Source: Methanohalophilus halophilus (GTDB lineage: Archaea; Halobacteriota; Methanosarcinia; Methanosarcinales; Methanosarcinaceae). Taken from it: 64,000 bases of DNA. Numbering within the stretch: the stretch's first letter is position 1; the number at the start of each line of letters is the position of its first letter. Below the pieces are notes generated by a model that did not search any database, was not told where the DNA came from, and worked only from the letters and a program-made list of their open reading frames with translations. The position numbers and the translations under genes are program-made. Where the stretch lies: contig NZ_CP017921.1 of NCBI RefSeq assembly GCF_001889405.1, forward strand, positions 1,130,057-1,194,056, given 5' to 3'. Shown here one piece after another: positions 1-64,000 of this stretch.

Positions 1-475
1 CTCCAATTGAGAGATTTTGTTGTGCGGCAATCATACAATGATTCTCAAAACTTGAACCATAGTATTTGACCCTGAAATTCTCAGGTTTGCGGATGAACAA
101 TATATTTGTGCCGCCTCCCTTACCCGGGACGATTGTCACATCCGGTTTACTGGATACTATATCTTTTATATGACTGAACTTCACAAGGGGCAGGTCCGCC
201 ATAATTATCAGTATCGGCTCTTCCTTTTGAGAGAGATATTTATTCAAGCAATCGTTGAGGTCTGTGTCATCCTCAATTATATTTGCTTTTACTTCCTTTT
301 TCACGTCACAGGCGTTGGTGGTGATTATATCTATATTCCGGATTCCGCCTTTTCTTAAGGTTGCAACAACATCCAGAAGCATTTTTTCGACAAAGATCTC
401 CCTCTGCTCCTTTGTCATAACAGTTGAAAGCCTGGATTTGGCATTTTCTTTTTTGTAGGGTATTACTGCTCTCAT
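1..475 (-). CDS. cofC: 2-phospho-L-lactate guanylyltransferase (CofC), 3' end cut by the window
   Basis: Reading the complement from ATG at 475 gives [17 protein letters not shown] and continues open to the window edge, about 158 residues. The N-terminal R-A-V-I-P-Y-K-(x)n-A-K-S-R-L-S nucleotide-binding stretch and a later M-A-D-L-P-L motif are those of CofC, which activates 2-phospholactate (or phosphoenolpyruvate) with GTP to start the F420 side chain. Genes for the F420 chromophore (cofH, cofG) lie just upstream on the same strand, which supports the call. The C-terminal part is outside the window. Confidence 0.88.
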
Positions 476-554
476 TTATATTCCCTTTACTGTGTATCAC
501 GTTTGACGGGCCTGCACCTGATACCTTTGATTATCCATTGCATCTCAGTGAAAA

Positions 555-1643
555 TCATTGCCCTGTCACCACAGGTTCATAGAGTGTATTCCTTTGCACA
601 GGCTGGCGTCCTGCCGTTTTTATCAGCCACTCGATCTCTGCAACTTCCATGTTTTCCCCGTTTTTTGCACCGGCAGAGCTGGAAATCTTCTCTTCCATCA
701 ATGTGCCGCCGAGGTCGTTGGCCCCGCAGGTGAGGGCTACCTGGGCAAGTTTTTTCCCCAATTTTACCCAGCTGGCCTGGATATTGGGTATGTGTGTATG
801 CAGCAGGATGCGTGAAAGAGCATAGAATTGCAAATCTTCGATGCCTCCAGTGGCATATTTGCCTTCACTGATCATCTTTTTGCCGATAGGGTTATTGTAG
901 GGCATGAAAGGCAAAAGAACAAATTCGGTAAAACCGCCGGTTTTTTGCTGGATCTCCCTTATTTTCAGTATGTGATCTATCCTTTCTTCCTTTGTCTCCA
1001 CGTGCCCGTACATCATGGTCGCAGTAGTGGCAATTCCAAGCCTGTGAGCTGTAGTGATTACATTTTCCCACTGGCGGGTATTCAATTTTCCGGGACAGAT
1101 TATTTCCCGCACCCTGTCTGAAAGGATTTCTGCGGCGGTACCGGGCATAGTTTCAAGGCCACTGCTTTTGAGCCTTTCAATTGTAGATTCGATAGAAAGC
1201 CCGTTTTTCTTTGCAAGGTGGAAAATTTCCATCGGGGAATAGGCGTGAATATTTATATCGGGAAAATTGGCTTTGATGGAACTGAGAATATTCTGGTAAA
1301 ATTCCAGGTTTGCATCTTCAAGTAACCCGCCCTGGATACAGACTTCGGTGGCTCCCAAATCAACGGCATCTTTTGTTTTTTCGAGTATATCCGATTTTTC
1401 CAGAAGATAACTTTCCTGATGCTTGAAAGCACAGAAACCACAGTTGCCTATGCATCGGTCTGTGAAATTGATATTTCTGTTGACAACATATGTCACATCA
1501 TCGCCGACGGCTTGCTTGCGTAATCTGTCGGCAAAGGAAAATAGTTGCAAAGGGGGAACTTCCAGCAATTTGAGGGCATTTTTTTTTGTGACTTTTCCCT
1601 CATATGTTTGCTGTATAATATCATCAGGTATCGTGGTTTTCAT
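555..1643 (-). CDS. cofH: FO synthase subunit 2 (CofH), radical SAM enzyme
   Basis: This 362-residue radical SAM protein transfers the tyrosine-derived hydroxybenzyl group in synthesis of FO, the chromophore of coenzyme F420. The CxxxCxxC cluster motif is C64-C68-C71 (C-I-G-N-C-G-F-C). I chose the ATG at 1643 (MKTTIPDD) because AGAAGGA lies 6 bases upstream; an in-frame TTG at 1685 lies inside cofG and has no comparable ribosome site. It begins 13 bases after the cofG stop, so the two FO synthase subunits form one transcription unit. Confidence 0.95.
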   Translation of the reverse strand: MKTTIPDDIIQQTYEGKVTKKNALKLLEVPPLQLFSFADRLRKQAVGDDVTYVVNRNINFTDRCIGNCGFCAFKHQESYLLEKSDILEKTKDAVDLGATEVCIQGGLLEDANLEFYQNILSSIKANFPDINIHAYSPMEIFHLAKKNGLSIESTIERLKSSGLETMPGTAAEILSDRVREIICPGKLNTRQWENVITTAHRLGIATTATMMYGHVETKEERIDHILKIREIQQKTGGFTEFVLLPFMPYNNPIGKKMISEGKYATGGIEDLQFYALSRILLHTHIPNIQASWVKLGKKLAQVALTCGANDLGGTLMEEKISSSAGAKNGENMEVAEIEWLIKTAGRQPVQRNTLYEPVVTGQ

Positions 1644-1656
1644 ATAAATCCTTCTG

Positions 1657-2640
1657 TTATTTTCGATATCCTTCGGAATTTGCAAGGGAATTTATCAATC
1701 CATCAAGTTGCTTACTATACCATCCACTTCTTATGTATTGCGGGTAGATTGGTAATCTTTCCTTTAATGGGATATCTCTTGCCATAGTTTTCAATTTTTC
1801 AACATCCGGCCATTCAGCTTCGGGATTTATCCAGTCAATCGTTGTGGGAGATATTCCTCCCAAATCTTTGGCACCGGCTTTTATCAGCAGGTAAGGATCA
1901 ATCAGGTTTGGGGCTACCTGCACTTCTACATCTGCAGGCAGGATGCTTCTTGCCAGTTGTACGGTATCGAGCATCTCTTCTTTTGAAGGTGGCCTGGTCC
2001 TTTCCATCCTGGTGCCAGGTTTGGGCATGAAATTCTGGATAATTACTTCCTGGATATGGCCATATTTGAATTGTAACTCTGCAATGGTTTCAAGGGAATC
2101 AATACGATTTTTGCGGGTTTCGCCGATACCTACAAGGATGCCTGTTGTGAATGGGATATGTAATTTGCCTGCATCTTCTATCATGGCAAGGCGAATTTCG
2201 GGTTCTTTACCCGGCGATAGTTCATGGGCAGGTAATCGTGCAGTTGTTTCGAGCATAAGGCCCATACTTGCGTTTACAGGTTTAAGGACCTCCATCTCTT
2301 CATAGGTCAGTATTCCGGCATTTGTATGGGGCAACAGTCCTTTTCCAATCGCCATTTCACACAATTTGTAGACATAATCCACAGTTGAAGAATAGCCTCT
2401 TTGTCCCAGCCACTCCATGTATTCGGGCACTTCCTCGGCATACTCTCCGAACACGAACAGGGCTTCAGTACAACCCGCCTTTTTTCCATGGCTTAGAATA
2501 TCACCTATCTCCTTCTCATCCATCAAATGTGCATCGGGATGGGATGGCTCACGACGGAAGGTACAGTAATGGCAGTTGTTCCTGCAGATGTTTGTGACAG
2601 GAATGAATACATTACGTGCGAATGTGGCATACTCTGGCAT
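1657..2640 (-). CDS. cofG: FO synthase subunit 1 (CofG), radical SAM enzyme
   Basis: The 327-residue protein carries C19-R-N-N-C23-H-Y-C26, the radical SAM cluster motif, close to its N-terminus as is usual for CofG. CofG condenses the CofH product with 5-amino-6-ribitylamino-uracil to give FO. It lies first in the cofG-cofH pair. An in-frame stop about 45 bases upstream of the ATG leaves little room for an earlier start. No strong Shine-Dalgarno is visible, so the message may have a very short leader. Confidence 0.95.
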   Translation of the reverse strand: MPEYATFARNVFIPVTNICRNNCHYCTFRREPSHPDAHLMDEKEIGDILSHGKKAGCTEALFVFGEYAEEVPEYMEWLGQRGYSSTVDYVYKLCEMAIGKGLLPHTNAGILTYEEMEVLKPVNASMGLMLETTARLPAHELSPGKEPEIRLAMIEDAGKLHIPFTTGILVGIGETRKNRIDSLETIAELQFKYGHIQEVIIQNFMPKPGTRMERTRPPSKEEMLDTVQLARSILPADVEVQVAPNLIDPYLLIKAGAKDLGGISPTTIDWINPEAEWPDVEKLKTMARDIPLKERLPIYPQYIRSGWYSKQLDGLINSLANSEGYRK

Positions 2641-2912
2641 GAATGGAGAATGAAATGATATATATCCTACATAAGATTAATGCAACATAAATATGGGTTT
2701 ATATCATGGGATGTACATTTCTTTTCAGGAGGTCCAAATAATTGATTGAAGCACGGATTGAAAATTGTCCCCGTGTGGGCGGGAAGAATGTACTGTACTC
2801 TTAGTGTCGCTCTTGTGAAGACTTTGTGAAGGTGGACTGCATTTACATAGTCTGTGGCTACAAAGGCTATGCAAAGAGACGGTTTATTTATAAGCAGCAT
2901 TGAGGTCTGGCA

Positions 2913-3512
2913 ATGCGCAGGATAATTCTGGCTTCTTCCTCTCCCCGGCGAAGGGAATTGCTTAAGCAGCTTATTGGAGATAACTTTGAGATAATCCCCT
3001 CTGTTTACAATGAGATCATGATTGAGGGGTTGGACTCTGCATCCCAGGCCCTTCAGCACGCTCTGGGAAAAGGCCGTGATGTTGCGGCAAAATATCCGGA
3101 TTCTGTGATAATCGCAGCTGACACGGTTGTATTATGTGATGGCAAACTTCTCGGCAAACCTGCATGTAAAGAAGATGCCATGTCGATGCTGGAGATGATA
3201 AATAGGAGGGCTGTGGCAGTTTTAACCGGAATTGTAGTTATTGATTCGGGAAAAGGGATTGAGAATACTGACATAGTTTCCACTCAGGTTAGGATGGCGA
3301 ATATCTCCCGGAAAGAAATTACAGCTTATTTGAAAACCGGTGAACCCATGGGCAAAGCAGGGGCCTTTGCAATACAGGGATTTGGTGCTGTGCTTGTGGA
3401 GAAAGTGGAAGGGGATTTCTTTAATGTGGTTGGTCTTCCCCTTTTCAGGCTTTCTCAGATGCTTAAAAATATTGGTGTAGATGTATTTGAACTCATGCAG
3501 GCCGATTCCTGA
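2913..3512 (+). CDS. Maf/YhdE-type nucleoside triphosphate pyrophosphatase
   Basis: The 199-residue protein starts MRRIILASSSPRRRELL, the Maf family signature (S-S-S-P-R-R). Maf proteins hydrolyse non-canonical or surplus nucleoside triphosphates, and most archaeal members are annotated as dTTP/UTP or modified-nucleotide pyrophosphatases. ATG at 2913 follows GAGGT at 2902-2906. A TATA-like TTATTTATAA lies at 2884-2893. Its 3' end overlaps by 20 bases the convergent membrane-protein gene. The exact substrate cannot be told from sequence. Confidence 0.9.
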   Translation: MRRIILASSSPRRRELLKQLIGDNFEIIPSVYNEIMIEGLDSASQALQHALGKGRDVAAKYPDSVIIAADTVVLCDGKLLGKPACKEDAMSMLEMINRRAVAVLTGIVVIDSGKGIENTDIVSTQVRMANISRKEITAYLKTGEPMGKAGAFAIQGFGAVLVEKVEGDFFNVVGLPLFRLSQMLKNIGVDVFELMQADS

Positions 3513-4569
3513 CCTTTTCCTTTAATAGATAATAGATTGCACCGGTTGATAGGAGAGTGGCAACCATATAGACTATCCAGCCGATGTATGGGATGCTTCC
3601 CAGTAGCAGTAGTATGAATATGCCAACTGCCATCTCCTGCCATCGTGTAGTAGTCCTGTCCAACCATCCGAATAGTTTTTTTCCCAGCCATAAGCCGGCT
3701 ATTACCCTTGCACAGTAAAGCAAAAACACCAGTATCAGGAATAAAATCAGTGCCGGGGGAATTCCGATCATTGTTACTGCAAGTAAAATGGACCCCATGA
3801 GAATTCCCAGCAGTGATAAAAGGCCGGCCAGGGTCTTGTGAATCGGTTTATCCGTGAGTTGAAAGGTCATGTCTTCAATGCTATTTGTTGCCAGGTAGAG
3901 AATTATCCAGCCGGTCAACAGTAACATTATGTAACGCAATAACCAGAATACAATATCTATGAATCCGTATCCATTTTCATCGGATTCTGTTTGTCCCGGG
4001 TATGTATCTGTAGAGATGATTCTTTCCCCTTGAAAAGTGGCATCAGGAAGGGTTTGTATATTATCTGCGTCAATATCCATTTCTCCTGCGACATTCCCGC
4101 CAAGTATTATAGTCCCGAAGTTTCCTGAAACATTGCCCGCAAGATCCCCGTAGAGATATGCCTTATCAGTGCCTGCTACCAGGTCTCCTCCAATTGTTGC
4201 ATTTTCTTCCAGGATGATTTGGCTGCAACCCGCAATGACATCATCTCCGATACTTCCTGATATGGTCAGTTTCCCGGCTGCTATCCTGACATCATCGGCT
4301 ATGTTTCCTCTTATTGCTATTGTACCGCCCGCAGCTATCAGGTCTCCGGAAATGTCGCCATTGACGGTAATGTTGCCGCCGGTAACTACGAGGTCACCGT
4401 TTATATCACTGTTAATCTGCAGGGCACCTCCTGCAGCATAAACATCATCATCTATCTGTTGTAAGATTTCCATATCCTCTTCAACATCATATGAGGTGAA
4501 GGCCAAAGCAGGTTGGATGCTTAACAGTACACATACCAGTAATAGGATAGTGAAACTTCTGATTTGCAT
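3493..4569 (-). CDS. Membrane protein with bactofilin-like (polymer-forming) repeat domain
   Basis: The 358-residue product has a signal peptide (residues 1-23). A region of about residues 50-175 follows, built from short glycine-rich repeats of the type N-G-D-L-V-V-T-G-G-N-I, with alternating hydrophobic residues predicting a beta-helix as in bactofilins. Four or five membrane helices occupy about 205-350. Bactofilin-like domains polymerise; here the domain would lie outside the membrane. GAGGGGG sits 8 bases before the ATG. Function is unknown; a role in envelope organisation is inference only. Confidence 0.7.
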   Translation of the reverse strand: MQIRSFTILLLVCVLLSIQPALAFTSYDVEEDMEILQQIDDDVYAAGGALQINSDINGDLVVTGGNITVNGDISGDLIAAGGTIAIRGNIADDVRIAAGKLTISGSIGDDVIAGCSQIILEENATIGGDLVAGTDKAYLYGDLAGNVSGNFGTIILGGNVAGEMDIDADNIQTLPDATFQGERIISTDTYPGQTESDENGYGFIDIVFWLLRYIMLLLTGWIILYLATNSIEDMTFQLTDKPIHKTLAGLLSLLGILMGSILLAVTMIGIPPALILFLILVFLLYCARVIAGLWLGKKLFGWLDRTTTRWQEMAVGIFILLLLGSIPYIGWIVYMVATLLSTGAIYYLLKEKVRNRPA

Positions 4570-4618
4570 AGTATACCCCCTCTTAATGATTGGCTGAAGA
4601 GTTATTTAAGGAACACTG

Positions 4619-5899
4619 TCAATCCACATTTTGTTGCTTTATAATATCCAGCGTATTCATAACACCCAGGGCGACACCTTCAACTTCGATACCTCCCTTT
4701 CCCTTTGCTCCGTCACCAACCACGTAAAGATTGTTAATAGGCGTGGTATTACCTATATCTGAGCCGGAAGATGCCCTGTTTACAGGCCAGCCGTCATAAT
4801 ATGACTGGGTGAGAATTACTTCATATTTTTTATTGGGGAAGACTTCCTTTAGATCCTTCAGGCCAATTTCGATCTCCTCCTCAATTTTATCGATTTTTTC
4901 CTGCTGGACACTTTGATGTGCCATTACCAGATGTTTCCCCGCCGGTGCAAGGTTGGGGTCTGTGTTGGTCACTTCATTGATTCCATTGACCCGGCGACAG
5001 TAAGGTGTCAGAAGAATCCCGTTATGGCCAATCAAAGGCTCTTCTGCGGCCAGGCATATCTTAATTCCCGCAGAAGGTTTGGCATTGTCTATTTTTTCTT
5101 CATAAGCATTATCTATGGCACCTGAGTCATAAAGGTCTCTTGTAAAAGGGTGTCCAATATTGCTTATTACAATATCAGAGTAATTTTTTATTCCATCTGT
5201 TATTACTCCCCGGGCCGTATTGTCTTCCACAATTACCTGACTCACTTCTGTATTTTTATGAATTTTTCCGCCATTTGAACGAATTATTTCCACAAGAGCA
5301 TCCGTAACCCCTTTGCATCCACCTATTGGGATGCCTGTTCCTCCATAGCGGTAGAGATTCTCAAATATTTCAAAAGCTTCCTCTGCAGGTACATCTCTGT
5401 TTGTAAGGCTCAGTGCCCAGCCACAGAATGAGTTGGCGGTTTTGTGTGCACTATCTTCATTCAGGTATTTACAAATCCAGTTTTCAAAAGAAATATTTTT
5501 AGGAGGCCACCTTCTGGTGGTAACTAAAAGGATTGAAAGCTTGAGCCTGTTCCACATGGAGAATTGTGAGCCATACTGATTGAAAGATATATCTTTAAAT
5601 CCTGATTTGTAATTATTTGAACCATCTACAGGTATACGGATAATGGCCATTGGCTTACAGGGTACGATTGCCACATCTGCACCTATTTTCCTGAGCAGGT
5701 TGCCCAGGGGGCCTGTAGAACCATGAGGTATCATGTGCAATGCTCCCGTGGACAGGCTAAAACCGTGATATTCGATGTTCGTGAATCGGCCACCTGTAAT
5801 GGGTAACCTTTCAAACACCTCGATTTCATGCCCTTCGGTTGCGAGTGAAGCCGCGCTTAAAAGACCCCCGAGACCTGCTCCGATGACATTGATTTTCAT
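4619..5899 (-). CDS. NAD(P)/FAD-dependent oxidoreductase, phytoene desaturase-like family
   Basis: The 426-residue protein opens with a dinucleotide-binding fold, G7-A-G-L-G-G12 followed by E-V-F-E-R, and ends with the typical second FAD motif (V-V-G-D-G-A-K-G-K-G-G). The overall layout matches the phytoene desaturase/carotenoid isomerase-like amine oxidase superfamily. It overlaps the stop of the upstream ferredoxin by ATGA, so the two are translationally coupled and the ferredoxin is a likely electron partner. Substrate unknown; reduction of isoprenoid double bonds is a reasonable guess, not shown. Confidence 0.75.
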   Translation of the reverse strand: MKINVIGAGLGGLLSAASLATEGHEIEVFERLPITGGRFTNIEYHGFSLSTGALHMIPHGSTGPLGNLLRKIGADVAIVPCKPMAIIRIPVDGSNNYKSGFKDISFNQYGSQFSMWNRLKLSILLVTTRRWPPKNISFENWICKYLNEDSAHKTANSFCGWALSLTNRDVPAEEAFEIFENLYRYGGTGIPIGGCKGVTDALVEIIRSNGGKIHKNTEVSQVIVEDNTARGVITDGIKNYSDIVISNIGHPFTRDLYDSGAIDNAYEEKIDNAKPSAGIKICLAAEEPLIGHNGILLTPYCRRVNGINEVTNTDPNLAPAGKHLVMAHQSVQQEKIDKIEEEIEIGLKDLKEVFPNKKYEVILTQSYYDGWPVNRASSGSDIGNTTPINNLYVVGDGAKGKGGIEVEGVALGVMNTLDIIKQQNVD

Positions 5900-6057
5900 T
5901 TTCCAGCCTCAATAGCCTTAAGGGGGCAGTAAAATGCACATGCGCCACAGTTGGTACATTTTTCTGTAATGTATGCATTTCCTTTAACTAAAATGGCGTC
6001 CTGTTTGCAGAAAGCGGTACATTGTCCGCATCCAACACATTTTTCATTGACTTGCAT
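5896..6057 (-). CDS. Small 2x[4Fe-4S] ferredoxin
   Basis: Starting at ATG 6057 (MQVNEKCVGCGQC), chosen because GGAG precedes it by 7 bases, the protein has 53 residues. It contains two cluster motifs, CVGCGQCTAFC and CTNCGACAFYCP, each CxxCxxCxxxC. The first lacks the usual proline after its last cysteine. The four-base overlap with the downstream FAD oxidoreductase indicates a dedicated electron donor. A longer reading from 6132 adds a low-complexity Asn/Ser/Arg-rich leader and is less likely. Confidence 0.85.
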   Translation of the reverse strand: MQVNEKCVGCGQCTAFCKQDAILVKGNAYITEKCTNCGACAFYCPLKAIEAGK

Positions 6058-6184
6058 ATGATTCTCCACTATTCTGGTAGGTGTACTATGTTTTGAATTA
6101 CGATATGAATTGGAATTGGGATGAATACACAATTTATTAATATTTAGTTTTCGTTACTTTAAAGGTAGTAATGGTGGAAGCAGG

Positions 6185-6218
6185 CCATTGTTAATTATCA
6201 ATGGTGATAGTTATATAT
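6185..6218 (+). promoter_or_regulatory. Dyad and TATA box of the DUF22 gene
   Basis: CCATTG (6185-6190) and CAATGG (6199-6204) form an inverted repeat around an AT-rich centre. Six bases later comes TTATATAT (6211-6218), a good archaeal TATA box about 30 bases before the expected transcript start. The dyad lies where a repressor or the BRE would act. Confidence 0.5.
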
Positions 6219-6251
6219 CTCCTTGTTCATATGTTCTTAAATGGTGATTGG

Positions 6252-6671
6252 ATGTCTGCAGAGATAATACAGGTAGTATCCCGGAAAAAGGGTGAAATTG
6301 TTTCAAAAAAAGTTAAGGCAGCGCCCTATGAATTTACTATCGCAACTCGTGCAAGATGGGAAATGGTGATTGCGGATAACGATTTGGAAATCAGGGCAGG
6401 AGAATACAAAAAGATTCCTGTAAGGGAAATAACCCTTGATCCCGATACTCTTGCAATGCCGTGCGCTTTCACGTATCATGCGGTTGCTTCTGTTCTCAAG
6501 ATTGCTTCTACTGAAGGGGCATGTCCGGTGGATAAAGAGCGCACTGTCAGGTATGCATATGTCTTCGGCCAGACAAATGGAAAAATAAGGGAAGGCGACC
6601 TGCTTGGTGTCTTGAATGTTTTCCCGATAATGTTTACCAGGGAAGCAATGACTCCTACTGAAGTTGACTGA
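6252..6671 (+). CDS. DUF22 family protein
   Basis: This 139-residue protein (MSAEIIQVVSRKKGEIVSKK) resembles the DUF22 proteins conserved in methanogens; their function is not known. It is soluble, with no signal or membrane segment. I chose ATG 6252 because GGTGAT lies directly before it and the TATA box at 6211 would place the transcript start near 6240. The upstream in-frame start at 6201 would lie inside the dyad and before the TATA box. The next gene starts 11 bases downstream, so the two probably share a message. Confidence 0.7.
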   Translation: MSAEIIQVVSRKKGEIVSKKVKAAPYEFTIATRARWEMVIADNDLEIRAGEYKKIPVREITLDPDTLAMPCAFTYHAVASVLKIASTEGACPVDKERTVRYAYVFGQTNGKIREGDLLGVLNVFPIMFTREAMTPTEVD

Positions 6672-6682
6672 GGGGTATTTGG

Positions 6683-7189
6683 ATGGAAACCTGTTTGATC
6701 TGTGGAGAGACTCAGGACTATAAACAGTATGGTAATTACAATATCTGCACTACCTGTGCTGATGTTATGGAAGATGTGATGGGGGAATTTTTCCTCCGCA
6801 CAATTTGCAATTGCTCCAAGCCCCAGTCCCATGAGACATATTTTAGTTATTTAAACAGTACTTCGAAGTACATTTCTGATTACAAGAAAATCACATCCCG
6901 TTCGAAAAAATATGAAAGACATATTTCTGAAAAAGCTTCGGATGCAATTGAAAAAGTGGAAGTCCCTTCAAAGCAGCGATATTTTGAAAGAATGCAGGCT
7001 GTTGTAAAATGGCTGGAAGACAACCCGGCATTTTATCATTATTATTTTAAGAAATATTATGTCTGTCCTGCCTGTGGAGCTTCTATCTTTGACAGGTATT
7101 CAAAAGAGGAAGTAGGGGATTGGATCGTTATTTCCTGTTCTGAATGCGGTGAGCTGATTAAGAAATACTTCGCTCCAAAAACTCTTTGA
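6683..7189 (+). CDS. Conserved zinc-ribbon protein of unknown function
   Basis: The 168-residue protein has an N-terminal treble-clef-like CLICGE...CTTC pair (Cys4, Cys7, Cys22, Cys25) followed by CNC. A basic, lysine-rich middle follows, then a C-terminal CPACGAS...CSECGE zinc ribbon. The two metal sites and basic middle suggest nucleic-acid or protein binding, but no family is recognised. GAGGGG lies 7 bases before the ATG, and it follows the DUF22 gene closely. Confidence 0.7.
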   Translation: METCLICGETQDYKQYGNYNICTTCADVMEDVMGEFFLRTICNCSKPQSHETYFSYLNSTSKYISDYKKITSRSKKYERHISEKASDAIEKVEVPSKQRYFERMQAVVKWLEDNPAFYHYYFKKYYVCPACGASIFDRYSKEEVGDWIVISCSECGELIKKYFAPKTL

Positions 7190-7360
7190 TGTATACATCT
7201 CCAACTATCTTTTAATTTCGGCCATATTTGTATTTTGTTTTTCTCACGTCTTGTGTAATGCCCTTTTTTAAATTTCAATTTTGATTATAAAGCGTGATAA
7301 ATCCAATATGTTTTTATGTGATGATTCATTAGAAGATTCAAAATAAAATCCAGTGGACCA

Positions 7361-7369
7361 TTTATTATA
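7361..7369 (+). promoter_or_regulatory. Probable TATA box of the fpo operon
   Basis: TTTATTATA in an AT-rich 249-base intergenic stretch lies about 78 bases before the fpoA ATG. A transcript starting near 7393 would have a leader of about 45 bases that includes the strong AGGTGA ribosome site at 7429-7434. No other feature is evident between 7190 and 7438. Confidence 0.45.
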
Positions 7370-7438
7370 CAAATGCAGTGACGTTACATAAAGTCAATTG
7401 GTTCACATTTATTTGATATTCATAATCAGGTGAGTTAT

Positions 7439-7837
7439 ATGTCAGGAATTGTCGATAGTAATATCGTATATAGTTACATCCCGGTTGCGGTGTTTCTTGT
7501 CGTCTCACTACTGATGCCTCCAATGACGATGTTGATCGTTAAATTGCTCAGTCCAAGGAGCAAGGGTGCGGAGAAATATTCCACTTATGAGTCAGGATCG
7601 GTTCCTACCGGCCCGGCACGTATTCAGTTCAATGTGGAGTATTACCTCTATGCGATCGCATTCGTATTGTTTGATATCGAAGTCCTCTTCCTTTACCCGT
7701 GGGCTATGATATACAGAGGTAATACAGGAGTAGATACGACGGTAGCGGTAGTCGAAATGCTTGTGTTCATTTTTGTTCTCCTGTTCGGTTATGCATTCTT
7801 ATGGAAGAAGGGGGCCCTTAAATGGATGAAGAATTAA
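7439..7837 (+). CDS. fpoA: F420H2 dehydrogenase subunit FpoA (NuoA-like)
   Basis: The 132-residue membrane protein has three hydrophobic segments and the conserved NuoA stretch K-Y-S-T-Y-E-S-G-S-V-P-T-G followed by Y-L-Y-A-I-A-F-V-L-F-D-I-E. It is the first gene of the complex that oxidises F420H2 and reduces methanophenazine while pumping protons. ATG 7439 is chosen over GTG 7430, because that GTG is part of the AGGTGA ribosome site itself. It overlaps fpoB by 16 bases. Confidence 0.95.
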   Translation: MSGIVDSNIVYSYIPVAVFLVVSLLMPPMTMLIVKLLSPRSKGAEKYSTYESGSVPTGPARIQFNVEYYLYAIAFVLFDIEVLFLYPWAMIYRGNTGVDTTVAVVEMLVFIFVLLFGYAFLWKKGALKWMKN

Positions 7838-8397
7838 AAGAAAAATCCTATGAACAGCCCGTTGCTAAAGAACAGGTGGAAGAGGAAGAAAATATTCCCG
7901 GTGTGGTAACTACCACTTCTCAGGAAATAAATAAATTCCTCCAGAAAACCAAAGCTCAGGACTTCATAAACTGGGGTCGTAAGAACTCTCTATGGTTTAT
8001 GGCCCAGGCAATGGGATGCTGTGGTGTGGAGATTATTGTAACAGGTATGTCTCCTATGGATACCGATCGTTTTGGTATCATTCCCAGGAATTCCCCCAGA
8101 CAGGCAGATGTTATGATAATCAGTGGGTATGTTACAAAGAAATATCTTCCCGCTCTCAAGAAATTATATGATCAGATGCCTTCTCCTAAATGGGTAATCG
8201 CTATGGGTGACTGTTCTATAAGTGGCGGTCCATTTTACGAGTCCTACAGTACCGTACAGAACATAGATGAGATATTCCCGGTTGATGTTTTCATCCCCGG
8301 GTGTCCTCCCAGGCCTGAAGCATTAATTCAGGGCTTCCTTGAAATCCAGAAAAAGATTGAAGCCAGGGAAGATAAGGGGTCAGGATATGACAGGTGA
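7822..8397 (+). CDS. fpoB: F420H2 dehydrogenase subunit FpoB (NuoB-like, N2 cluster)
   Basis: The 191-residue subunit carries the ligands for the terminal [4Fe-4S] cluster: tandem C66-C67 (A-M-G-C-C-G-V-E), C131 (M-G-D-C-S) and C161 (I-P-G-C-P-P-R-P). This is the PSST/NuoB arrangement, placing it at the junction with the quinone-like methanophenazine site. The first 30 residues are acidic and likely disordered. The gene overlaps fpoA at its start and fpoC lies 4 bases after its stop. Confidence 0.97.
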   Translation: MDEELKEKSYEQPVAKEQVEEEENIPGVVTTTSQEINKFLQKTKAQDFINWGRKNSLWFMAQAMGCCGVEIIVTGMSPMDTDRFGIIPRNSPRQADVMIISGYVTKKYLPALKKLYDQMPSPKWVIAMGDCSISGGPFYESYSTVQNIDEIFPVDVFIPGCPPRPEALIQGFLEIQKKIEAREDKGSGYDR

Positions 8398-8401
8398 TAT
8401 C

Positions 8402-8878
8402 ATGGATGCGGAAAAGATTATTGATTCACTGACTAGTAAGTTCCCGGAAGCAATCTCAGATACAAATATCGAGTCTGAAAGACGTATTTCTGCATATGCT
8501 GATGCTGATAATATTGTGGATGTATGCCAGTATCTAAAAGATGAACTCCAGTTTGGGCACCTTAGTTCTGAAACAGCGGTAGATTTGATTCAGAAAAACG
8601 AAATTGATGTCGTATATCACATAGGTTCCTATGATCATCCGGTAGTACTGACATTGAAAGCTAAACTTCCCAGGGATAACCCACAGATTGAATCTGTTGT
8701 GCCGGTTTACTGGAATGCCAACTGGTATGAAAGGGAAACCTATGAGTTATTCGGTGTACAGTATACGAATCATCCGGACCTGAGAAACCTTGTGCTTCCG
8801 GACGAATTACTGGGAGAATGGCCTCTGCGTAAGGATTACAAAGGTTTCCCCCAAAATACTGCTAAAAACCTGGTGTGA
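8402..8878 (+). CDS. fpoC: F420H2 dehydrogenase subunit FpoC (NuoC-like)
   Basis: The peripheral-arm subunit of 158 residues is the 30-kDa/NuoC homologue; the conserved W-Y-E-R-E-T-Y-E-L-F-G-V and W-P-L-R-K-D-Y-K-G are visible near the C-terminus. ATG 8402 (MDAEKIID) is preceded by GGTGAT. An ATG at 8387 overlapping fpoB is possible, but the shorter form fits the family length better. The next start follows directly after its TGA. Confidence 0.95.
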   Translation: MDAEKIIDSLTSKFPEAISDTNIESERRISAYADADNIVDVCQYLKDELQFGHLSSETAVDLIQKNEIDVVYHIGSYDHPVVLTLKAKLPRDNPQIESVVPVYWNANWYERETYELFGVQYTNHPDLRNLVLPDELLGEWPLRKDYKGFPQNTAKNLV

Positions 8879-8887
8879 GTGATAAAT

Positions 8888-10012
8888 ATGGATACTAATG
8901 TTGGTCCTGATGAGATGCTTATCCACATGGGGCCTCAGCATGTTGCACAACCCGGACCTTTCAGGCTGAATGTTAAAGTGAAAGGTGAGACTGTGCAGGA
9001 CTCTGAGGTCGAGCTGGGTTTCATCCATAAGGGCATTGAAAAAATACTGGAAAGCAAGACCTATCTTCAAGGCATTCCTGTGGTTGACAGGGCATGTTAC
9101 CTTGCAGCCCTTTCCAATGAAGAAGCATTCGTAGGCAGCGTAGAAAAGCTTGTCGGCATTGAACCAACTGAAAGGTCACAGTATATCAGGGTTATAGTTG
9201 AAGAACTTTCCAGGATACAGAGCCATCTGCTTGGATATGCGGAATATGCTTCTTTCCTTGGATTTGTCTCAATGTTCATGTACCCGATAGCTGTAAGGGA
9301 AAAAGTCCTGGAACTCCTTGAAATGACCACCGGTGCAAGGATTACGCATTCATACCTTCGTTTTGGTGGTGTACGTGACGATCTTCCAGAAGGTTTCGAG
9401 GCAAAATGTAAGGAAACATTCGAGTACGTCAGAAAAGGTGTTGAGGAATGGGGCGAGTTGATGAAAACCGATATGATCTACAGGGAACGTACTGTAGGAG
9501 TCGGTGTCCTTACTCCTGATTTAGCAAAGGATCTTGGAGTTTCCGGTCCACCGCTGCGTGCAACAGGTGTTGCTTTTGATATAAGGAAAGATGATCCTTA
9601 TCTTGTTTATGATGATCTTGACTTCAAGGTTTGTACCGAAACTGCGGGAGATATTGACGCACGTATCTGGGTGCGTGTCGCTGAAATATACGAAAGTATG
9701 TATATTGTCGAGCAGGCTCTTGACCAGATACCTTCCGGCCCACTGTTCCCGGAGAACCTCCCGTATGATCGCAGGTCCCCTGTCATGAGAGTTCCGGAAG
9801 GTGAGGTATTTTACAGGGTTGAAGATCCAAGGGGAGAAATGGGATTCTATATGGTCTCCGATGGTTCTGACAAACCCTATCGTGTAAAGATCAGAGGTCC
9901 CGTATACCCTACAATGCAGGCACTGCCACCCCTTATAAAAGGCACCCAGCTTGCAGATGTTGTAGCGATTGCGGGAAGTATGGATGCATGTACCAGTGAG
10001 GCGGATAGGTGA
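8888..10012 (+). CDS. fpoD: F420H2 dehydrogenase subunit FpoD (NuoD-like)
   Basis: The 374-residue 49-kDa-type subunit has H-M-G-P-Q-H and P-G-P-F-R near the N-terminus, then G-F-I-H-K-G-I-E-K, and ends with V-A-I-A-G-S-M-D-A-C-T-S-E-A-D-R. These are hallmarks of the NuoD/hydrogenase large-subunit lineage without the nickel cysteines. It helps form the methanophenazine-binding cavity with FpoB. GTG 8879, adjoining the fpoC stop, is an alternative start nine bases earlier. Confidence 0.97.
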   Translation: MDTNVGPDEMLIHMGPQHVAQPGPFRLNVKVKGETVQDSEVELGFIHKGIEKILESKTYLQGIPVVDRACYLAALSNEEAFVGSVEKLVGIEPTERSQYIRVIVEELSRIQSHLLGYAEYASFLGFVSMFMYPIAVREKVLELLEMTTGARITHSYLRFGGVRDDLPEGFEAKCKETFEYVRKGVEEWGELMKTDMIYRERTVGVGVLTPDLAKDLGVSGPPLRATGVAFDIRKDDPYLVYDDLDFKVCTETAGDIDARIWVRVAEIYESMYIVEQALDQIPSGPLFPENLPYDRRSPVMRVPEGEVFYRVEDPRGEMGFYMVSDGSDKPYRVKIRGPVYPTMQALPPLIKGTQLADVVAIAGSMDACTSEADR

Positions 10013-10016
10013 AAAT

Positions 10017-11045
10017 ATGTTCGATATTCCAGCAAACATTTTTCCATGGGTAAAAGCAATCGTTGGTCTTGCGCTGATAGGAGCTCTTTTCGGAGCCGGA
10101 ATGGCCGCTATCTGGATTGAGCGTAAACTTGCCGGTGATATACAGGAAAGATATGGTCCCAACAGGGTAGGTCCGATGGGTCTGCTGCAGCTTGTTGCGG
10201 ATGCAATTAAACTGTTTACAAAAGAAGATATTATTCCTGCCAGAGTAGACAAGATTTTGTATATAGGTGCACCGATTGTAATTATGATGTCGGTCTTTTT
10301 GATGCTTGTTGCTATTCCATTCGGGGCTGTTTACATAAACGGTGTCGAATATGTATTGGCAGCAACCCAGATGGACATAAGTATTCTCTACATTGAGGCC
10401 GTTTCTGCTATTGCCGTTATCGGTATATTTGTACTCGGATACGGACAGAATAACAAGTATGCAATGATGGGTACTTTCCGTAACTTTGCAAGAATGATCG
10501 GTTATGAGATCCCTCTGGGAATTACCATTGTAAGTGTTGCCGTGATGGCAGGCTCTCTTGATGTGGTTGAGATCGTCCATGCCCAGAGCCCCATATGGTA
10601 TGCATTCCTGCAACCGATTGGTTTCATAGTATTCTTCATTGCTATGATGGCTGATATGGGTCGTCTTCCTTTCGACCAGAATGAGGCCGAAGAAGAACTT
10701 CAGGCTGGTGTTTTTACTGAATACAGTGGCATGAGATTCGGTCTGGGATTCTTCGCAGAATACTTCCATTTGATTCTCGGTTCATTCCTGATTTCACTGC
10801 TTTTCCTGGGTGGATGGAACCTTCCGGGATTTGTAACTGATAATATTGTACTTGGAATAATCCTTCCAACACTGTTCCTCATAGCCAAGGCAACGATTGT
10901 TATGATGTTTATTATCATGATGCGTTGGGCTGTCCCGAGGTTCAGGATCGACCAGGTGGTTGATCTTAGCTGGAAGAAACTCCTGCCCCTCTCCCTGTTG
11001 AACCTTGGATGGGCTATTGCATTAGGTTTGTATCTGGGAGCGTGA
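10017..11045 (+). CDS. fpoH: F420H2 dehydrogenase subunit FpoH (NuoH-like membrane subunit)
   Basis: The 342-residue membrane protein has about eight helices and the conserved I-E-R-K-L-A-G-D-I-Q-E-R-Y-G-P-N-R-V-G-P loop plus D-M-G-R-L-P-F-D, both diagnostic of NuoH/ND1. It connects the peripheral arm to the proton-pumping arm. The start is ATG 10017, 5 bases after AGGTGA, which includes the fpoD stop codon; an upstream in-frame start inside fpoD is rejected. Confidence 0.97.
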   Translation: MFDIPANIFPWVKAIVGLALIGALFGAGMAAIWIERKLAGDIQERYGPNRVGPMGLLQLVADAIKLFTKEDIIPARVDKILYIGAPIVIMMSVFLMLVAIPFGAVYINGVEYVLAATQMDISILYIEAVSAIAVIGIFVLGYGQNNKYAMMGTFRNFARMIGYEIPLGITIVSVAVMAGSLDVVEIVHAQSPIWYAFLQPIGFIVFFIAMMADMGRLPFDQNEAEEELQAGVFTEYSGMRFGLGFFAEYFHLILGSFLISLLFLGGWNLPGFVTDNIVLGIILPTLFLIAKATIVMMFIIMMRWAVPRFRIDQVVDLSWKKLLPLSLLNLGWAIALGLYLGA

Positions 11046-11049
11046 TTAG

Positions 11050-11463
11050 ATGGTTCTGAAAAATATCACAAGAGCTTTAAAGAACATCCGAAAGCCCCGT
11101 GTTACCAGAATGTATCCTGAAATACGCTCGGAATTGCCTGAAAGGTTCAGAGGGCTGCAAAAACTTGATAAAAGTAAATGCATCGGATGCGGAATATGTG
11201 CAAATACCTGTCCCAACTGTGCAATCAAGATTGTGAGGGCCAGGGTAAGTAAAGATAGTACCAAGACCCGGTGGTTCCCCGAAATAGATGTCGGACACTG
11301 CCTGTTTTGTGGTTTGTGTATTGACCAGTGTCCACAGGAGGCCCTCTCAAGTTCAAAGATTTATACAGATGGTATAATCAAGTGGAAACATGAGGATCTT
11401 CTCTTTACACCGGATAAACTGGCAAGGGAAGAACCTATTGACGCACCGGAGGCTGAACAATGA
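11050..11463 (+). CDS. fpoI: F420H2 dehydrogenase subunit FpoI (NuoI-like, two [4Fe-4S])
   Basis: The 137-residue subunit binds two [4Fe-4S] clusters: C44-x2-C47-x2-C50-x3-C54-P and C84-x2-C87-x2-C90-x3-C94-P. It carries electrons between the FpoF input module (not in this window) and FpoB. Its basic N-terminus contacts the membrane arm in homologues. The stop overlaps the fpoJ start as ATGA. Confidence 0.97.
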   Translation: MVLKNITRALKNIRKPRVTRMYPEIRSELPERFRGLQKLDKSKCIGCGICANTCPNCAIKIVRARVSKDSTKTRWFPEIDVGHCLFCGLCIDQCPQEALSSSKIYTDGIIKWKHEDLLFTPDKLAREEPIDAPEAEQ

Positions 11464-11732
11464 TTGGAATAGGAGAAGCTTTGGTCTTTTTCATATTAGC
11501 AGCCGTGGTAATTTTCTTTTCCTTGGCTGCAGTGCTGGCTAAGGATATAGTCAGGGCGGCACTAGCGCTCGTCTTTTCGATGTTTACAGTGGCAGGCCTG
11601 TTTATCACGCTGAATGCCCAGTTTTTGGGTGTCGTACAGATCCTGGTATATGTAGGTGCAATAGGTGTGCTGATCCTCTTTGCCGTGATGCTTACAAAGA
11701 ATACAATGGGAAGTGATGATAATGGCAACTGA
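11460..11732 (+). CDS. fpoJ: F420H2 dehydrogenase FpoJ, N-terminal half (NuoJ-like)
   Basis: This 90-residue protein has three membrane helices and matches the N-terminal part of NuoJ (L-A-A-V-L-A-K-D-I-V-R-A-A-L-A-L and Q-I-L-V-Y-V-G-A-I-G-V-L). As in other Methanosarcinales operons, NuoJ is split over two short consecutive genes. ATGA coupling with fpoI. Confidence 0.93.
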   Translation: MIGIGEALVFFILAAVVIFFSLAAVLAKDIVRAALALVFSMFTVAGLFITLNAQFLGVVQILVYVGAIGVLILFAVMLTKNTMGSDDNGN

Positions 11733-12075
11733 TAAGCCAGATATCTGGGATTCGTTTGTACACCAGTTCAATCCCCGCAGGTTCCTTATCCGTCTTGCAC
11801 ATATGGAAATCCCTCCACTGGAAGTAATTGGAAGGGCATTTGTAAGGGCAGCAGTTGTAGGTTTGTTCCTTGCGGTGGTTCTCGTATCCCTTTACGGAAC
11901 ATCCTGGACAACAGTTGACCAGCTCCCACAGAATCTGGAAGACCAGAGTAATATTAAAGCCATAGGTACCCTGATATTCACTGATTTTGTAGTACCATTT
12001 GAAGTTCTTTCAATTGTACTGCTGTCTTCACTCACGGGTGCTATTTACATGGCAAAAGGAGAGGATGACCAATGA
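11722..12075 (+). CDS. fpoJ: F420H2 dehydrogenase FpoJ, C-terminal half
   Basis: The 117-residue product has two membrane helices and ends with [20 protein letters not shown], the C-terminal NuoJ helix region (glutamate within the membrane). I chose ATG 11722, with GTGAT four bases upstream; GTG 11713 and ATG 11716 are in frame just before. It overlaps the first fpoJ by 11 bases. Confidence 0.9.
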
Positions 12076-12374
12076 TTCCCCTTAATTGGTATCTTGCACT
12101 TTCTGCAATAATTTTTTCCATAGGACTCTATGGTTTCATTTCACAGAAAAACGGTATTCGTATCCTGATGTGTGTGGAACTTATGCTAAATGCAGCAAAC
12201 ATTAATCTTGTAGCTTTTTCCAGTTACAATGACGACATGAGCGGCCAGGTATTTGCTCTCTTCTCGATAGCACTGGCAGCAGCAGAAGCAGCAATAGGTT
12301 TCGCAATCATGATGTCCATTTACAGGATGCGGGATGCTATCAATCTTGACGAGCTTAACTTGTTGAGGTGGTAA
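12072..12374 (+). CDS. fpoK: F420H2 dehydrogenase subunit FpoK (NuoK-like)
   Basis: The 100-residue protein has three membrane helices with the conserved intramembrane glutamates of NuoK ([12 protein letters not shown] and A-A-A-E-A-A-I-G). It overlaps the previous stop as ATGA and is followed after four bases by fpoL. Confidence 0.96.
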
Positions 12375-12378
12375 TGAT

Positions 12379-14391
12379 ATGGCTTATGATAATTTAGCGT
12401 TTTTAATACCACTTTTACCCGCACTCGCCTTTGTAATTACCTTCTTTGTAGGTAAGAAAACCCCATATGGCGGAGCATTAATTCCGATATTCGCAATAGC
12501 AGCATCATTTTTGATCTCTCTATTGATCACTATAGGATTGCTGCAGAACCCGGATCAGGTAATTAGCCAGTCCTACCACTGGTTTGCAATTCTTAATCTG
12601 GGTGTTCTGATAGATCCGCTTGCAGCGGTAATGCTCACAATGGTGACCTTTGTAAGTCTGCTTATTCACATCTATTCAGTAGGCTACATGTCACATGACC
12701 CGGCCAAATCAAGGTACTTTGCAGAGACCTCCCTTTTCACTGCGTCCATGCTCAGTCTGATTTTGTCCGACAATATTCTCCAGTTGTTCATAAGCTGGGA
12801 ACTTGTGGGTCTGTGTTCTTATCTGCTGATCGGTTTCTGGTACCAGAAACCCAGCGCTGCTTCAGCGGCAAAGAAGGCTTTCCTCACCACGAGGATTGGA
12901 GATGTCATGTTCCTTGCAGGTATTATTGTCCTGTTTGCCGATCTTTTCAAACTGGTAAACGGCAGTATTCCCGAAGGTGTCTACCTGCTCCGCTTCGATG
13001 AGATTTTCTCATACATCCCCGAAATAGCTGCCATGAATGCAACTATCCTCGGATTTGAGGTCAGCCATCTTACGATAATCACCCTTCTGTTCTTCGGAGG
13101 GGCCGTTGGTAAATCCGGTCAGTTCCCGCTACATGTGTGGCTGCCTGATGCAATGGAAGGTCCAACAACGGTTTCGGCCCTTATCCATGCTGCAACAATG
13201 GTTACAGCCGGTGTGTATCTGGTTGCAAGAACTTTCCCGATGTTCATAGCTGCACCACAATCCCTCATAATAGTGGCATATGTGGGTGCTTTCACTGCAC
13301 TGTTTGCTGCAACAATGGGAATTGTGATGAACGATTTGAAACGGGTACTTGCCTATTCTACCATCAGTCAGCTTGGTTACATGATGCTGGGATTGGGTAT
13401 GGGAGCAGTCATCGGTGCAGAAGCAGTCGGTGTATCTATATTCCACCTTATCAGCCATGCATTCTTCAAGGCACTTCTTTTCCTTTGTGCCGGTAGTGTG
13501 ATCCATGCTGTTGGAACCCATGATATGAGGGAACTCGGTGGTGTTGCAAAGGTCATGCCGATAACAGCTGCAACAATGGTGGCCGCATCTCTTGCCCTTG
13601 CAGGCTTCGGTATACCCGGAACCTCTATAGGAAGTACTGGTTTCTTCAGTAAAGACCCAATAATTGAGAATGCATATCTCTTTGGAGAACATGCAGGCAA
13701 CTGGTTCCCATATCTCTTTGCAATCGTGGCAGCACTGCTTACTTCACTTTACATATTCAGGCTGCTGTTCATGACATTTGCCGGAAAGCCCAGGACCAAT
13801 TATGGTGGACATGAATCTCCTGCATCAATGACAGTTCCGCTTTCCATACTGGGTATACTTGCCCTGGTCTTCGGAGCTATCGTTGTTGAGCCATTCAACA
13901 AGTTTGTAAGCAGTACCTTTGTGAACAATTTTGTTAACATGGATATCCCTGCTTTGGCAGAGGTGGGTAACTATGAACTTGTCCATCATGCAGGCCACGA
14001 ACCACTTCTCATCCTGTGGATGCCTGTTATCGTTGCAGTAATTGGTCTGTTGATCGCCTTTGTGATCTACTACCAGAAAGCAATAGACATGAGCAGGTTT
14101 GTTTCAAAAAACAATGTTGTTTACAAACTCCTCTACAACCGCTACTATCAGAATGAGATCTTCACCCAGCTCTTTGCTGTCAAGTTTGTCTATGAAGGTC
14201 TTGCTATGGCAGGTTATCACATAGACAGGTTTATTGATGGTATTGTCAACGTAATCAGTTACCTGACAATAGAGGTAGGGGATTCCTTCAGGAAGATACA
14301 GACAGGAGTTATACAGCACTACTCGGTGGCTGTCATTACGGGAGTAAGTCTCCTGGTAATATTGATCAAGCTCGTCATGGAGGTCTTCTAA
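12379..14391 (+). CDS. fpoL: F420H2 dehydrogenase subunit FpoL (NuoL-like antiporter subunit)
   Basis: At 670 residues this is the largest pumping subunit. The proton-translocation core is clear: F-I-S-W-E-L-V-G-L-C-S-Y-L around residues 138-150 and W-L-P-D-A-M-E-G-P-T-T-V-S-A-L-I-H-A-A-T near 254-273. The long C-terminal part fits the NuoL lateral helix and final membrane segment. GAGGTGGT lies 8 bases before the ATG. The TAA overlaps the fpoM ATG by one base. Confidence 0.97.
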   Translation: MAYDNLAFLIPLLPALAFVITFFVGKKTPYGGALIPIFAIAASFLISLLITIGLLQNPDQVISQSYHWFAILNLGVLIDPLAAVMLTMVTFVSLLIHIYSVGYMSHDPAKSRYFAETSLFTASMLSLILSDNILQLFISWELVGLCSYLLIGFWYQKPSAASAAKKAFLTTRIGDVMFLAGIIVLFADLFKLVNGSIPEGVYLLRFDEIFSYIPEIAAMNATILGFEVSHLTIITLLFFGGAVGKSGQFPLHVWLPDAMEGPTTVSALIHAATMVTAGVYLVARTFPMFIAAPQSLIIVAYVGAFTALFAATMGIVMNDLKRVLAYSTISQLGYMMLGLGMGAVIGAEAVGVSIFHLISHAFFKALLFLCAGSVIHAVGTHDMRELGGVAKVMPITAATMVAASLALAGFGIPGTSIGSTGFFSKDPIIENAYLFGEHAGNWFPYLFAIVAALLTSLYIFRLLFMTFAGKPRTNYGGHESPASMTVPLSILGILALVFGAIVVEPFNKFVSSTFVNNFVNMDIPALAEVGNYELVHHAGHEPLLILWMPVIVAVIGLLIAFVIYYQKAIDMSRFVSKNNVVYKLLYNRYYQNEIFTQLFAVKFVYEGLAMAGYHIDRFIDGIVNVISYLTIEVGDSFRKIQTGVIQHYSVAVITGVSLLVILIKLVMEVF

Positions 14392-15878
14392 TGTTGCCGG
14401 TATTATCACTCATAGTGCTGATTCCGCTATTGTTCTCAGCATTTGCATTCCTTACGAAAACAAGGGAGCAAGCTCGTGTGGTGGCCCTTATGGGTACACT
14501 TATCACTCTGGTATTGACCCTTTACATGTATTTCAGCTTCGACAGTTCATCAGCTGCGATGCAGTTTGAAGAAATGGCAAGCTGGATTCCAAGTCTTGGT
14601 ATAAACTACCACCTTGGTGTTGATGGTATCTCAATGCCTCTTATATTGCTCAATGCAATAGTAATTCCACTGCTTATACTGTTCACCTGGGATGATGTCA
14701 GATCAACTCCCAACAGGTTTTACGGCCTTATCCTTGCAATGCAGGGAGCAGTTATCGGTGTATTCATTTCCCTGGACTTCTTCCTCTTCTATGTATTCTG
14801 GGAACTTACACTGATCCCGCTGTTCTTCATGGTGAACATATGGGGCGGTCCGAATAAGAGGCATGCTTCAATCAAGTTCTTCATTTACACCCATGTGGCT
14901 TCCCTGGTGATGCTTCTGGGTATCTTTGGACTTTACTTTGCTGCCTGGGACCAGACTGGTGTGGCAAATATGGGCATTGCCCATCTCATGAGCCAGTTCC
15001 CGATGATTGGGTCAGGTATTGCCAGAGATGCAATATTCCTTGCACTTCTCTTCGGTTTCCTGGTGAAACTTCCAATAGTGCCATTCCATTCCTGGTTGCC
15101 CGATGCTTATGCAGAGGCACCGACTGCCGGCAGTGTACTGTTCATCCTGCTCAAGATTGCAGGATACGGGATCTTCCGTGTTATCCTGCCAATGCTTCCT
15201 GCTACAGGAACCCCGGATATGATGATTACAATCCTGGGATTGCTTGGTTCTGTAAGTATTGTGTACGGTGCATTCCTAGCACTGTCCCAGAAGGATCTCA
15301 AGAGAATGGTTGCCTATTCCAGTGTAAGTCACATGGGCTTTGTGGCCCTGGGAGCTGCAGGACTTGTTGCATTGTCTATATCCGGAGCAATGTTCCAGCA
15401 GTTTTCCCACGGTTTGATAATGAGCATAATGTTCATGTCCGTAGGAGTAATTCAGGCCTCTACCGGTACCAGAATTATCAATGACCTTGGAGGCCTTGCT
15501 ACAAAAATGCCCAAACTGGCGGTTATAATGATGCTGGCTTTCATGGCTTCCCTGGGATTGCCAGGTTTGACCGGTTTCATCGCTGAATTCATGGTTTTCA
15601 CTTTCAGTTATGTAAACGTGCCAACATTTGTAATACTCGCACTGTTTGGTGTAGTCATAACTGCTGGTTACCATCTCTGGGCAATGCAAAGAACTATGTT
15701 TGGCGTCTATAATGGAAAGATCGGAGAGGTCTTTGACCTGTCCAATGTACAGACCTTCTCCATGGCAGTTATAGCCCTGCTGGTACTGTACTTCGGATTG
15801 AACCCAAGTCCGGTGCTGGATATGATGATTACAGGTTCGAATGAAATAGTCAGCCTTATGGCTGCAATGGGGGTGTAA
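14391..15878 (+). CDS. fpoM: F420H2 dehydrogenase subunit FpoM (NuoM-like)
   Basis: The 495-residue antiporter-like subunit has F-Y-V-F-W-E-L-T-L-I-P-L-F and H-S-W-L-P-D-A-Y-A-E-A-P-T-A-G-S, the NuoM signatures carrying the channel glutamate and lysine. About 14 membrane helices are predicted. It follows fpoL with a one-base overlap and precedes fpoN by two bases. Confidence 0.97.
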   Translation: MLPVLSLIVLIPLLFSAFAFLTKTREQARVVALMGTLITLVLTLYMYFSFDSSSAAMQFEEMASWIPSLGINYHLGVDGISMPLILLNAIVIPLLILFTWDDVRSTPNRFYGLILAMQGAVIGVFISLDFFLFYVFWELTLIPLFFMVNIWGGPNKRHASIKFFIYTHVASLVMLLGIFGLYFAAWDQTGVANMGIAHLMSQFPMIGSGIARDAIFLALLFGFLVKLPIVPFHSWLPDAYAEAPTAGSVLFILLKIAGYGIFRVILPMLPATGTPDMMITILGLLGSVSIVYGAFLALSQKDLKRMVAYSSVSHMGFVALGAAGLVALSISGAMFQQFSHGLIMSIMFMSVGVIQASTGTRIINDLGGLATKMPKLAVIMMLAFMASLGLPGLTGFIAEFMVFTFSYVNVPTFVILALFGVVITAGYHLWAMQRTMFGVYNGKIGEVFDLSNVQTFSMAVIALLVLYFGLNPSPVLDMMITGSNEIVSLMAAMGV

Positions 15879-15880
15879 GA

Positions 15881-17332
15881 ATGGTAGATTTGATGTTACT
15901 TGCACCTGAAATTATAGTTGCATTGACTGGATTGATCGTACTCACGATTGGTATTTTCATGGGTTCGTCATCCAAAAACGTACTTGGCTATATCGCAACA
16001 GCAGGCTGTCTGGCAGCCCTTGCAATGGTGATTGGCAACTTCAGTGCTTCTGCATTGATGTTTTCCGATACCCTGAGTGTGGACCCCCTTTCCCAGTTCT
16101 TTAAACTGGTGTTTTTGGTGGTTGCTCTTATTGTGTCCATTGCATCGATCAAGTACACTGAAGACAATAAAGACACGGAAATCTTCTATACCCTTGTGCT
16201 GTTTGCCACCTTCGGTATGATGTTTGTGGCATCTGCCAATGACCTCATGGTTCTTTTTGTGGCCTTTGAGCTGGCAAGTATAGCAACATATGCCCTTGCC
16301 GGGTTTGAGAAGAAGAACCCCCGGTCTGTCGAAGCATCAATGAAATACCTGCTTATGGGTGCTCTCTCAGCAGCCCTATTGCTTATGGGAATATCCTTTG
16401 TTTACGGTGCAACTGGTACCACATCCATTCCGGGCATCGCCCAGAATATGGATGTATTGGCCTCCAACGCAATCGGTTTACTTGCAATAGTACTCCTGAT
16501 AGCAGGTTTTGGTTTCAAGATTGCTCTTGTACCATTCCACATGTGGGCTCCGGATACCTACCAGGGTTCACCTTCTGTTGTATCGGCCCTGCTGGCCGCA
16601 GGCTCCAAGAAGATGGCATTTGTTGCCGCATTCAAGGTATTCATAGTAGCCCTTCTGGCAATCCAGGCCGACTGGAGGATGGCTTTTGCGGTACTGGCAG
16701 TAATTACCATGACATATGGTAATGTAGTGGCCCTGTCCCAGAGAAGTGTGAAACGTATGCTCGCTTACTCCTCTGTTGCACAGGCAGGCTACATTTCAAT
16801 GGCATTTGTTGTACTGACCCCGATGGCACTGACCGGAGGTATACTTTATACCCTGGCCCATGGTTTCATGAAAGCCGGTGCTTTCATAGCTACGGCCGCT
16901 GTAGTCTACATGGTTATAAAGGAAAAGAGGGATACGGAAATCCCTGATCACCTTGATAACTTCAAGGGATTGGGTAAGAAAATGCCAATAACGGCACTGT
17001 GTCTTACAGTATTTGTACTTGCACTTGCAGGAATTCCCCCAACAGCAGGTTACATGAGTAAGTTCATCCTTTTCTCCTCGACTATTCAGGCAGGAATGGT
17101 ATGGCTTGCTGTAATCGCAATCTTAAACAGTGCGGTTTCCCTGTATTACTATGCAAGGCTTGTACGATACATGTATGCAATGCCTCATGAAGGTGAAAAA
17201 CTAGCCGAGCCTGCTCCTTATGTAGCAGCTCTTCTGATTTCCCTTGTGGGTGTACTGGCTATTGGTTTATGGCCAGAGCCATTCGTTAAAATTGCAATGC
17301 AAGCAGCCAGCGTACTTGTCGGAGGTATCTAA
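15881..17332 (+). CDS. fpoN: F420H2 dehydrogenase subunit FpoN (NuoN-like)
   Basis: The 483-residue third antiporter-like subunit contains F-V-A-F-E-L-A-S-I-A-T-Y-A-L-A-G-F and P-F-H-M-W-A-P-D-T-Y-Q-G-S-P, which identify NuoN rather than NuoM/L. About 14 membrane helices. It follows fpoM by two bases; GGAGGTATC at its own 3' end is the ribosome site for fpoO. Confidence 0.97.
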   Translation: MVDLMLLAPEIIVALTGLIVLTIGIFMGSSSKNVLGYIATAGCLAALAMVIGNFSASALMFSDTLSVDPLSQFFKLVFLVVALIVSIASIKYTEDNKDTEIFYTLVLFATFGMMFVASANDLMVLFVAFELASIATYALAGFEKKNPRSVEASMKYLLMGALSAALLLMGISFVYGATGTTSIPGIAQNMDVLASNAIGLLAIVLLIAGFGFKIALVPFHMWAPDTYQGSPSVVSALLAAGSKKMAFVAAFKVFIVALLAIQADWRMAFAVLAVITMTYGNVVALSQRSVKRMLAYSSVAQAGYISMAFVVLTPMALTGGILYTLAHGFMKAGAFIATAAVVYMVIKEKRDTEIPDHLDNFKGLGKKMPITALCLTVFVLALAGIPPTAGYMSKFILFSSTIQAGMVWLAVIAILNSAVSLYYYARLVRYMYAMPHEGEKLAEPAPYVAALLISLVGVLAIGLWPEPFVKIAMQAASVLVGGI

Positions 17333-17333
17333 T

Positions 17334-17696
17334 ATGGCAGATTGTGATCTGTGCGGTGTGTCAATACCCACCGTTTGTCCGGTAAAAGTGTTTGAACCCC
17401 GGTTCGAACACTCTTATCCTGAAGGAATCTGGAAAGGTCTTTGCGAAAAATGTCTTGATTCTGCAAAAGGCACATTTGACGAAAAAAGAGATGAGGAAGG
17501 CAAATGCGTTCCCGGTAATAAATTCGAGAATTGTGATCTTTGTGGGACCACTTGCCAAATCTATGATATAGAGGTCTTTGTTCCCTCATTCAAGAATGTA
17601 TACGATGAAGAGGTAAGACATCTCTGCAGGCGCTGTCTTGAAAGCTGTAATGAGGCCTATGACAGGAAAGATGAGTGTTTTGGAGAACACCACTAA
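17334..17696 (+). CDS. fpoO: F420H2 dehydrogenase subunit FpoO
   Basis: The 120-residue soluble protein has four CxxC-type pairs (C4/C7, CEKC, CDLC, CRRC), arranged as two similar halves with C-D-L-C-G at each beginning, as expected for FpoO. It is known mainly from Methanosarcinales fpo operons and has no Nuo counterpart; its iron or zinc content is not established by sequence. ATG 17334 follows GGAGGT by 7 bases and the fpoN stop by one base. Confidence 0.92.
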   Translation: MADCDLCGVSIPTVCPVKVFEPRFEHSYPEGIWKGLCEKCLDSAKGTFDEKRDEEGKCVPGNKFENCDLCGTTCQIYDIEVFVPSFKNVYDEEVRHLCRRCLESCNEAYDRKDECFGEHH

Positions 17697-17726
17697 AAGG
17701 GGATTCTCCCCCCTTCCTCTATTTTT
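17697..17726 (+). terminator. Hairpin terminator after fpoO
   Basis: AAGGGG (17697-17702) pairs with CCCCTT (17710-17715), followed within ten bases by a run of T. It sits between the convergent fpo operon and the minus-strand membrane-protein gene, so it may serve both. Confidence 0.6.
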
Positions 17727-18664
17727 TAAGCTATACTGAGTAATATAACCAGTATCGTAAATCTTGTTAGAATACTCATTCCGGTTGATATTGTTACTAT
17801 TTTCACGCCCAGTTTTGGACCGAATATAGATATATATCTTGGCAATAGAGTCCTTATACTGAATATCGGCAGCATGAACATACTTCCAAGCATTATGACG
17901 ATCATGGCCTGCAGATAGGATATACTTCCCTCACCTATCATGGGGCCAAGCAAGGACACTCCCAATATGGGGCTGGCAATATAAGTTGTCAGGGGAATGA
18001 TGCTTTCTGAAGGAATCCCAAAAAGGTCAGCCAGAGGCAGCACACTGAATATTTCAAAAAAACCTCTCTCCCTCAGTGCAAAAACAAGGGTTGTCATACC
18101 CAGGTATATTGTGGCAATCTTGAAGAAAAGTTTCTTTTCTTTTTTGAAACTTGCTTTCATTGCTTCCTTTAGTGGCGGTCTATTACCGTTATGTCCGTCA
18201 TCCAGTGTACAGTTTTTTTGTTCCTTTATCCAGAATTTGCTCAGTATAATAACAACTGAAAACTTCACAACGGCTGATATAATGAATACCATCACGTAGA
18301 ATCCACCAACTACAGGTCCCAGTGCAGGTATTATTATGGGTATCTGATACGTTATGATCCCCCTTACATAAGCAGGTGTACTGTTGAGAAGGGCACATAG
18401 TATTGCTTCCCTGTCATTAACACACCCTTTATCCTTTGCCTGGACCACCATGCTGTTTGCAGCAGCCGTTGATCCGATAGCAACTAAAAAAGCACTTCCG
18501 CAGGACTCGGGCAGATTGGTGTGCTTGAGGAGAGGTCTTGCGAGGCGGGATAATTTTTTCATCAGCCCCAATTCTATAAGGAGTCCGGCACCCCATAATC
18601 CAATAAAAATCATTATAAGTATGGGAACTGCAAAATCAAGAACCCTTAATAACAGGTCGATCAT
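17726..18664 (-). CDS. Gate-domain (nucleoside recognition) membrane protein
   Basis: The 312-residue protein has about eight membrane helices in two halves, each with the Gate/nucleoside-recognition pattern (G-S-T-A-A-A-N-S-M-V near residue 65 and L-G-P-M-I-G-E-G-S near residue 235). Related bacterial proteins include spore maturation SpmA/SpmB and nucleoside transporters. The archaeal paralogue's substrate is unknown. Charged linker with Lys-rich segment at about 160-185. Confidence 0.75.
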   Translation of the reverse strand: MIDLLLRVLDFAVPILIMIFIGLWGAGLLIELGLMKKLSRLARPLLKHTNLPESCGSAFLVAIGSTAAANSMVVQAKDKGCVNDREAILCALLNSTPAYVRGIITYQIPIIIPALGPVVGGFYVMVFIISAVVKFSVVIILSKFWIKEQKNCTLDDGHNGNRPPLKEAMKASFKKEKKLFFKIATIYLGMTTLVFALRERGFFEIFSVLPLADLFGIPSESIIPLTTYIASPILGVSLLGPMIGEGSISYLQAMIVIMLGSMFMLPIFSIRTLLPRYISIFGPKLGVKIVTISTGMSILTRFTILVILLSIA

Positions 18665-18730
18665 ATCATTTTAGATAGGAATCCCTGTAAATTAATCTAT
18701 TTATCCCTTTTTTATTAATACCAGAAGTTT

Positions 18731-18751
18731 GATATTATTAGTAATAATATC
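18731..18751 (+). promoter_or_regulatory. Perfect 10-bp dyad at the trm112-like promoter
   Basis: GATATTATTA and TAATAATATC are perfect inverted copies around a single G. The dyad ends 16 bases before the ATG at 18768 and overlaps the position where the TATA box should be, so a protein bound here would block transcription. Confidence 0.45.
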
Positions 18752-18767
18752 TGGAGATGTGAAGATC

Positions 18768-18950
18768 ATGAAAAAAGAAATGATGAACATCCTTGCCTGT
18801 CCCCTGTGCAAGGGGGAGCTAGTTCTAAATATAAGCAGTGATGAAGGGGAAGAGGTTATTAGTGGTACTCTCTATTGTGCTGCATGTGACGAATATTATC
18901 CCATCGAGGCAGGCATTCCCAACATGCTTCCTCCTGAAATGAGAGACTAA
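18768..18950 (+). CDS. Trm112 family zinc-binding protein
   Basis: This 60-residue protein has C-P-L-C near residue 10 and C-A-A-C about 30 residues later, then Y-Y-P-I-E-A-G-I-P-N-M-L-P, the Trm112/YcaR pattern. Trm112 proteins activate several methyltransferases that modify tRNA, rRNA or release factor. ATG 18768 is preceded by GGAGATG at 8 bases; an earlier in-frame start at 18729 would lie in the promoter dyad. Confidence 0.85.
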   Translation: MKKEMMNILACPLCKGELVLNISSDEGEEVISGTLYCAACDEYYPIEAGIPNMLPPEMRD

Positions 18951-18965
18951 ACAGGTGAATCCCCA

Positions 18966-19622
18966 TTGCAACAGATACATATCAACAGACTTGGTGTAAA
19001 TTCCATTGAATTTGATATTCCTTCTGTTGAGGTTTCCCTCTCACCCGGTGGAGAACAGAGTTTTGAGATCGTGATTATCAACTATGGTTCGCCGACTCAT
19101 GTCAATTTTTCCATTTCAGAAAATCTGGATGGTTATGTAACTTTCCTTGATGACAATCCTTATGTGACCCATGAAGAATATGTACCAGTTGTTGTCAGGA
19201 TTCCTCATGAAGGCAGGGTATTCAGTAGTGGCACAATTTTTGTTACCATGGGATATGGCTCCAAAACAGAATCATTTGGTATAAACATAGGCCAGCAGGA
19301 CAACGTACGAATTCCTGTAGAGGAAGAACCGAAAATAGAACCTGTCCATATTCCTTCCCCTCCTTCTTCTGCATCAAAGACTAAATGGAGCATGGATTTT
19401 GGCCAGTTCCTTAAGAAATCCATCTCTCCAAATGATATGAAATTAATCACCCTTTTGTTTATGTTAATTGGTTTCCTCTTTGGTGCCTATTATGTAATAT
19501 CATCTGTTAATCTAAATCCTGCCGGTTTTTCAACCAGCTTTTATACATCTCTGGCAATCGCTATTCTTCTGACTTTATTATTTGCTTATATGTTAACCAA
19601 ACTACCTGTTTTCAGAAAATAA
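18966..19622 (+). CDS. Conserved membrane protein, DUF7524-like, upstream of pyrG
   Basis: The 218-residue product has a beta-rich N-terminal domain (about residues 1-110), a Pro/Ser/Lys linker, and two C-terminal membrane helices (about 158-178 and 190-210). The start is TTG at 18966: AGGTGA precedes it at the right distance and no ATG fits. It resembles a family of two-helix archaeal proteins found beside pyrG; I am not certain of the family number. Function unknown. Confidence 0.6.
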
Positions 19623-19635
19623 CGAGGTACTTAGA

Positions 19636-21222
19636 ATGAAATATATTATAATCACAGGCGGTGTTATGAGTGGTCTCGGTAAGGGGATTACTGCTGCTTC
19701 TGTAGGACGGAACCTGAAAAACAAGGGACAAAAGGTAACTGCCATCAAGATAGATCCTTATATCAATATTGATGCAGGTACCATGAGTCCTTTCCAGCAC
19801 GGTGAAGTTTATGTGCTGAAAGACGGTGGTGAAGTAGATCTCGATCTGGGCAACTACGAACGGTATCTTGACACTGAACTGACATGGGACCATAACCTGA
19901 CTACCGGTAAGATATACCAGTCTGTTATTGAAAAGGAGAGAAGGGGTGAATATCTTGGTAAGACAGTGCAGATCATTCCTCATATTACCAATGAAATAAA
20001 GGCCCGTATCCGCAGGGTTGCAGCCAAAAGTGGTGCTGATATCTGTCTGATTGAAGTCGGCGGGACGGTGGGTGACATTGAAAGTATGCCGTTCCTTGAA
20101 GCGGTGAGGCAGATGCACAGGGAGGAAGCCGAGGATGACATTATTTTCCTTCATGTAACCCTGGTTCCCATTGATGCCCAGGGAGACCAGAAAACAAAAC
20201 CCACACAACACTCGGTCAAAGATCTGCGCCAGCTTGGTCTATCTCCGGATGTGATTGTCGCGCGATGTAAAAATCCTCTGCATGAAAGTACCCGTGCTAA
20301 AGTGTCCCTCTTCTGTGATGTTCCAAAGGAAGCCGTAGTAAGTGCCCATGATTCAAATGATATTTATGATGTCCCACTCCTGCTGGAAGAACAGGGACTT
20401 ACAGGGTACATGATGCAAAGACTCGATCTGGTCACAACACAGCAAGACCATTCCTGGGAAGATATGGTCAAAAGAATGAATTCTGCGACCGGGGATGTCA
20501 GGCTTGCAATTGTTGGAAAATATACCAATCTTGAGGATTCCTATCTAAGTATAAGGGAATCCCTTAAACATGCAGCAATTGAAGTTGGATGCAAGGTAAG
20601 GACCGACTGGGTAAGTTCGGAATCCTTTGATGAAGACCCCGCGGCAATCAATACACTTCAGCAGTATGATGGTGTGCTTGTTCCTGGTGGTTTCGGGGAA
20701 CGGGGTGTAGAAGGCAAGATCCAGGCGGTAAAGTTTGCCCGGGAAAATGATATTCCTTTCCTGGGGCTGTGTCTTGGTATGCAATTGTGTGTTATTGAGT
20801 TTGCACGGAATGTAGCGGGTATGGAAAATGCCAACAGTGCCGAATTCGATGAAAACACTCCTTATCCGGTAATTGACCTTTTGCCGGAACAGGAGAATAT
20901 AGTAAATATGGGTGCCACAATGAGGCTTGGGGATTATGAGGCCATTCTCACAAAGGGTTCACTGGCAGAAAAAATCTATGGAACCGATACCATAGTCGAG
21001 CGCCATCGTCACCGGTATGAGGTAAATCCCAACTTTGTAGATAGGCTGGAAGAGAAGGGAATGGTATTTTCAGGGAAGAATCGCAATCGTATGGAAATAG
21101 CCGAAATACCTTCCCATAGTTTCTTTTTTGCTTCCCAGTTCCATCCTGAATTTCGCTCAAGACCCGGCAGGCCCTCTCCTCCTTTCAGGGCCTTTGTGGA
21201 AGCAATGTTTAAGAGAAAATAA
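19636..21222 (+). CDS. pyrG: CTP synthase
   Basis: The 528-residue enzyme amidates UTP to CTP using glutamine and ATP. The N-terminal synthetase domain starts with [15 protein letters not shown], the ATP-binding loop. The C-terminal class I glutaminase domain has [16 protein letters not shown] (nucleophilic cysteine) and H-P-E-F near the end. Length is normal. The stop codon directly abuts the stop of the convergent truD gene. Confidence 0.98.
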
Positions 21223-22539
21223 TTAACTCATATCTGCGGGTTCTGCTTTCATGTATTCCCTGAGGACAGTTGTTGCATAACTTCCCTTGGGCAGACAGAA
21301 CTCCAGTGTAACTTTTTTCTTCCCTTCATTTAATTCGTCGTCAGCAATTGTGTAAGCCGGTTTGACATTCAACAGTATTTCCCTGCGCCTGCCCTTTGAG
21401 GTGATACGAGGAATCTCGGGAATATGGAAATCGTTCTGTTCAAAACCTGTCTGATGGAGTATTTCTTTTTCTATATTGCCCGGTGAGCTGTCCGTAAATT
21501 CGGTGGATGTGCCGACCAGCGGGGCCGTCACAAAAGCCCTGCCCCTGCGAATCAGATTATTTATTCCTTTTACCTTGGAGGATGTTACAGTTTCAAGCCG
21601 GGAGGTATCTGGCAGTCCCTGCTTATTCTTGAAGCACACAATATCACCTTCGACTGCTTCATTGAGGGGCAGTTTTCCCCGGATCCGTCTGCAGATTATC
21701 CGATTATAGATATATGACTGGCAGGCATGGACAAACATATTCCGCATGTTGGAACTCAATTCGCCGAATGCTCCGGCAAAGTCATCCGGATTATTCACAA
21801 GATAGTGCATCATTGCCCTTTCGTAGCGCAACTGAACCGGATATTCTTTCAGGCTTTCGATATAGTTGCGCTCCTTATAGAAACGGTCGCGTACAAGCTT
21901 TGTTTTCTCGTGCTCATCTGGAAAACTCAAACCAATATAATCTATTGCAGCTTTTTCAATATCTCCCCTTACTATTGATTCGCCCACAAGATGGGTGATG
22001 GGACGACGTGAGCCAAATCTCTGAATCCCGAAAAAGTTGGGTACTCCATCAAGTTTATTTATTGTGGAAGTGATATTCAGGAGTCTGTTATCAAGTTTTT
22101 CCTGTGGCAGGTCGATATCCCGGACAATGATTTTGAATTTATTTCCCACGAGGTCTCCCAAACCCACATCTTTGTTGGAGCGGCCCAGGACTTTCAGATC
22201 CACATCCTTAAGTTTTATTCTTTCAACGTCTTCTGTTTCAAGATCGTATATACTTATACGCTGGATGGTAAGTGCCCTTTTGTCCTTGGTACCGGCAAAA
22301 CCAAACCTTTTGGAACTTATTCCCAGAATTCGGGACATATCCCTTATCAGGTGGTGGGTTTCCCAGTTTTTTTTCGTAAGTTCAAGAATCAGGTATTTTC
22401 CTTCCTTGCCTTCCTCCCTACCCGTGACTTCCTCAACAACAAAATCTTCACTAATTTGTTTTAACTTTCCGCCGATACCTTCTGTTTCCGTTACATAAAG
22501 GTCGATACCGGTTTGTTTTTCTATATCAGGCACTTGCAT
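21223..22539 (-). CDS. truD: tRNA pseudouridine synthase TruD
   Basis: The 438-residue protein carries the TruD catalytic motif F-A-G-T-K-D86-K-R-A-L and a later insertion domain. Archaeal TruD isomerises U13 of tRNA. GAGGATT precedes the ATG. It is the last gene of a minus-strand run mptN-pth2-transglutaminase-truD with short gaps. No bases separate its stop codon from that of pyrG. Confidence 0.96.
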   Translation of the reverse strand: MQVPDIEKQTGIDLYVTETEGIGGKLKQISEDFVVEEVTGREEGKEGKYLILELTKKNWETHHLIRDMSRILGISSKRFGFAGTKDKRALTIQRISIYDLETEDVERIKLKDVDLKVLGRSNKDVGLGDLVGNKFKIIVRDIDLPQEKLDNRLLNITSTINKLDGVPNFFGIQRFGSRRPITHLVGESIVRGDIEKAAIDYIGLSFPDEHEKTKLVRDRFYKERNYIESLKEYPVQLRYERAMMHYLVNNPDDFAGAFGELSSNMRNMFVHACQSYIYNRIICRRIRGKLPLNEAVEGDIVCFKNKQGLPDTSRLETVTSSKVKGINNLIRRGRAFVTAPLVGTSTEFTDSSPGNIEKEILHQTGFEQNDFHIPEIPRITSKGRRREILLNVKPAYTIADDELNEGKKKVTLEFCLPKGSYATTVLREYMKAEPADMS

Positions 22540-22548
22540 GGATAATCC

Positions 22549-23691
22549 TCATCTTGCGGCAATATCTATTACTGTTACATTTGTATTCCTGGTGTATGTC
22601 CAGCCGTTTTCTGTGGGAGCAGTTTCCACCGGCAGGCTTCCTGCATACATGCCTGCGGTCGGATCAAGAAGTAACCAGCAACCGTATTTATCGGTTGCAT
22701 AATATACGGGCACGCACCCATAGTATTGCTCTATGGCCCCTGAGATACGATCGATGTCTTCATCTGTTCCGATGTAAACTGCCGCATAGGCATGTGTATC
22801 GGTCAGGTATATCCGGGATGTGCCCCCGATTGCTTCCACCAGGGAAGCCATTGTGATGGCGTAATCATCACAGTCTCCTGCCCCGATTTCCAGGGTCTCA
22901 CCCGGGCCGACCCAGTAATCCGATCCCCGGGGATCGCTGATATAATCCACATCTTCTATCAAATTATCATACAGGGCACATACCTGGTGAATATTGTATT
23001 TGCCGGGGTACTCTTTTGCTGCTTTTGCAGCTTTGCTTCTGACCTGTGGGTCGGATGAATTGACAAGGGAGTTTATCTTATCGAAAAGATATGCCGGGTT
23101 GTAACTATATTGTGGATTTACTTCTGTAGCAGCAGCTCGGGTTTCGATTTCAATTGCGTCAAAATACTGCATCCCGTAATCGTGCCATTTACCTGATTCG
23201 GAAATTGCCATTATCTTTATGAAAGGCTCTGGTTTTATTGTCGTTTTGTCGGGTACGTCAAAACAGGCATATCCCAGTTCTTTTTCTTCTTTTGGGGGTA
23301 TCAGGTATCCGCTTTCAAAATCGTATATGCCGTTTCCACTTGCCGGCCGGATGCCGTATCCATATACGTAAATTTCATTATTTCCCGTATTTGTGATGGT
23401 CATTGTGAGCATACCGGTATTTTTCCGGAAGGGTTCACCATAACTGTAAGCACTTGATATGCTGTAGCCGGGGGGCAGTATCTGACTTTGGGTGGGTTTA
23501 TCGTCATATTCTGGATCAAGAACGTGTACTTGTGGGTATGTCAGGGTTTGGGTATCGGGTTCATAGGCAGTTTCCATACTTCTGTCATTGGAGATGGGAA
23601 TGCTTTCTTGCAGAAGTTCCGGATTCTGGCCGCCGATATAGATCAGTATGCCAATCAGGGCTATCAGTAAAATGAAACCCTTTGTCCTCAT
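22549..23691 (-). CDS. Membrane-anchored transglutaminase-like protein
   Basis: The 380-residue protein has an N-terminal hydrophobic anchor or signal (residues 5-20) and an extracellular region. A transglutaminase-like core follows at about 280-350: G-A-G-D-C-D-D-Y-A (cysteine), D-T-H-A-Y-A-A-V (histidine) and L-L-L-D-P-T (aspartate), so the catalytic triad is intact. Substrate unknown; archaeal members may be cysteine proteases or cross-linking enzymes of surface proteins. A second protein of this kind lies at 40562. Confidence 0.75.
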   Translation of the reverse strand: MRTKGFILLIALIGILIYIGGQNPELLQESIPISNDRSMETAYEPDTQTLTYPQVHVLDPEYDDKPTQSQILPPGYSISSAYSYGEPFRKNTGMLTMTITNTGNNEIYVYGYGIRPASGNGIYDFESGYLIPPKEEKELGYACFDVPDKTTIKPEPFIKIMAISESGKWHDYGMQYFDAIEIETRAAATEVNPQYSYNPAYLFDKINSLVNSSDPQVRSKAAKAAKEYPGKYNIHQVCALYDNLIEDVDYISDPRGSDYWVGPGETLEIGAGDCDDYAITMASLVEAIGGTSRIYLTDTHAYAAVYIGTDEDIDRISGAIEQYYGCVPVYYATDKYGCWLLLDPTAGMYAGSLPVETAPTENGWTYTRNTNVTVIDIAAR

Positions 23692-23702
23692 TGTACCATC
23701 CT

Positions 23703-24050
23703 TTAAAGCAACTTCAGGGAACCGGTGATACGTTCTATGTCTTCATTTGTTGCGGGCCCTATGCCAAGAGCAGTGACAGTGCCCGGTTTAATCTCGGTCA
23801 GGCCGGCATCCTGTATCAGGGCGGTGGGAAGGTTCTGTGCCCGGGCGATTTCCCTTAACTCATAAAGGTCCCTTTCGGCAGGCACTTTGAGTACTACTTT
23901 TTTCTGTCCTTCAGCTTTCCATTTTGAATATATTTTGGAATCTGCCTTCTCGGATGCTGATACTGCAGCATGGGCCACCTGTACCGCAAGTTTGCCCTTT
24001 GATAGTTTCAGGTCCTGTCGGATCACAATACATTGTTTGCAGGTAAACAT
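23703..24050 (-). CDS. pth2: Peptidyl-tRNA hydrolase, type 2
   Basis: The 115-residue protein shows the Pth2 pattern: C-I-V-I-R-Q-D-L-K-L-S-K-G-K-L-A-V-Q-V-A-H-A-A at the N-terminus and I-Q-D-A-G-L-T-E-I-K-P-G-T near residue 80. It releases tRNA from prematurely ended peptidyl-tRNA. AGAGGACATTAAA precedes the ATG. Confidence 0.96.
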   Translation of the reverse strand: MFTCKQCIVIRQDLKLSKGKLAVQVAHAAVSASEKADSKIYSKWKAEGQKKVVLKVPAERDLYELREIARAQNLPTALIQDAGLTEIKPGTVTALGIGPATNEDIERITGSLKLL

Positions 24051-24076
24051 TTTAATGTCCTCTTTAGGAAATCAGG

Positions 24077-24982
24077 TCAGAGCCTTTCCATAAGGTGGTC
24101 TATTATCTTCTCTGCCGGATTTATCCCCCATGTTCTATAAATACCTGCCCCGGAAGGAGTTGCATTTACTTCCAGCACCATGTTACCGTCTTTTCCTTCG
24201 ATCAGGTCAACTCCTGCATATTCGGCCCCTATTTTTTCACATGTGCGGATACACAGTTCTTCCTGTTCTTTTTCCAGCATACATTTTTCAGTATTTCCAC
24301 CCTGGCTAAGATTGTTTAACCATCCCTTTTCCGCTTTCCTGTAGATAGCTCCGATTACTTCATCCCCCACAACAAAAGCACGTATGTCCCTGCCGGGATT
24401 TGCTATATATTTCTGGATGTATAACATCCCCCTTTCATTCATCATCCTGCTTACAAATCCCCTTACCGGTGTATCATCCATATTTCCATCTGGATAGATT
24501 ATCTGTCCGTTCTTGATCCTGTATATTCCCATTCCTTTATACCCGAATACAGGCTTGATAATGGCGTCTTCAAATGATGCCAGGGTATTCATGGCACTTT
24601 CTGTATCCTGGACGCCTTTTGTGGGAGGTACCGGTATATTTGCTTCTGCCAGAAGGTATGTAGCATGATATTTGTTTGCAGCATTCTGGATTGATGCCGG
24701 TGAATTGATAACAGGTATCCCACAGCTTTCCAACTGGCGTAAAATATCAAACCTGAAAATGACTCCATCTCCATTGCCTCCGCCGGCATCCCTTGCAACG
24801 ATGGCATCAAGGTCCTGCAGGTTTATGTCACCTGCGTGATAGGTTATGTTTGTCCCGATGGTCACTTCTGCATCGGCAAGATTAATCGGTATGGGGGTAA
24901 TGCGGTTGTTGGATGTGGCTTCTATTAGAGATTTTGTGGTCCAGTCTTCAGGATCGGTAATGAGTATTCCTATGTTTTTCAT
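24077..24982 (-). CDS. mptN: ATP-grasp ligase, probable tetrahydromethanopterin:alpha-L-glutamate ligase (MptN)
   Basis: The 301-residue RimK-like ATP-grasp enzyme has the substrate-grasping segment N-A-A-N-K-Y-H-A-T-Y-L-L, the K-P-V-F-G-Y-K-G-M-G loop and V-L-E-V-N-A-T-P-S-G-A-G metal-binding end. MptN adds glutamate to tetrahydromethanopterin to give tetrahydrosarcinapterin, the C1 carrier of Methanosarcinales. The close relative CofF adds alpha-glutamate to F420, and sequence alone does not fully exclude it. Confidence 0.75.
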   Translation of the reverse strand: MKNIGILITDPEDWTTKSLIEATSNNRITPIPINLADAEVTIGTNITYHAGDINLQDLDAIVARDAGGGNGDGVIFRFDILRQLESCGIPVINSPASIQNAANKYHATYLLAEANIPVPPTKGVQDTESAMNTLASFEDAIIKPVFGYKGMGIYRIKNGQIIYPDGNMDDTPVRGFVSRMMNERGMLYIQKYIANPGRDIRAFVVGDEVIGAIYRKAEKGWLNNLSQGGNTEKCMLEKEQEELCIRTCEKIGAEYAGVDLIEGKDGNMVLEVNATPSGAGIYRTWGINPAEKIIDHLMERL

Positions 24983-25064
24983 CTGGATTTAATGTAATCC
25001 TGATCGGATAATTATGTTTTTGTCCCATGATTGGAAATATTAGTAAAAAATGGCATATCTTTAA

Positions 25065-26549
25065 TCAGACATGCCCGATATCAGTATTTCCTGAAATTTC
25101 CGTGTTTGTGGTGCACAGGTCCTCTGTGCTTAATTTATGGACATCATCGTTGCCCGTCAACCGGGCAAAATCCTTCATTTCCTCCGTTGAAACTCTCAGG
25201 AAATGCTCCAGTTTTTTGGCGGAATATTCGATCTTCAGTCTCTTTCGAAGCTCCGGATTCTGGGTGGTAACCCCCACCGGACACTGTCCGGTGTCACACA
25301 AACGGTATTGCTGGCATGCACATGCCATCAGGGCTGCAGTGCCTATCGCTATGGCATCGGCTCCCATTGCAAGTGCCTTTGCAAAATCAGAGGAAACCCT
25401 CAGGCCACCTGTGATAACCAGTGAGATGTCCTTTATGTTCCTGTCATCCAGAAATTTCCTGGCCCTGTACAGGGCGAATAGGGTAGGCATTGACGTTGCC
25501 TGTTTGACAAACTTTTTTGCAGCTGCGGTTGCTCCGGGTCGCCCGTCGATTGTAATAAAATCAGGGTCTGCATGGATTGCAACCTCAAGATCTGCTTCAA
25601 TATTGCCTGCCGCTATCTTGATACCGATTGGTTTGCCCCCGGATTTTTCCCTGAGCCAGGAAACCTTGTTCTTGAGATCATCCTTGTTCTTAATGTCCTC
25701 GTAGCGGGACGGAGATATAACATCCACCCCCTGTGGAAATCCCCTTGCCTTTGCAATCTCAGGAGTTACTTTCTCAGCCGGCAATTGTCCTCCCATTCCG
25801 GGTTTTACTGACTGGCCTATCTTTATTTCTATGGCATCCACTTTTTGCAGGTTCTCATCAGTGACACTGTACCTGTTGGGTACGTATTCGAATATGTATT
25901 TGTGTGCCTTTTCAAAAGATTCCTGCAAAATTCCGCCTTCTCCCGAGCACATGGCAGTTCCCAAAGCAGCACTTCCGGTTGCCAGGGAGATCTTAACCTC
26001 CCGTGAGAGTGCTCCGTATGACATATGGGTAATGTAAAGAGGTGTGTCTATCATTAGGGGTCGTTTTGCTTTTGGACCGATTGTTGTACCTGTGGTAACT
26101 GCCTCGTCATGGTTTAAAGGAAAATTTGCAAGTTGTGCACCTTTTATTAGTATATCATCCCAGGAGACCACGTCCATTTTTGTTCTCATGGGTTCGATTA
26201 CGGATTCACCTGTGACGGATATTTGATGAATATCTGACATATGGCTTTCCAGTTCGTCGGATTCCCTTTTCCACTCCCCCAGATATCCACCCAGCTCCTT
26301 ATCGAGGGTGGTTATTGACATTCTGCTTTTTGTACCACAGTAGGGACAGGTTACAACTTCATCTACATGGGTCTCAGCCTTCTCCTCTTTTACGGGTTTT
26401 AAGTGAGTCTTATTCGCTTTACAGATAGGACATTCCCAGTCATCAGGGAAATCCTCAGGTTTCGTATCCGGCCTGATATCGGTAAGTGAATTTCCTCTAT
26501 CGTCGTCGTACTCAAAAACATTACAGATCTCACATCGGTATTTGGACAT
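25065..26549 (-). CDS. Rubredoxin-fused archaeal glutamate synthase-like FMN protein
   Basis: From ATG 26549 the protein has 494 residues. A rubredoxin-like domain comes first (C6-x2-C9 and C40-P-x-C43), then a CPYC pair near 68-71. The glutamate synthase FMN domain follows, with G-A-L-S-R-E-V, G-E-G-G and P-G-M-G-G-Q-L-P. Near the C-terminus C-A-C-Q-Q-Y-R-L-C-D-T-G-Q-C-P-V-G supplies the [3Fe-4S] cysteines. The glutaminase domain is absent, as in archaeal-type GltB. The rubredoxin may bring electrons directly. The longer frame to 26678 is untranslated leader in my view. Confidence 0.85.
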   Translation of the reverse strand: MSKYRCEICNVFEYDDDRGNSLTDIRPDTKPEDFPDDWECPICKANKTHLKPVKEEKAETHVDEVVTCPYCGTKSRMSITTLDKELGGYLGEWKRESDELESHMSDIHQISVTGESVIEPMRTKMDVVSWDDILIKGAQLANFPLNHDEAVTTGTTIGPKAKRPLMIDTPLYITHMSYGALSREVKISLATGSAALGTAMCSGEGGILQESFEKAHKYIFEYVPNRYSVTDENLQKVDAIEIKIGQSVKPGMGGQLPAEKVTPEIAKARGFPQGVDVISPSRYEDIKNKDDLKNKVSWLREKSGGKPIGIKIAAGNIEADLEVAIHADPDFITIDGRPGATAAAKKFVKQATSMPTLFALYRARKFLDDRNIKDISLVITGGLRVSSDFAKALAMGADAIAIGTAALMACACQQYRLCDTGQCPVGVTTQNPELRKRLKIEYSAKKLEHFLRVSTEEMKDFARLTGNDDVHKLSTEDLCTTNTEISGNTDIGHV

Positions 26550-26698
26550 TGTATCACAGTTTGGTATCTCACTTTTGTTTTCCGGGAGGGATTCGCGGAG
26601 ATATGCAGGTGCAATGTGGACATATATAAAATTACAATATATTTTCCCTGACGTAATGCACGGAATATGTATGCTCAAAAAAAGATATTATGGAAGGA

Positions 26699-26956
26699 TT
26701 ACTTCCCAAGCTGTTCCTTCTCGGATCCTCTGGTACAGTAATAGCCGTTAGTAAGTCCCATCTCCTCTGTTACCGGACATCCTCCGCAAATACAGCCACT
26801 CTCTTCATTAATGCAGCCACTCTTTCCGATTGTTGAAAAGCAATATCCTCCCTTTTCCCCGCATTCGACCCATGAGGGACAGCTAGGGCATATGCACATG
26901 GACATTACCATTTCTTTCTTTTGTTCCATTTCCTCAAGACTCATTTCTTCTGCCAT
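26699..26956 (-). CDS. Cysteine-rich DUF2769 protein
   Basis: The 85-residue protein has about eleven cysteines in the order C-x-C-P-S-C-P-S-W...G-G-Y-C...G-C-I...G-C-I-C-G-G-C-P-V...Y-Y-C. This matches DUF2769, a small metal-binding family common in Methanosarcinales with unknown function. GGGAGTG precedes the ATG. It lies just upstream of the glutamate synthase gene on the same strand. Confidence 0.75.
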   Translation of the reverse strand: MAEEMSLEEMEQKKEMVMSMCICPSCPSWVECGEKGGYCFSTIGKSGCINEESGCICGGCPVTEEMGLTNGYYCTRGSEKEQLGK

Positions 26957-27056
26957 TTATTTCACTCCCTGTTATATTTTATAATAATAGATGTATGATC
27001 TATGTCTCTTATTTATCTAACCGTTGCCTCTGAAAAATGTATAACAAATTAAATTA

Positions 27057-27713
27057 TCATACCCCACTTTCATCGAATTGGTCATATATTTTGTTCATCT
27101 GATCACTATTTGTGACTACCACTAATTCGTCTTCCTTCTCAATTTTGGGATCTTTTCCTGCCAGAATAAAATTTGACTCTCTGTAGAGGCCCACAAATGC
27201 GCTTTCTGAGGGGAGGGGGAGTTCTGAAAGATGCTTTCCAGCAGTTTTATCACCTACGATAATACTGATGAAACGTACATTGGAACGTACAAGATTACTT
27301 AGTTCCATTGTATCCACGCCTCTTAGCACATCCGATATTATCATGGAAGAAGTGTTCGAAGGATTAATGATATGCCGGAATCCCAGTTTCCTTGCCACTG
27401 CCATGAACTGCTCTTCATTTGTTTTGACAATTATTTTGGCATTATTGGAACTTCTGGCTATCAAGCCTATCAGGATATTGTTCTGGTCGTTATCTGTACA
27501 GGCGACAACTGCATCAGCTTCCTCGATTTCTGCTTTCTCAAGTATCTCGGGCTTGGTTCCTTCGGCATTGATGATTGTACAATCAAATGACTCTGCAAGT
27601 TCTTTGGCATGTTCAGCATTCCTTTCTATCAAGATGATTTCGTATCCCTGGTCTATCAGGTTCTTGGCTAGATGTTGTCCCAGTGCCCCACCGCCTACTA
27701 TTATGACTCTCAT
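27057..27713 (-). CDS. trkA: Trk potassium uptake regulatory subunit TrkA
   Basis: The 218-residue protein has one RCK unit: a Rossmann NAD-binding half (G-G-G-A-L-G-Q-H-L-A-K near the N-terminus, E-R at the end of beta 2) and a C-terminal TrkA_C half (about 135-215). It gates the TrkH channel encoded directly upstream (13 bases). Potassium uptake fits a halophilic organism. Confidence 0.93.
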   Translation of the reverse strand: MRVIIVGGGALGQHLAKNLIDQGYEIILIERNAEHAKELAESFDCTIINAEGTKPEILEKAEIEEADAVVACTDNDQNNILIGLIARSSNNAKIIVKTNEEQFMAVARKLGFRHIINPSNTSSMIISDVLRGVDTMELSNLVRSNVRFISIIVGDKTAGKHLSELPLPSESAFVGLYRESNFILAGKDPKIEKEDELVVVTNSDQMNKIYDQFDESGV

Positions 27714-27725
27714 TCATATTACTCC

Positions 27726-29159
27726 TTATCTTGCTCTCTGTATCCAGGTTCTTGGCATAAACAATATTAGTATTGGTATGATTTCAATCCTTCCAAGAAG
27801 CATGTCAAAACACAGTACAAGTTTAAGGACTGAAGGCATCGTTGCATCTGTCACCCCTGCAGAAAGACCGACTGTACCAAGTGCACTTGAAACCTCAAAT
27901 ATGGCATTTTCGGTACCAATGCCATGAAGCATTAGGATATATGTTGAAACAATAACGATGACCACATAAAGGGCCACGAAAACGGTTATCTGGTACAGTT
28001 CATCATTTTCTATAACGCGGTCTCTGATCCTGAATGGTGTTACCGTTTCTTTGGGCAGAAAGAAGCGCAGGAATACAAACCGGATAAGCCCCGCAAGCAC
28101 AATCAGCCTGAATATCTTGATTCCGCCAGCTGTGGAACCTATGCTTCCTCCTATCCACATAAGACCGCTTAGGACTGCCTTTGATGAATCGGGCAAAACC
28201 GACATGTCAAGGGTTGAAAAACCTGCTGTTGTAAGGGCAGATATGACCTGAAAGGCGATTTCAGTAGTCCCCAGCTGTATTCCAGGGTCTTGCAAAATAG
28301 AAAAAGCGAAGATAAGAGTCCCTATACCCGCAATGATGAAAAAAGACCTGAGTTCAAGGTTTTCTGCTATTTTTTTGGGATTTTTGAGGGCCTCTGGGTA
28401 CAGTTCAAAATTGATTGCTCCCATTATACATGCTATGGCGATAGTCAGTGGAACAAGAATATGCCCGAATTCCCCGACACTGCCTGGTCTTGTGGAAAAG
28501 CCACCTGTTGAGACACTACTCAGGCCGTGTGCTGTCGCGTCAAACAGGGACATACCACTCAGCAGGAGAATGGCTATTGCAATAACCGTTATTACCACAT
28601 AGATTTTCCCAAGCAGGCGTGTGGTTGAAACCACGGTTGGTTTTATCGTTTTTTCACCGGAATATGCTTTGTATATCCTGAAAGCAGAGGCTCCGGGGTT
28701 GACAAATATCGAGAGGGCGATCAGTATGATGCCTATACCACCTACCCATTGGGACCATGCCCGGCTAAACAGGAAAACAGGTCCTGCATCAGTGGGGGCC
28801 ACACTGAGCCCTGTGGTGGTGGTTGCGGAAACGCTTTCAAAGAATGCATCAATAAAAGGCATACCTGTTGTAAGGGACATTGGTATGGATGAAACGAAAG
28901 ATATAAGCGGGAATGCGAGGGCTGCAAGTACAATGGCATCCTTTGTTTCCAGTTCATAGTCCGGGAGTGCCTTATAGATTGCAAACCCCAACATTCCTGT
29001 TATGATCGCCGTGAGTGCATAATAGCAGGCAGATGAAGAATCACCCAGCAGTAATGCCGCTCCCACTGGCACGGTTAAGACTAAGGCAAATATCATCAAC
29101 AGGGAACCTATATATTTGACTACAGCATAGGCGTTGATTGGGGATACCAACTCATACAT
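27726..29159 (-). CDS. trkH: Trk potassium transporter membrane subunit TrkH
   Basis: The 477-residue membrane protein contains the four pore-loop filter regions of the Trk/Ktr family (for example T-T-T-G-L-S, S-T-G-G-F-S, T-T-A-G-F-S and L-G-T-V-G-L-S), each with the key glycine. About ten membrane helices. It forms an operon with trkA. Confidence 0.95.
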   Translation of the reverse strand: MYELVSPINAYAVVKYIGSLLMIFALVLTVPVGAALLLGDSSSACYYALTAIITGMLGFAIYKALPDYELETKDAIVLAALAFPLISFVSSIPMSLTTGMPFIDAFFESVSATTTTGLSVAPTDAGPVFLFSRAWSQWVGGIGIILIALSIFVNPGASAFRIYKAYSGEKTIKPTVVSTTRLLGKIYVVITVIAIAILLLSGMSLFDATAHGLSSVSTGGFSTRPGSVGEFGHILVPLTIAIACIMGAINFELYPEALKNPKKIAENLELRSFFIIAGIGTLIFAFSILQDPGIQLGTTEIAFQVISALTTAGFSTLDMSVLPDSSKAVLSGLMWIGGSIGSTAGGIKIFRLIVLAGLIRFVFLRFFLPKETVTPFRIRDRVIENDELYQITVFVALYVVIVIVSTYILMLHGIGTENAIFEVSSALGTVGLSAGVTDATMPSVLKLVLCFDMLLGRIEIIPILILFMPRTWIQRAR

Positions 29160-29246
29160 AGCATATAATATGAAGTTAAGTTTATATTTGTATTCTACTT
29201 TAGGCTGCTTTTGGATTTCTAATCACAATATTTTGTTGCAATCGAA

Positions 29247-29975
29247 TCATCCGTTGTCCTCTATACTCTCCCCCACAATACCGTTCTGTTCCATCCAGCA
29301 TGCAGTTAGGTCGGCCGCCCTTTCCACAGCATCCACTATTACGCTGTCAGCAGTTGCGATAACTCCAAGGTGGCCTGCCTGTTTGAGGTCGAAATCCACA
29401 TTTTTTGATGTCGTGACGGCTGTTTTGAACAGGTATTTCGCTGCTCTCTTACGGATGAATTGTGCAAGTTTGCCACTGTTGCTCATCTGGCTGTCAAGAA
29501 GGATTGTTGCAGAATTCACTCCCAGTACCGAGAGTGTGGTCAGCATCTCATCAACAGCCTGATAGGTTGTAGCTGTATTGGTGTGGTTCTTGAAAATCCC
29601 CCGGGTGTCACGCAGGAATCCATCGTCTGCAAACCATACTGTCTCGTTCTGGATTACACTTTCCATGGTTATCAGTACATTGTATCCGTCTATGAAGATA
29701 TCATACCCCTTCAGTCGTGAGCATGTGAGCCTTCTATTACTGCGTCTGGCTGCGGTCTCCGGGTCAAATACAAGCCTTGTAAGGATGTGCCTGTCTTCCT
29801 CTGCCAGACGGTAATGGTTGCTGACAAACCTGATTACACCTTTTCTCCTGTATCCCCTATAGAGAAGATACCTTATGTCGGCTGCAGGTTCTTTTAGTTT
29901 ATTTTTGAATCTTTCTACTGATGTGATACCTGCGGCAGTCATACCTGAAAATCTCTTCCGATAAGTTTTATACAT
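29247..29975 (-). CDS. DUF434/DUF5616 domain protein, putative PIN-like nuclease fold
   Basis: The 242-residue protein combines an N-terminal basic DUF434-like part with a C-terminal DUF5616-like part containing I-D-G-Y-N-V-L-I and L-L-D-S-Q-M-S-N-S-G. These acidic positions resemble PIN/NYN ribonucleases, but activity is unproven. ATG 29975 is chosen because GGGTGG precedes it; GTG 29987 is in frame. It is head to head with the alanine dehydrogenase gene, with only 29 bases between the starts. Confidence 0.65.
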   Translation of the reverse strand: MYKTYRKRFSGMTAAGITSVERFKNKLKEPAADIRYLLYRGYRRKGVIRFVSNHYRLAEEDRHILTRLVFDPETAARRSNRRLTCSRLKGYDIFIDGYNVLITMESVIQNETVWFADDGFLRDTRGIFKNHTNTATTYQAVDEMLTTLSVLGVNSATILLDSQMSNSGKLAQFIRKRAAKYLFKTAVTTSKNVDFDLKQAGHLGVIATADSVIVDAVERAADLTACWMEQNGIVGESIEDNG

Positions 29976-30004
29976 GTCGGCAACCACCCTTTAATGGTGA
30001 TTTT

Positions 30005-30985
30005 TTGGAAATACTCTGGCTTGATCAGGATGACGTGAAATCCTTGCTGGATATGCCTTCAGCCCTGGAGGCAGTGGAAATGGCTTTTGCCCAGCACGGA
30101 AGGAATAAGGTACAGATGCCACCTAAATCTTATCTTTATTTTACCGAACATAATGGTGATCTACGCACAATGCCTGCTTTTCTGGAGGAAGAGGATGTTG
30201 CAGGTGTCAAGGTCGTAAATGTCCATCCTGAAAACCGTAAAGTAGGCCTGCCTACTGTAATGGCGACGGTTATACTCAATTCCACATCCACCGGTGCACC
30301 TCTTGCCATGATGGATGGTACATACCTCACAGATATACGCACCGGGGCTGCAGGAGGTGTGGCAGCCCGCTATCTTGCACGTGAAAACAGCAGTGTCGTG
30401 GGGATGGTGGGAGCGGGCAATCAGGCCAGGACACAATTAGAGGCTATATCGAACGTTTTCGATCTTGAACAGGTATATGTATTCGATCTGGATACTTCAA
30501 GAGCGGAGGATTTCAAAGAAGGAATGGAATCAGTTGCATGCTGTGACATAACAGTAGTTGATAGTATCCAGAAAGCCTGCGATGCAGACATCCTGATAAC
30601 CACTACTCCTTCAAGAAAGCCGATAATCAAAGCACAATGGTTACCGGAGGGGCTGCACATCAATGCTATCGGGGCTGACGCCAGGGGCAAGGAAGAGCTG
30701 GATCCCAACATTCTCCAGAAAGCAAGGGTTGTGGTCGATGATATGGCACAGGCCACCCATTCCGGGGAAGTGAATGTCCCTCTTTCTGAGGGTTACATCC
30801 GACAGGAAGATATCTTCGCCCAACTGGGTCAGATAGTTGCCGGTCTGCATGAGGGTCGTGAATCGGACAGTCAGGTCACGGTTTTCGATTCAACTGGACT
30901 TGCGATACAGGATATTGTGACCGCCAATCTGGTTTATAAAAAGGCAAAAAATAAAGGTATAGGTTCGAAGGCAAAATTGTTCTGA
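30005..30985 (+). CDS. Alanine dehydrogenase / ornithine cyclodeaminase family
   Basis: The 326-residue protein belongs to the OCD/mu-crystallin family (K-V-V-N-V-H-P-E-N near 75, G-M-V-G-A-G-N-Q-A-R for NAD binding near 137, D-S-T-G-L-A-I-Q-D near the end). Archaeal members include an NAD-dependent alanine dehydrogenase. TTG at 30005 is the start: GGTGAT ends four bases before it and no ATG fits. Ornithine cyclodeaminase activity cannot be excluded. Confidence 0.85.
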   Translation: MEILWLDQDDVKSLLDMPSALEAVEMAFAQHGRNKVQMPPKSYLYFTEHNGDLRTMPAFLEEEDVAGVKVVNVHPENRKVGLPTVMATVILNSTSTGAPLAMMDGTYLTDIRTGAAGGVAARYLARENSSVVGMVGAGNQARTQLEAISNVFDLEQVYVFDLDTSRAEDFKEGMESVACCDITVVDSIQKACDADILITTTPSRKPIIKAQWLPEGLHINAIGADARGKEELDPNILQKARVVVDDMAQATHSGEVNVPLSEGYIRQEDIFAQLGQIVAGLHEGRESDSQVTVFDSTGLAIQDIVTANLVYKKAKNKGIGSKAKLF

Positions 30986-31012
30986 TTATTCCTGGTAAGG
31001 GCAGATGGCCAC

Positions 31013-31504
31013 TCAACTTCTGCCCCTTATGGTCTTAAATCCGCCGACCCTTTCCTCACATATTTGGCGATGTCGTTCTTCTTCCTGTGCGATTCTTTCC
31101 ATTTGTTTGGTGAACTCGTTACTCTTTTCTTTTCTGCCGAAAAATTCCTGCAGAACATTCTGGTTTATAGATGCTATTTTTTTATAATCACTGTGGGCAA
31201 GGATTTCGTATTTTCTTATTTTTTGGAACATTTCCGGACCATCCATACCTTCAAAATCAAAATGTTTAATAGGCACTCCCAGGGGAGGTTCTTTCGGTAT
31301 GGCTATATCGGCTATTTCCATCCAATATTCCACAATCAATCTATGCCTTTCTGAGTCATTGGATAGTATTTGTAGGGCCTCACTTTCCGCTCCTTCCAGT
31401 TCAAGTTCTGATTCCCAGAGTATGAGCTGTTCCAGCTGGGATTCCATCCAATACATCTTCTTTAATTTTGACTGAAGCATCTTTTCACTGAAATATTCTG
31501 ACAT
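31013..31504 (-). CDS. Ferritin-like (rubrerythrin-type fold) hypothetical protein
   Basis: The 163-residue, all-helical protein has the spaced acidic and histidine residues of a diiron four-helix bundle. E-S-E-L-E-L-E-G-A-E is followed by N-D-S-E-R-H-R-L-I (ExxH-like), and a second set E-E-E-R-H-R-Q-I-C-E lies near residue 150. It lacks a rubredoxin domain. Metal content and function are unknown. AGGTGATAAA directly precedes the ATG. Confidence 0.6.
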   Translation of the reverse strand: MSEYFSEKMLQSKLKKMYWMESQLEQLILWESELELEGAESEALQILSNDSERHRLIVEYWMEIADIAIPKEPPLGVPIKHFDFEGMDGPEMFQKIRKYEILAHSDYKKIASINQNVLQEFFGRKEKSNEFTKQMERIAQEEERHRQICEERVGGFKTIRGRS

Positions 31505-31666
31505 TTTATCACCTATTGAATTAACAATATGGTTTTCGTAGAATTCAGGTCTCTATTTGAAATATATTATATAATATATAAAAACTTCGTGATACTATTT
31601 TTCCTGAAATTGTTTACAATTACAGAACGTTATTATTATTTTCTGTTTTCAATTAACTCGGGATAG

Positions 31667-31689
31667 CTATAAATAATACTCCGGGAGTA
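31667..31689 (+). promoter_or_regulatory. TATA box and dyad of the que operon
   Basis: CTATAAAT (31668-31675) is a canonical archaeal TATA box. It is followed at once by TACTCC-G-GGAGTA (31677-31689), a perfect 6-bp dyad lying between TATA and the expected transcript start near 31694-31700. This is a typical position for a repressor operator. Confidence 0.5.
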
Positions 31690-31713
31690 CTGGAGGAATA
31701 CCGGTGTATATTA

Positions 31714-32394
31714 ATGAAAGCGGTTTGTTTACTCAGCAGTGGATTGGATTCTGTCGCATCCCTTGCGATAGCGTCTGGAAAATATGATGTACAGCTTGGT
31801 CTTACCTTTGATTATGGACAGCTGGCTGCGGATGCAGAGATTGGCCTTTCCCGGCAGATATGTGACTATTACGGCATTCAACACCGTGTCATTTCGCTGG
31901 ACTGGATGAAGGATATTACTACAACGTCCCTGGTAAACCGTCAGGGAGATGTACCGGATATGGCCGAGGCAGACCTCGGGAATGCTAAAGTTACTTCTGA
32001 ATCTGCCGCAAAAGTCTGGGTTCCCAACAGGAATGGATTGATGGCAAATGTTGCTGCCGCCTTTGCCGAAGCCATGGGTTGTGACTATATTATTGCCGGT
32101 TTCAATGCCGAGGAAGCTGCCACTTTCCCGGACAATTCCCCGGAATTCGTGGACTGTATCAACAGGGCCCTTTCTTACTCCACTCTCAATGGAGTACGAC
32201 TGATATCTCCTGTGCTTGAAATGGATAAGGTGTCCATTGTAAAGGAAGCAGTGCGGGCAAGGGCTCCGTTGGTTTTAAGCTGGAGCTGCTACCAGGGAGA
32301 AGAAAAACCCTGTGGATTATGTGAAAGCTGTGTCAGGCGGGCACGGGCTTTCCGGGAAGCAGGCATCAAGGATCCGGCAGTGGAGGATATATAA
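31714..32394 (+). CDS. queC: 7-cyano-7-deazaguanine (preQ0) synthase QueC
   Basis: The 226-residue enzyme has the PP-loop S8-S-G-L-D-S and the C-terminal zinc cysteines C-Y-Q-G-E-E-K-P-C-G-L-C-E-S-C. QueC makes preQ0 from 7-carboxy-7-deazaguanine; in archaea preQ0 goes into archaeosine of tRNA position 15. It is the first gene of queC-DUF366-queE-queD and its TAA overlaps the next ATG. Confidence 0.96.
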   Translation: MKAVCLLSSGLDSVASLAIASGKYDVQLGLTFDYGQLAADAEIGLSRQICDYYGIQHRVISLDWMKDITTTSLVNRQGDVPDMAEADLGNAKVTSESAAKVWVPNRNGLMANVAAAFAEAMGCDYIIAGFNAEEAATFPDNSPEFVDCINRALSYSTLNGVRLISPVLEMDKVSIVKEAVRARAPLVLSWSCYQGEEKPCGLCESCVRRARAFREAGIKDPAVEDI

Positions 32395-32957
32395 TGGGAA
32401 TTGAAGCGCATATAATGGATGAGACTTATAATTATGACGGCAGCCAGATATCCTCTCTCTGGGCCTACCAGGTGTTCGGGATACAGGCAGATTCTGTGGT
32501 AGCATTCCGGGGACAATGTGATGTGCAAATAGCACACATGATAGACCTTGAGGACAGAAGGGAAAACGAATCCATTGTATCTGCGGACATGCTTCATTTC
32601 ATCATTGAGCATTTTGATTCTACCGACCTGAAATTAATCTACAGCAGGCAGCGGCTTTTCACAGCTCTTGTTGCTGAAACTCTTTCCTCTATGGGAATCA
32701 TGACTAACAGGGAGGGGGATGATCTTTTTGCCAACGGGAAAAAACTGACGGTATCCATTGCAAGCACCTCTGCGGTCTCACAGAAGATACATTTTGGCAT
32801 CAACGTATGCCATGATTTTTATGGGAATCTGGAAGAATGTGGTATTGCTGCAGAAAAAGCCCGGCACTTGCTGGAAGCTATCACAGACAGGTACATCAAA
32901 GAGATGGAGGATGTCGAAGGAGATCTTCGAAAATCCCGACCCCTGGATGTGGTTTAA
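32394..32957 (+). CDS. DUF366 family protein inside the que operon
   Basis: The 187-residue protein matches DUF366, an archaeal family of unknown function. The segment K-K-L-T-V-S-I-A-S-T-S-A...H-F-G-I-N-V resembles the core of lipoate/biotin ligase-like folds, which is only suggestive. It overlaps queC by one base (TAATG) and directly abuts queE, so it is co-translated with the preQ0 enzymes; a role in the archaeosine pathway is inferred from this alone. Confidence 0.75.
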   Translation: MGIEAHIMDETYNYDGSQISSLWAYQVFGIQADSVVAFRGQCDVQIAHMIDLEDRRENESIVSADMLHFIIEHFDSTDLKLIYSRQRLFTALVAETLSSMGIMTNREGDDLFANGKKLTVSIASTSAVSQKIHFGINVCHDFYGNLEECGIAAEKARHLLEAITDRYIKEMEDVEGDLRKSRPLDVV

Positions 32958-33677
32958 GTGGAAAGAAAGCCCGTGTCCGAGATATTCTGTGCGGTACAGG
33001 GGGAGGGTCCTTATGTAGGGGTGCGGCAGGCCTTTGTCAGATTTGTTGGGTGTAATCTGGATTGCTCTTACTGTGATACTCCTCTGGATGAGCCGGATTA
33101 TTGTCTTTTTGAAAAAGTGCCGGGAAGCGGTGAATTTGAAAAACTCTCACCCCTGCTTTGCACTTCAGATATCGAAGATAGTATCAGGTCATTTGCTAAT
33201 CTTCACTCGGTATCCCTGACAGGCGGGGAGCCTCTTTTACATGCAGAATTCATCAGGGATCTGGATCTGCCTGCACCTGTTTATCTTGAAACTAACATGA
33301 CCCTGCCGGAAAAGGCAGCGATTGTGAAGGACTCGGTGGATTATGTGGCCGGAGATGTGAAATTACCCGAAGAATTTGAAGGGAGTAATTTTGATGAACA
33401 CATCGAACACACATACCAGTGTTTCCGCACCCTTCGCAGCACTCAGCACAGGGATTGTTTCTGTAAAATTGTAGTAACTTCTTCAACTAAACCGGCTGAT
33501 GTGATGGATATTGTAGAGCAGATCTCCGATTACATAAGCTGTGTGATACTGCAGCCGGTCACACAGCACAAAAAGGCTACAAATATACAGACAATACTTT
33601 CCCTGCAGGAAAATTTACTCAAAAGCAAAAACACTCTAATAATCCCGCAGACTCACAAACTGTGGGGGTGCCTATAA
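32958..33677 (+). CDS. queE: 7-carboxy-7-deazaguanine synthase QueE
   Basis: The 239-residue radical SAM enzyme has C32-N-L-D-C36-S-Y-C39 and T-G-G-E-P-L. It converts 6-carboxy-tetrahydropterin to 7-carboxy-7-deazaguanine, the QueC substrate. The start is GTG 32958, directly after the DUF366 stop; no ATG fits. Its TAA overlaps the queD ATG. Confidence 0.94.
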   Translation: MERKPVSEIFCAVQGEGPYVGVRQAFVRFVGCNLDCSYCDTPLDEPDYCLFEKVPGSGEFEKLSPLLCTSDIEDSIRSFANLHSVSLTGGEPLLHAEFIRDLDLPAPVYLETNMTLPEKAAIVKDSVDYVAGDVKLPEEFEGSNFDEHIEHTYQCFRTLRSTQHRDCFCKIVVTSSTKPADVMDIVEQISDYISCVILQPVTQHKKATNIQTILSLQENLLKSKNTLIIPQTHKLWGCL

Positions 33678-34027
33678 TGACAAAAATGAAACTTGGAGTA
33701 GAGGAATATATTGACAGTGCCCATCATCTGCCCGGGCATGAAAGTTGTGGTATAGTTCATGGTCATACCTATAAGGTGGAAGTTGTCCTTGAAGGAGAAA
33801 AAAAGCCATCCGGTATGGTCATTGATTTCTATGACGTAAAACAGACCGTTCGGTCTACTTTGAAAGAATATGATCATTGCATGCTCAATGATATAATGGA
33901 GTATCCAAGTTCGGAAAATCTCTGTGAACATATCTATAACAGGCTATCTCAGCAGCTGGATTTCCCTCTCTCTGTGAAGGTCTGGGAAGGACACGGCAAG
34001 TGGTGCCAGTTAAGCGGAATCAACTGA
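33677..34027 (+). CDS. queD: 6-carboxy-5,6,7,8-tetrahydropterin synthase QueD
   Basis: The 116-residue member of the PTPS/QueD family has S-A-H-H (zinc ligand), C24 four residues before H28-G-H30 (catalytic cysteine and zinc ligands) and E-Y-D-H-C-M-L-N. It makes the pterin precursor from GTP-derived dihydroneopterin triphosphate. ATG 33677 is chosen; GTG 33662 inside queE is the alternative. GGGGGTG lies 7 bases before. Confidence 0.93.
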   Translation: MTKMKLGVEEYIDSAHHLPGHESCGIVHGHTYKVEVVLEGEKKPSGMVIDFYDVKQTVRSTLKEYDHCMLNDIMEYPSSENLCEHIYNRLSQQLDFPLSVKVWEGHGKWCQLSGIN

Positions 34028-34100
34028 CTGAGATTCCAAAACCTATATCTAGATGTGACTCAATAGCAACATAAGATTTGTCTAGAGTGGAGGAAATATT

Positions 34101-35066
34101 TTGGCCACAGAGAGCGGAAAGGACCCTGAAGAATGTCTGCCGGAAGAAGACCGGGACTCGATAAAGAGACTTATTGCCCAGCATCCCTGCTATAACAAGG
34201 ATGCACAACATAAATTTGGAAGGATTCATCTGTCGGTGGCTCCTAAATGCAATATTAAATGTAAATACTGTGAACGTAAATATGATTGCGTAAATGAAAG
34301 TCGACCCGGGGTTACAAGTGAAGTTTTAACTCCACAACAGGCCCTTGAAAAAACACAAAAGGTATTGAAAGAATATCCCTTCATTAAAGTTGTGGGTATC
34401 GCCGGTCCGGGTGATCCTCTTGCAAATGATGAAACCTTTGAGACTTTCAAACTTATAAAACAACATTTCCCGGATGTCACTCTCTGCCTGAGTACTAATG
34501 GTCTGGCTCTGCCTGCCAGGATACAGGATGTCCTGGATTCCGGTGTTTCCACATTAACTGTTACTTTGAATGCCATTGACCCTGAAATAGGGGCAAAAAT
34601 TGTAGATCATGTAAATTATAACGGTAAAACCTACCGGGGTGTTGAAGGAGCCAGCATTCTTCTTGAAAACCAGCTTGAAGGTATTCGCAAGGCCGTGGAA
34701 GCAGGACTGGTTGTCAAGATAAACACGGTGCTTGTTCCGGGTATCAATGAGGACCATATTATCGAGATTGCACAGAAACTCAATGACATGGGTGTGTATA
34801 TCATGAACGTTATGCCTCTTATCTGTCAGGCTGATTTTGCTGACTGGACTGCTCCTACTCCACAACAACGCAAAGCTGTACAGGATTCCTGCGAACCATA
34901 TGTTCAACAAATGCGCCACTGTCGCCAGTGTCGGTCCGATGCTTATGGTCTTCTGGGCAAAGACCTTTCTCAAATGAGCGAACAACGTCGCAATATGGTT
35001 AAAGTCGATGCTCTTAAAAAGGCCGAATCCGCCAAAACGAAAACTTCTGGTGACACGCCAGAATAA
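34101..35066 (+). CDS. nifB: NifB-type radical SAM protein (FeMo-cofactor precursor synthesis)
   Basis: The 321-residue protein has the NifB-specific H-P-C30-Y, the radical SAM triad C50-N-I-K-C54-K-Y-C57, a following C-V, and the C-terminal C-R-Q-C-R-S-D-A. The NifX-like C-terminal domain found in many bacteria is missing, as usual in archaea. NifB builds the 8Fe-9S-C core of nitrogenase cofactor; no other nif gene is in the window. TTG 34101 is the start, with GGAGG 7 bases before it. Confidence 0.88.
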   Translation: MATESGKDPEECLPEEDRDSIKRLIAQHPCYNKDAQHKFGRIHLSVAPKCNIKCKYCERKYDCVNESRPGVTSEVLTPQQALEKTQKVLKEYPFIKVVGIAGPGDPLANDETFETFKLIKQHFPDVTLCLSTNGLALPARIQDVLDSGVSTLTVTLNAIDPEIGAKIVDHVNYNGKTYRGVEGASILLENQLEGIRKAVEAGLVVKINTVLVPGINEDHIIEIAQKLNDMGVYIMNVMPLICQADFADWTAPTPQQRKAVQDSCEPYVQQMRHCRQCRSDAYGLLGKDLSQMSEQRRNMVKVDALKKAESAKTKTSGDTPE

Positions 35067-35082
35067 ATGTGGAGACTTTCAA

Positions 35083-36060
35083 TTGGATGTACATACCCTT
35101 GCCCAGAAACTGCATGATTTTGAGGGTGTATCCCGCAAAGCACCTATCGCAGACATTGCACGTATGTTCGATGACGTGAGGGAAAGTTATGGGGGTACTG
35201 TCGTTGATATGGGTGATGACGCTGCAATAATTGATATTGGTGGCGATGAAGTCATCCTGTTTGCTGCTGATGGGATATGGGGCAGGATCACAGAAGCAAG
35301 TCCGTGGTGGACGGGTTATACTTCTGTTGTTGTAAATATTAACGATATATCTGCTATGGGGGCACAGCCGCTTGCCATGGTAAATGTGATGTCTTCTTCT
35401 CACAAGGATGTATGTGACGGTATGCTGCAGGGTATGAAAGACGGGGTGAGAAAATTTGGTGTGCCTATGGTCGGAGGCCATCTGCATCCTGACACACCGT
35501 ACAATTCACTATCAGTGTCCATTATAGGGATCGCAAAGAAGGATTGTGTAATCCGCAGTGACACCGCCTGTGTGGGTGATACAGTTATTGTCGGCTATGA
35601 TATGGATGGCCGGGTGGGGAAGAATTCCCCTTATAGCTGGGATACGACTTCTTTCAAGGATTCTGAAACCGTTCGCTCCCGGTTCATGATAATGCAAAAT
35701 ATCGGCGAAAAACATCTTGTAACTGCCGGCAAGGACATCAGTAATCCGGGTACAATAGGTACCCTGGGAATGCTTTGTGAGACAAGTATGGTGGGTGCAG
35801 AGGTGAATCTGGAGCAGATACCCAAACCCCCCGATGTTGCCCTGGACCAGTGGCTGATGATTTATCCCGCAACCGGTTACATTGTGACTGCAAAAACGGA
35901 AAATGTCGATGAATGCCTGAATGCATTCGAAGAAGTGGGTATCACTGCTGCAGTCATCGGGAAAATTGATGATAGTTGTTGTGTGAAAGTAACCGATGGC
36001 GAAGATTCAGCAGATGTTTTTGATTTCAGTAAAGATTTAATAACGGGGATAAAAGAGTAA
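35083..36060 (+). CDS. Methanogenesis marker protein 2 (AIR synthase-related)
   Basis: The 325-residue protein belongs to the PurM/ThiL/SelD-like ATP-binding fold: D-M-G-D-D-A-A-I near the N-terminus, V-N-I-N-D-I-S-A-M-G-A-Q-P-L, and V-G-G-H-L-H-P-D. It matches methanogenesis marker 2, restricted to methanogens and relatives. TTG 35083 is chosen because GTGGAG lies 8 bases before; earlier in-frame codons lie within nifB. It begins 16 bases after nifB. Its reaction is unknown. Confidence 0.85.
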   Translation: MDVHTLAQKLHDFEGVSRKAPIADIARMFDDVRESYGGTVVDMGDDAAIIDIGGDEVILFAADGIWGRITEASPWWTGYTSVVVNINDISAMGAQPLAMVNVMSSSHKDVCDGMLQGMKDGVRKFGVPMVGGHLHPDTPYNSLSVSIIGIAKKDCVIRSDTACVGDTVIVGYDMDGRVGKNSPYSWDTTSFKDSETVRSRFMIMQNIGEKHLVTAGKDISNPGTIGTLGMLCETSMVGAEVNLEQIPKPPDVALDQWLMIYPATGYIVTAKTENVDECLNAFEEVGITAAVIGKIDDSCCVKVTDGEDSADVFDFSKDLITGIKE

Positions 36061-36062
36061 TT

Positions 36063-36359
36063 TCATTCGGATCCCACGTAGGCTTTCAATTCATCAAAAA
36101 GATACTGTTCTGCTGCCTGGACGGCTTCAAGTTCTCCTCTGAGTACTATAACTCCTCTCTCATCACATTCAACAATGTTTACACCGATCTTTCTCTCAAG
36201 GGGTTCAAGATCAAATTCTTCAACAAGATCATAGACCAGGTATGAAGGAGTACCCGGAGGGATTACGAGGTCATACAGGCCTTCGATTTCAGCTCCCATC
36301 TCATCTTCCTTTTTCTCCTTGCTCAGTTTAAGGTCTTCGAGGGTCAGTTTTTTTACCAT
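36063..36359 (-). CDS. Small acidic conserved protein, unknown function
   Basis: The 98-residue protein (MVKKLTLEDLKLSKEKKEDE) has a charged N-terminus and an alpha/beta C-terminal half ending R-G-E-L-E-A-V-Q-A-A-E-Q-Y-L-F-D-E-L. I do not recognise the family. GGGTGA precedes the ATG. It converges on the methanogenesis marker 2 gene with two bases between the stops. Confidence 0.65.
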   Translation of the reverse strand: MVKKLTLEDLKLSKEKKEDEMGAEIEGLYDLVIPPGTPSYLVYDLVEEFDLEPLERKIGVNIVECDERGVIVLRGELEAVQAAEQYLFDELKAYVGSE

Positions 36360-36494
36360 AAGTTCACCCGTAACGTATATCTTGAGGCTAAATTGGTTTT
36401 TCTGGTATTATAATTTGTCCATGGTTACAGAAGGAATTCGATTTTAGAAAGTTTGATATACTTCAAGATTTATTGTTATTGGTGGGAATATATA

Positions 36495-37193
36495 ATGCGA
36501 CTTATTAATATGGGGTTAAAGGGAGAACAGGTACGTCTGGACTTTTTTGGCTGTAACCTTAAATGTCCCTATTGTATTCATATCAGGCAACCCTTTGAGG
36601 AATACAGTATAGACGAAGTTGCTGATTTTGTCAGCAATTCAGCTGTAAAGAAGGTTTTTATCGGAGGAGCCGAACCCACTCTCCAGAAGGAGTTAATCCC
36701 ATTGATTGAGCGGTTGCATTCAATGGGTATGGAGATTATTCTAAAGTCGGATGGCATGAAACCCGAAGTACTGGAGCAATCTCTTCGGTTTGTAAAAGGG
36801 TTTGTTCTGGAATTGAAGGCACCACTTGAAGATACGGCTGCAATTGAGGAACTTACGGGGCTTTCCTCCAAAAGGGTAGAACAATATGTTGCAAACCTCA
36901 AAACATCGATAGATATTGCTAAAACCAGATGGTTGCGACTCTGGGTTCGTGTAATTCCCGGTTATGTTACTGAAGAATCCGTGAAGAGGATGTTGCCTGT
37001 TATGGAAGGAGCTTGTGAGGTACTTCTTTATCAATTCTTAAGCAATCCCGATTTTGATCTTCCTTTTGCAGGATACACCTCGCCTGTGCCTGCATGGGAG
37101 GATATGGAAAGCCTTGCCAATATTGTTGTAGAAAAGGTGCCCCGTGTAATAATTGTGGGAGAAAAAGGGCGTAAGATAATTGTTAAGGAGTAA
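36495..37193 (+). CDS. Radical SAM protein, activase-like
   Basis: From ATG 36495 (GGTGGG 8 bases before) the protein has 232 residues with C20-N-L-K-C24-P-Y-C27 and I-G-G-A-E-P-T-L, as in small radical SAM activating enzymes related to pyruvate formate-lyase activase. No extra cluster cysteines are evident. Partner protein unknown. The frame extends upstream to 36453 but that would place the start in the leader. Confidence 0.8.
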   Translation: MRLINMGLKGEQVRLDFFGCNLKCPYCIHIRQPFEEYSIDEVADFVSNSAVKKVFIGGAEPTLQKELIPLIERLHSMGMEIILKSDGMKPEVLEQSLRFVKGFVLELKAPLEDTAAIEELTGLSSKRVEQYVANLKTSIDIAKTRWLRLWVRVIPGYVTEESVKRMLPVMEGACEVLLYQFLSNPDFDLPFAGYTSPVPAWEDMESLANIVVEKVPRVIIVGEKGRKIIVKE

Positions 37194-37206
37194 TTTTTAC
37201 AATCAG

Positions 37207-37292
37207 GTAATGAGCAAGGTATCGTAAAAAAAGCAGATTGGTGGTATGGTGGTGGTACGATATGAAAGCTGCTTTTCAGCCTTGCTCATTAC
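37207..37292. ncRNA. Candidate structured RNA A
   Basis: A perfect 13-bp outer stem pairs 37207-37219 (GTAATGAGCAAGG) with 37280-37292. Inside, 37220-37226 can pair with 37256-37262 (TATCGTA/TACGATA, contiguous with the outer stem) and 37263-37268 with 37272-37278. Alternatively 37229-37236 pairs with 37269-37276 (AAAAGCAG/CTGCTTTT). The loop holds GGTATGGTGGTGGTAC (37243-37258), identical to a segment at 62813-62828. It lies in a 252-base gap between a radical SAM gene and the DUF5611 gene. No U-run follows, so it is not an ordinary terminator. Confidence 0.5.
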
Positions 37293-37445
37293 AAATTGCT
37301 CTATGATATGAAGGTATTTAAATATTTTTCTTATATGTGAATGATTATATCTTATTTATTTGTTTTTTATGCGGTTCAAATTCAGATAATTTTCTTAGAC
37401 CAAAACATTTATCCATGTCTGCCGGTATGTAATTAATCGATTGAC

Positions 37446-37757
37446 ATGCAGGAATACAAATTAAAACGTGGTCATTCCCCTGATATTGAACGTATCTATG
37501 AAGCGCTTGAGGAATGTTTCCCTTCCGATATATCAAGGCAAGGAGATAAATTAGTTACTTCATACGGTGTTATGAAGGAACTTTCTGTGTGGCTGAACGG
37601 CAAAAAACTTGCAGTTGACACGAATTCTGAAGCTGAAGGCGTCTCTGATGAGGTCATTCTTGATACCAACAAGAGGTTTCGCGATTTTCTCTATAAGGCT
37701 ACTGGTTACACTGCCAAGGAACGAGTTAAGAACGCCAAAAAGGCAGTTTCCAAATAA
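37446..37757 (+). CDS. DUF5611 family protein
   Basis: The 103-residue protein (MQEYKLKRGHSPDIERI) resembles DUF5611, a small family of methanogens with unknown function. It has a basic lysine-rich C-terminus. No Shine-Dalgarno is visible before the ATG; the TATA-like CATTTAT near 37407 would give a very short leader. The chorismate lyase-like gene follows after 11 bases, so they may form an operon. Confidence 0.65.
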   Translation: MQEYKLKRGHSPDIERIYEALEECFPSDISRQGDKLVTSYGVMKELSVWLNGKKLAVDTNSEAEGVSDEVILDTNKRFRDFLYKATGYTAKERVKNAKKAVSK

Positions 37758-37768
37758 TAGGATCATAC

Positions 37769-38287
37769 GTGTTTGTCAATCGCGACTTTCTCAAGGATCT
37801 CAAGACTTTTGAGATTCCCACATGCCTGCGTGTCTGTGCAGGCACCGATGGTTCTGTAACCTTCCTGCTGGAGATTATGACACGCCACGAAGTTGAGGTA
37901 ATTACCGAGGATCAACATCTAGTTAAAGCCGATGAGGAAATGGCCAGGCTTTTGGATGTGGATGTTGGCGAAGAAGTGAATCATCGCACCGTGCGATTGG
38001 TGGCGGATGGTGTCCCTTATGTTCATGCGGTTTCCCTCTCTCCGATTGGCCGTATGCCAGAAGAGGTTCGCAGGGATATGATGCGTGCCGATATACCCAT
38101 TGGTAAGATTCTGCGTAATTACGGCATGGAAACCCGCAGGGACTTTGACACTATACAGATGGAGACTGACGGTTCTCTTTTTGGCAGTCGTGAATATCTC
38201 TCAAGGACCTATCGTATTGTGCATCACAATGATGCGCTCATGTGGATCAAAGAACGCTTCCCTGCAGATGGTCGCTGGTTGCTCTGA
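37769..38287 (+). CDS. Chorismate pyruvate-lyase family protein (DUF98)
   Basis: The 172-residue protein has the fold-family pattern of archaeal DUF98 chorismate lyases, related to UTRA/UbiC: L-R-V-C-A-G-T-D-G-S-V-T, N-H-R-T-V-R-L and R-T-Y-R-I-V. If active it would release 4-hydroxybenzoate, a precursor of methanopterin in methanogens. The start is GTG 37769; an ATG alternative is absent nearby. Confidence 0.7.
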   Translation: MFVNRDFLKDLKTFEIPTCLRVCAGTDGSVTFLLEIMTRHEVEVITEDQHLVKADEEMARLLDVDVGEEVNHRTVRLVADGVPYVHAVSLSPIGRMPEEVRRDMMRADIPIGKILRNYGMETRRDFDTIQMETDGSLFGSREYLSRTYRIVHHNDALMWIKERFPADGRWLL

Positions 38288-38357
38288 ACCGAATCCGGAA
38301 AACCGAAAACTTATTATGGTATCACTCCTATTGAGGGGTCGCAGTCAAGAAAAGCGT

Positions 38358-38429
38358 GCCTCGGTGGCTTAGGGGTGTAGTGCGTCCTTGGTAAGGACGA
38401 GGTCGCGGGTTCGAATCCCGCCCGAGGCT
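38358..38429 (+). tRNA. tRNA-Thr (GGT)
   Basis: Acceptor GCCTCGG (38358-38364) pairs with CCGAGGC (38422-38428); discriminator T. The anticodon arm CGTCC-TTGGTAA-GGACG gives anticodon GGT (threonine, codon ACC). The T arm CGGGTTCGAATCCCG is intact. No intron; CCA is not encoded. Confidence 0.95.
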
Positions 38430-38526
38430 TTCTATTTTCAGACCAATATTCATTTTGACATATTGTCCACTGAGATTTTTATGGATATATCAAATTCATA
38501 ATATACTTCTACATGATAATCTTTTT

Positions 38527-38548
38527 TTGAGCATGCTCAATTATATAT
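38527..38548 (+). promoter_or_regulatory. 14-bp palindrome joined to TATA box of the small zinc-ribbon gene
   Basis: TTGAGCATGCTCAA (38527-38540) is a perfect palindrome and is followed without gap by TTATATAT (38541-38548). A transcript would start near 38573 and carry the GGAGGTGA ribosome site. The palindrome occupies the BRE/operator position. Confidence 0.5.
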
Positions 38549-38600
38549 CCATTGTCTCCCAAGCTTTTAGACGTACATAATTTGTGGGAGGTGAATGGAA

Positions 38601-38723
38601 ATGGTAAAATGTGGAGTTTGTGGTGGTGATGCACCAAGACAACCAAATGTCACAGAAGATGGGAAATGTGACCTTTGTGGAAAGAAGTTTGTTCTTGAAG
38701 AAGAAAAGAAGCAGAAGGACTGA
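38601..38723 (+). CDS. 40-residue zinc-ribbon protein
   Basis: ATG 38601 gives MVKCGVCGGDAPRQPNV and a stop at 38721-38723. Cysteines at 4, 7, 23 and 26 (two CxxC pairs) would bind one zinc, and the tail is Glu/Lys-rich. GGGAGGTGA ends 6 bases before the start; the in-frame ATG at 38595 touches that site and is less likely. A clear TATA box, palindrome and terminator show it is a free-standing gene despite its size. Function unknown. Confidence 0.8.
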   Translation: MVKCGVCGGDAPRQPNVTEDGKCDLCGKKFVLEEEKKQKD

Positions 38724-38728
38724 ATGGG

Positions 38729-38754
38729 ATATAAGTTCTTGGACTTATATTTTT
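38729..38754 (+). terminator. Hairpin terminator of the small zinc-ribbon gene
   Basis: ATATAAGT (38729-38736) pairs with ACTTATAT (38743-38750), then TTTT follows. It starts five bases after the stop codon. Confidence 0.65.
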
Positions 38755-38768
38755 AAGAATAAACCCAC

Positions 38769-38831
38769 ATGAATCAGGGAAAGCAAGAATGCCAAAAAGG
38801 ATTGAGGGTTAAGTTTACTTCCCTGATTCAT
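38769..38831. repeat. 13-bp perfect inverted repeat with 37-base loop
   Basis: ATGAATCAGGGAA (38769-38781) and its exact complement (38819-38831) bracket a loop lacking a further strong stem. It lies between the terminator of the zinc-ribbon gene and a decayed gene. It may be an RNA hairpin or a remnant end of a mobile element; no matching element is visible. Confidence 0.45.
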
Positions 38832-38936
38832 TGCTCATTTACTTAGATCTCATTTCATCAAATCCTTTTTCACCCGGATAAGCAAGTTGAATATGTATGA
38901 CTTTTTGGTTTCACTCTTATAAAGAATCAGATTGAT

Positions 38937-39290
38937 TCATTTGGTGACTGTGATGTTATATTTTGTTAGATCAAAGTGTTGCGGAGGGATAGTTGCATTC
39001 TTTAATCTATCTCTTACTTCATTGTATATCGATTCGGCTTTATTACTTAGAAATAAGTTTTGGAATATTTCAAAACCATCGTCCTCTTTTGGATTGAGCA
39101 GACCTGTATAATTGAATTTGTCAAAGAGGTAGTTTATAAGACCTTCCAGATTCTTCAGCGTCCTTCAGGATACAAGGAAACCTCTGCCCCACTGCTCTAT
39201 CAGGTCAAGTTCCCTGAAAACTCTGGCAATAACACGATTCCTGATCCTTGATACACTCTGCTTGACATCTAGAAGATGGGATAATTAGCT
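38937..39290 (-). pseudogene. Decayed remnant of an AlbA_2-type transcriptional regulator/ATP-binding protein
   Basis: On the complement, H-L-L-D-V-K-Q-S-V-S-R-I-R-N-R-V-I-A-R-V is followed by F-R-E-L-D-L-I-E-Q-W-G-R-G-F. This matches the C-terminal part of Schlafen AlbA_2-domain regulators (…R-N-P-x-I-A-x-V-F-R-E-L-G-x-I-E-x-W-G-S-G). A TGA interrupts the frame right after it. Beyond the stop the same frame stays open for about 77 more codons to the TGA at 38937-38939. There is no start or N-terminal domain. An overlapping plus-strand frame (39060-39251) is a shadow of this. Confidence 0.5.
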
Positions 39291-39357
39291 GAATGTTAAT
39301 TTGATGCAAAATACCACAAAAAATATAGTTGATAATGGTTGCATATTATTGATTGCT

Positions 39358-39702
39358 ATGTCTGATGAGGATCTGAAGAAAAGAAAAGAGGAATGGCTTG
39401 CCAAAGTCAGAAAAGAAGGTAAACTCAACCGCAACCCAACTGAAGATCACAGCACCGGGCTAAAAACACTTCAGAATAACATCCGCAGAAGAATACTATC
39501 TCTTTTACTGGAATCCCCCATGAGTTTAGAGAATTTGCAAAATGAAATGGAACTGAACAAAATGGAGGCCAAGTTCCATATAGGAATGTTAGAAAATGCC
39601 CTTTACGTTGAGAAAGAGGAAAGGAACGGAATAATCGTATATTGTGCTTCTCCCCGGGCAGAAGCATATATGGAAAATGTAAAAAGTGGAGGACATAAAT
39701 GA
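39358..39702 (+). CDS. ArsR-like winged-helix transcriptional regulator
   Basis: From ATG 39358 (MSDEDLKKRKEEWL) the protein has 114 residues: a charged helix, then a winged helix (N-N-I-R-R-R-I-L-S-L-L-L-E-S-P-M-S-L-E-N-L and a recognition helix, Y-V-E-K-E-E-R-N-G wing). No Shine-Dalgarno is clear; an ATG at 39304 would add a hydrophobic leader and is less likely. It overlaps the AhpD-like gene by ATGA, so it probably regulates or is sensed with it. Confidence 0.7.
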   Translation: MSDEDLKKRKEEWLAKVRKEGKLNRNPTEDHSTGLKTLQNNIRRRILSLLLESPMSLENLQNEMELNKMEAKFHIGMLENALYVEKEERNGIIVYCASPRAEAYMENVKSGGHK

Positions 39703-39965
39703 CTATTTCTATGGATGACAAAGAGTCGAACTGGGAAAAGGATTTCTCAAACTTAAAGGATACCATCATGCAGGATGGTGCTATCGATAATAAAACTAAA
39801 AAACTGCTGGCTCTTGCAAGTGCTGTGGCGGTGGGATGTGATGAATGTGTATCCCATCACAAAAAATTTGCTCGCAATGCAGGTTTAAAAGATTCCGAAA
39901 TCGAAGAAGCAATTTTAGTAGCATCACTGATTCGTATGGGATCAGGACTGCGACATGTTGACTAA
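39699..39965 (+). CDS. AhpD-like carboxymuconolactone decarboxylase family protein
   Basis: The 88-residue protein has the active site A-V-G-C-D-E-C-V-S-H-H (CxxC followed by His), which in AhpD-like proteins gives peroxidase or disulfide reductase activity. GTGGAGG precedes ATG 39699. Coupling with the upstream ArsR-like gene suggests a redox-responsive pair; a start at 39711 is also possible. Confidence 0.8.
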   Translation: MTISMDDKESNWEKDFSNLKDTIMQDGAIDNKTKKLLALASAVAVGCDECVSHHKKFARNAGLKDSEIEEAILVASLIRMGSGLRHVD

Positions 39966-40561
39966 AAAGGAAAAATAAATTAAGACTATTTTATACAGAA
40001 AGGTATTCTAAAGAGGGGGGACTTATAGTTCCCCTAATGCATTTATCGGATTTTTGGGAGCTCTAAATGGAAAACTAGTATGAGTGAAAATCATATATTA
40101 TTGCCCTGATCTTCCACTCGAAAACATCTCAAATTTGTAATTTATGAAGGAATTTGTTGTAATAATTCTACATAATACAATCTTCAGCAAACATTCTCGC
40201 CTAAGTGCCTTCCCCTTTACAGGCATACCCATGTTTTCCATACTCTACTATCATCTACGATGCGTAGCATCGTATGTACGTATACATCTAGCAACTGTAA
40301 AAAGATTAGGAAATAATCGCAGGACAAAAATTGATTATGGGTCATTTGGCCTGCAGGTACTTTGAGAAACAAGGACGTCACTATTCTTAAATCATATAAT
40401 ATCAAGTATATTCATGAGATAATACTCAACGATGTAACGCAGCATTCATTTACGTTAAAGTTGATGATTCTACCATTAGAAATTCGGGAATTTGCAAAGA
40501 ATTCTAATTCAAAAATTGCCAGGTGCAGAATATTCCAATTAAATATCAATCAGGATGTATC
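39966..40561. other. Gene-poor AT-rich interval
   Basis: No frame here resembles a known protein on either strand. GGGGA (40017-40021)/TCCCC near 40030 could terminate the AhpD-like transcript. TACGATGC-GTA-GCATCGTA at 40256-40274 is a perfect 8-bp hairpin. The rest is unassigned and may be decayed coding sequence. Confidence 0.4.
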
Positions 40562-41962
40562 ATGCAAAAGAGTAAATTGATTCCTGTTCTTGTAATTGTC
40601 TTTCTGTCCCTCTCCTTTATGGGTTGCACAGAAGGAGTAAACACAACCGGGCAAATTCCAGAGGATCAAACATTGGTAGATGATGCTTCAACACCGGATT
40701 CACCGGAAACTGATGCCAAAGTGTACAATGCAACCCTGAAGAAAACTGCGATACTGGATATTGATAATGGTTATTCCCTGAAGGTACTGGAGATAAACCG
40801 AAAGGACGGCTATTCTACCTTATCTTTTAGGAAAGATGGCTATGAATATGGTACTAAAAAGATATTTACCGGCCGCAGTTATGATGTATGGGACCCTGAG
40901 GATCAGTTCATAATTTATTCAATCGAACTTGACAGTATATACGGTAACAGTTTTGTCATCGACTTATCATACACTTTGAAACCGGAAATATATCTGTATG
41001 TGGATTTTCCTGGCCCGGACAGTGAACGGAAACCAACGGTCAGAATTGAAAAAGATTCAATCACCAGGAATTATGTATGGGAATACGACGACAGGCAATT
41101 CCAGCTCCAGGCCAGATATGACAAAGAAGCTTATGAATTATATTCGCAGAGAACCCGTTATCGTGATTGGGTGCATTTTGTAAATGACCCTTATGATGAT
41201 GCATTCATATCCCAGATTACATTGCAAATGGAAAATCTGGCAGAAGAAGCAGGTTATGGCCGGGAGGAGATTCCTTACATAACCATGCTTTTTGTCCAGT
41301 CCCTTCCTTATGTCAGTGACAGTGTTTCTGCAGGGTATGATGAATATCCCAGATTCCCTTTTGAAACAATGTACCACGGAGGCGGGGATTGTGAAGATTC
41401 ATCTATCCTGCTTGCAGCACTTTTGTATGACATGGGATATGGCGTGTCGCTGATTGAATTGCCCGGCCACATGGCTGTGGGGGTAAAGGGCAGCGATGAC
41501 CTTCCCGGAAGCTATTATGATTATTCGGGAACGAAATATTTCTACCTTGAAACAACAGATTCAGGCTGGGAAGTGGGCCGGATTCCCACCGTATACAGGA
41601 ATACCGAGGTCCGGATAATTCCTATTACTGACGGCTATCCAGAAATTGTAATTGACTTTGCAGGCAGCGGAAGACATGATTCCCGGTTTTCCTATATTGA
41701 TCTTGATATCGAGGTAGAGAATGTCGGTTCTGAAAAAGCTAAAGATGTTATTATTTATACTGGCCTCGAAGCCACGCAGGAAGGTATGGTCTGGGATCAG
41801 GTTGCAAGTGACCAGATCTCCGAAATTGATGTGGATGAAGCAGTCTCTTATAAGATTTCGAACCTGAAGGTTCCTGTGGGAGAGACTTATCGGATTGGAA
41901 TCCGGGTTGTGGGATCAAATACCGGCGCTGAATATGTCTACAGTGACTGGCATGTTTCCTGA
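40562..41962 (+). CDS. Transglutaminase-like lipoprotein
   Basis: From ATG 40562 the 466-residue protein has a signal ending in the lipobox F-M-G-C. The core resembles archaeal transglutaminase-like domains: G-G-G-D-C-E-D-S-S-I-L-L-A-A-L-L-Y (cysteine) and P-G-H-M-A-V-G-V (histidine) around residues 275-310. The C-terminal region (about 365-466) looks like an immunoglobulin-type beta sandwich. It would be anchored to the outer face of the membrane. The gene at 22549 encodes a second protein with the same catalytic arrangement. Substrate unknown. Confidence 0.75.
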   Translation: MQKSKLIPVLVIVFLSLSFMGCTEGVNTTGQIPEDQTLVDDASTPDSPETDAKVYNATLKKTAILDIDNGYSLKVLEINRKDGYSTLSFRKDGYEYGTKKIFTGRSYDVWDPEDQFIIYSIELDSIYGNSFVIDLSYTLKPEIYLYVDFPGPDSERKPTVRIEKDSITRNYVWEYDDRQFQLQARYDKEAYELYSQRTRYRDWVHFVNDPYDDAFISQITLQMENLAEEAGYGREEIPYITMLFVQSLPYVSDSVSAGYDEYPRFPFETMYHGGGDCEDSSILLAALLYDMGYGVSLIELPGHMAVGVKGSDDLPGSYYDYSGTKYFYLETTDSGWEVGRIPTVYRNTEVRIIPITDGYPEIVIDFAGSGRHDSRFSYIDLDIEVENVGSEKAKDVIIYTGLEATQEGMVWDQVASDQISEIDVDEAVSYKISNLKVPVGETYRIGIRVVGSNTGAEYVYSDWHVS

Positions 41963-42043
41963 AATAGTGATGTGCCTACTGTGGTACAAAAAAGATGTTC
42001 TAATGAAAGCATTGGATGTTTGGAAATCAGTAAAATATTATGG

Positions 42044-42118
42044 TGGGCCTAACCGGATTCGAACCGGTGATCGCTCGGTTATGAGCCGAGCGCTCTAACC
42101 AGACTAAGCTATAGGCCC
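42044..42118 (-). tRNA. tRNA with CAT anticodon, probably tRNA-Ile2 (agmatidine type)
   Basis: Acceptor GGGCCTA pairs with TAGGCCC, discriminator A. The anticodon arm CTCGG-CTCATAA-CCGAG gives CAT. The body (GGGCC..TAGCTTAGTCTGGTTAGAG) is like archaeal isoleucine tRNAs rather than initiator (AGCGGG) or elongator methionine tRNAs, so C34 is probably modified to agmatidine to read ATA. Elongator tRNA-Met is the alternative. Confidence 0.85.
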
Positions 42119-42138
42119 ATAAAAAATGATGAAAGGAG

Positions 42139-42211
42139 CGCCGCCAACAGGGCTCGAACCTGTGACATTCTGGTTAACAGCCAGACACTCTACCAACTGA
42201 GTTATGGCGGC
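42139..42211 (-). tRNA. tRNA-Asn (GTT)
   Basis: Acceptor GCCGCCA pairs with TGGCGGC, discriminator G. The anticodon arm TCTGG-CTGTTAA-CCAGA gives GTT. T arm ACAGGTTCGAGCCCTGT. It lies 20 bases upstream of the CAT-anticodon tRNA on the same strand, so both are probably cut from one transcript. Confidence 0.95.
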
Positions 42212-42306
42212 ACTTTGCATGCGACTTGTCGCGAGCGCTTCTAATGCATTAATCTGATTTAAACTTTTTGTCTGGCGCCGGCAAAAAGGGGGTACATCAG
42301 AGGATT

Positions 42307-43335
42307 TTACAGGTAACCCCCATACTTACCATAGATTGGAATGGATGCACCACAGTATTCACATTTGTTGTCCTCTGTCAGATGACTTTCTTCCACATCA
42401 AAAACACCCCTGCCTATAATCATATTGCCACAGGAAGGACAGAACGTATGCTCATATTTAGAGGACAAAACATTGCCCAGATATACATATTCCAGTCCTT
42501 CCTCAGTTGCGATTTCATGGGCCAGGTCGAGAGTCTCAATAGGAGTTGGAGAAACATTCTGGAGTTTATAGTATGGATGAAAACGTGTGAAATGAACCGG
42601 TGTTTCTTTACCCAGGTTTTCCACTACCCATCTGGAAACATCCCTCAATTCATCACTTGAATCATTGAATGTAGGAATTACCAGATACACCACCTCTACA
42701 TGCATTCCCAGTTCACGGGCCAATTTGGCTGAATCGAGAACGGGTTGCAAATGTGCAGAAGAAAGTTCATGATAGAACTTTTCTGTAAATGCCTTGATAT
42801 CGACCCTGAAAGCATCCAGGTAAGGAGATATATGCTTCAATGCCTCCGGTGTGATATAGCCATTTGTCACATAAACCGTAGCAAGGCCTGCTTCTTTAGC
42901 AAGTTTTGCACTGTCATAGGTATATTCATACCATATAGTAGGCTCATTATAGGTCCAGGCAATACTTTTGCAACCTGCTGCAAGGGCTCTATCGATTGCC
43001 TGCTCAGGGGTGATCTCCACCGATTGTGCTTCATCCAGGTTGACCTGCGAAATGGTCCAGTTCTGGCAATGTTTACAGCGGAAATTACAGCCAATAGTCC
43101 CGAGTGAATAGGAGTAAGTGCCCGGATAGAAATGGAATAAGGGTTTCTTTTCAATCGGATCAACAGCTTCACTTGAAACCGTATTATAAATCAGGCTATA
43201 CAGCTTTCCTTCCTTATTCTGTCGCACCTTGCAAAAACCGGTTTTGCCTTCTGCTATGCGACACCTGTGATTACATAAATTGCAACGTACCTTTTTATCC
43301 TCAAGTTGTTCATAGAACATAGCTTCTTTTAACAA
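42307..43335 (-). CDS. amrS: AmmeMemoRadiSam system radical SAM enzyme AmrS
   Basis: The 342-residue protein has the N-terminal zinc-like cysteines (C18-N-L-C21-N-H-R-C25, C35), the radical SAM triad C83-N-F-R-C87-K-H-C90, and C-terminal CPSC and CEYC pairs. This matches AmrS of the AMMECR1-MEMO-radical SAM system, whose reaction is unknown. The MEMO partner AmrB is 10 kb away at 53201; AMMECR1 is not in the window. Confidence 0.88.
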   Translation of the reverse strand: MLKEAMFYEQLEDKKVRCNLCNHRCRIAEGKTGFCKVRQNKEGKLYSLIYNTVSSEAVDPIEKKPLFHFYPGTYSYSLGTIGCNFRCKHCQNWTISQVNLDEAQSVEITPEQAIDRALAAGCKSIAWTYNEPTIWYEYTYDSAKLAKEAGLATVYVTNGYITPEALKHISPYLDAFRVDIKAFTEKFYHELSSAHLQPVLDSAKLARELGMHVEVVYLVIPTFNDSSDELRDVSRWVVENLGKETPVHFTRFHPYYKLQNVSPTPIETLDLAHEIATEEGLEYVYLGNVLSSKYEHTFCPSCGNMIIGRGVFDVEESHLTEDNKCEYCGASIPIYGKYGGYL

Positions 43336-43392
43336 ACTTATACCCCTCTTTAACTGGGTATTTTGAATGATAAAAAACTATCTGCCAATAGA

Positions 43393-44280
43393 TTAGAATG
43401 TTCCAACCTTTGCATCAACTGTTGCCTTGTGAAGATAAAAATCGATTCTGCTACCTGATGGGTTCAAATCGAAGATTACATAATCGTCTCCTTGATCAAC
43501 ATTGTAATCCCCGGAATAAGCAAGATCGGCATTTTTAGCAGAGTCGTTGAGATATTTAGCCCATGCTGAAGGATAACTGGTATTCATAGAAATTGTAAGG
43601 TTGGTAAGTGATTCATTTTTAGTTGGAGTAAACTCTTCTACCCAATCATCACCTGTAAGTTTAACCTCTTCAATACCGTTGCTGGTAATCACTACCCTAT
43701 CCCCGGCAATTTCCATTAAAGTCAAATCAACTAATAGGGTTCCAGATTGGTTTTTTATTGAAATGGACGGATCCAGTTTCATAAGAGATCTTTCCCTTTG
43801 CGAAACGATTACAGCCCCGTTTTCATAGGCAAAGCTTTGGTCAACGTAATAACCATTATTTGAAGCATAACCAATAGTGCCAAGATCATATGAGCCAAGT
43901 GATATGAAAGAGCCTGTAGAATTTATTCCCGTAATATCCATATTGTAAATACCATCATTCACCGAAATTATGCCACTTGATTTGGTGGGGCCCACAATGG
44001 GAATATCTCCTCCTCCCATCTTAATGGGTATGCTTAAAGAAACAGTACTATTTTCATCAATGGAACTGGCAAGTGAAAGCATATCAGCCCGGGCCTTTAA
44101 CTGGGAAATGTCATCATAGACATCATCCATATGGGCTTTTTCAGCATCTGCTTTCCATTCAGGTATGTAATGAGCGTTAAAGACAGCCAGCACCGTCACA
44201 AAAAGACCCAGCAAAAGGACAAATGAAACTACTGTTGACACTGCAGATTCGGATTCGAATAACTGTTTTACTGAGTTCAT
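43393..44280 (-). CDS. Archaeal type IV pilin-like surface protein
   Basis: The 295-residue protein starts with a short charged segment and then A-V-S-T-V-V-S-F-V-L-L-L-G-L, the class III signal/hydrophobic helix of archaeal pilins and archaellins. The rest is an exported beta-rich domain with many N-x-S/T sites. It ends the cluster ATPase - TadC-like - pilin, so it is a likely structural or minor subunit of that pilus. It resembles the DUF7289 group. Confidence 0.7.
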   Translation of the reverse strand: MNSVKQLFESESAVSTVVSFVLLLGLFVTVLAVFNAHYIPEWKADAEKAHMDDVYDDISQLKARADMLSLASSIDENSTVSLSIPIKMGGGDIPIVGPTKSSGIISVNDGIYNMDITGINSTGSFISLGSYDLGTIGYASNNGYYVDQSFAYENGAVIVSQRERSLMKLDPSISIKNQSGTLLVDLTLMEIAGDRVVITSNGIEEVKLTGDDWVEEFTPTKNESLTNLTISMNTSYPSAWAKYLNDSAKNADLAYSGDYNVDQGDDYVIFDLNPSGSRIDFYLHKATVDAKVGTF

Positions 44281-44317
44281 ATAGTTCCATTGCTCCTGCT
44301 TACATGTAAACCTGTTT

Positions 44318-46243
44318 TCAGATGAATTGTGTAAATGTGATATAAGCTATCAATACCAGGAACAGTGAATGTTTCACGCCCGCTAAAACGCTGCCTGATC
44401 CCATCTTCCCGGCAACCAGCCCGGAACACACGCCCTGTATAAGACAAGCATGGAAGAAAAGCAATATATAAGCTTCCATGTCAAATTGAATATTCATAGG
44501 CATGCCTGCCACTGCATCTCCTGCAGAAGAGGGTACTGCCGGAAGGAAATAGGCAGCAAGCACATAAACGATGAAAAGAAACACCAGAAATGCGATATAT
44601 ACTATGAATACATATACTGTCATTTCAGCTGAACGTTCTTTTTTGAGCTGGTTCTGCATCTCGGCTTCTGATGCAGCGATGTTGAGTACACTGATAACAT
44701 CGCTTGTTGATTCGCTGGCCCGTATGATAAAAGTAATAATTCGACTGTTAAATTCAGTCCTGACCCTGTATTCAAACTTTTTGAGAACTTCCTCAAGATT
44801 GCCACCCCAGGAAAGATGGGAAGCCATTCTTTTGATTTCTGTATTCAATACACCGATTTTTGAACGTGAAACCAGGGATATTGCGCTGGAGAGGTTAATT
44901 CCTGCTTCATTGATACTTGCAAGTTTTTTTAAGAACTCGGGCATTTCACTTTCAACTTTTGAAACCCATCTTCTCTTTGATTCATAAAATACAATAAAAG
45001 GAACACTTATGATGAAAAATGAAAACACAATGTAATCATCGATTGCAGCAGCTGCTTCTACATTAATATAACCTAAACTGATACTTGAAAAATCGAGTGA
45101 TGACAATATGGTCAGGTTTTCCCGTATACCATATGAAATGCAAATCAGACCTGCAGGAATACTTAATATAAGAGAATAATGAGGTTTACTGGTCAACCAC
45201 TTAAAAGGATTGCTAACCTTTTCAATAATATTATATATCCTGTAATTCCAGGAAATTTTCTTCAACATTTTTTCATCGATAGTTGAATATTCATTAATCC
45301 TGACATTGTCAAATTCATTGAGAATTTGCTGTGAAGTTTGAATGCTTCTCCCTTCTAGATTATCCGATATTGTGGATAAGAAAACTATGAATAAAAGTGT
45401 GCCTATCGGTATTAGGACATAAACTAAAGTGTACAGTACGTCTAATGAATTCGATCCCATAAAGCCCAATACGATAAGTATTGTTATGAGAAAAACAGGA
45501 CCCACTACGAATACTGTAATATAAACTTCCGCAAGTATTGCGAGCGTTTCAAGGAAAGTCTTTTGCTCCCTGCTTGCAAGAATACGATATTGTTCACTTT
45601 TATTTTTGAGATATGAAGTAACATCTCCGCCACTTGAAATAATTGAGAGCATACCATCCAGGAAATTCTTATATTTTTCAGAGGGAGAATTGTCATTTGC
45701 ATTTTTCAGTGCTGTGAGCATGTCATAGCCAAAGTATTCCATATCCCTGACTATATATCCAAATTCATCTGCAGCTACTCCATAAATATGCCTCTGCTGG
45801 CTTAAGGATTTAAATATATCAAAAAGGCTCATCCCCCCGCCTTTGCTCAATGCGTACAGGTATGCTACAGCATGGGTTAGCGATTGGTCAAGGTAAGCCT
45901 TGCGAGTACTTGCCCAGAGAAGGGGGAGTTTCATCTGGATATTAAAGAGAATCGTGGAAAATAACAGGGCCATAATCAAGGATGCTAGAATAGCAATTAG
46001 TCGCATATCATCGATGATGGATATATCAAGAATCTTGAAAAGACGCGATGCAATAAAATAAAATATAATACCTGTGACGAAAAAAGAAAGTAGTGAATAG
46101 AAATATCCAGTTGAGATATACTGATCTGCAGGAATAGCAAAACGTGCACTTTTCAGGGAATGATCTAATTTATGATACTCATTTTTTTTTTGGAATGAAT
46201 GTTTGCCGAATAACCTGTATGCAATATCCTGAAAAGGTATCAT
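44318..46243 (-). CDS. TadC/FlaJ-like type II/IV secretion membrane protein
   Basis: The 641-residue protein carries two type II secretion F-type domains: about residues 110-290 and 410-560. Each is followed by membrane helices. It is the platform protein for pilus assembly. ATG 46243 follows AAGGTGAT by five bases; a TTG one codon earlier is unlikely. It begins six bases after the ATPase stop. Confidence 0.85.
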   Translation of the reverse strand: MIPFQDIAYRLFGKHSFQKKNEYHKLDHSLKSARFAIPADQYISTGYFYSLLSFFVTGIIFYFIASRLFKILDISIIDDMRLIAILASLIMALLFSTILFNIQMKLPLLWASTRKAYLDQSLTHAVAYLYALSKGGGMSLFDIFKSLSQQRHIYGVAADEFGYIVRDMEYFGYDMLTALKNANDNSPSEKYKNFLDGMLSIISSGGDVTSYLKNKSEQYRILASREQKTFLETLAILAEVYITVFVVGPVFLITILIVLGFMGSNSLDVLYTLVYVLIPIGTLLFIVFLSTISDNLEGRSIQTSQQILNEFDNVRINEYSTIDEKMLKKISWNYRIYNIIEKVSNPFKWLTSKPHYSLILSIPAGLICISYGIRENLTILSSLDFSSISLGYINVEAAAAIDDYIVFSFFIISVPFIVFYESKRRWVSKVESEMPEFLKKLASINEAGINLSSAISLVSRSKIGVLNTEIKRMASHLSWGGNLEEVLKKFEYRVRTEFNSRIITFIIRASESTSDVISVLNIAASEAEMQNQLKKERSAEMTVYVFIVYIAFLVFLFIVYVLAAYFLPAVPSSAGDAVAGMPMNIQFDMEAYILLFFHACLIQGVCSGLVAGKMGSGSVLAGVKHSLFLVLIAYITFTQFI

Positions 46244-46249
46244 CAAAAA

Positions 46250-47896
46250 TCACCTTTCTTGCTGCAACAGGTCTATAAGAGTATCATTTTCAATTGCATC
46301 CAGTACGATTTCAGGAGACGTTGCATAGGTTTTCACCAGTAGTGAAATACTGATATAATCTCTGATATCATGATCCAGAAGATATTCAAGGATCATATGT
46401 CGATTGTGCGTTTCTTCCTGCAATTTTTTGGGAGACCAACCTTTCTTCTGCACGATGAGTTTTAATACATTGGATTGGCCATTGTGGTAAAATTCATCTT
46501 TGGTAGAATCCCACTGGTATAATTCATTGATTCTTATATCTCCACTCTTTGGATCAATTCCTGTAAATTCAACCAGGTTATCCAGTCTGCGTACCCTTTT
46601 ATCATCCAGGTATACCTGTCTTTGTATACAGAGGATGTCAAGAGATTGGAGCATTACATGAGGTACATTGATAGGTTCATTTTCAAGTCTGTTAACCACT
46701 GTTTGTACATCACCTGCATGCATCGTGGAATAGGTTGTATGCCCGGTTGAAAGGGCCTGGAAAAGTGTAAGGGCTTCCTTGCCTCTGACTTCTCCTACAA
46801 TCAGGTTTTCTGGTCTCTGGCGGAGAGCAGATTTGAGAAGGTCGTACATTGAAACTTCTCCCGCTCCACTTCTGCTTATAGAATCCCTGGTAACACCTGC
46901 TATCCAGTTGTCATGGTACATCATTATTTCTCTGGTATCCTCGATGGAAACTATTTTGGAAAGCGGTGGTATGAACAATGAGATCGCGTTGAGCATTGTG
47001 GTTTTACCCGAAGCCGTTCCTCCTGCAAAAATGGCACTGAAACCGTTTTCAATTGCCAGCCAGAAGTATACCATCATTTCCAGATTGCAAGTTCCGAAAT
47101 TGATAAGATCTACAGGAGTAATCGGGTCTCCCCTGAACTTACGTACATTAAAAGAACTACCCCTGGTTGTGATTTCCTTGCCCAGGGTAGCCTGCAGTCT
47201 CGATCCATCGTTAAGAGTGGCATCAACAAGCGGTTCACTTACTGAGATATGTTTCCCCGATCGCTGGCAGAGGGTGATCACAAAAGAGTTAAGTTTGTCT
47301 TCAGTGTACGAAATATTTGTTTCAATATTCAGATATTTTCGGTGGTAAAGATATATGGGAATATCTACCCCATCACATGAAATATCTTCAATATCAGAAT
47401 CCATCATGAGAGGATTAATTTTTCCAAATCCCAGAAAATTACGTCTCAGGTAATAAAGAATTCTGTATTTAGAAGCAACATCCAGTGGAATATGGTAACG
47501 TTTGAAAAGAGAAAGTGCCTTTGAAACAAGGATAATATCCCTATCTGAATCGGCACAAGTTGTTTCATCGATTGTGAGAATGTCTTTCAGATCGCTATAG
47601 GTGCGCTCCAGAATATCTTTCTCATACACAGAAAGCGAAGGTTCCACAACCTCATAACGGTATATACCCAGTCTTTTGAGAATACTTACGAATACATAGG
47701 GTTCATCAACCCAATAGCGTTCAATTTCCTCATATCTTTCTGGAATCTCAAAATCTACCAGATCACCATGGATATCAGGCTCATAAGCAGGTAGTGTTTC
47801 AGGGTGGCCTTTCCAAAACTGTAATTTATCAAGAAAAGACCTGTTATATAGGCATGCCTGATTATAATCTTCTATCCCATGCGCCAAATCTTTCAT
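46250..47896 (-). CDS. Type IV pilus/secretion ATPase (VirB11/GspE/TadA-like)
   Basis: The 548-residue ATPase has the Walker A loop G292-G-T-A-S-G-K-T-T300, the Asp box S-I-E-D-T-R-E, and Walker B with N-L-I-V-G-E-V-R-G-K-E-A. The N-terminal 260 residues fit the archaeal pilus ATPase N-domain. AAGGAG precedes the ATG. It is the first gene of the pilus-like cluster; related archaeal systems make adhesion pili. Confidence 0.9.
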   Translation of the reverse strand: MKDLAHGIEDYNQACLYNRSFLDKLQFWKGHPETLPAYEPDIHGDLVDFEIPERYEEIERYWVDEPYVFVSILKRLGIYRYEVVEPSLSVYEKDILERTYSDLKDILTIDETTCADSDRDIILVSKALSLFKRYHIPLDVASKYRILYYLRRNFLGFGKINPLMMDSDIEDISCDGVDIPIYLYHRKYLNIETNISYTEDKLNSFVITLCQRSGKHISVSEPLVDATLNDGSRLQATLGKEITTRGSSFNVRKFRGDPITPVDLINFGTCNLEMMVYFWLAIENGFSAIFAGGTASGKTTMLNAISLFIPPLSKIVSIEDTREIMMYHDNWIAGVTRDSISRSGAGEVSMYDLLKSALRQRPENLIVGEVRGKEALTLFQALSTGHTTYSTMHAGDVQTVVNRLENEPINVPHVMLQSLDILCIQRQVYLDDKRVRRLDNLVEFTGIDPKSGDIRINELYQWDSTKDEFYHNGQSNVLKLIVQKKGWSPKKLQEETHNRHMILEYLLDHDIRDYISISLLVKTYATSPEIVLDAIENDTLIDLLQQER

Positions 47897-47979
47897 ACCA
47901 TTCTCCTTGAAAGAATAAAGTATAACTCAGGTTACTATAGGGAGAATAATATATATATAAATTTTCACAAAAATAATGG

Positions 47980-48945
47980 TCAGTATTCTCTACTGACCAT
48001 ATAATCGGCAATTTCAACCAGTGTTTCTTTTGCCGGAGAATCTTCGAGCAAATTAAGTTTGTTCTTACCATCCTCAAGATAGCTATCAGCCATTTCCCTG
48101 ACATAGGCAAGGGTTCCTGATTCTTCCAGTTTTGCGACTGCACTGTCGATTTCATCCTGGGTTGCATCCACTTTACCAAAGCATTCCAGTTCAACGCCAT
48201 TATTCAGGGCATGAAGTGCAATAAGGGTCTTTTTACCTTCTCTCAGATCACTACCTCTTGATTTACCCAGTATTTCCTCCGGAGTAACCAGGTCGATCAC
48301 ATCATCATGTATCTGAAAACTTATACCTGTAAGGCGGCCGAATTCATACATTGCATCAGCAACTTCATCGGATGCCCCTCCAAGGATGGCACCCACCTTG
48401 GCAGCAGCACCATAAAGCACAGAAGTTTTGTTTTCTATCATTTCCAGATATTCAGCCACATCCACAATATCCCTTTTTTCGAAATCAACATCCAGCCATT
48501 GTCCTTCACAGATTTCGGTACAGGTACGGGACAATAAAGCCACACACTTGAGTAATTTTTGTGGATCGGCATCCATTTTTGAAATGATTTCAAAGGCACG
48601 GGAATAAAGGGTATCACCGGCCAGAATTGCGCCTGCAGTACCCCATTTTACATGAAGTGCCGGCATTCCGCGGCGAATATCATCCCTGTCCATAATGTCG
48701 TCGTGTATAAGTGTGAAATTATGGATCAGTTCAAGGGCAACGGCAGCAGGAAGCACGGAATCAGAATCACCACCTACTGCTTCAGCGGAAAGCATGAGGA
48801 CTGCCGGACGAAGTCTTTTCCCTCCAGCATCCGGAAGGTACCGTGTTGCACGGTACAATTCCTCCGGATGGTCGATGGGCAGGAATTCCTGTATAGATTC
48901 ATCGACCAGGGTACTGCGTTTTTTTAATTCATCAATTAAATCCAT
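47980..48945 (-). CDS. idsA: Polyprenyl diphosphate synthase (geranylgeranyl/farnesyl type, IdsA)
   Basis: From ATG 48945 the protein has 320 residues with both aspartate-rich motifs: H-D-D-I-M-D-R-D near residue 80 and Q-I-H-D-D-V-I-D near 210. It makes C15/C20 chains for ether lipids. It is the last gene of the isoprenoid run MvK-IPK-Fni-RNase J-IdsA. The upstream frame extension overlaps the RNase J stop region. Confidence 0.93.
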   Translation of the reverse strand: MDLIDELKKRSTLVDESIQEFLPIDHPEELYRATRYLPDAGGKRLRPAVLMLSAEAVGGDSDSVLPAAVALELIHNFTLIHDDIMDRDDIRRGMPALHVKWGTAGAILAGDTLYSRAFEIISKMDADPQKLLKCVALLSRTCTEICEGQWLDVDFEKRDIVDVAEYLEMIENKTSVLYGAAAKVGAILGGASDEVADAMYEFGRLTGISFQIHDDVIDLVTPEEILGKSRGSDLREGKKTLIALHALNNGVELECFGKVDATQDEIDSAVAKLEESGTLAYVREMADSYLEDGKNKLNLLEDSPAKETLVEIADYMVSREY

Positions 48946-48973
48946 ATTATCCCAACCAATTATAATTGAAGGT

Positions 48974-50317
48974 TTAGTCTTCAATATATAATTCTTCTCC
49001 GTTTCTCAATAGATGAAGTGTGTGACCGAGTTCATAGCCTGCATCTTCAGCCATTTCAATATAGGCGCTGTGCATATCGATGTTGCCGTGTGCAGGAATT
49101 ACATTTTCAGGGTTGACGAGTCTTATTAATTCCCAGTGGTCTTCACGGTATGCATGTCCGGAAACATGGACATTGTCATACAGACGTGCTCCTTTCATTT
49201 TGAGTTTTGTCTCAAGAGCATACCTGTTTGCCTGTGTCATCGGGGTAGGGATCGTGTTTGCTGAGAAAATTACCTTATCTCCGGATTCTATCTTATAGGC
49301 AGTATCACCATTGGCAACCCGGGAAAGAATTGCACCTGGTTCACCCTGGTGGCCTGTAACGATTGGGAGGTATTTGTCCTTACCTTTCTCCATGATCTTC
49401 TTGAATGCCCTGTCAATATCTTTCCGGTTACCGTATATTTCTGTTTTCTTCGGAAGTTCGATGTATCCCAGTTCACGGGCAGTATTCACGTACCTGTCCA
49501 TAGAGCGTCCAAGCAGGATCGGGGTCCTCTTCATTTCTGTCGCAAACTGCATTATGGAATTCAGACGGGCAATATGGGATGCAAAAGTGGTTATTATCAT
49601 TCCAACATCGGATTCTTCAGTTCCAAGCAATACATCACGAACCATATCATGGGCTATTCTTTCGGAAGGGGTTTTACCTGCACGTGTCGCATTTGTACTT
49701 TCGGCGATCATGGCCACAACACCTTCCTTGCCAAGTTCCCTTAACCTGTCAAATGCCGGAGGTTCTCCGAGGGTGGGTGTACGATCGAGTTTAAAATCGC
49801 ATGCATACAAGATGGCACCCCTGGGAGTGTGGACTGCAACAAATACCGCATCTATGATACTGTGCTGGGTCCTTATCATTTCGATTGATACATCATCATT
49901 AACCTGATATGTCCCTCCGGCCTTTACGGATATTATCCTGTTCTTCACACCAAATTTGCGTTCAGAATCAATTTGATGTTGTATCAGGGCAGAGGTGTAC
50001 GGCGTTCCGATTATTGGAGCTGCATATCTGTGTGCCAGTTTTGAGATAGCACCGATGTGATCAAGGTGGCCGTGTGTACAAACAATTGCACATACATTCC
50101 CGTCAATCTCTTTCATTATTGTGTCGTCAGGGATAGCACCCATCTCAATTAACTCAAGAGAATGCATTTTATCAATTTCTACATCTTCATGGATTTGCAC
50201 CCTATCAAGACGTAGTCCCATGTCAATTATGATGATCTTGTCATCAACTCTTATGGCAGTCATGTTACGGCCCATCTCATTGTAACCGCCTACTGCAACA
50301 ATCCCTAGTTCTGTCAT
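48974..50317 (-). CDS. Ribonuclease J-type metallo-beta-lactamase exonuclease
   Basis: The 447-residue protein has T-H-G-H-L-D-H-I-G, the HxHxDH zinc motif, and the later R-x-x-G-H-A-Y-R-E-D-H and A-H-G-N motifs of the beta-CASP RNase J family. Archaeal RNase J is a 5'-3' exoribonuclease. It is encoded between IDI2 and IdsA, a conserved neighbourhood in Euryarchaeota. Confidence 0.92.
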   Translation of the reverse strand: MTELGIVAVGGYNEMGRNMTAIRVDDKIIIIDMGLRLDRVQIHEDVEIDKMHSLELIEMGAIPDDTIMKEIDGNVCAIVCTHGHLDHIGAISKLAHRYAAPIIGTPYTSALIQHQIDSERKFGVKNRIISVKAGGTYQVNDDVSIEMIRTQHSIIDAVFVAVHTPRGAILYACDFKLDRTPTLGEPPAFDRLRELGKEGVVAMIAESTNATRAGKTPSERIAHDMVRDVLLGTEESDVGMIITTFASHIARLNSIMQFATEMKRTPILLGRSMDRYVNTARELGYIELPKKTEIYGNRKDIDRAFKKIMEKGKDKYLPIVTGHQGEPGAILSRVANGDTAYKIESGDKVIFSANTIPTPMTQANRYALETKLKMKGARLYDNVHVSGHAYREDHWELIRLVNPENVIPAHGNIDMHSAYIEMAEDAGYELGHTLHLLRNGEELYIED

Positions 50318-50378
50318 ATATAGTCCTCTTTAATGATTTTCAAATTCTTAATTTAATGATCTTGATCTTGTAATAATC

Positions 50379-51470
50379 TCAAAGTAATTTAGAATGTAAT
50401 TCAATATCGCGGATGTCAAAGCCGCGCTGGTCCAGGTATTCGAGGGTCTCACCCTGAAGCACCACGGACGATGATGTCCGCAGGCTTTCAATATCAGGAC
50501 AGCCACAGAGGAACATTGCAACTTTCAGTTCCTCAAACATTAATTCAAGACGTTGTTTTACAGAATCTCCTTTTTTAAGGGCCGGAGCTACGAAAGGCAG
50601 GGCTGCACTGGCCAGGTTTGCTCCAAGTGCAAGGGATTTGGCAATGTCAAGTCCAGTACGTACACCACCTGTAGCTATGAGGGGAAGGGATACACGACAT
50701 TCAATCAGGGAAGGGATAGTCGGAATCCCGAAATCCCAGAAAAGTTCTCCTAGATGGCCGGAAATACGATCTCCTCTCTGTTTGGCACGATAAACTTCCA
50801 CACCGGCCCAGCTGGTCCCGCCGGCGCCGCCTACATCTATAGCCGCTACTCCAGCTTCTTTCAAAAGCAGGGCATCTTCCCGGGAAATACCTGCCCCGGT
50901 TTCTTTTACTATAATTGGTACATCGATTGAACATATTTCTTCGATTGCGTCAATACATCCGGTGGCGTCCCTGTCACCTTCGGGTTGAATTGCTTCCTGA
51001 AGGAAATTCAGGTGTACAGCGAGGGCATCAGCGTCAAGCATTTCAACAAGTTTTTCTGCACCTTCTATACCGTATTCCTTGACCTGGGCCGCTCCAATGT
51101 TACCATAAACAAAAGCATTGGGAGCCTTGTCCCTTACTACGCTGAATGATTCTTCCTGAATCGGATCTTCTATGGCAGCTCTCTGGCTTCCTACGCCGAT
51201 TCCAATACCGGTTTCTTCGGCGGCTTCTGCAAGTGCTGCGTTTACCGGTGTAGTATCGGGGTGGCCGCCTGTAATAGAGGCTATCATGAAAGGTGCATCC
51301 AGTTTTTTTCCCAGAAAACTTGTGGAAATGTCCACTGAATCCATGTCCATTTCCGGAAGTGCACGGTGGACAAGTTTCACGTCCTCAAATCCTGGTCCGG
51401 TTTTTCTGGATTCAACCTGTTGCTGGGCACAAAGTTGCATATGTTCTAGTTTTCTGCTGGAAGTACTCAT
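50379..51470 (-). CDS. fni: Isopentenyl-diphosphate delta-isomerase, type 2
   Basis: The 363-residue FMN enzyme has the fold motifs of IDI-2: F-M-I-A-S-I-T-G-G-H, G-V-G-S-Q-R-A-A-I, H-L-N-F-L-Q-E, V-K-E-T-G-A-G-I and A-T-G-G-V-R-T-G-L-D. It interconverts IPP and DMAPP, as needed after the IPK step encoded directly upstream. Confidence 0.95.
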   Translation of the reverse strand: MSTSSRKLEHMQLCAQQQVESRKTGPGFEDVKLVHRALPEMDMDSVDISTSFLGKKLDAPFMIASITGGHPDTTPVNAALAEAAEETGIGIGVGSQRAAIEDPIQEESFSVVRDKAPNAFVYGNIGAAQVKEYGIEGAEKLVEMLDADALAVHLNFLQEAIQPEGDRDATGCIDAIEEICSIDVPIIVKETGAGISREDALLLKEAGVAAIDVGGAGGTSWAGVEVYRAKQRGDRISGHLGELFWDFGIPTIPSLIECRVSLPLIATGGVRTGLDIAKSLALGANLASAALPFVAPALKKGDSVKQRLELMFEELKVAMFLCGCPDIESLRTSSSVVLQGETLEYLDQRGFDIRDIELHSKLL

Positions 51471-51485
51471 AAAAATCCCAATTAT

Positions 51486-52265
51486 TCAAGCCTTGTCTTT
51501 AATTGCAGTACCTATCATTTCCCCTCTCAGAAAACTCATTACATTGCCGCCCGCATTGGCATTGAAGATGTAAGAAGGTACTTTTGTTTGCCTGGACATC
51601 TCAAGCATCTCTTTTACCTTGCCCAGCATTCCGCCGGTTACATCGGTATTCTCCGAACCTCCAATATGCCTACTGGCAACTTCAAAATTATCCGGAGTAA
51701 TTAGTGGAATGGGATGGCCATGTTCATCAAGTACACCATCTTCTGCACTTCCCACGCCTATCCTGTATGCATTGAGTTTTGAAGCAAGATAAGGAACGAT
51801 CTGGTCCCCGGAGATTACTGAAGAACCTTTTATCTTGTCCATCACAACATCTCCATGAAGTACCGGTGTGATTCCTTTTTCAAGCATTATTTGCAGTGCA
51901 GGGAGGAATGATTCGGATATGCGCCCGTTCTTTGCTACAAAACATCCCATAGGATGTACTCCTACTGCATTAACATTCCTTTGTGCAAGGGCATTTACAA
52001 ACGATTCATTTAACGAGGCGACCGATCGGTGGGTGGCCGCAGAGCCTTCCGCGGAAAATTTGTCTGCAAGGGCGTACCTTTGTGCCTGGGGATGGCCGAA
52101 TGAACCGGCGCCGTGTACGATAATAAGGCGACCTTCAAAGAAAGAAATTTCACGGGCTATTCGTATTATAGCTTTTTCTTTGGCTACTCCTTCATCACTG
52201 CTCTTGTCCGTGATGACACTACCGCCGATTTTCAATACGGTAATATCGCTAGTTTTCTCATTCAT
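51486..52265 (-). CDS. Isopentenyl phosphate kinase
   Basis: The 259-residue amino acid kinase-fold protein has K-I-G-G-S-V-I-T-D-K-S and H-G-A-G-S-F-G-H-P-Q-A, the latter containing the histidine diagnostic of archaeal isopentenyl phosphate kinase. It makes IPP from isopentenyl phosphate in the alternative mevalonate pathway. ATG 52265 overlaps the mevalonate kinase stop by 8 bases; GGGTGG is the ribosome site. Confidence 0.95.
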   Translation of the reverse strand: MNEKTSDITVLKIGGSVITDKSSDEGVAKEKAIIRIAREISFFEGRLIIVHGAGSFGHPQAQRYALADKFSAEGSAATHRSVASLNESFVNALAQRNVNAVGVHPMGCFVAKNGRISESFLPALQIMLEKGITPVLHGDVVMDKIKGSSVISGDQIVPYLASKLNAYRIGVGSAEDGVLDEHGHPIPLITPDNFEVASRHIGGSENTDVTGGMLGKVKEMLEMSRQTKVPSYIFNANAGGNVMSFLRGEMIGTAIKDKA

Positions 52266-53175
52266 TATCAAAATCCACCCTTACACCTGAATCAGTAACT
52301 CCTGTTATGATTGGAATTCCGCCGGCATTTTTGATCTCTCTGGAAATGGCATCAATATTCTCATTATCTGCAAGGGCAAGCATACATCCACCGCCTCCTG
52401 CTCCGGTAATCTTGGCACCAAACGCACCGGCTGCTCTGCTTGAGTGGATAAGTCTGGAAAGTTCATCACAACCCACACCGATTGCTTCAAGCAAACCCTG
52501 ATTTACATCCATAAGCTCCCCGAGTGCCCTGTAATCCTCATTTTCCAGAAGACCTTCTCCTCTCAAAGACGTTTTTCCTATAGTAGAAAGAATGGGGGTG
52601 ATAATTTCCGGATATATACTTTTAAGAGATGCGACTTTCGCTACAAGTTGTCCTGTGGAGGAAAATACATTGGTGTTACCTATTATCAGGTTACATAGAG
52701 GATTTTTCAGATGTCGCCGCTTAGGTACTTCAATGGTTCCTCCCATTGTAGAAACATAGGTGTCCGTAGCACTTGCAGCTCCCTGTATTTCTTTTTCAAT
52801 CGAGTGTCCAAAGGATGCTATGGATTCTTTATCCATTCCAAGTTTTAAAAGGTTGTTAAAAGCACAAATCGTTGCCACAACCACCGCAGCAGAGGAGCCA
52901 AGCCCCGAGCCAACGGGGATATCCGATTCAATGGATATTGATACTCCTCTACATGGTGATTTTTTTCTTATTTTTTCCACCACGGCAGATACATAGGGAT
53001 GAATTTCATAATCAATACCTGTAGTTCCAAGGGATGACTTGATCACAATATTTTCTGAATATTCAATATTCACCCTGGTACGCATATTTACAGCACAGCA
53101 AATAGCCGACTCATTATAAACGACAGCGTGTTCCCCAAAAAGGTACACCTTTGCCGGTGCTGAACAGGTTATCAT
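52258..53175 (-). CDS. mvk: Mevalonate kinase
   Basis: The 305-residue GHMP kinase has F-G-E-H-A-V-V-Y near residue 13, P-V-G-S-G-L-G-S-S-A-A-V-V-V as the phosphate loop near 90, and K-I-T-G-A-G-G-G-G-C near 262. It phosphorylates mevalonate at the start of the pathway continued by isopentenyl phosphate kinase downstream. Confidence 0.96.
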   Translation of the reverse strand: MITCSAPAKVYLFGEHAVVYNESAICCAVNMRTRVNIEYSENIVIKSSLGTTGIDYEIHPYVSAVVEKIRKKSPCRGVSISIESDIPVGSGLGSSAAVVVATICAFNNLLKLGMDKESIASFGHSIEKEIQGAASATDTYVSTMGGTIEVPKRRHLKNPLCNLIIGNTNVFSSTGQLVAKVASLKSIYPEIITPILSTIGKTSLRGEGLLENEDYRALGELMDVNQGLLEAIGVGCDELSRLIHSSRAAGAFGAKITGAGGGGCMLALADNENIDAISREIKNAGGIPIITGVTDSGVRVDFDNE

Positions 53176-53200
53176 ATGAATTCTTTTTCCCTTTACTGGA

Positions 53201-53998
53201 TCATTTCACAATTATGGCTGCATATCCAACAACTGCTGAATAATCCCCGGTCATATCTCCGCTTGTAGCATATTTCAATAATTCTGCAGTCTTTGCTCCC
53301 ATATATTCTGCTGCAGTATACATTGCTACAATGGGCCCATATCCACACGCAGTTGCGGAAAGTTCTTCACGTCTGCGGTTAAATTCCCCAACATCCATAT
53401 TTACCAGTGCATCTATCAGATACATATCTGTCTCTTTTGCGGTTTCATGTGGCTGGTAATGGGTGAAGTCACTTGATGCTATAAACACCACTTTCTTCCC
53501 GGTTTTCTCCGCAGCTTTTGCAACTTCCAAACCGACTTCCCGGGCAGTATCTATATCCTGCAAACCCATGCAGATTGGCAATATCTTGAAAGAATTGCCA
53601 AAACGATACTGCAGGAAAGGCAACTGGACCTCGATTGAATGTTCGTACATATGGGCAACTTCATCCATGTCGATTATTGATCCTGCAAGCATTTCTCCCA
53701 TTTTTTCATCGGCTTGGACATCTCCCAGGGGAGTGGACCAGCTTTGAGTTGATAGTGCCACTGCAGATCCATAGCCCGTATGATTGGGACCGAATATTAC
53801 ATAGGTGTCTGCCTTTGGCAACTTAGCATAGGCATAAGCCGCCACCGGGCCTGAAAACATGTATCCTGCATGAGGAACAACTATACCATATGCATCTTCG
53901 CTGACCAATTCCAAATCCTTGAAACAATGGCTCAGCTCTTTCTTAAGGGGTTTGATACCCAGAGGATAGAACTGGCCTGCTACTGTTGGCTGTCTCAT
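53201..53998 (-). CDS. amrB: MEMO1 family protein AmrB
   Basis: The 265-residue protein has V-P-H-A-G-Y-M-F-S-G, G-P-N-H-T-G-Y-G, M-Y-E-H-S-I-E-V-Q-L-P and S-S-D-F-T-H-Y, the histidine-rich site of MEMO proteins related to dioxygenases. It belongs to the AmmeMemoRadiSam system with AmrS at 42307. It also sits in the conserved archaeal order S2-MEMO-mevalonate kinase. Confidence 0.92.
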   Translation of the reverse strand: MRQPTVAGQFYPLGIKPLKKELSHCFKDLELVSEDAYGIVVPHAGYMFSGPVAAYAYAKLPKADTYVIFGPNHTGYGSAVALSTQSWSTPLGDVQADEKMGEMLAGSIIDMDEVAHMYEHSIEVQLPFLQYRFGNSFKILPICMGLQDIDTAREVGLEVAKAAEKTGKKVVFIASSDFTHYQPHETAKETDMYLIDALVNMDVGEFNRRREELSATACGYGPIVAMYTAAEYMGAKTAELLKYATSGDMTGDYSAVVGYAAIIVK

Positions 53999-54084
53999 AA
54001 TAATACCCCTCTTATGGTTAGGAGGGAATAATTATATAAGTAATATGGATGGGAGCAAGTTACTCCCGGAATTAACCGGGAGAT

Positions 54085-54813
54085 TTACAGACCTGCTTCG
54101 AAATCTTCCATGGTATAATTGAATGGAATGTCCTTTTCTTTTGAGATTTCCCTTGCAAGAAGCCAGTATATGAGGGAAAGTGCTTTACGTCCCTTATTGT
54201 TTGTCGGAATTACCATATCAACATTTGATATCATGTTATTGGTATCACAAAGTCCTATAACGGGAATTCCGATGTTGACAGCTTCTTTGATTACCTGGGC
54301 ATCCCCTGCAGGATCGGTAACCATTATTGCATCGGGCTCGAAGAATCCTTCAATTGAAGGATTGGTTAAGGTACCCGGGATAAAACGTCCTACCATTGAC
54401 TTTGCTCCAATTGCTTTGGAGAACATTTTGGCAGGGAACTGGCCGTACTGCCTTGCGGATACGACCAGTATTTTTGCAGGATCGTATTTTGAAAGGAAGT
54501 GAGAGACCTGTCTTATTCTGCTATCTGTAGCCTGTATATCCAGAACATAAAGCCCATCTGTACGCACACGATATACGAATTTCATCATATCCTGTGTCTT
54601 CTGCTGGGTACCGATGTGTACTCCGGATGCAAGATACTCGTCTATCGGAACAAGGGAAGTTGAATCTGGTGCAGGACCTTCCGGATCAGCTGCTTCTGTT
54701 GTTTCCTCTTTTGTATTTTCGACATTTGGAGTCTCTGTTTCTACAGGAGCCTCCTCCACCTTTTGTTCAACCTGTTCATCTAATGTTTCTTCAATAACCT
54801 GATCTTCTTCCAT
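54085..54813 (-). CDS. rps2: Small ribosomal subunit protein uS2
   Basis: From ATG 54813 (GAGGTGA six bases before) the protein has 242 residues. The first 45 residues are a Glu/Thr/Pro-rich acidic extension, consistent with a halophile; the S2 core follows ([20 protein letters not shown] and N-N-K-G-R-K-A-L). It is encoded 10 bases after rpoK. Confidence 0.96.
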
Positions 54814-54823
54814 AAAGTTCACC

Positions 54824-55006
54824 TCATGATGAAATATCTCTCTTTACTGTAATAGGGATGACACCCATTTCAAATTCAAACTTAGCGATTTGTAAGGAAT
54901 CATTGCTGTCGATATCAATCAGCACAGGAGCTTCCATTGAAATCTGTAGGGACCTGGCTCCAATGATCCTCGCACGTTCATACTTTGTAAATTTCTCATT
55001 GCTCAA
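54824..55006 (-). CDS. rpoK: DNA-directed RNA polymerase subunit K (Rpo6)
   Basis: The 60-residue protein has [20 protein letters not shown], the Rpb6/omega core. TTG 55006 is the start: GGGTGAT lies just before it and no ATG is available. A TATA-like CTATATATTC on the same strand (about 55092-55101) may drive rpoK-rps2. Confidence 0.94.
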
Positions 55007-55103
55007 TTAATCACCCTGGCAGAAGTTACAATAGGATGGATGACGTGGAATTTACTGGATCTAGAAAAGTCCATTTATCAATATTAATCGGAATATATAG
55101 GGT

Positions 55104-55122
55104 ATTCGGAGTCCCTCCGAAT
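55104..55122 (-). terminator. Hairpin downstream of tRNA-Pro
   Basis: ATTCGGAG and CTCCGAAT form a perfect 8-bp stem with a 3-base loop about 50 bases beyond the tRNA 3' end. It could end the rpoN-tRNA transcript or protect the precursor; no long U-run follows, so termination is not certain. Confidence 0.4.
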
Positions 55123-55172
55123 GTGGTTTGCTAACTATTCATACACTTACCAATTCCTTTAGTATAAAGGGA

Positions 55173-55247
55173 TGGGACCGCTGAGATTCGAACTCAGGTA
55201 CCGGCGTCCCGAACGCCGAAGGATGGTCCAGCCTACCCTACGGTCCC
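55173..55247 (-). tRNA. tRNA-Pro (CGG)
   Basis: Acceptor GGGACCG pairs with CGGTCCC, discriminator A. The anticodon arm CGGCG-TTCGGGA-CGCCG gives CGG. T arm CTGAGTTCGAATCTCAG. The first tRNA base follows the rpoN stop codon with no base between, so RNase P must cut at the end of the rpoN message. Confidence 0.93.
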
Positions 55248-55436
55248 TTACTGGTATGGTGCAACTACATCGACAAGTTCAACGTGTGCAAGGATCATGC
55301 GTCTGCAACAGTACCGGGTGATACCCAGATCATCAAGTACTGCAGCAGATGCTTCTCCTTGATCAACTCGCCTTTTGTAATCTTCCCAGCTATTTGCAAT
55401 TACCTTGCCACATGTGAAACAGCGAACTGGTAACAT
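55248..55436 (-). CDS. rpoN: DNA-directed RNA polymerase subunit N (Rpo10)
   Basis: The 62-residue protein has M-L-P-V-R-C-F-T-C-G-K-V-I and Y-C-C-R-R-M, the zinc-binding Rpb10 motif. AGGTGA is placed 8 bases before the ATG, overlapping the end of rps9. Its stop codon abuts tRNA-Pro. Confidence 0.96.
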   Translation of the reverse strand: MLPVRCFTCGKVIANSWEDYKRRVDQGEASAAVLDDLGITRYCCRRMILAHVELVDVVAPYQ

Positions 55437-55444
55437 TTATGCTT

Positions 55445-55849
55445 TCACCTGTAAGATTTCTGGTATCTGGCACGAGCGCCAGGTCCGCCAAATTTCTTGG
55501 ATTCTTTCTGTCTGAAGTCATTTACCAGGAGACTGCGGTCATATGCCATGTATGCATCACGAAGAGCGGTGTCATTTGTCCACTCTACAATACCTCTTGC
55601 AATAGCGGTACGCACTGCATTTGCCTGGCCAATAATTCCGCCTCCGCTTACTGTTACATCGATATCAATACCGGATACGGCATCTTCAGCAAGCATGAGG
55701 GGCTCCATGATTTTAAGTTTTACAAACTCCGGTTCTAAAACTTCCAGAGGTTTCTTGTTAACACGGGTTTTGCCAACGCCCTTACTAACAGTTGCGCGAG
55801 CAATGGCTGTTTTCTTCTTCCCTGAAGTATTACAAACTTTGTTGGTCAT
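55445..55849 (-). CDS. rps9: Small ribosomal subunit protein uS9
   Basis: The 134-residue protein has [10 protein letters not shown] near the start, [12 protein letters not shown] and the basic C-terminus [10 protein letters not shown] that reaches the P-site tRNA. AAGGAG precedes the ATG. Confidence 0.97.
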
Positions 55850-55861
55850 TTATGATTCTCC

Positions 55862-56281
55862 TTAGAATTTTGAACCCATTTTTCTGCTCAATTCCCCGAT
55901 GGTAATATATTTTGCAGTACTCAGGCGGTCGATATCTGTTTCTTCTACAACCTCTAATTCAGCCTTTCCAAACTCTTCAGGTATGCCAATATAAACCCTG
56001 AGGCGTGCAAAAGCGTCTTTTCCACGTGCTCTTTTGTATGGGAGCATTCCCCTGATAGATCTTTTAAGTATCCTATCTGCCCTTTTGGGGAAAAATGGGC
56101 CAAATTCATGGCTTCCAAGTGACCTTTTGTGCTCGTAATCTTCGTAGGTAGCTATTTTTGCTCCAGAGATTATAGCTTTCTCGGCGTTGACTATGGATAT
56201 GGTTTCACCAGCAAGAAGTCTATGTGCAATCTTGCTTGCAAGCCTTCCCATAATAAGTCCATCTGCATCGATAACTGTCAT
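55862..56281 (-). CDS. rpl13: Large ribosomal subunit protein uL13
   Basis: The 139-residue protein has V-I-D-A-D-G-L-I-M-G-R-L-A-S, the L13 N-terminal signature, and R-S-I-R-G-M-L-P-Y-K-R-A-R-G. It lies 12 bases before rps9 and 16 bases after rpl18e. Confidence 0.97.
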   Translation of the reverse strand: MTVIDADGLIMGRLASKIAHRLLAGETISIVNAEKAIISGAKIATYEDYEHKRSLGSHEFGPFFPKRADRILKRSIRGMLPYKRARGKDAFARLRVYIGIPEEFGKAELEVVEETDIDRLSTAKYITIGELSRKMGSKF

Positions 56282-56297
56282 TATAGAACACCTGCCT

Positions 56298-56678
56298 TTA
56301 GATCAAGATCCTGATACCGGAGCCTGCCGGTTTTTCGTTCATAATCTCTTCAATAGTGACACATCTGCCGCCATTTTCTGCGATTTTTTCCTTTGCAGAT
56401 GCACTGAAACCAAGCGCTGCAACAGCCACGGAGCGTTTCAAAATGCCGGCACCAAGTACCTTTCCCGGAACAAGAACAATTTCACCCTCGTTTGCGTTCC
56501 TGTTGAGTTTACTCAGGTTTACCTCGGCATAGTTTTTCCTTGGTTTCTCCAATCTTCTGGCTATATCTCTCCAGATCGGAGCATCTTCCTGACGTGCCTG
56601 TTCCTTAAGGCTGACAATCAGGGAAGGAACCCGTGGATCTGATTTCCTTTCAATTTTGTTTTGTGTTTTTTTACTCAT
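56298..56678 (-). CDS. rpl18e: Large ribosomal subunit protein eL18
   Basis: From ATG 56678 (AGAGGGA 5 bases before) the 126-residue protein begins MSKKTQNKIERKSDPRV and contains W-R-D-I-A-R-R-L-E-K-P-R and V-P-G-K-V-L-G-A-G, typical of L18e/L15. It is the first gene of the ribosomal-RNA polymerase operon. Confidence 0.96.
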   Translation of the reverse strand: MSKKTQNKIERKSDPRVPSLIVSLKEQARQEDAPIWRDIARRLEKPRKNYAEVNLSKLNRNANEGEIVLVPGKVLGAGILKRSVAVAALGFSASAKEKIAENGGRCVTIEEIMNEKPAGSGIRILI

Positions 56679-56793
56679 AATGTCCCTCTGCAAGAATATC
56701 TCTCACTCACGCACAATTTGCGTTCGAACATGGTGAATAGATAGGGAGTGTGGGGTGTAATTAAATTACTAATAGATAAAGATTGTGCATTAG

Positions 56794-57258
56794 TCAACCG
56801 TTAATTGAAACATTTTGCAGGACCTTTTCATAGAATTTGTCCACATCACAACCAAGTTCTCTTCCGATAATAAGGGCAGCAACTTCAACATCCACCATGC
56901 CTGAAAGATTCTCATGCCGATTATTCACAAGTGATACAACCTGTTTTAGGTCCATATTACTGCACGATGCGATGTATTCCAGAATCTGATCAACAAGGGT
57001 TACCTGGTGCAGGATATCTTTTGAAGGGATGAACCCTCTCGGGATATCAATTGTCGATGGATCAAAAGCAGGGTGCAATTGTTCATCTTCCATATAAAGT
57101 AGATGAGAATTTAAAGCAATATCCAGTATTCTGGATGCCTGTTCGGGTGTCATCCATTTAAGGTCGAAGGAGAGAGAAAATTCAAAATCCTGTGGAAGCA
57201 TTGGACTTCCTTCATTCCTTTTGAAGGGAGCTGCTGCCACACACTTCAATTCATCCAT
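56794..57258 (-). CDS. DUF2240 family protein
   Basis: The 154-residue protein matches the archaeal DUF2240 family; it is mostly helical, with L-K-W-M-T-P-E-Q-A-S-R-I-L near residue 33. Function unknown. It overlaps the upstream gene by one base and ends the serA operon. Confidence 0.7.
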   Translation of the reverse strand: MDELKCVAAAPFKRNEGSPMLPQDFEFSLSFDLKWMTPEQASRILDIALNSHLLYMEDEQLHPAFDPSTIDIPRGFIPSKDILHQVTLVDQILEYIASCSNMDLKQVVSLVNNRHENLSGMVDVEVAALIIGRELGCDVDKFYEKVLQNVSING

Positions 57259-57740
57259 CAGGAGCCACGTCTTAATTCATCAACAATTGTATCAGCAATT
57301 CTTCCACATTCGGTTCTGCCGGGTCCATCAATATGATTGATACGAAGAGTAAGGACATCCCCTTCAAGAATTGCCCTTACCAGAAAAACATCACCTTTGA
57401 AAGGGACCCTGCTATATTCACCATCCAGGTAACTGTATTTCAGTGAGATACGGAAATCCACCATCCCTTCAGGTTCAATTGTGCCAACAACAGAATCAGC
57501 ATTACGATAATTCAATGGTGAAAAATCAATACCATTCATGACGATTTCAACTTTGAGTTCACGTTTTGCCTGTATTCGGTAACCTCTTCTTGTAACAGAT
57601 TCGGTAACAAACATACCGAACCTGCCATCCGTATTAGCCATCACTTTAACAAGATAGGGCAAATCTGCATAATAGCGGTTCTTTTGTTCAAACTGAACTT
57701 CCCTGCGCGGGAACCGGTGGTAAATCCTTTTCTTCATCAT
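57258..57740 (-). CDS. Conserved archaeal protein of unknown function
   Basis: The 160-residue, beta-rich protein (MMKKRIYHRFPRREVQFEQK) has a basic N-terminus. I do not recognise the family. It begins 24 bases after serA and shares one base with the DUF2240 gene, so the three are co-transcribed. A start one codon later is equally possible. Confidence 0.6.
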   Translation of the reverse strand: MMKKRIYHRFPRREVQFEQKNRYYADLPYLVKVMANTDGRFGMFVTESVTRRGYRIQAKRELKVEIVMNGIDFSPLNYRNADSVVGTIEPEGMVDFRISLKYSYLDGEYSRVPFKGDVFLVRAILEGDVLTLRINHIDGPGRTECGRIADTIVDELRRGS

Positions 57741-57764
57741 GGGTTTGGATCAATTCTATTTTAT

Positions 57765-59336
57765 TTATAGAGACACCAGTTTGGCATCTATAATACCATC
57801 AACATGGCGAATTTGTTCCAGGATATCCTCGGATACTTCGGAATCTACATTCAATGCCATAATGGTCTTCCCACATATTTGGACACGGCCTACCTGCATT
57901 CCAGAAATATTGATCTCGTTATCACCCAGTATCATGCAGCAGGGGCCGATTACATTGGGCCTGTTGATGTGGTTGGAAACAATCATGTAACCGGATGGTG
58001 CAAGATCTACCCGCTGGCCGTCTATCATGATAATCCTTAAGTCATCCTCTACAACCGTACCGGTAATACTCTTGGAAATTGAATCCTTGCTGAGTTTGAT
58101 CGTTACGCTGGATGAATATTCTTCTACTCTTTCGGATTTACTTTCTATGACTTCAATATCCCGGGATTTAGCAATTGAAGGAGCATTTACATAATTCACA
58201 GCAGCACCCATTATGGTTTTAAGTACACCTTTAAGGGCCGCAAGTGTGAGATGTCGGGTATCCTTGCCGGCAACATCTCCCTTATATGCAATTTCCACTT
58301 TTTCATAATTTCCATCCATAAGCTGGGATACTGCACTTCCCAGGGTCTCCGCAAGTTCAAGATATGGATGGATTGTGGACATTATTTCCGGTTTTATAGA
58401 GGGGATATTGATCGTACTGCGGGCAGGTCCGCCATTTAATACAGATATTACCTCTTCTGCTACGGATACAGCCACATTGACCTGTGCCTCTTCGGTCGAT
58501 GCACCAAGATGAGGGGTGACAACAGCATTGTTCAATCCAACAAAAGAACAGTTTTCAGGTGGTTCATGTGTAAAGACATCTATAGCAGCACCTGCGATCT
58601 TATCATTTTTTAGAGCCTCTCCAAGTGCATCTTCATTGATAATTCCGCCACGTGCACAATTAATGACCCTTGCAGTAGGCTTCATCAGGTCAAATTCTTC
58701 AGTATCGAGAATATTGCGGGTTTCCTTAGTCAGTGGTGTGTGTACGGTAATGAAATCGGCACGTTTTGCAATTTCTTTTACAGATGCCAGTTCCACACCC
58801 AGTTCTTTTGCCCTGTCCTCGTTTACAAACGGGTCATAGGCAAGGATGTTCATTTCAAGCCCCTGTGCTCTTTTGGCTACTTCAGCACCTATCCTGCCCA
58901 AGCCTATCACTCCAAGGGTCTTCCCATTTACTTCAACACCTAAAAATTTCTTACGTTCCCACTTACCTGCTTTAAGTGAAGCAGTTGCCTGCGGAATGTT
59001 GCGTGCCATTGAAAGCATCATTGCAATTGTATGTTCCGCAGCTGAAAGCATGTTGCCTTCCGGTGCATTCACTACAATGATTCCCTTCTCTGTAGCTGCA
59101 GGAATGTCTATATTATCCACTCCAACCCCTGCACGCCCCACTATCTGGAGTTTATCCGCGGCTTTTATTACTCTGGCAGTAACCTGGGTTCCGCTGCGTA
59201 TGACCAGGGCGTCAAACTCTCCGATTTTCTCAACAAGCTCATCTTCGGAAAGGCCGGTTGAAACCTCCACATCGAAATGTTCTTCAAGTTTTGCCACTCC
59301 TTCCTCTGATAACGAATCACTGACTAGTACCTTCAT
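57765..59336 (-). CDS. serA: D-3-phosphoglycerate dehydrogenase
   Basis: The 523-residue long-form enzyme has the NAD-binding motif V-I-G-L-G-R-I-G-A-E-V-A near residue 145, N-C-A-R-G-G-I-I-N-E and H-L-G-A-S-T-E-E-A-Q in the catalytic part, then an intervening domain and a C-terminal ACT domain (about 450-523) for serine feedback. ATG 59336 (MKVLVSDS) is chosen; ATG 59351 is in frame with no better ribosome site. Confidence 0.96.
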   Translation of the reverse strand: MKVLVSDSLSEEGVAKLEEHFDVEVSTGLSEDELVEKIGEFDALVIRSGTQVTARVIKAADKLQIVGRAGVGVDNIDIPAATEKGIIVVNAPEGNMLSAAEHTIAMMLSMARNIPQATASLKAGKWERKKFLGVEVNGKTLGVIGLGRIGAEVAKRAQGLEMNILAYDPFVNEDRAKELGVELASVKEIAKRADFITVHTPLTKETRNILDTEEFDLMKPTARVINCARGGIINEDALGEALKNDKIAGAAIDVFTHEPPENCSFVGLNNAVVTPHLGASTEEAQVNVAVSVAEEVISVLNGGPARSTINIPSIKPEIMSTIHPYLELAETLGSAVSQLMDGNYEKVEIAYKGDVAGKDTRHLTLAALKGVLKTIMGAAVNYVNAPSIAKSRDIEVIESKSERVEEYSSSVTIKLSKDSISKSITGTVVEDDLRIIMIDGQRVDLAPSGYMIVSNHINRPNVIGPCCMILGDNEINISGMQVGRVQICGKTIMALNVDSEVSEDILEQIRHVDGIIDAKLVSL

Positions 59337-59758
59337 TTTAATATTCTCCATGTGATAACAATGATATAATACACCGATATAACGGATAGCCTCCGGTGAA
59401 CACAGACTTTAGATTGAACCACCCATATAAATATATCTAACCATCATAAACAGTTTATTTTTTGGGCTCTTTAGAGTTTCCCAGTATATTGCGTGTCATG
59501 CATGACAGCCATTTATAGTGAAGCAAAGTATGTACCAGAACGGCAACTGCCAGTATAATAGAAACCTATTATGTACTATAGTCCAGGTTGCTTTTGTAGG
59601 GGCCAGATATGCCTGATAACGACCTTGTGGTACTCCTGAAGGAATAAAATGATACATATAAAAGCCTGTAAAAGACAGCGATCAAAATAAGAAGGAGGAT
59701 GAAAAGGTCAACTGAATAGTTCAAATTTGACCTTTTCACACTTGCAACCTTCTAATAA
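59337..59758. other. Intergenic region with palindromes and possible small RNA
   Basis: No protein gene is evident. TGTCATGCATGACA (59494-59507) is a perfect palindrome followed by the TATA-like ATTTATAG. ATAATAG-AAAC-CTATTAT (59555-59572) is a hairpin. CATATAAAAG near 59655 is a second TATA-like site on the plus strand, with AAGGAGG near 59691 and only a six-codon frame after it. Confidence 0.35.
59701..59737 (-). terminator. 11-bp hairpin downstream of the FTR-like gene
   Basis: GAAAAGGTCAA (59701-59711) and TTGACCTTTTC (59727-59737) are perfect complements with a 15-base loop, 22 bases after the minus-strand stop codon at 59759. The sequence after it on that strand is T-rich (CCTCCTTCTTATTTT). 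Confidence 0.5.
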
Positions 59759-60034
59759 TTATTTAATGTACAGTCCACACTTGCATGCACCACGGGTCTC
59801 GACATCGCGGGAACGGCGGGCACAAGGACAGATTATCTTCTTATCTTTTTCTTTATCTCCTGTTCTTTTCTGGCAGAAGCAGTACCATTCGCCATAATTA
59901 CGCTTGTTGTTAGCTATATTTTTCACTGCTGTGGTGATAACATCATAGTCCGAATTAAGTTTGTACCCGGTAGTTTCAGCGTTTTTCTTGGAACGTTCAT
60001 AAAATTCCATCTCAAGCTCATCTTCGAATTTCAT
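59759..60034 (-). CDS. Ferredoxin-thioredoxin reductase catalytic subunit-like protein
   Basis: The 91-residue protein has W-Y-C-F-C-Q-K-R, I-I-C-P-C-A-R-R and A-C-K-C-G-L-Y, the cysteine pattern of the FTR catalytic chain ([4Fe-4S] plus active disulfide). In methanogens such proteins reduce thioredoxin-like partners with ferredoxin or rubredoxin electrons. Its neighbours (FprA, rubrerythrin-like, nitroreductase) fit redox defence. Confidence 0.88.
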   Translation of the reverse strand: MKFEDELEMEFYERSKKNAETTGYKLNSDYDVITTAVKNIANNKRNYGEWYCFCQKRTGDKEKDKKIICPCARRSRDVETRGACKCGLYIK

Positions 60035-60087
60035 TATATCACTCCTTGTATTCTTTGTTTAATATAAATAAAAAGATTTGGGCACAA

Positions 60088-61290
60088 TCAGGACCGTGCA
60101 ATTTCACCCAGTTTTATTCCCAGTTGCCTGCAACCCTCTAAATCATCTTTTTCAGGCCTGAATTTCACTTTTAAGGGATCTTCCACAAATTCCATTTTGG
60201 TATTCTTGAGAGCCTCTTCCATCTGTCTGATTGCACCTCCGCCCCAGCCATAGGATCCGAAAAATGATACCTTTTTGTCTTTGGGGCGCAAGCCTTTCAG
60301 GTAAGTCAGGAAACCACCCATTGTGAAGAACATCCCATTGTGCATTGTGGGAGACCCAAGGGCAAAGACCCGGCATTCCATTAATTCCTTGATGAGCATG
60401 CTCCAGTCATTTTTGCGCAGATGGAACAAGACAACGTCAGTGCCTGATGCCCGCACTCCTTCAGCAATTGCTTTTGCCATCATCTCTGTGCTGCCCCACA
60501 TTGAATCATAGATCACAATCACCTTTTGGTTCCCTTTCCCCGATGCCCATTTTGCGTAGGCATCGATTATCCGTTGCGGATCGTTGCGCCATATAACACC
60601 ATGAGAAGGGGCGATCATGTCAATCTGTAATCCTAGTTTCCCGATAGTTTCAAGATGTTTGAGTATTCGGGATGCAAAGGGTGTCAGTATATTGGCAAAA
60701 TATATGGCGGCATCTTCCATCACATCTTCTACCTGGTCATCGAACCTCTTTGAGGTGGCAATATGCTGGCCAAATGCATCATTGGAAAAGAGGATATTAT
60801 CCTCTTTGAGGTAAGTCTGCATGCTGTCTGGCCAGTGAAGCATGACTGCTTCAATAAACATCAGGGTCCTTTTGCCGATGTTTAATTCGTCCCCTGTTTT
60901 CACGGTCTCAAAATTCCAGCCACTACACCCGGATTCGGCATAATATTCATTAAGTCCGGTTTTGCCCCTTTCGGTGGCAAATATTTTGGCGTTTTGGGCA
61001 ACTTCCAGAATCCGTGGCAGGGCACTGGAATGGTCCATCTCCACATGATTGGCCACAATATAATCTATCTTTGAGGGATCCACGATCCTGCTGATCCTTT
61101 CGATCATCTCGTCTGCAAAAGATGCTTTAACAGTGTCGATGAGGGTGATCTTTTCATCTACTATAAGGTAAGCATTATATGTGCCACCGCGGGGAGTTTC
61201 ATAACCGTGGAAATCACGCAGGTTCCAGTCGATTACACCAACCCAGTAAACCCCTTTTGCAATTTCAAGTGGCTCTTCTGGAGTATCCAC
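60088..61290 (-). CDS. fprA: F420H2 oxidase / A-type flavodiiron protein (FprA)
   Basis: The 400-residue protein has a metallo-beta-lactamase-like diiron domain (H-V-E-M-D-H-S-S, then D near 165 and H near 225) and a C-terminal flavodoxin domain (Y-D-S-M-W-G-S-T-E, near 258). FprA reduces O2 to water with F420H2. GTG 61290 is the preferred start: AGGTGA lies five bases before, while GTG 61299 is part of that site. Confidence 0.92.
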   Translation of the reverse strand: MDTPEEPLEIAKGVYWVGVIDWNLRDFHGYETPRGGTYNAYLIVDEKITLIDTVKASFADEMIERISRIVDPSKIDYIVANHVEMDHSSALPRILEVAQNAKIFATERGKTGLNEYYAESGCSGWNFETVKTGDELNIGKRTLMFIEAVMLHWPDSMQTYLKEDNILFSNDAFGQHIATSKRFDDQVEDVMEDAAIYFANILTPFASRILKHLETIGKLGLQIDMIAPSHGVIWRNDPQRIIDAYAKWASGKGNQKVIVIYDSMWGSTEMMAKAIAEGVRASGTDVVLFHLRKNDWSMLIKELMECRVFALGSPTMHNGMFFTMGGFLTYLKGLRPKDKKVSFFGSYGWGGGAIRQMEEALKNTKMEFVEDPLKVKFRPEKDDLEGCRQLGIKLGEIARS

Positions 61291-61308
61291 AAAATTCACC
61301 TGCCAGGT

Positions 61309-61797
61309 TTATGTCTGCATCCTGAAACCGGTGGCTTCATCCAGTAAACCATCAATGAGTTCATAGTGGCCACGCTCAAATTTGGCTATTTTGCTGAAAA
61401 ATTCCTGTTCTGCCTTTTCGGTGGCTTTCTTCTCGAGTTCAAGATAGAAATATTCACTCTTTCTTTCAAAACGCAGTGCTCCAAGCATAATACCAATCTC
61501 TTCCAGATTGTTTTCTGTGAATTCCACGTTCAAAGATCCACGGAAATCAGGGATACTGGATTCAGGTATTTCGACTTCTTTTCCCTCGAGGAATTTGTGA
61601 AGGTACTGGGCATGGTGTTTTTCTTCCTCGGCCAGGAACTCGTAGGTTTTCTTTGCACCGGGATTGCCGGTAAGATTTGCTCTTTCAAGATAGAAGTCAT
61701 GCCCCTGGTCCTCCAGGGCAATTGCCATTTCCACTGCTTCTTCAACCGTACTAATGTTCTCGAGTTCTACATCTACATCTTTGAGTATATCTTGCAA
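61309..61797 (-). CDS. Rubrerythrin-like ferritin-family protein
   Basis: The four-helix diiron protein has E-D-Q-G-H-D-F-Y, E-E-E-K-H-H-A-Q-Y, E-R-K-S-E-Y-F-Y and E-R-G-H-Y-E, each supplying iron ligands; there is no rubredoxin domain. TTG 61797 (162 residues) has GGGAG nine bases before; TTG 61815 would add six residues. It starts a likely unit with fprA and the FTR-like gene, suited to peroxide or oxygen removal. Confidence 0.85.
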   Translation of the reverse strand: MQDILKDVDVELENISTVEEAVEMAIALEDQGHDFYLERANLTGNPGAKKTYEFLAEEEKHHAQYLHKFLEGKEVEIPESSIPDFRGSLNVEFTENNLEEIGIMLGALRFERKSEYFYLELEKKATEKAEQEFFSKIAKFERGHYELIDGLLDEATGFRMQT

Positions 61798-61847
61798 TTT
61801 ATTCAACTCCCACAATGAGTAGCTATTATATTTGACAACGTGAGTAA

Positions 61848-62348
61848 TTAAAACTTATCTATGTGCGTTTTATCCCTGACTGCCACACGAGAAGGTTTTT
61901 CAGGAGATTCTGCAGGGTATCCCATGGGAATTACGGATGCCACATCAAAACCATCCGGAATGCCAAACATGTCCATTATTTTTTTGCCATGGAATGTAAG
62001 GGTGACTCCCGCCAGTCCTTCAGCAGTTGCAGCAAGCAGCATATTTTCTATGCAGGCATATGTTGAGCCTACCGCCTCATCCCCGAATTTCTTGTCATAA
62101 CAGACCACGACAATAACGGACGCGGTCTCGATGGCCTTCTGCTGCTCTGGAGCTTTTTTTCTCATATCAGCAAGACGAGCCCTTAGTTTTTCATCTTTGA
62201 CAATTATAAACTCCCAGGGTTCGCTGTTAAAGGCGTTCGGTGCCTGGGTGCCTGCATAAAGTATTTTGTCCAGTGTATCGGCAGGGACCTCGCGGGAAAG
62301 AAACTGCCGGGTGCTGGTGCGTTTCTCTATTGCTTCAAGAACTTCCAT
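61848..62348 (-). CDS. Nitroreductase family flavoprotein
   Basis: The 166-residue FMN-binding protein has R-T-S-T-R-Q-F near residue 10, A-P-N-A-F-N-S-E-P-W-E-F and the C-terminal I-P-M-G-Y-P-A-E. The family uses NAD(P)H, or F420H2 in methanogens; the substrate is unknown. Confidence 0.88.
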   Translation of the reverse strand: MEVLEAIEKRTSTRQFLSREVPADTLDKILYAGTQAPNAFNSEPWEFIIVKDEKLRARLADMRKKAPEQQKAIETASVIVVVCYDKKFGDEAVGSTYACIENMLLAATAEGLAGVTLTFHGKKIMDMFGIPDGFDVASVIPMGYPAESPEKPSRVAVRDKTHIDKF

Positions 62349-62797
62349 TAAATACCCCCATTATAATGACTGCAAACAACCTCTGTTTTTAAATGTAAAT
62401 AACTTTTCCTGAAAGGCTCCTTTGCACTCTTTTTATTGATTCTACTAAAACAAAATGAAGAAATGAGTTTAGAAACATTGTTTTTTTGAGTAAAAGAAGT
62501 CATATTGCATGCTTATTGATAAAACACATTGCTGCGAAGTTGTTGAAACATATGAAATATAATATCCGGCAATTGCTGAATATTTAGTAGTAATACCTGA
62601 AGATTTGCCTGAACAATATAATCATAATCATATAGATATTATATAGGCAGGCATAGATGACCCAAAAACGCAATGCTGCTAATATGGCGAGTGTATTTTG
62701 ATAAATCTGCTTTTTTTGACTCCCCTATTATAGATTCGTACTTATGGTACTAATCAGCGGTTCTTAGGAATATATAACCATTCGTGATGTAGATTAA
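62349..62797. other. AT-rich gene-free interval
   Basis: Short open stretches around 62520-62650 are broken and show no recognisable protein. A TATA box AATATATAAC lies at 62769-62778; transcription from it would start near 62798, just before the structured element. Confidence 0.45.
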
Positions 62798-62950
62798 TGT
62801 GAAGTGGTAAGGGGTATGGTGGTGGTACCCGAACAGCTTCACTTGCCAGGGGAAGGAAGTGAGAGCGTTTGTTGTTGAAGGTGTTGACCTCCCGATGTCT
62901 ATCGGGACTGTTAATTCCTTCCCTTGAAGCAAGTGGGCTGTTCCGGTTAA
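62798..62950 (+). ncRNA. Candidate structured RNA B or leader of the secreted repeat protein
   Basis: Three collinear helices form one long stem: 62831-62837 with 62937-62943 (7 bp), 62840-62846 with 62929-62935 (7 bp), and 62847-62858 with 62915-62926 (12 bp, one G-U). Inside lie two adjoining hairpins, AGGT-GTTG-ACCT (62879-62890) and CCCGAT-GTCT-ATCGGG (62891-62906). Before the stem, GGGTA and TACCC (62812-62830) enclose TGGTGGTGG. The segment GGTATGGTGGTGGTAC (62813-62828) recurs at 37243-37258. It is either an independent RNA or part of a roughly 215-base leader of the next gene. Confidence 0.6.
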
Positions 62951-63013
62951 CTGCATCCCTTTTGACCGCTATGAAATGAAAATAAGATCAGATCTCAACG
63001 GAGGTAAAAAGGA

Positions 63014-64000
63014 ATGCAATGGAAGATAAGTGTGTTCTTGCTTGTAGCAATGTTATGCCTGGCCTTCACAGGCGCAGCTGCAGCAGAGGACAACGTTAAG
63101 TGCTGCTGGGAGAAACCCTGTGGCACAGAAGTAGAACAGTGTGATCAGGAGACTACATTTGTACTTAATGAACCTGACACTGAGAATGTAAATATAATCG
63201 TTAACGGCGGACAATGGTATTATGTAGATATGAATGATGACGGTTTAGTAAGTTCTGGTGATGTGAGACTTACAGGCTGGCATGATGAATATGGACCAAA
63301 CACCAAAGTTCTGCCCGGTGACGATGACAACCTGCTTGGTGCGGATGAATTGGATGAACAGGACATAATCACATACTGGGACATCAATGACAATGGAATG
63401 TATGACCTCTATGACCCAGCGTATGTAGATGTCGACAACGATGGTCTTGTTTCTGTGGGTGATATCAGGCTGACTGATGTTCCACCAGTTGATGTATATT
63501 CCCTTGAAAACGCCGATCTCGGTGAACTTGTCATGGAAGCCGGTTCTGTAAACGATGCTAACAACCAGAGATGGAGTGTTGTTACCAGCGCTAACGATGC
63601 AGGACAGCAGGACAAGGGCATGACTCTTGCACACATCGGTAGCGGCTATCTAGAAGACCTTGTCGGCTATGTAGATGTTGATGCTTCCGGTGACTGGACC
63701 TGTCCAGACAAACTTTATATCAACCAGCCAGGAGACTGCTGGTTCGATGAAACCGTAACAATCGGTGACATTAGACTCTACATCCCAGCATATGATGAGC
63801 ACAGCCCATCCTACAACCCAGATGAATGCATACCCGAATGTGGTACCAAGGTTGTACAGGGCGAGCATGACACAACATATGCATTGAAGGTCAACATTGG
63901 TGCAGATCTTGCAGCAGACCCAGATTATGCAATGAACCAGATCTATGTTGATATGGACGACAATGGAAAGGTATCATTCGGTGATATCAGACTTTCCAAC
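63014..64000 (+). CDS. Secreted protein with calcium-binding-like repeats, 3' end cut by the window
   Basis: ATG 63014, with GGAGGT eight bases before, opens a frame of 329 residues running off the window. A signal peptide (residues 1-24, ending A-A-A-A) is followed by a Cys-containing segment. Repeats of the type D-x-[DN]-x-D-G-x-V-S-x-G-D-[IV]-R-L begin near residues 71, 138 and 311, with diverged copies near 122 and 219. These resemble dockerin/EF-hand loops. Low-pI composition and export suggest a cell-surface protein; ligand and partner are unknown. Confidence 0.8.
   Translation, partial: MQWKISVFLLVAMLCLAFTGAAAAEDNVKCCWEKPCGTEVEQCDQETTFVLNEPDTENVNIIVNGGQWYYVDMNDDGLVSSGDVRLTGWHDEYGPNTKVLPGDDDNLLGADELDEQDIITYWDINDNGMYDLYDPAYVDVDNDGLVSVGDIRLTDVPPVDVYSLENADLGELVMEAGSVNDANNQRWSVVTSANDAGQQDKGMTLAHIGSGYLEDLVGYVDVDASGDWTCPDKLYINQPGDCWFDETVTIGDIRLYIPAYDEHSPSYNPDECIPECGTKVVQGEHDTTYALKVNIGADLAADPDYAMNQIYVDMDDNGKVSFGDIRLSN

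Follow-up and report, generated by a model that had tools for sequence, protein, structure and literature searches.

The 64,000-nucleotide stretch of Methanohalophilus halophilus DNA analysed here (the window) carries the same 16-base segment, GGTATGGTGGTGGTAC, at 37243-37258 and at 62813-62828 of the plus strand, which raises the question of what connects the two places. A sequence-only reading had set each copy in a non-coding structured element, and had proposed two RNAs with a common loop and a third partner. Both copies are indeed exact, both lie in non-coding structured DNA, and each is followed after a few bases by GAA and AGCT, as described. No further copy had been noticed in the window, and none was found at up to 2 mismatches; the only other site at up to 3 mismatches is 16416-16431 (minus strand), with 3. 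In the shuffle control the mean was 0.32 matches per shuffle, and 3 was reached in 0 of 100 shuffles. The 2.02-Mb genome holds three exact copies, the third of which (C1:17567) lies outside the window near an integrase gene. Exact copies were found in 7 of the 8 genomes of the genus, and in 0 of 53 other genomes of the family and order.

To the following answer we give a probability of about 0.65: 37207-37292 would encode a trans-acting small RNA (sRNA) for the translation of surface proteins, and 62803-62970 would be a leader with which it can pair. If this is right, the recurrence of the 16-mer in two structured elements is explained, one being a regulator and the other its likely target.

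The first element sits between a radical-SAM gene (36495-37193) and a DUF5611 gene (37446-37757). Its signals argue strongly for an intergenic small RNA gene on the minus strand, with the following parts.

37207-37292, minus strand: structured part of the sRNA gene (R2 covariance match, family covariation).
37292-37280 with 37219-37207, minus strand: outer stem, GTAATGAGCAAGG with CCTTGCTCATTAC (family covariation).
37315-37322, minus strand: box A promoter element TTTAAATA, 22 nt ahead of the outer stem, a distance conserved across genera.
37251-37264, minus strand: conserved core CAUAUCGUACCACC (alignment A3), consisting of an anti-AUG (CAU), a 5-nt spacer and an anti-Shine-Dalgarno (ACCACC).
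37243-37258, minus strand: the 16-mer in RNA sense, GUACCACCACCAUACC, the predicted seed.
37229-37276, minus strand: inner stem, AAAAGCAG (37276-37269) with CTGCTTTT (37236-37229).
37220-37262, minus strand: possible pseudoknot of the Methanohalophilus copies, UAUCGUA (37262-37256) with UACGAUA (37226-37220).

The R2 covariance model matches 37287-37213 on the minus strand with 66.9 bits (E 2.6e-13). The outer stem exposes CAUAUCGUACCACC-ACCAUACC, including CCACC/CAUACC bases beyond the core. The pseudoknot pairing is absent from the members of other genera.

The minus strand is taken as the RNA strand on the evidence of box A, T-runs and G-U pairs. A box A (at least 7 of 8 consensus bases, 20-30 nt off the outer stem) was found on the minus strand in 30 of 50 family members and on the plus strand in 2, and runs of at least four T follow the 3' arm in 38 of the 50 on the minus strand and in 17 on the plus strand; since these 50 members are related to one another, the figures are counts and not independent events. 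Distinct outer arms, read on the minus strand, show 15 G-U against 5 A-C pairs (p=0.04), a wobble test that is weak alone. Each element is adjoined on the minus strand by TTTATATA or TTTAAATA, mostly 22-29 nt before the outer stem, and the box A would give a free-standing intergenic gene its own promoter, as judged from sequence. The RNA of the first element thus bears CCACCACC, not GGTGGTGG, which corrects the strand assumed in the sequence-only reading. That both elements belong to the RNA level still stands, but they are not two same-strand RNAs with a common loop and a third partner, since the box A and T-run counts make the first a minus-strand gene. The suggested pairing of GGUGGU with a CACC-type sequence is supported in another arrangement: the CACC is on the first element's own RNA, to which the second element is complementary. 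The two window copies are therefore antisense to each other. A plus-strand RNA with a two-layer G-quadruplex in its loop was considered and rejected, because promoter, terminator and wobble evidence favour the other strand, and the GG runs are lost in several family members.

A search of the complete genome and of its relatives with a covariance model, as had been recommended, yielded a family. The first model, built from copies like that at 37243, matched diverged relatives in several genera. With the second, at E≤0.01, members were found in 59 of 186 Methanosarcinales genomes, at 1-9 copies each. All 59 are Methanosarcinaceae, from 7 genera (Methanohalophilus, Methanococcoides, Methanolobus, Methanomethylovorans and three more), and include all the genomes searched from Methanohalophilus, Methanococcoides and Methanomethylovorans, as well as most of those from Methanolobus. 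The window genome has five paralogues. Two genomic homes are conserved: one, shared by several genera, lies between the DhnA-type aldolase gene and that for GlyRS, the other in the radical-SAM/DUF5611 gene gap, again across genera, where the window copy lies. Neither Methanosarcina nor several other genera gave a credible copy; the weak Methanosarcina matches were coding stretches or lacked the core, and the region upstream of GlyRS did not contain the core in the four Methanosarcina genomes examined, nor in further genera that gave no matches.

Family members have a constant core within an outer stem of varying sequence (GAGCAAGG/CCTTGCTC, GGGCAGGAT/ATCCTGCCC, GAATAAAGTT/AACTTTATTC and others). 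In 39 members, 95.9% of the outer-helix cells are paired, 8 of the 9 pairs have double changes, and double-changed cells number 57 versus 17.3 in shuffles, while slid versions of the helix are 27-53% paired. Further in, an inner stem of varying sequence, recognised by eye, bounds the loop YCAUAUCGUACCACC. This covariation of the outer stem points to a conserved RNA secondary structure with an exposed pairing loop, and not to the simple GGT-repeat matches without structure against which the sequence-only reading had cautioned. No Rfam family was matched at its gathering threshold, only chance matches to animal microRNA models having appeared, and the alignment has no conserved pair of C (RUGAUGA) and D (CUGA) boxes as in C/D box sRNAs, which Rfam did not match either.

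Several features of individual copies were noted in passing. In a Methanococcoides genome (G067, L072:1900-4540), 363-bp units with the sRNA gene and its promoter stand in tandem, and a transposase gene sets one of these apart; every unit further carries TTACCACCAC on the plus strand, complementary to the element's plus strand. About 15 nt upstream of the box A of the GlyRS-locus sRNA, a palindrome, ATCATCATNATGATGAT, is found in Methanococcoides and Methanohalophilus (L072, L081, L063, L111, L173) and is a possible operator. In several genera a hairpin-like motif, CGATAATGTTAAATCCAATGGGAATATCGATG, is conserved within the GlyRS leader itself (L071, L073, L081, L083). A strongly diverged member with the stem AAGTAAGACTTCTC/GAGAAGTCTTACTT (L001:1385-1460) adjoins the copy near the integrase gene.

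The second element belongs to the region upstream of a predicted surface-protein gene.

62770-62779, plus strand: TATA-like promoter ATATATAACC of the leader, its placement presumed from the sequence.
62803-62970, plus strand: structured 5' leader of the surface-protein gene (fold and nine-sequence alignment, two genera).
62803-62814 with 62957-62970, plus strand: closing helix of the leader, AGTGGTAAGGGG with CCCTTTTGACCGCT.
62828-62837 with 62937-62946, plus strand: long inner stem of the leader, CCCGAACAGC with GCTGTTCCGG.
62812-62830, plus strand: hairpin GGGTA-TGGTGGTGG-TACCC, a candidate pairing site that contains 62813-62828 (fold, duplex ranking).
63014-64000, plus strand: predicted surface protein with a signal-like N terminus, 767 aa in the genome, running off the window.

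The protein has repeats of the DxDxDGxVSxGDIRL type (calcium-loop-like) and no Pfam or NCBIfam match; the Shine-Dalgarno of its gene, GGAGGT, is at 63000-63005. Within the window, R2 at E≤10 matches only 37213-37287, and the 62813 copy is a target-like complement of the sRNA, not a paralogue. Methanohalophilus, and in part Methanococcoides, conserve the leader together with its own closing helix. All five leaders from Methanohalophilus, even the diverged leader of genome G006, have twelve extra bases that complete GGGTA-TGGTGGTGG-TACCC, and the hairpin loop is the complement of CCACCACCA, which is present in all five sRNAs of the window genome. Perfect complementarity to the leader extends over 16 nt in the window sRNA and over 18 nt in the paralogue at C1:17539. 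When duplexes were ranked among 359 gene starts, drawn from sampled genome stretches, the leader came 2nd, 1st, 1st, 1st and 3rd for the five sRNAs, ranks that are circular for the two bearing the 16-mer because the leader had been picked through it. Exact GGTATGGTGGTGG sites number four in the genome: two sRNA genes, the window leader and one ORF start. The window leader is a plausible candidate target of the sRNA.

The alternative that survives best accepts the sRNA family as real and lets it act on other messages: the 62813 copy would be cis-acting, serving only the fold of its own leader, and the 16-base match would be a coincidence of GGT repeats. We consider this unlikely, though it deserves to be taken seriously. 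In its favour, a closing helix proper to the leader is conserved, and AGTGGTA-GGGTATGGTG with it, in two genera; the GGT sequence is of low complexity, and some genomes have the sRNA without the 63014 gene. However, none of the five Methanohalophilus leaders lacks the 12 bases that extend the match to its full length; the genome has few exact 13-mers, and the leader's high rank extends to the three sRNAs without the 16-mer. Part of the leader does seem to be kept for its own fold, since its GGTATGGTG is also conserved in Methanococcoides, whose sRNAs are without CAUACC. No homologue of the 63014 gene was detected in G004 and G005, which have the window-type sRNA, so that other targets must exist. 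As an observation on 62803-63013 itself, this long structure, conserved in two genera and closed by a helix close to the Shine-Dalgarno, may have a cis-acting role of its own.

The sequence GGUGGU-ACGAU-AUG, to which the core CAUAUCGUACCACC is complementary, resembles a Shine-Dalgarno followed, after five bases, by a start codon. Four start regions of this kind stand in tandem in a leader of the genome G006, that of a related species (L062:1940-2110, G006:C3:431339-431509): GGTGGCACGATATGAAAGC, GGTGGTACGATATGAATGC, GGTGGTACGGTATGAAAGC and GGTGGTGCGATATGAAAGC. Repeats 1-3 open four-codon mini-ORFs (MKAA*, MNAA* and MKAA*), and repeat 4 is the start region of a surface protein that has a PKD domain and a PEF-CTERM sorting signal. 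Repeat 2 is a perfect complement, over 23-24 nt, of the two GlyRS-locus sRNAs of the same genome, and repeats 1, 3 and 4 match its radical-SAM-locus sRNA perfectly over 14, 16 and 13 nt, the complementarity reaching past the core into paralogue-specific bases. About 7 kb away, a surface paralogue with DUF11-type repeats has the start GGTGGTACGGTATG. This tandem-start leader appears to be the best independent support for targeting. Complementarity extended over ribosome-binding regions is thus found in G006 (13-24 nt, perfect), whereas the site of the window genome, of 16-18 nt, is in the leader, away from the start codon itself. Close homologues of the G006 surface proteins are lacking in the rest of the family, which leaves a single genome as the source of the best target pair.

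No universal mRNA complementary to the whole core turned up when relatives were searched; the cases found were the G006 surface genes, an isolated Methanolobus start region and, in G010, a GGAGGT variant preceding a desulfoferrodoxin-like gene. The Methanolobus region (G011, L297:1001-1060), with an exact GGTGGTACGATATG and a TATA-like box upstream, opens a frame of only 15 codons close to a transposase gene, and may be the relic of a target gene. A small membrane-protein ORF that follows the peptidyl-prolyl isomerase gene (L269, L270, L273) has AGGTGGTATGGTGGTGGAATGG at its start, an exact complement of the window sRNA in three species but altered in G004, G005 and G007; this second candidate target of the window genome (C1:931261) was set aside on account of these changes. 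Over all gene starts, complementarity is modestly enriched, and not at all for one sRNA.

That the core is far better conserved than any single target, and that no universal mRNA with its full complement was found, would also fit a structural or protein-binding role within a non-coding RNA (an RNA chaperone or ribosome-associated RNA, for example), with antisense pairing as a secondary matter. We hold this to be improbable: the core fits an anti-AUG, a spacer and an anti-Shine-Dalgarno, and in G006 the complementarity extends into paralogue-specific bases.

Still less probable is an element acting as DNA, either a protein-binding inverted repeat or a mobile repeat upstream of plus-strand promoters. 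A TATA box does stand at a fixed spacing, and Methanococcoides has tandem duplications, with one copy elsewhere beside an integrase gene; yet the spacing suits a promoter reading the other strand, and the stems covary with G-U pairs while two positions are syntenic across genera. A mobile element as such, to which the duplications (L072) and the integrase neighbour (L001) had pointed, was rejected on the same covariation of stems and synteny of two loci. A viral origin was also discarded, as a 17-mer complementary to the core was matched in viral contigs only without the outer stem. Finally, the idea of short conserved peptides (plus-strand MVVV or minus-strand MSKAEKQLSYRTTT) can be dismissed almost entirely: the window copy has short open frames on both strands, including the ATG GTG GTG GTA frame pointed out earlier (37246, MVVVRYESCFSALLITNCSMI*), but in relatives stops and indels break the plus-strand frame, on the sRNA strand no conserved frame crosses the core, other members have the core in differing frames or in none, and length changes are not multiples of three.

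A trans-acting sRNA remains our preferred reading. The covarying outer helix would hold the RNA and present CAUAUCGUACCACC as the antisense of a translation initiation region, and the sRNA would pair in trans with ribosome-binding regions or leaders, chiefly those of surface proteins, altering their translation. In the window genome, the leader hairpin loop UGGUGGUGG and its flanks would form a perfect duplex with the sRNA loop that competes with the closing helix of the leader; because of this competition, activation and repression are both possible. More tentatively, and with some doubt on our side, the loop may be an invariant start-site antisense, next to which paralogues diverge for different surface mRNAs. 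In some targets, tandem start copies, each matching another sRNA paralogue, would then open decoy mini-ORFs (MKAA*, MNAA*), and the whole would form a combinatorial RNA switch for the methanogen cell surface. If the preferred reading is right, RNA control is linked to the surface proteins of methylotrophic and halophilic methanogens. With two conserved genomic homes and explicit pairing predictions, the family can be put to the test at once.

To our knowledge, archaeal sRNAs with known targets are few. In bacteria, RsaE of Staphylococcus has a C-rich loop that pairs with the G-rich Shine-Dalgarno regions of several mRNAs. The present family resembles it in its C-rich anti-Shine-Dalgarno loop, the sequences being unrelated, and we know of no RsaE-like bacterial sRNA featuring a fixed core of anti-AUG, 5-nt spacer and anti-Shine-Dalgarno. 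Neither Rfam nor the literature searched contained a family with such a core and with tandem targets matched to paralogues, and the present one is to that extent uncatalogued: the functional class is already known, the sequence family itself is new to catalogues. In Methanolobus psychrophilus, 195 intergenic sRNAs were mapped, nine of them conserved and cold-induced (PMC5378194). Some of the mapped sRNAs may belong to the present family, which the genus carries, although the nine cold-induced ones exceed the 1-2 family copies found here per Methanolobus genome.

By analogy of function, the closest known RNAs are sRNA154 and sRNA41 of Methanosarcina mazei; neither emerged as a homologue in the family searches, and their descriptions set them apart from the present family. 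sRNA154 is an intergenic trans-acting RNA with stem-loops, one of which masks the ribosome-binding site of the glnA2 mRNA; it is described as conserved in Methanosarcina, with nitrogen genes as targets (PMC5867862). Both it and the present family are intergenic stem-loop sRNAs of Methanosarcinaceae that act in trans (as proposed here for ours), but our family has no credible match in Methanosarcina and surface proteins as its proposed targets. For sRNA41, repression of translation by masking of ribosome-binding sites has been proposed, with the ACDS operon as target (PMC5867862); organism and targets differ, and the proposed masking of ribosome-binding sites is what the two have in common.

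Follow-up and report, generated by a model that had tools for sequence, protein, structure and literature searches.

A 40-residue four-cysteine microprotein of Methanohalophilus halophilus and its relatives in Methanosarcinaceae and Desulfobacterota

Deletion of zinc-finger microproteins in Haloferax gave phenotypes in 12 of 16 cases, according to PMC6562870. C(P)XCG microproteins may be metal-free or bind another metal, and the class as presented in PMC11241148 includes members without zinc. In Methanosarcina mazei, sORF_06 is described as a stand-alone, formerly unannotated small protein with four conserved cysteines, which was detected as a whole protein by top-down proteomics and whose overexpression led to an earlier stationary phase under nitrogen limitation (PMC11456600). 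The same report gives its cysteines as present in disulphides, not metal-bound, mentions iron-sulfur clusters, and assigns the protein to Methanosarcina and, less confidently, to Methanosarcinaceae (PMC11456600).

The gene examined here, that of the microprotein MVKCGVCGGDAPRQPNVTEDGKCDLCGKKFVLEEEKKQKD, lies on the forward strand at 38601..38723 of the window, by which we mean the whole 64,000-nucleotide stretch of Methanohalophilus halophilus DNA that was analyzed. Its frame runs from an ATG at 38601 to a stop at 38721-38723 and encodes 40 amino acids, within the limit of fewer than 70 residues set for C(P)XCG microproteins. The two CxxCG motifs that mark this class are also present, as CGVCG and CDLCG at residues 4-8 and 23-27, respectively, giving the spacing C-x2-C-x15-C-x2-C; in some homologues, H and not G follows the last Cys. 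A strong ribosome binding site, GGAGGTGA (38587..38594, forward strand), ends 6 nt upstream of the ATG, and its GGAGGTG is kept in the orthologues of two congeners (G003 and G007) as well as in a paralogue. A second in-frame ATG stands upstream at 38595, touching the ribosome binding site; homologues start with MVKC, MPKC, MAKC, or MEKC, i.e., with Met three residues ahead of the first Cys, so 40 amino acids is the right length. An earlier note on this DNA had described a real four-cysteine gene of 40 residues, of a kind often missed, and all of its letter-level features were found in place. With a conserved frame, purifying selection, and a wide family behind it, the frame is, on sequence grounds, a real gene, far beyond chance, and the note is borne out on each of these points.

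The earlier note had made the gene depend on conservation of the frame in close relatives, and both congeners with a copy keep it (G003 and G007, with identities of 100% and 98%). Over 34 codons, there were no changes relative to G003, two synonymous and no amino-acid changes relative to G007, four synonymous and three amino-acid changes relative to the paralogue, and 11 synonymous and three amino-acid changes relative to G012, from another genus; judged by these codon changes, the gene is under purifying selection. The paralogue, an intact second copy in the same genome with 85% identity (L086:8406-8522; G000:C1:784405-784521), has gat genes on one side and, on the other, a gene whose product is a YHS plus FrhB-like protein. 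The search for four-cysteine homologues that had been proposed revealed a family in Methanosarcinaceae and Desulfobacterota. A profile built from eight members gave 42 raw matches; four weak ones were dropped (G049, G050, G053, and G054, with 13 residues matched within 117-aa frames, which is chance-like), leaving matches in 38 of 111 family genomes, a count that includes the own genome and retains the partial matches in G076, G107, and G110. A phylum sample yielded matches in 30 of 392 genomes, four of them outside the family. Within the genus the gene is accessory: the profile search found a copy in three of eight genomes, own included, and none in the other five. Eight positions (M1, K3, C4, C7, P15, G21, C23, and C26) were invariant in 17 chosen members.

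No Pfam or NCBIfam model scored above its cut-off for the members tested, and the family has therefore probably been overlooked in annotation. The AlphaFold model was moderate (mean pLDDT of 77.8, pTM of 0.46) and had no significant PDB fold match, which says little given so short a protein. The reading that we favor, and that in its broad form we hold to be moderately probable, is that of a one-domain zinc-finger microprotein that serves redox or stress adaptation by way of a protein partner. Such a microprotein would be a stand-alone gene, presumably transcribed singly, of a family common to Methanosarcinaceae and some Desulfobacterota; its two CxxCG knuckles would fold so that the four cysteines bind a single metal ion, zinc being the most likely, and the putatively cytoplasmic protein would probably act by binding a larger partner.

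The setting of the bacterial homologues gives a lead to regulation that is clearer than expected, as the microprotein gene clusters there with a candidate operator and a gene for a regulator, frequently also with one for a flavoprotein. Scanning genome contigs returned 25 loci, four of them from Desulfobacterota at 75% identity over 32 residues; six of 395 genomes matched in a Desulfobacterota phylum sample, and the microprotein was present in 11 of the 55 genomes from the class of G450. At eight bacterial loci, a dyad, TGTAG-N6-CTACA, was observed 87 to 99 bases ahead of the start codon. In Eth-SRB2 it lies 785 bases upstream, with an FMN reductase gene between it and the microprotein; one-mismatch forms of TGTAGC-N4-GCTACA were seen in L095 at -783, again in front of the cluster, in L097 at -88, and in L098 at -90. 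Allowing up to one mismatch, TGTAGC-N4-GCTACA precedes the gene or its cluster in 12 of 13 bacterial loci, a count that includes three decayed copies with cysteines lost or a stop gained (L097, L098, and L102), L102 being the sole locus without it. The MEKC-type bacterial copies L092 and L093, which fall outside these 13 loci, have no dyad. In seven of nine genomes, chosen for having the dyad, the perfect form (the only one counted genome-wide) occurs once and always at the microprotein locus; in the remaining two genomes the dyad differs by one mismatch. A reversed control was found zero to two times per genome, six times in the nine genomes, so that it is the position of the dyad and not its count that serves as evidence. 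Literature searches for the dyad halves and for the cluster returned nothing relevant, and a text search with peptide strings found no mention, most subscription literature lying outside these searches.

A CRP/FNR-type regulator was found in 11 of the 55 class genomes, nine of which also have the microprotein, with two genomes carrying the microprotein alone and two the regulator alone (cut-offs of E up to 1e-60 for the regulator and 1e-10 for the microprotein; Fisher p of 4e-7 for co-occurrence, relatedness ignored). In all nine co-occurring genomes the two genes are 56 to 1499 bp apart. Pfam confirmed cNMP_binding plus HTH_Crp_2 in three of three regulators tested, and a CxC plus a further Cys was present at the regulator N-terminus in the six loci where the search pattern found it. 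The microprotein gene and its CRP/FNR-type neighbor alike look damaged in G667 and G882, which would fit a shared function, although this may reflect assembly error. In six of the 13 bacterial loci, the gene has near it one for an FMN reductase that carries a cysteine motif and that we take to be of the iron-sulfur flavoprotein type, as counted by a sequence pattern that covered about 1.5 kb on each side and may miss some; FMN_red was confirmed by Pfam in three of three flavoproteins tested.

These neighbors also bear on a rival reading, in which the microprotein is a rubredoxin-like electron carrier whose knuckles hold iron and, in bacteria, receive electrons from the neighboring FMN reductase. 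Rubredoxin, too, is built of CxxCG pairs, and PMC11241148 names it among C(P)XCG proteins as one with iron; the FMN reductase near the gene also speaks for this reading. However, for the four members tested, the Pfam hits listed to an E of 1 included no rubredoxin or desulforedoxin, PDB searches by sequence and by fold returned no match to either, and inspection by eye recognized no flavoprotein beside the listed archaeal loci, so that we regard an electron carrier as unlikely.

A bolder form of the favored reading would join the two domains. A 40-residue metal-knuckle protein would be exchanged between Methanosarcinaceae and sulfate-reducing Desulfobacterota as a redox module. In the bacteria, a dedicated CRP/FNR-type regulator would have it as its principal or sole target, and it would act together with an iron-sulfur flavoprotein; this reading we consider possible but doubtful. 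In a tree of 34 codons, four of six bacterial sequences fell near Methanosarcina and the two MEKC-type ones elsewhere, and so few codons give a tree too weak for dating a transfer. Neither the window nor any of the 56 archaeal loci scanned (with duplicates counted) has the bacterial dyad; in the window, the closest match to TGTAGC-N4-GCTACA within 38201-38650 has five mismatches. Bacterial regulation therefore need not hold in archaea.

Among Methanosarcina loci, a divergent winged-helix gene encoding several cysteines, with HTH_5 above its Pfam cut-off, lies upstream of the microprotein in 24 clustered loci that represent 15 distinct places; L017, L041, and L046 are among the Methanosarcina copies outside this cluster. 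A second rival has the microprotein bind and tune its neighboring regulator, the CRP/FNR type in bacteria and the cysteine-bearing winged helix in Methanosarcina, and so exert feedback on its own promoter. That a regulator adjoins the gene in two domains, including every co-occurring bacterial genome, argues for it. Against it, the window locus is without a divergent winged-helix regulator, in G094 the microprotein and winged-helix genes are 1.27 Mb apart, and the winged-helix family is present in 81 of 111 genomes, far more widely than the microprotein, so that the link is a local one. We judge a regulatory partner of this kind to be as improbable as the electron carrier.

For the microprotein that we favor, acting in redox or stress adaptation, the archaeal neighborhoods, picked by reading with no control set, provide hints only. 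A catalase gene lies near L037 and a rubrerythrin gene near L056, a CMD-like neighbor at L049 falls just below its cut-off, and in the window a CMD protein is encoded near the microprotein gene at 39699-39965. The Methanosarcina promoters share a block, TGNNGATTAARTATAWA, which occurs one to four times per genome in all 15 Methanosarcina-group genomes searched, chosen for having the microprotein, with at least one occurrence before the microprotein; it was found in none of three Methanohalophilus-type genomes, and a reversed control occurred zero to one times. We rejected this block as a dedicated microprotein promoter because it also precedes other genes. As noted for L110-L125, the block TGCCGATTAAGTATATATCAATAAC of Methanosarcina microprotein genes recurs elsewhere: in seven of 17 loci read it is followed by a long leader and then an 'MPHIME..GKARVVVKDGKVVEVG' gene, and in two it stands ahead of an 'ELTE..LKEMALTLGAFK' gene. 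Its recurrence may reflect either a small regulon or one strong core promoter that several genes share. Separately, inverted repeats of the form GGCAT..ATGCC or GAGGCA..TGCCTC were seen between the TATA box and the start codon of several Methanosarcina members (L019-L023, L006, and L028).

The window gene has an archaeal-type TATA box, TTATATAT (38541..38548, forward strand), whose ATATATC recurs unchanged before both orthologues and before the paralogue, and transcription would be expected to start about 25 nt 3' of it. A 14-bp palindrome, TTGAGCATGCTCAA (38527..38540), abuts this box and had been read by the earlier note as the gene's own operator, to be checked by its conservation before homologues and suggestive of autoregulation or a response to metal or redox state. 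At the same site the relatives have TTGAGCATGCTTAA (G003), TTGAGGATGATCAA (G007), and TTAATGATGCTCAA (paralogue); across these three there are six substitutions, each of which breaks a pair and none of which is compensated, leaving the dyad perfect solely in its own genome among the four copies compared. The exact 14-mer occurs once in the genome, a single contig of 2,022,959 bases. The window contains 10 perfect palindromes of at least 14 bp, above all of 30 first-order Markov sequences (mean of 5.2, range of 1 to 9), and since such palindromes are not rare here, this one is by itself weak evidence. TTAA or TCAA, corresponding to the right arm, stands ahead of the TATA box in all four promoters of the window's group and in 17 of 18 aligned Methanosarcina-type promoters (L041 differs); the left arm varies among the aligned promoters, and six promoters of a third group have neither arm. 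Rows chosen by a pattern that itself requires the right arm were left out of the evidence. We read the right arm as core promoter rather than as half of an operator, and the right half of the palindrome presumably overlaps the position expected of a BRE.

On these grounds, namely the uncompensated breaks in both orthologues and the paralogue and the frequency of palindromes in the window, we did not accept the palindrome as an operator. It could yet be the true operator of a metal or redox repressor for which an imperfect dyad suffices. The palindrome adjoins the TATA box, its outer TTGA...TCAA arms are kept in the same register in G007 and, with one change each, in G003 and the paralogue, and matches with up to two mismatches occur at 11 other places in the genome, relative to one for a reversed control that has more CG steps and is thus an unfair comparison. 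Set against the substitutions, the other long palindromes, and a right arm placed where a BRE would be, this makes a tolerant repressor somewhat less likely still than the two rivals above. Of the redox regulation supposed by the earlier note, what survives is indirect support, from the different dyad of the bacterial homologues.

Five bases past the stop, an A/U-rich inverted repeat (38729..38750, forward strand) with 8-bp arms, ATATAAGT (38729-38736) and ACTTATAT (38743-38750), and a 6-nt loop is followed by T4 and may be a 3' end signal. Folded alone (33 nt), this hairpin had a z of -3.7 against shuffles, with one of 200 as good; with flanks, z was -1.9 and 11 of 200 were as good. The hairpin is identical in G003 and kept in G007 except for one A-U changed to G-U, and in G007 a short piece of equal length gave a z of -4.0 with none of 200 shuffles as good. 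On longer pieces, G003 reached a z of -2.0, and G007 favored another fold (z of -1.1). The paralogue lacks the window hairpin and has a different, weaker one instead. A scan for intrinsic terminators in 37500-39800 listed none (2.0 expected in shuffles), as would be expected: the stem is A/U-rich, not the G+C-rich stem before a T run that defines such terminators, and the scan demands G-C pairs. As the orthologue DNA is close overall, conservation of the hairpin argues only modestly for a 3' end signal. What had been called a hairpin terminator is thus likely, from its retention with the T run in both orthologues, a conserved 3' structure but not a textbook terminator.

Upstream of the gene, and relevant here as context only, lies a tRNA-Thr (GGT; 38358..38429, forward strand), and no other known RNA was found in 37000-40500. 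Across the genus, insertions at the 3' end of this tRNA vary (loci L078-L085): in the five genomes in which no copy of the microprotein was found, similarity to the window ends within about ten bases of the tRNA end. In G003, about 27 kb separate the tRNA from the microprotein gene, beginning with a phage-type integrase gene (Pfam PF00589) and having a short repeat of the tRNA end at the far side; G004 has DNA similar to this integrase region after the tRNA, without a long frame. By eye, G001 and G004 have CRISPR-associated-looking genes after the tRNA, and G002, G005, and G006 have other genes at this spot. We rejected cargo of a mobile element as an explanation of the family: a Methanosarcina-type member (not the window's protein) had no tblastn match in plasmids or phages, and viral contigs gave no match in one scan and one distant match in another. 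The latter, L099, is a relative with 53% identity over residues 3-36 on a 124-kb viral contig. That the frame is spurious, or decaying cargo of this variable spot, might be suggested by the failure to find it in five of the eight genus genomes searched and by the integrase-bearing insert of G003, but it is contradicted by purifying selection, wide conservation, and an intact second copy away from tRNA-Thr, and is hardly credible.

To our knowledge, a partner or signal has been established for few zinc-finger microproteins of archaea. The family offers a lead to one, with its apparent operator, its regulator, and often a flavoprotein clustered in the bacteria and a stand-alone gene in a methanogen group that has genetics (Methanosarcina). 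Should the exchange of a redox module between the two domains prove true, the microprotein would itself be an effector or co-sensor of the response.

Compared with described systems, the microprotein shares with the haloarchaeal HVO_2753, HVO_0758, and Brz a length below 70 residues, two CxxCG motifs, and the lack of a larger domain, as far as these are described in PMC11241148, PMC6562870, and PMC2253796. The likeness is one of size and motifs. The microprotein has no proline in its CxxCG motifs; unlike those proteins, it occurs in methanogens and Desulfobacterota, and its bacterial members lie beside a candidate operator and a regulator. The Rpo12 (RPB12-like) zinc ribbon of archaeal RNA polymerase is of similar size and CxxC spacing, but its match to the microprotein is not significant (phmmer E of 0.037), and C2H2 fingers score alike. 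MtrI of M. mazei is likewise a small methanogen protein with a zinc-binding ribbon of four cysteines and a link to oxygen exposure, but it is described as 68 aa long, with four helices and a 15-residue ribbon (PMC12774963), whereas C4 to C26 of the microprotein span 23 of 40 residues; MtrI was not among the 20 PDB sequence matches of the microprotein. Finally, sORF_06 is a stand-alone protein with four cysteines like the one described here, while most of the Methanosarcina homologues that we found have five. Going by its description in PMC11456600, with which the comparison was made rather than with its sequence, the microprotein probably belongs to the sORF_06 family.
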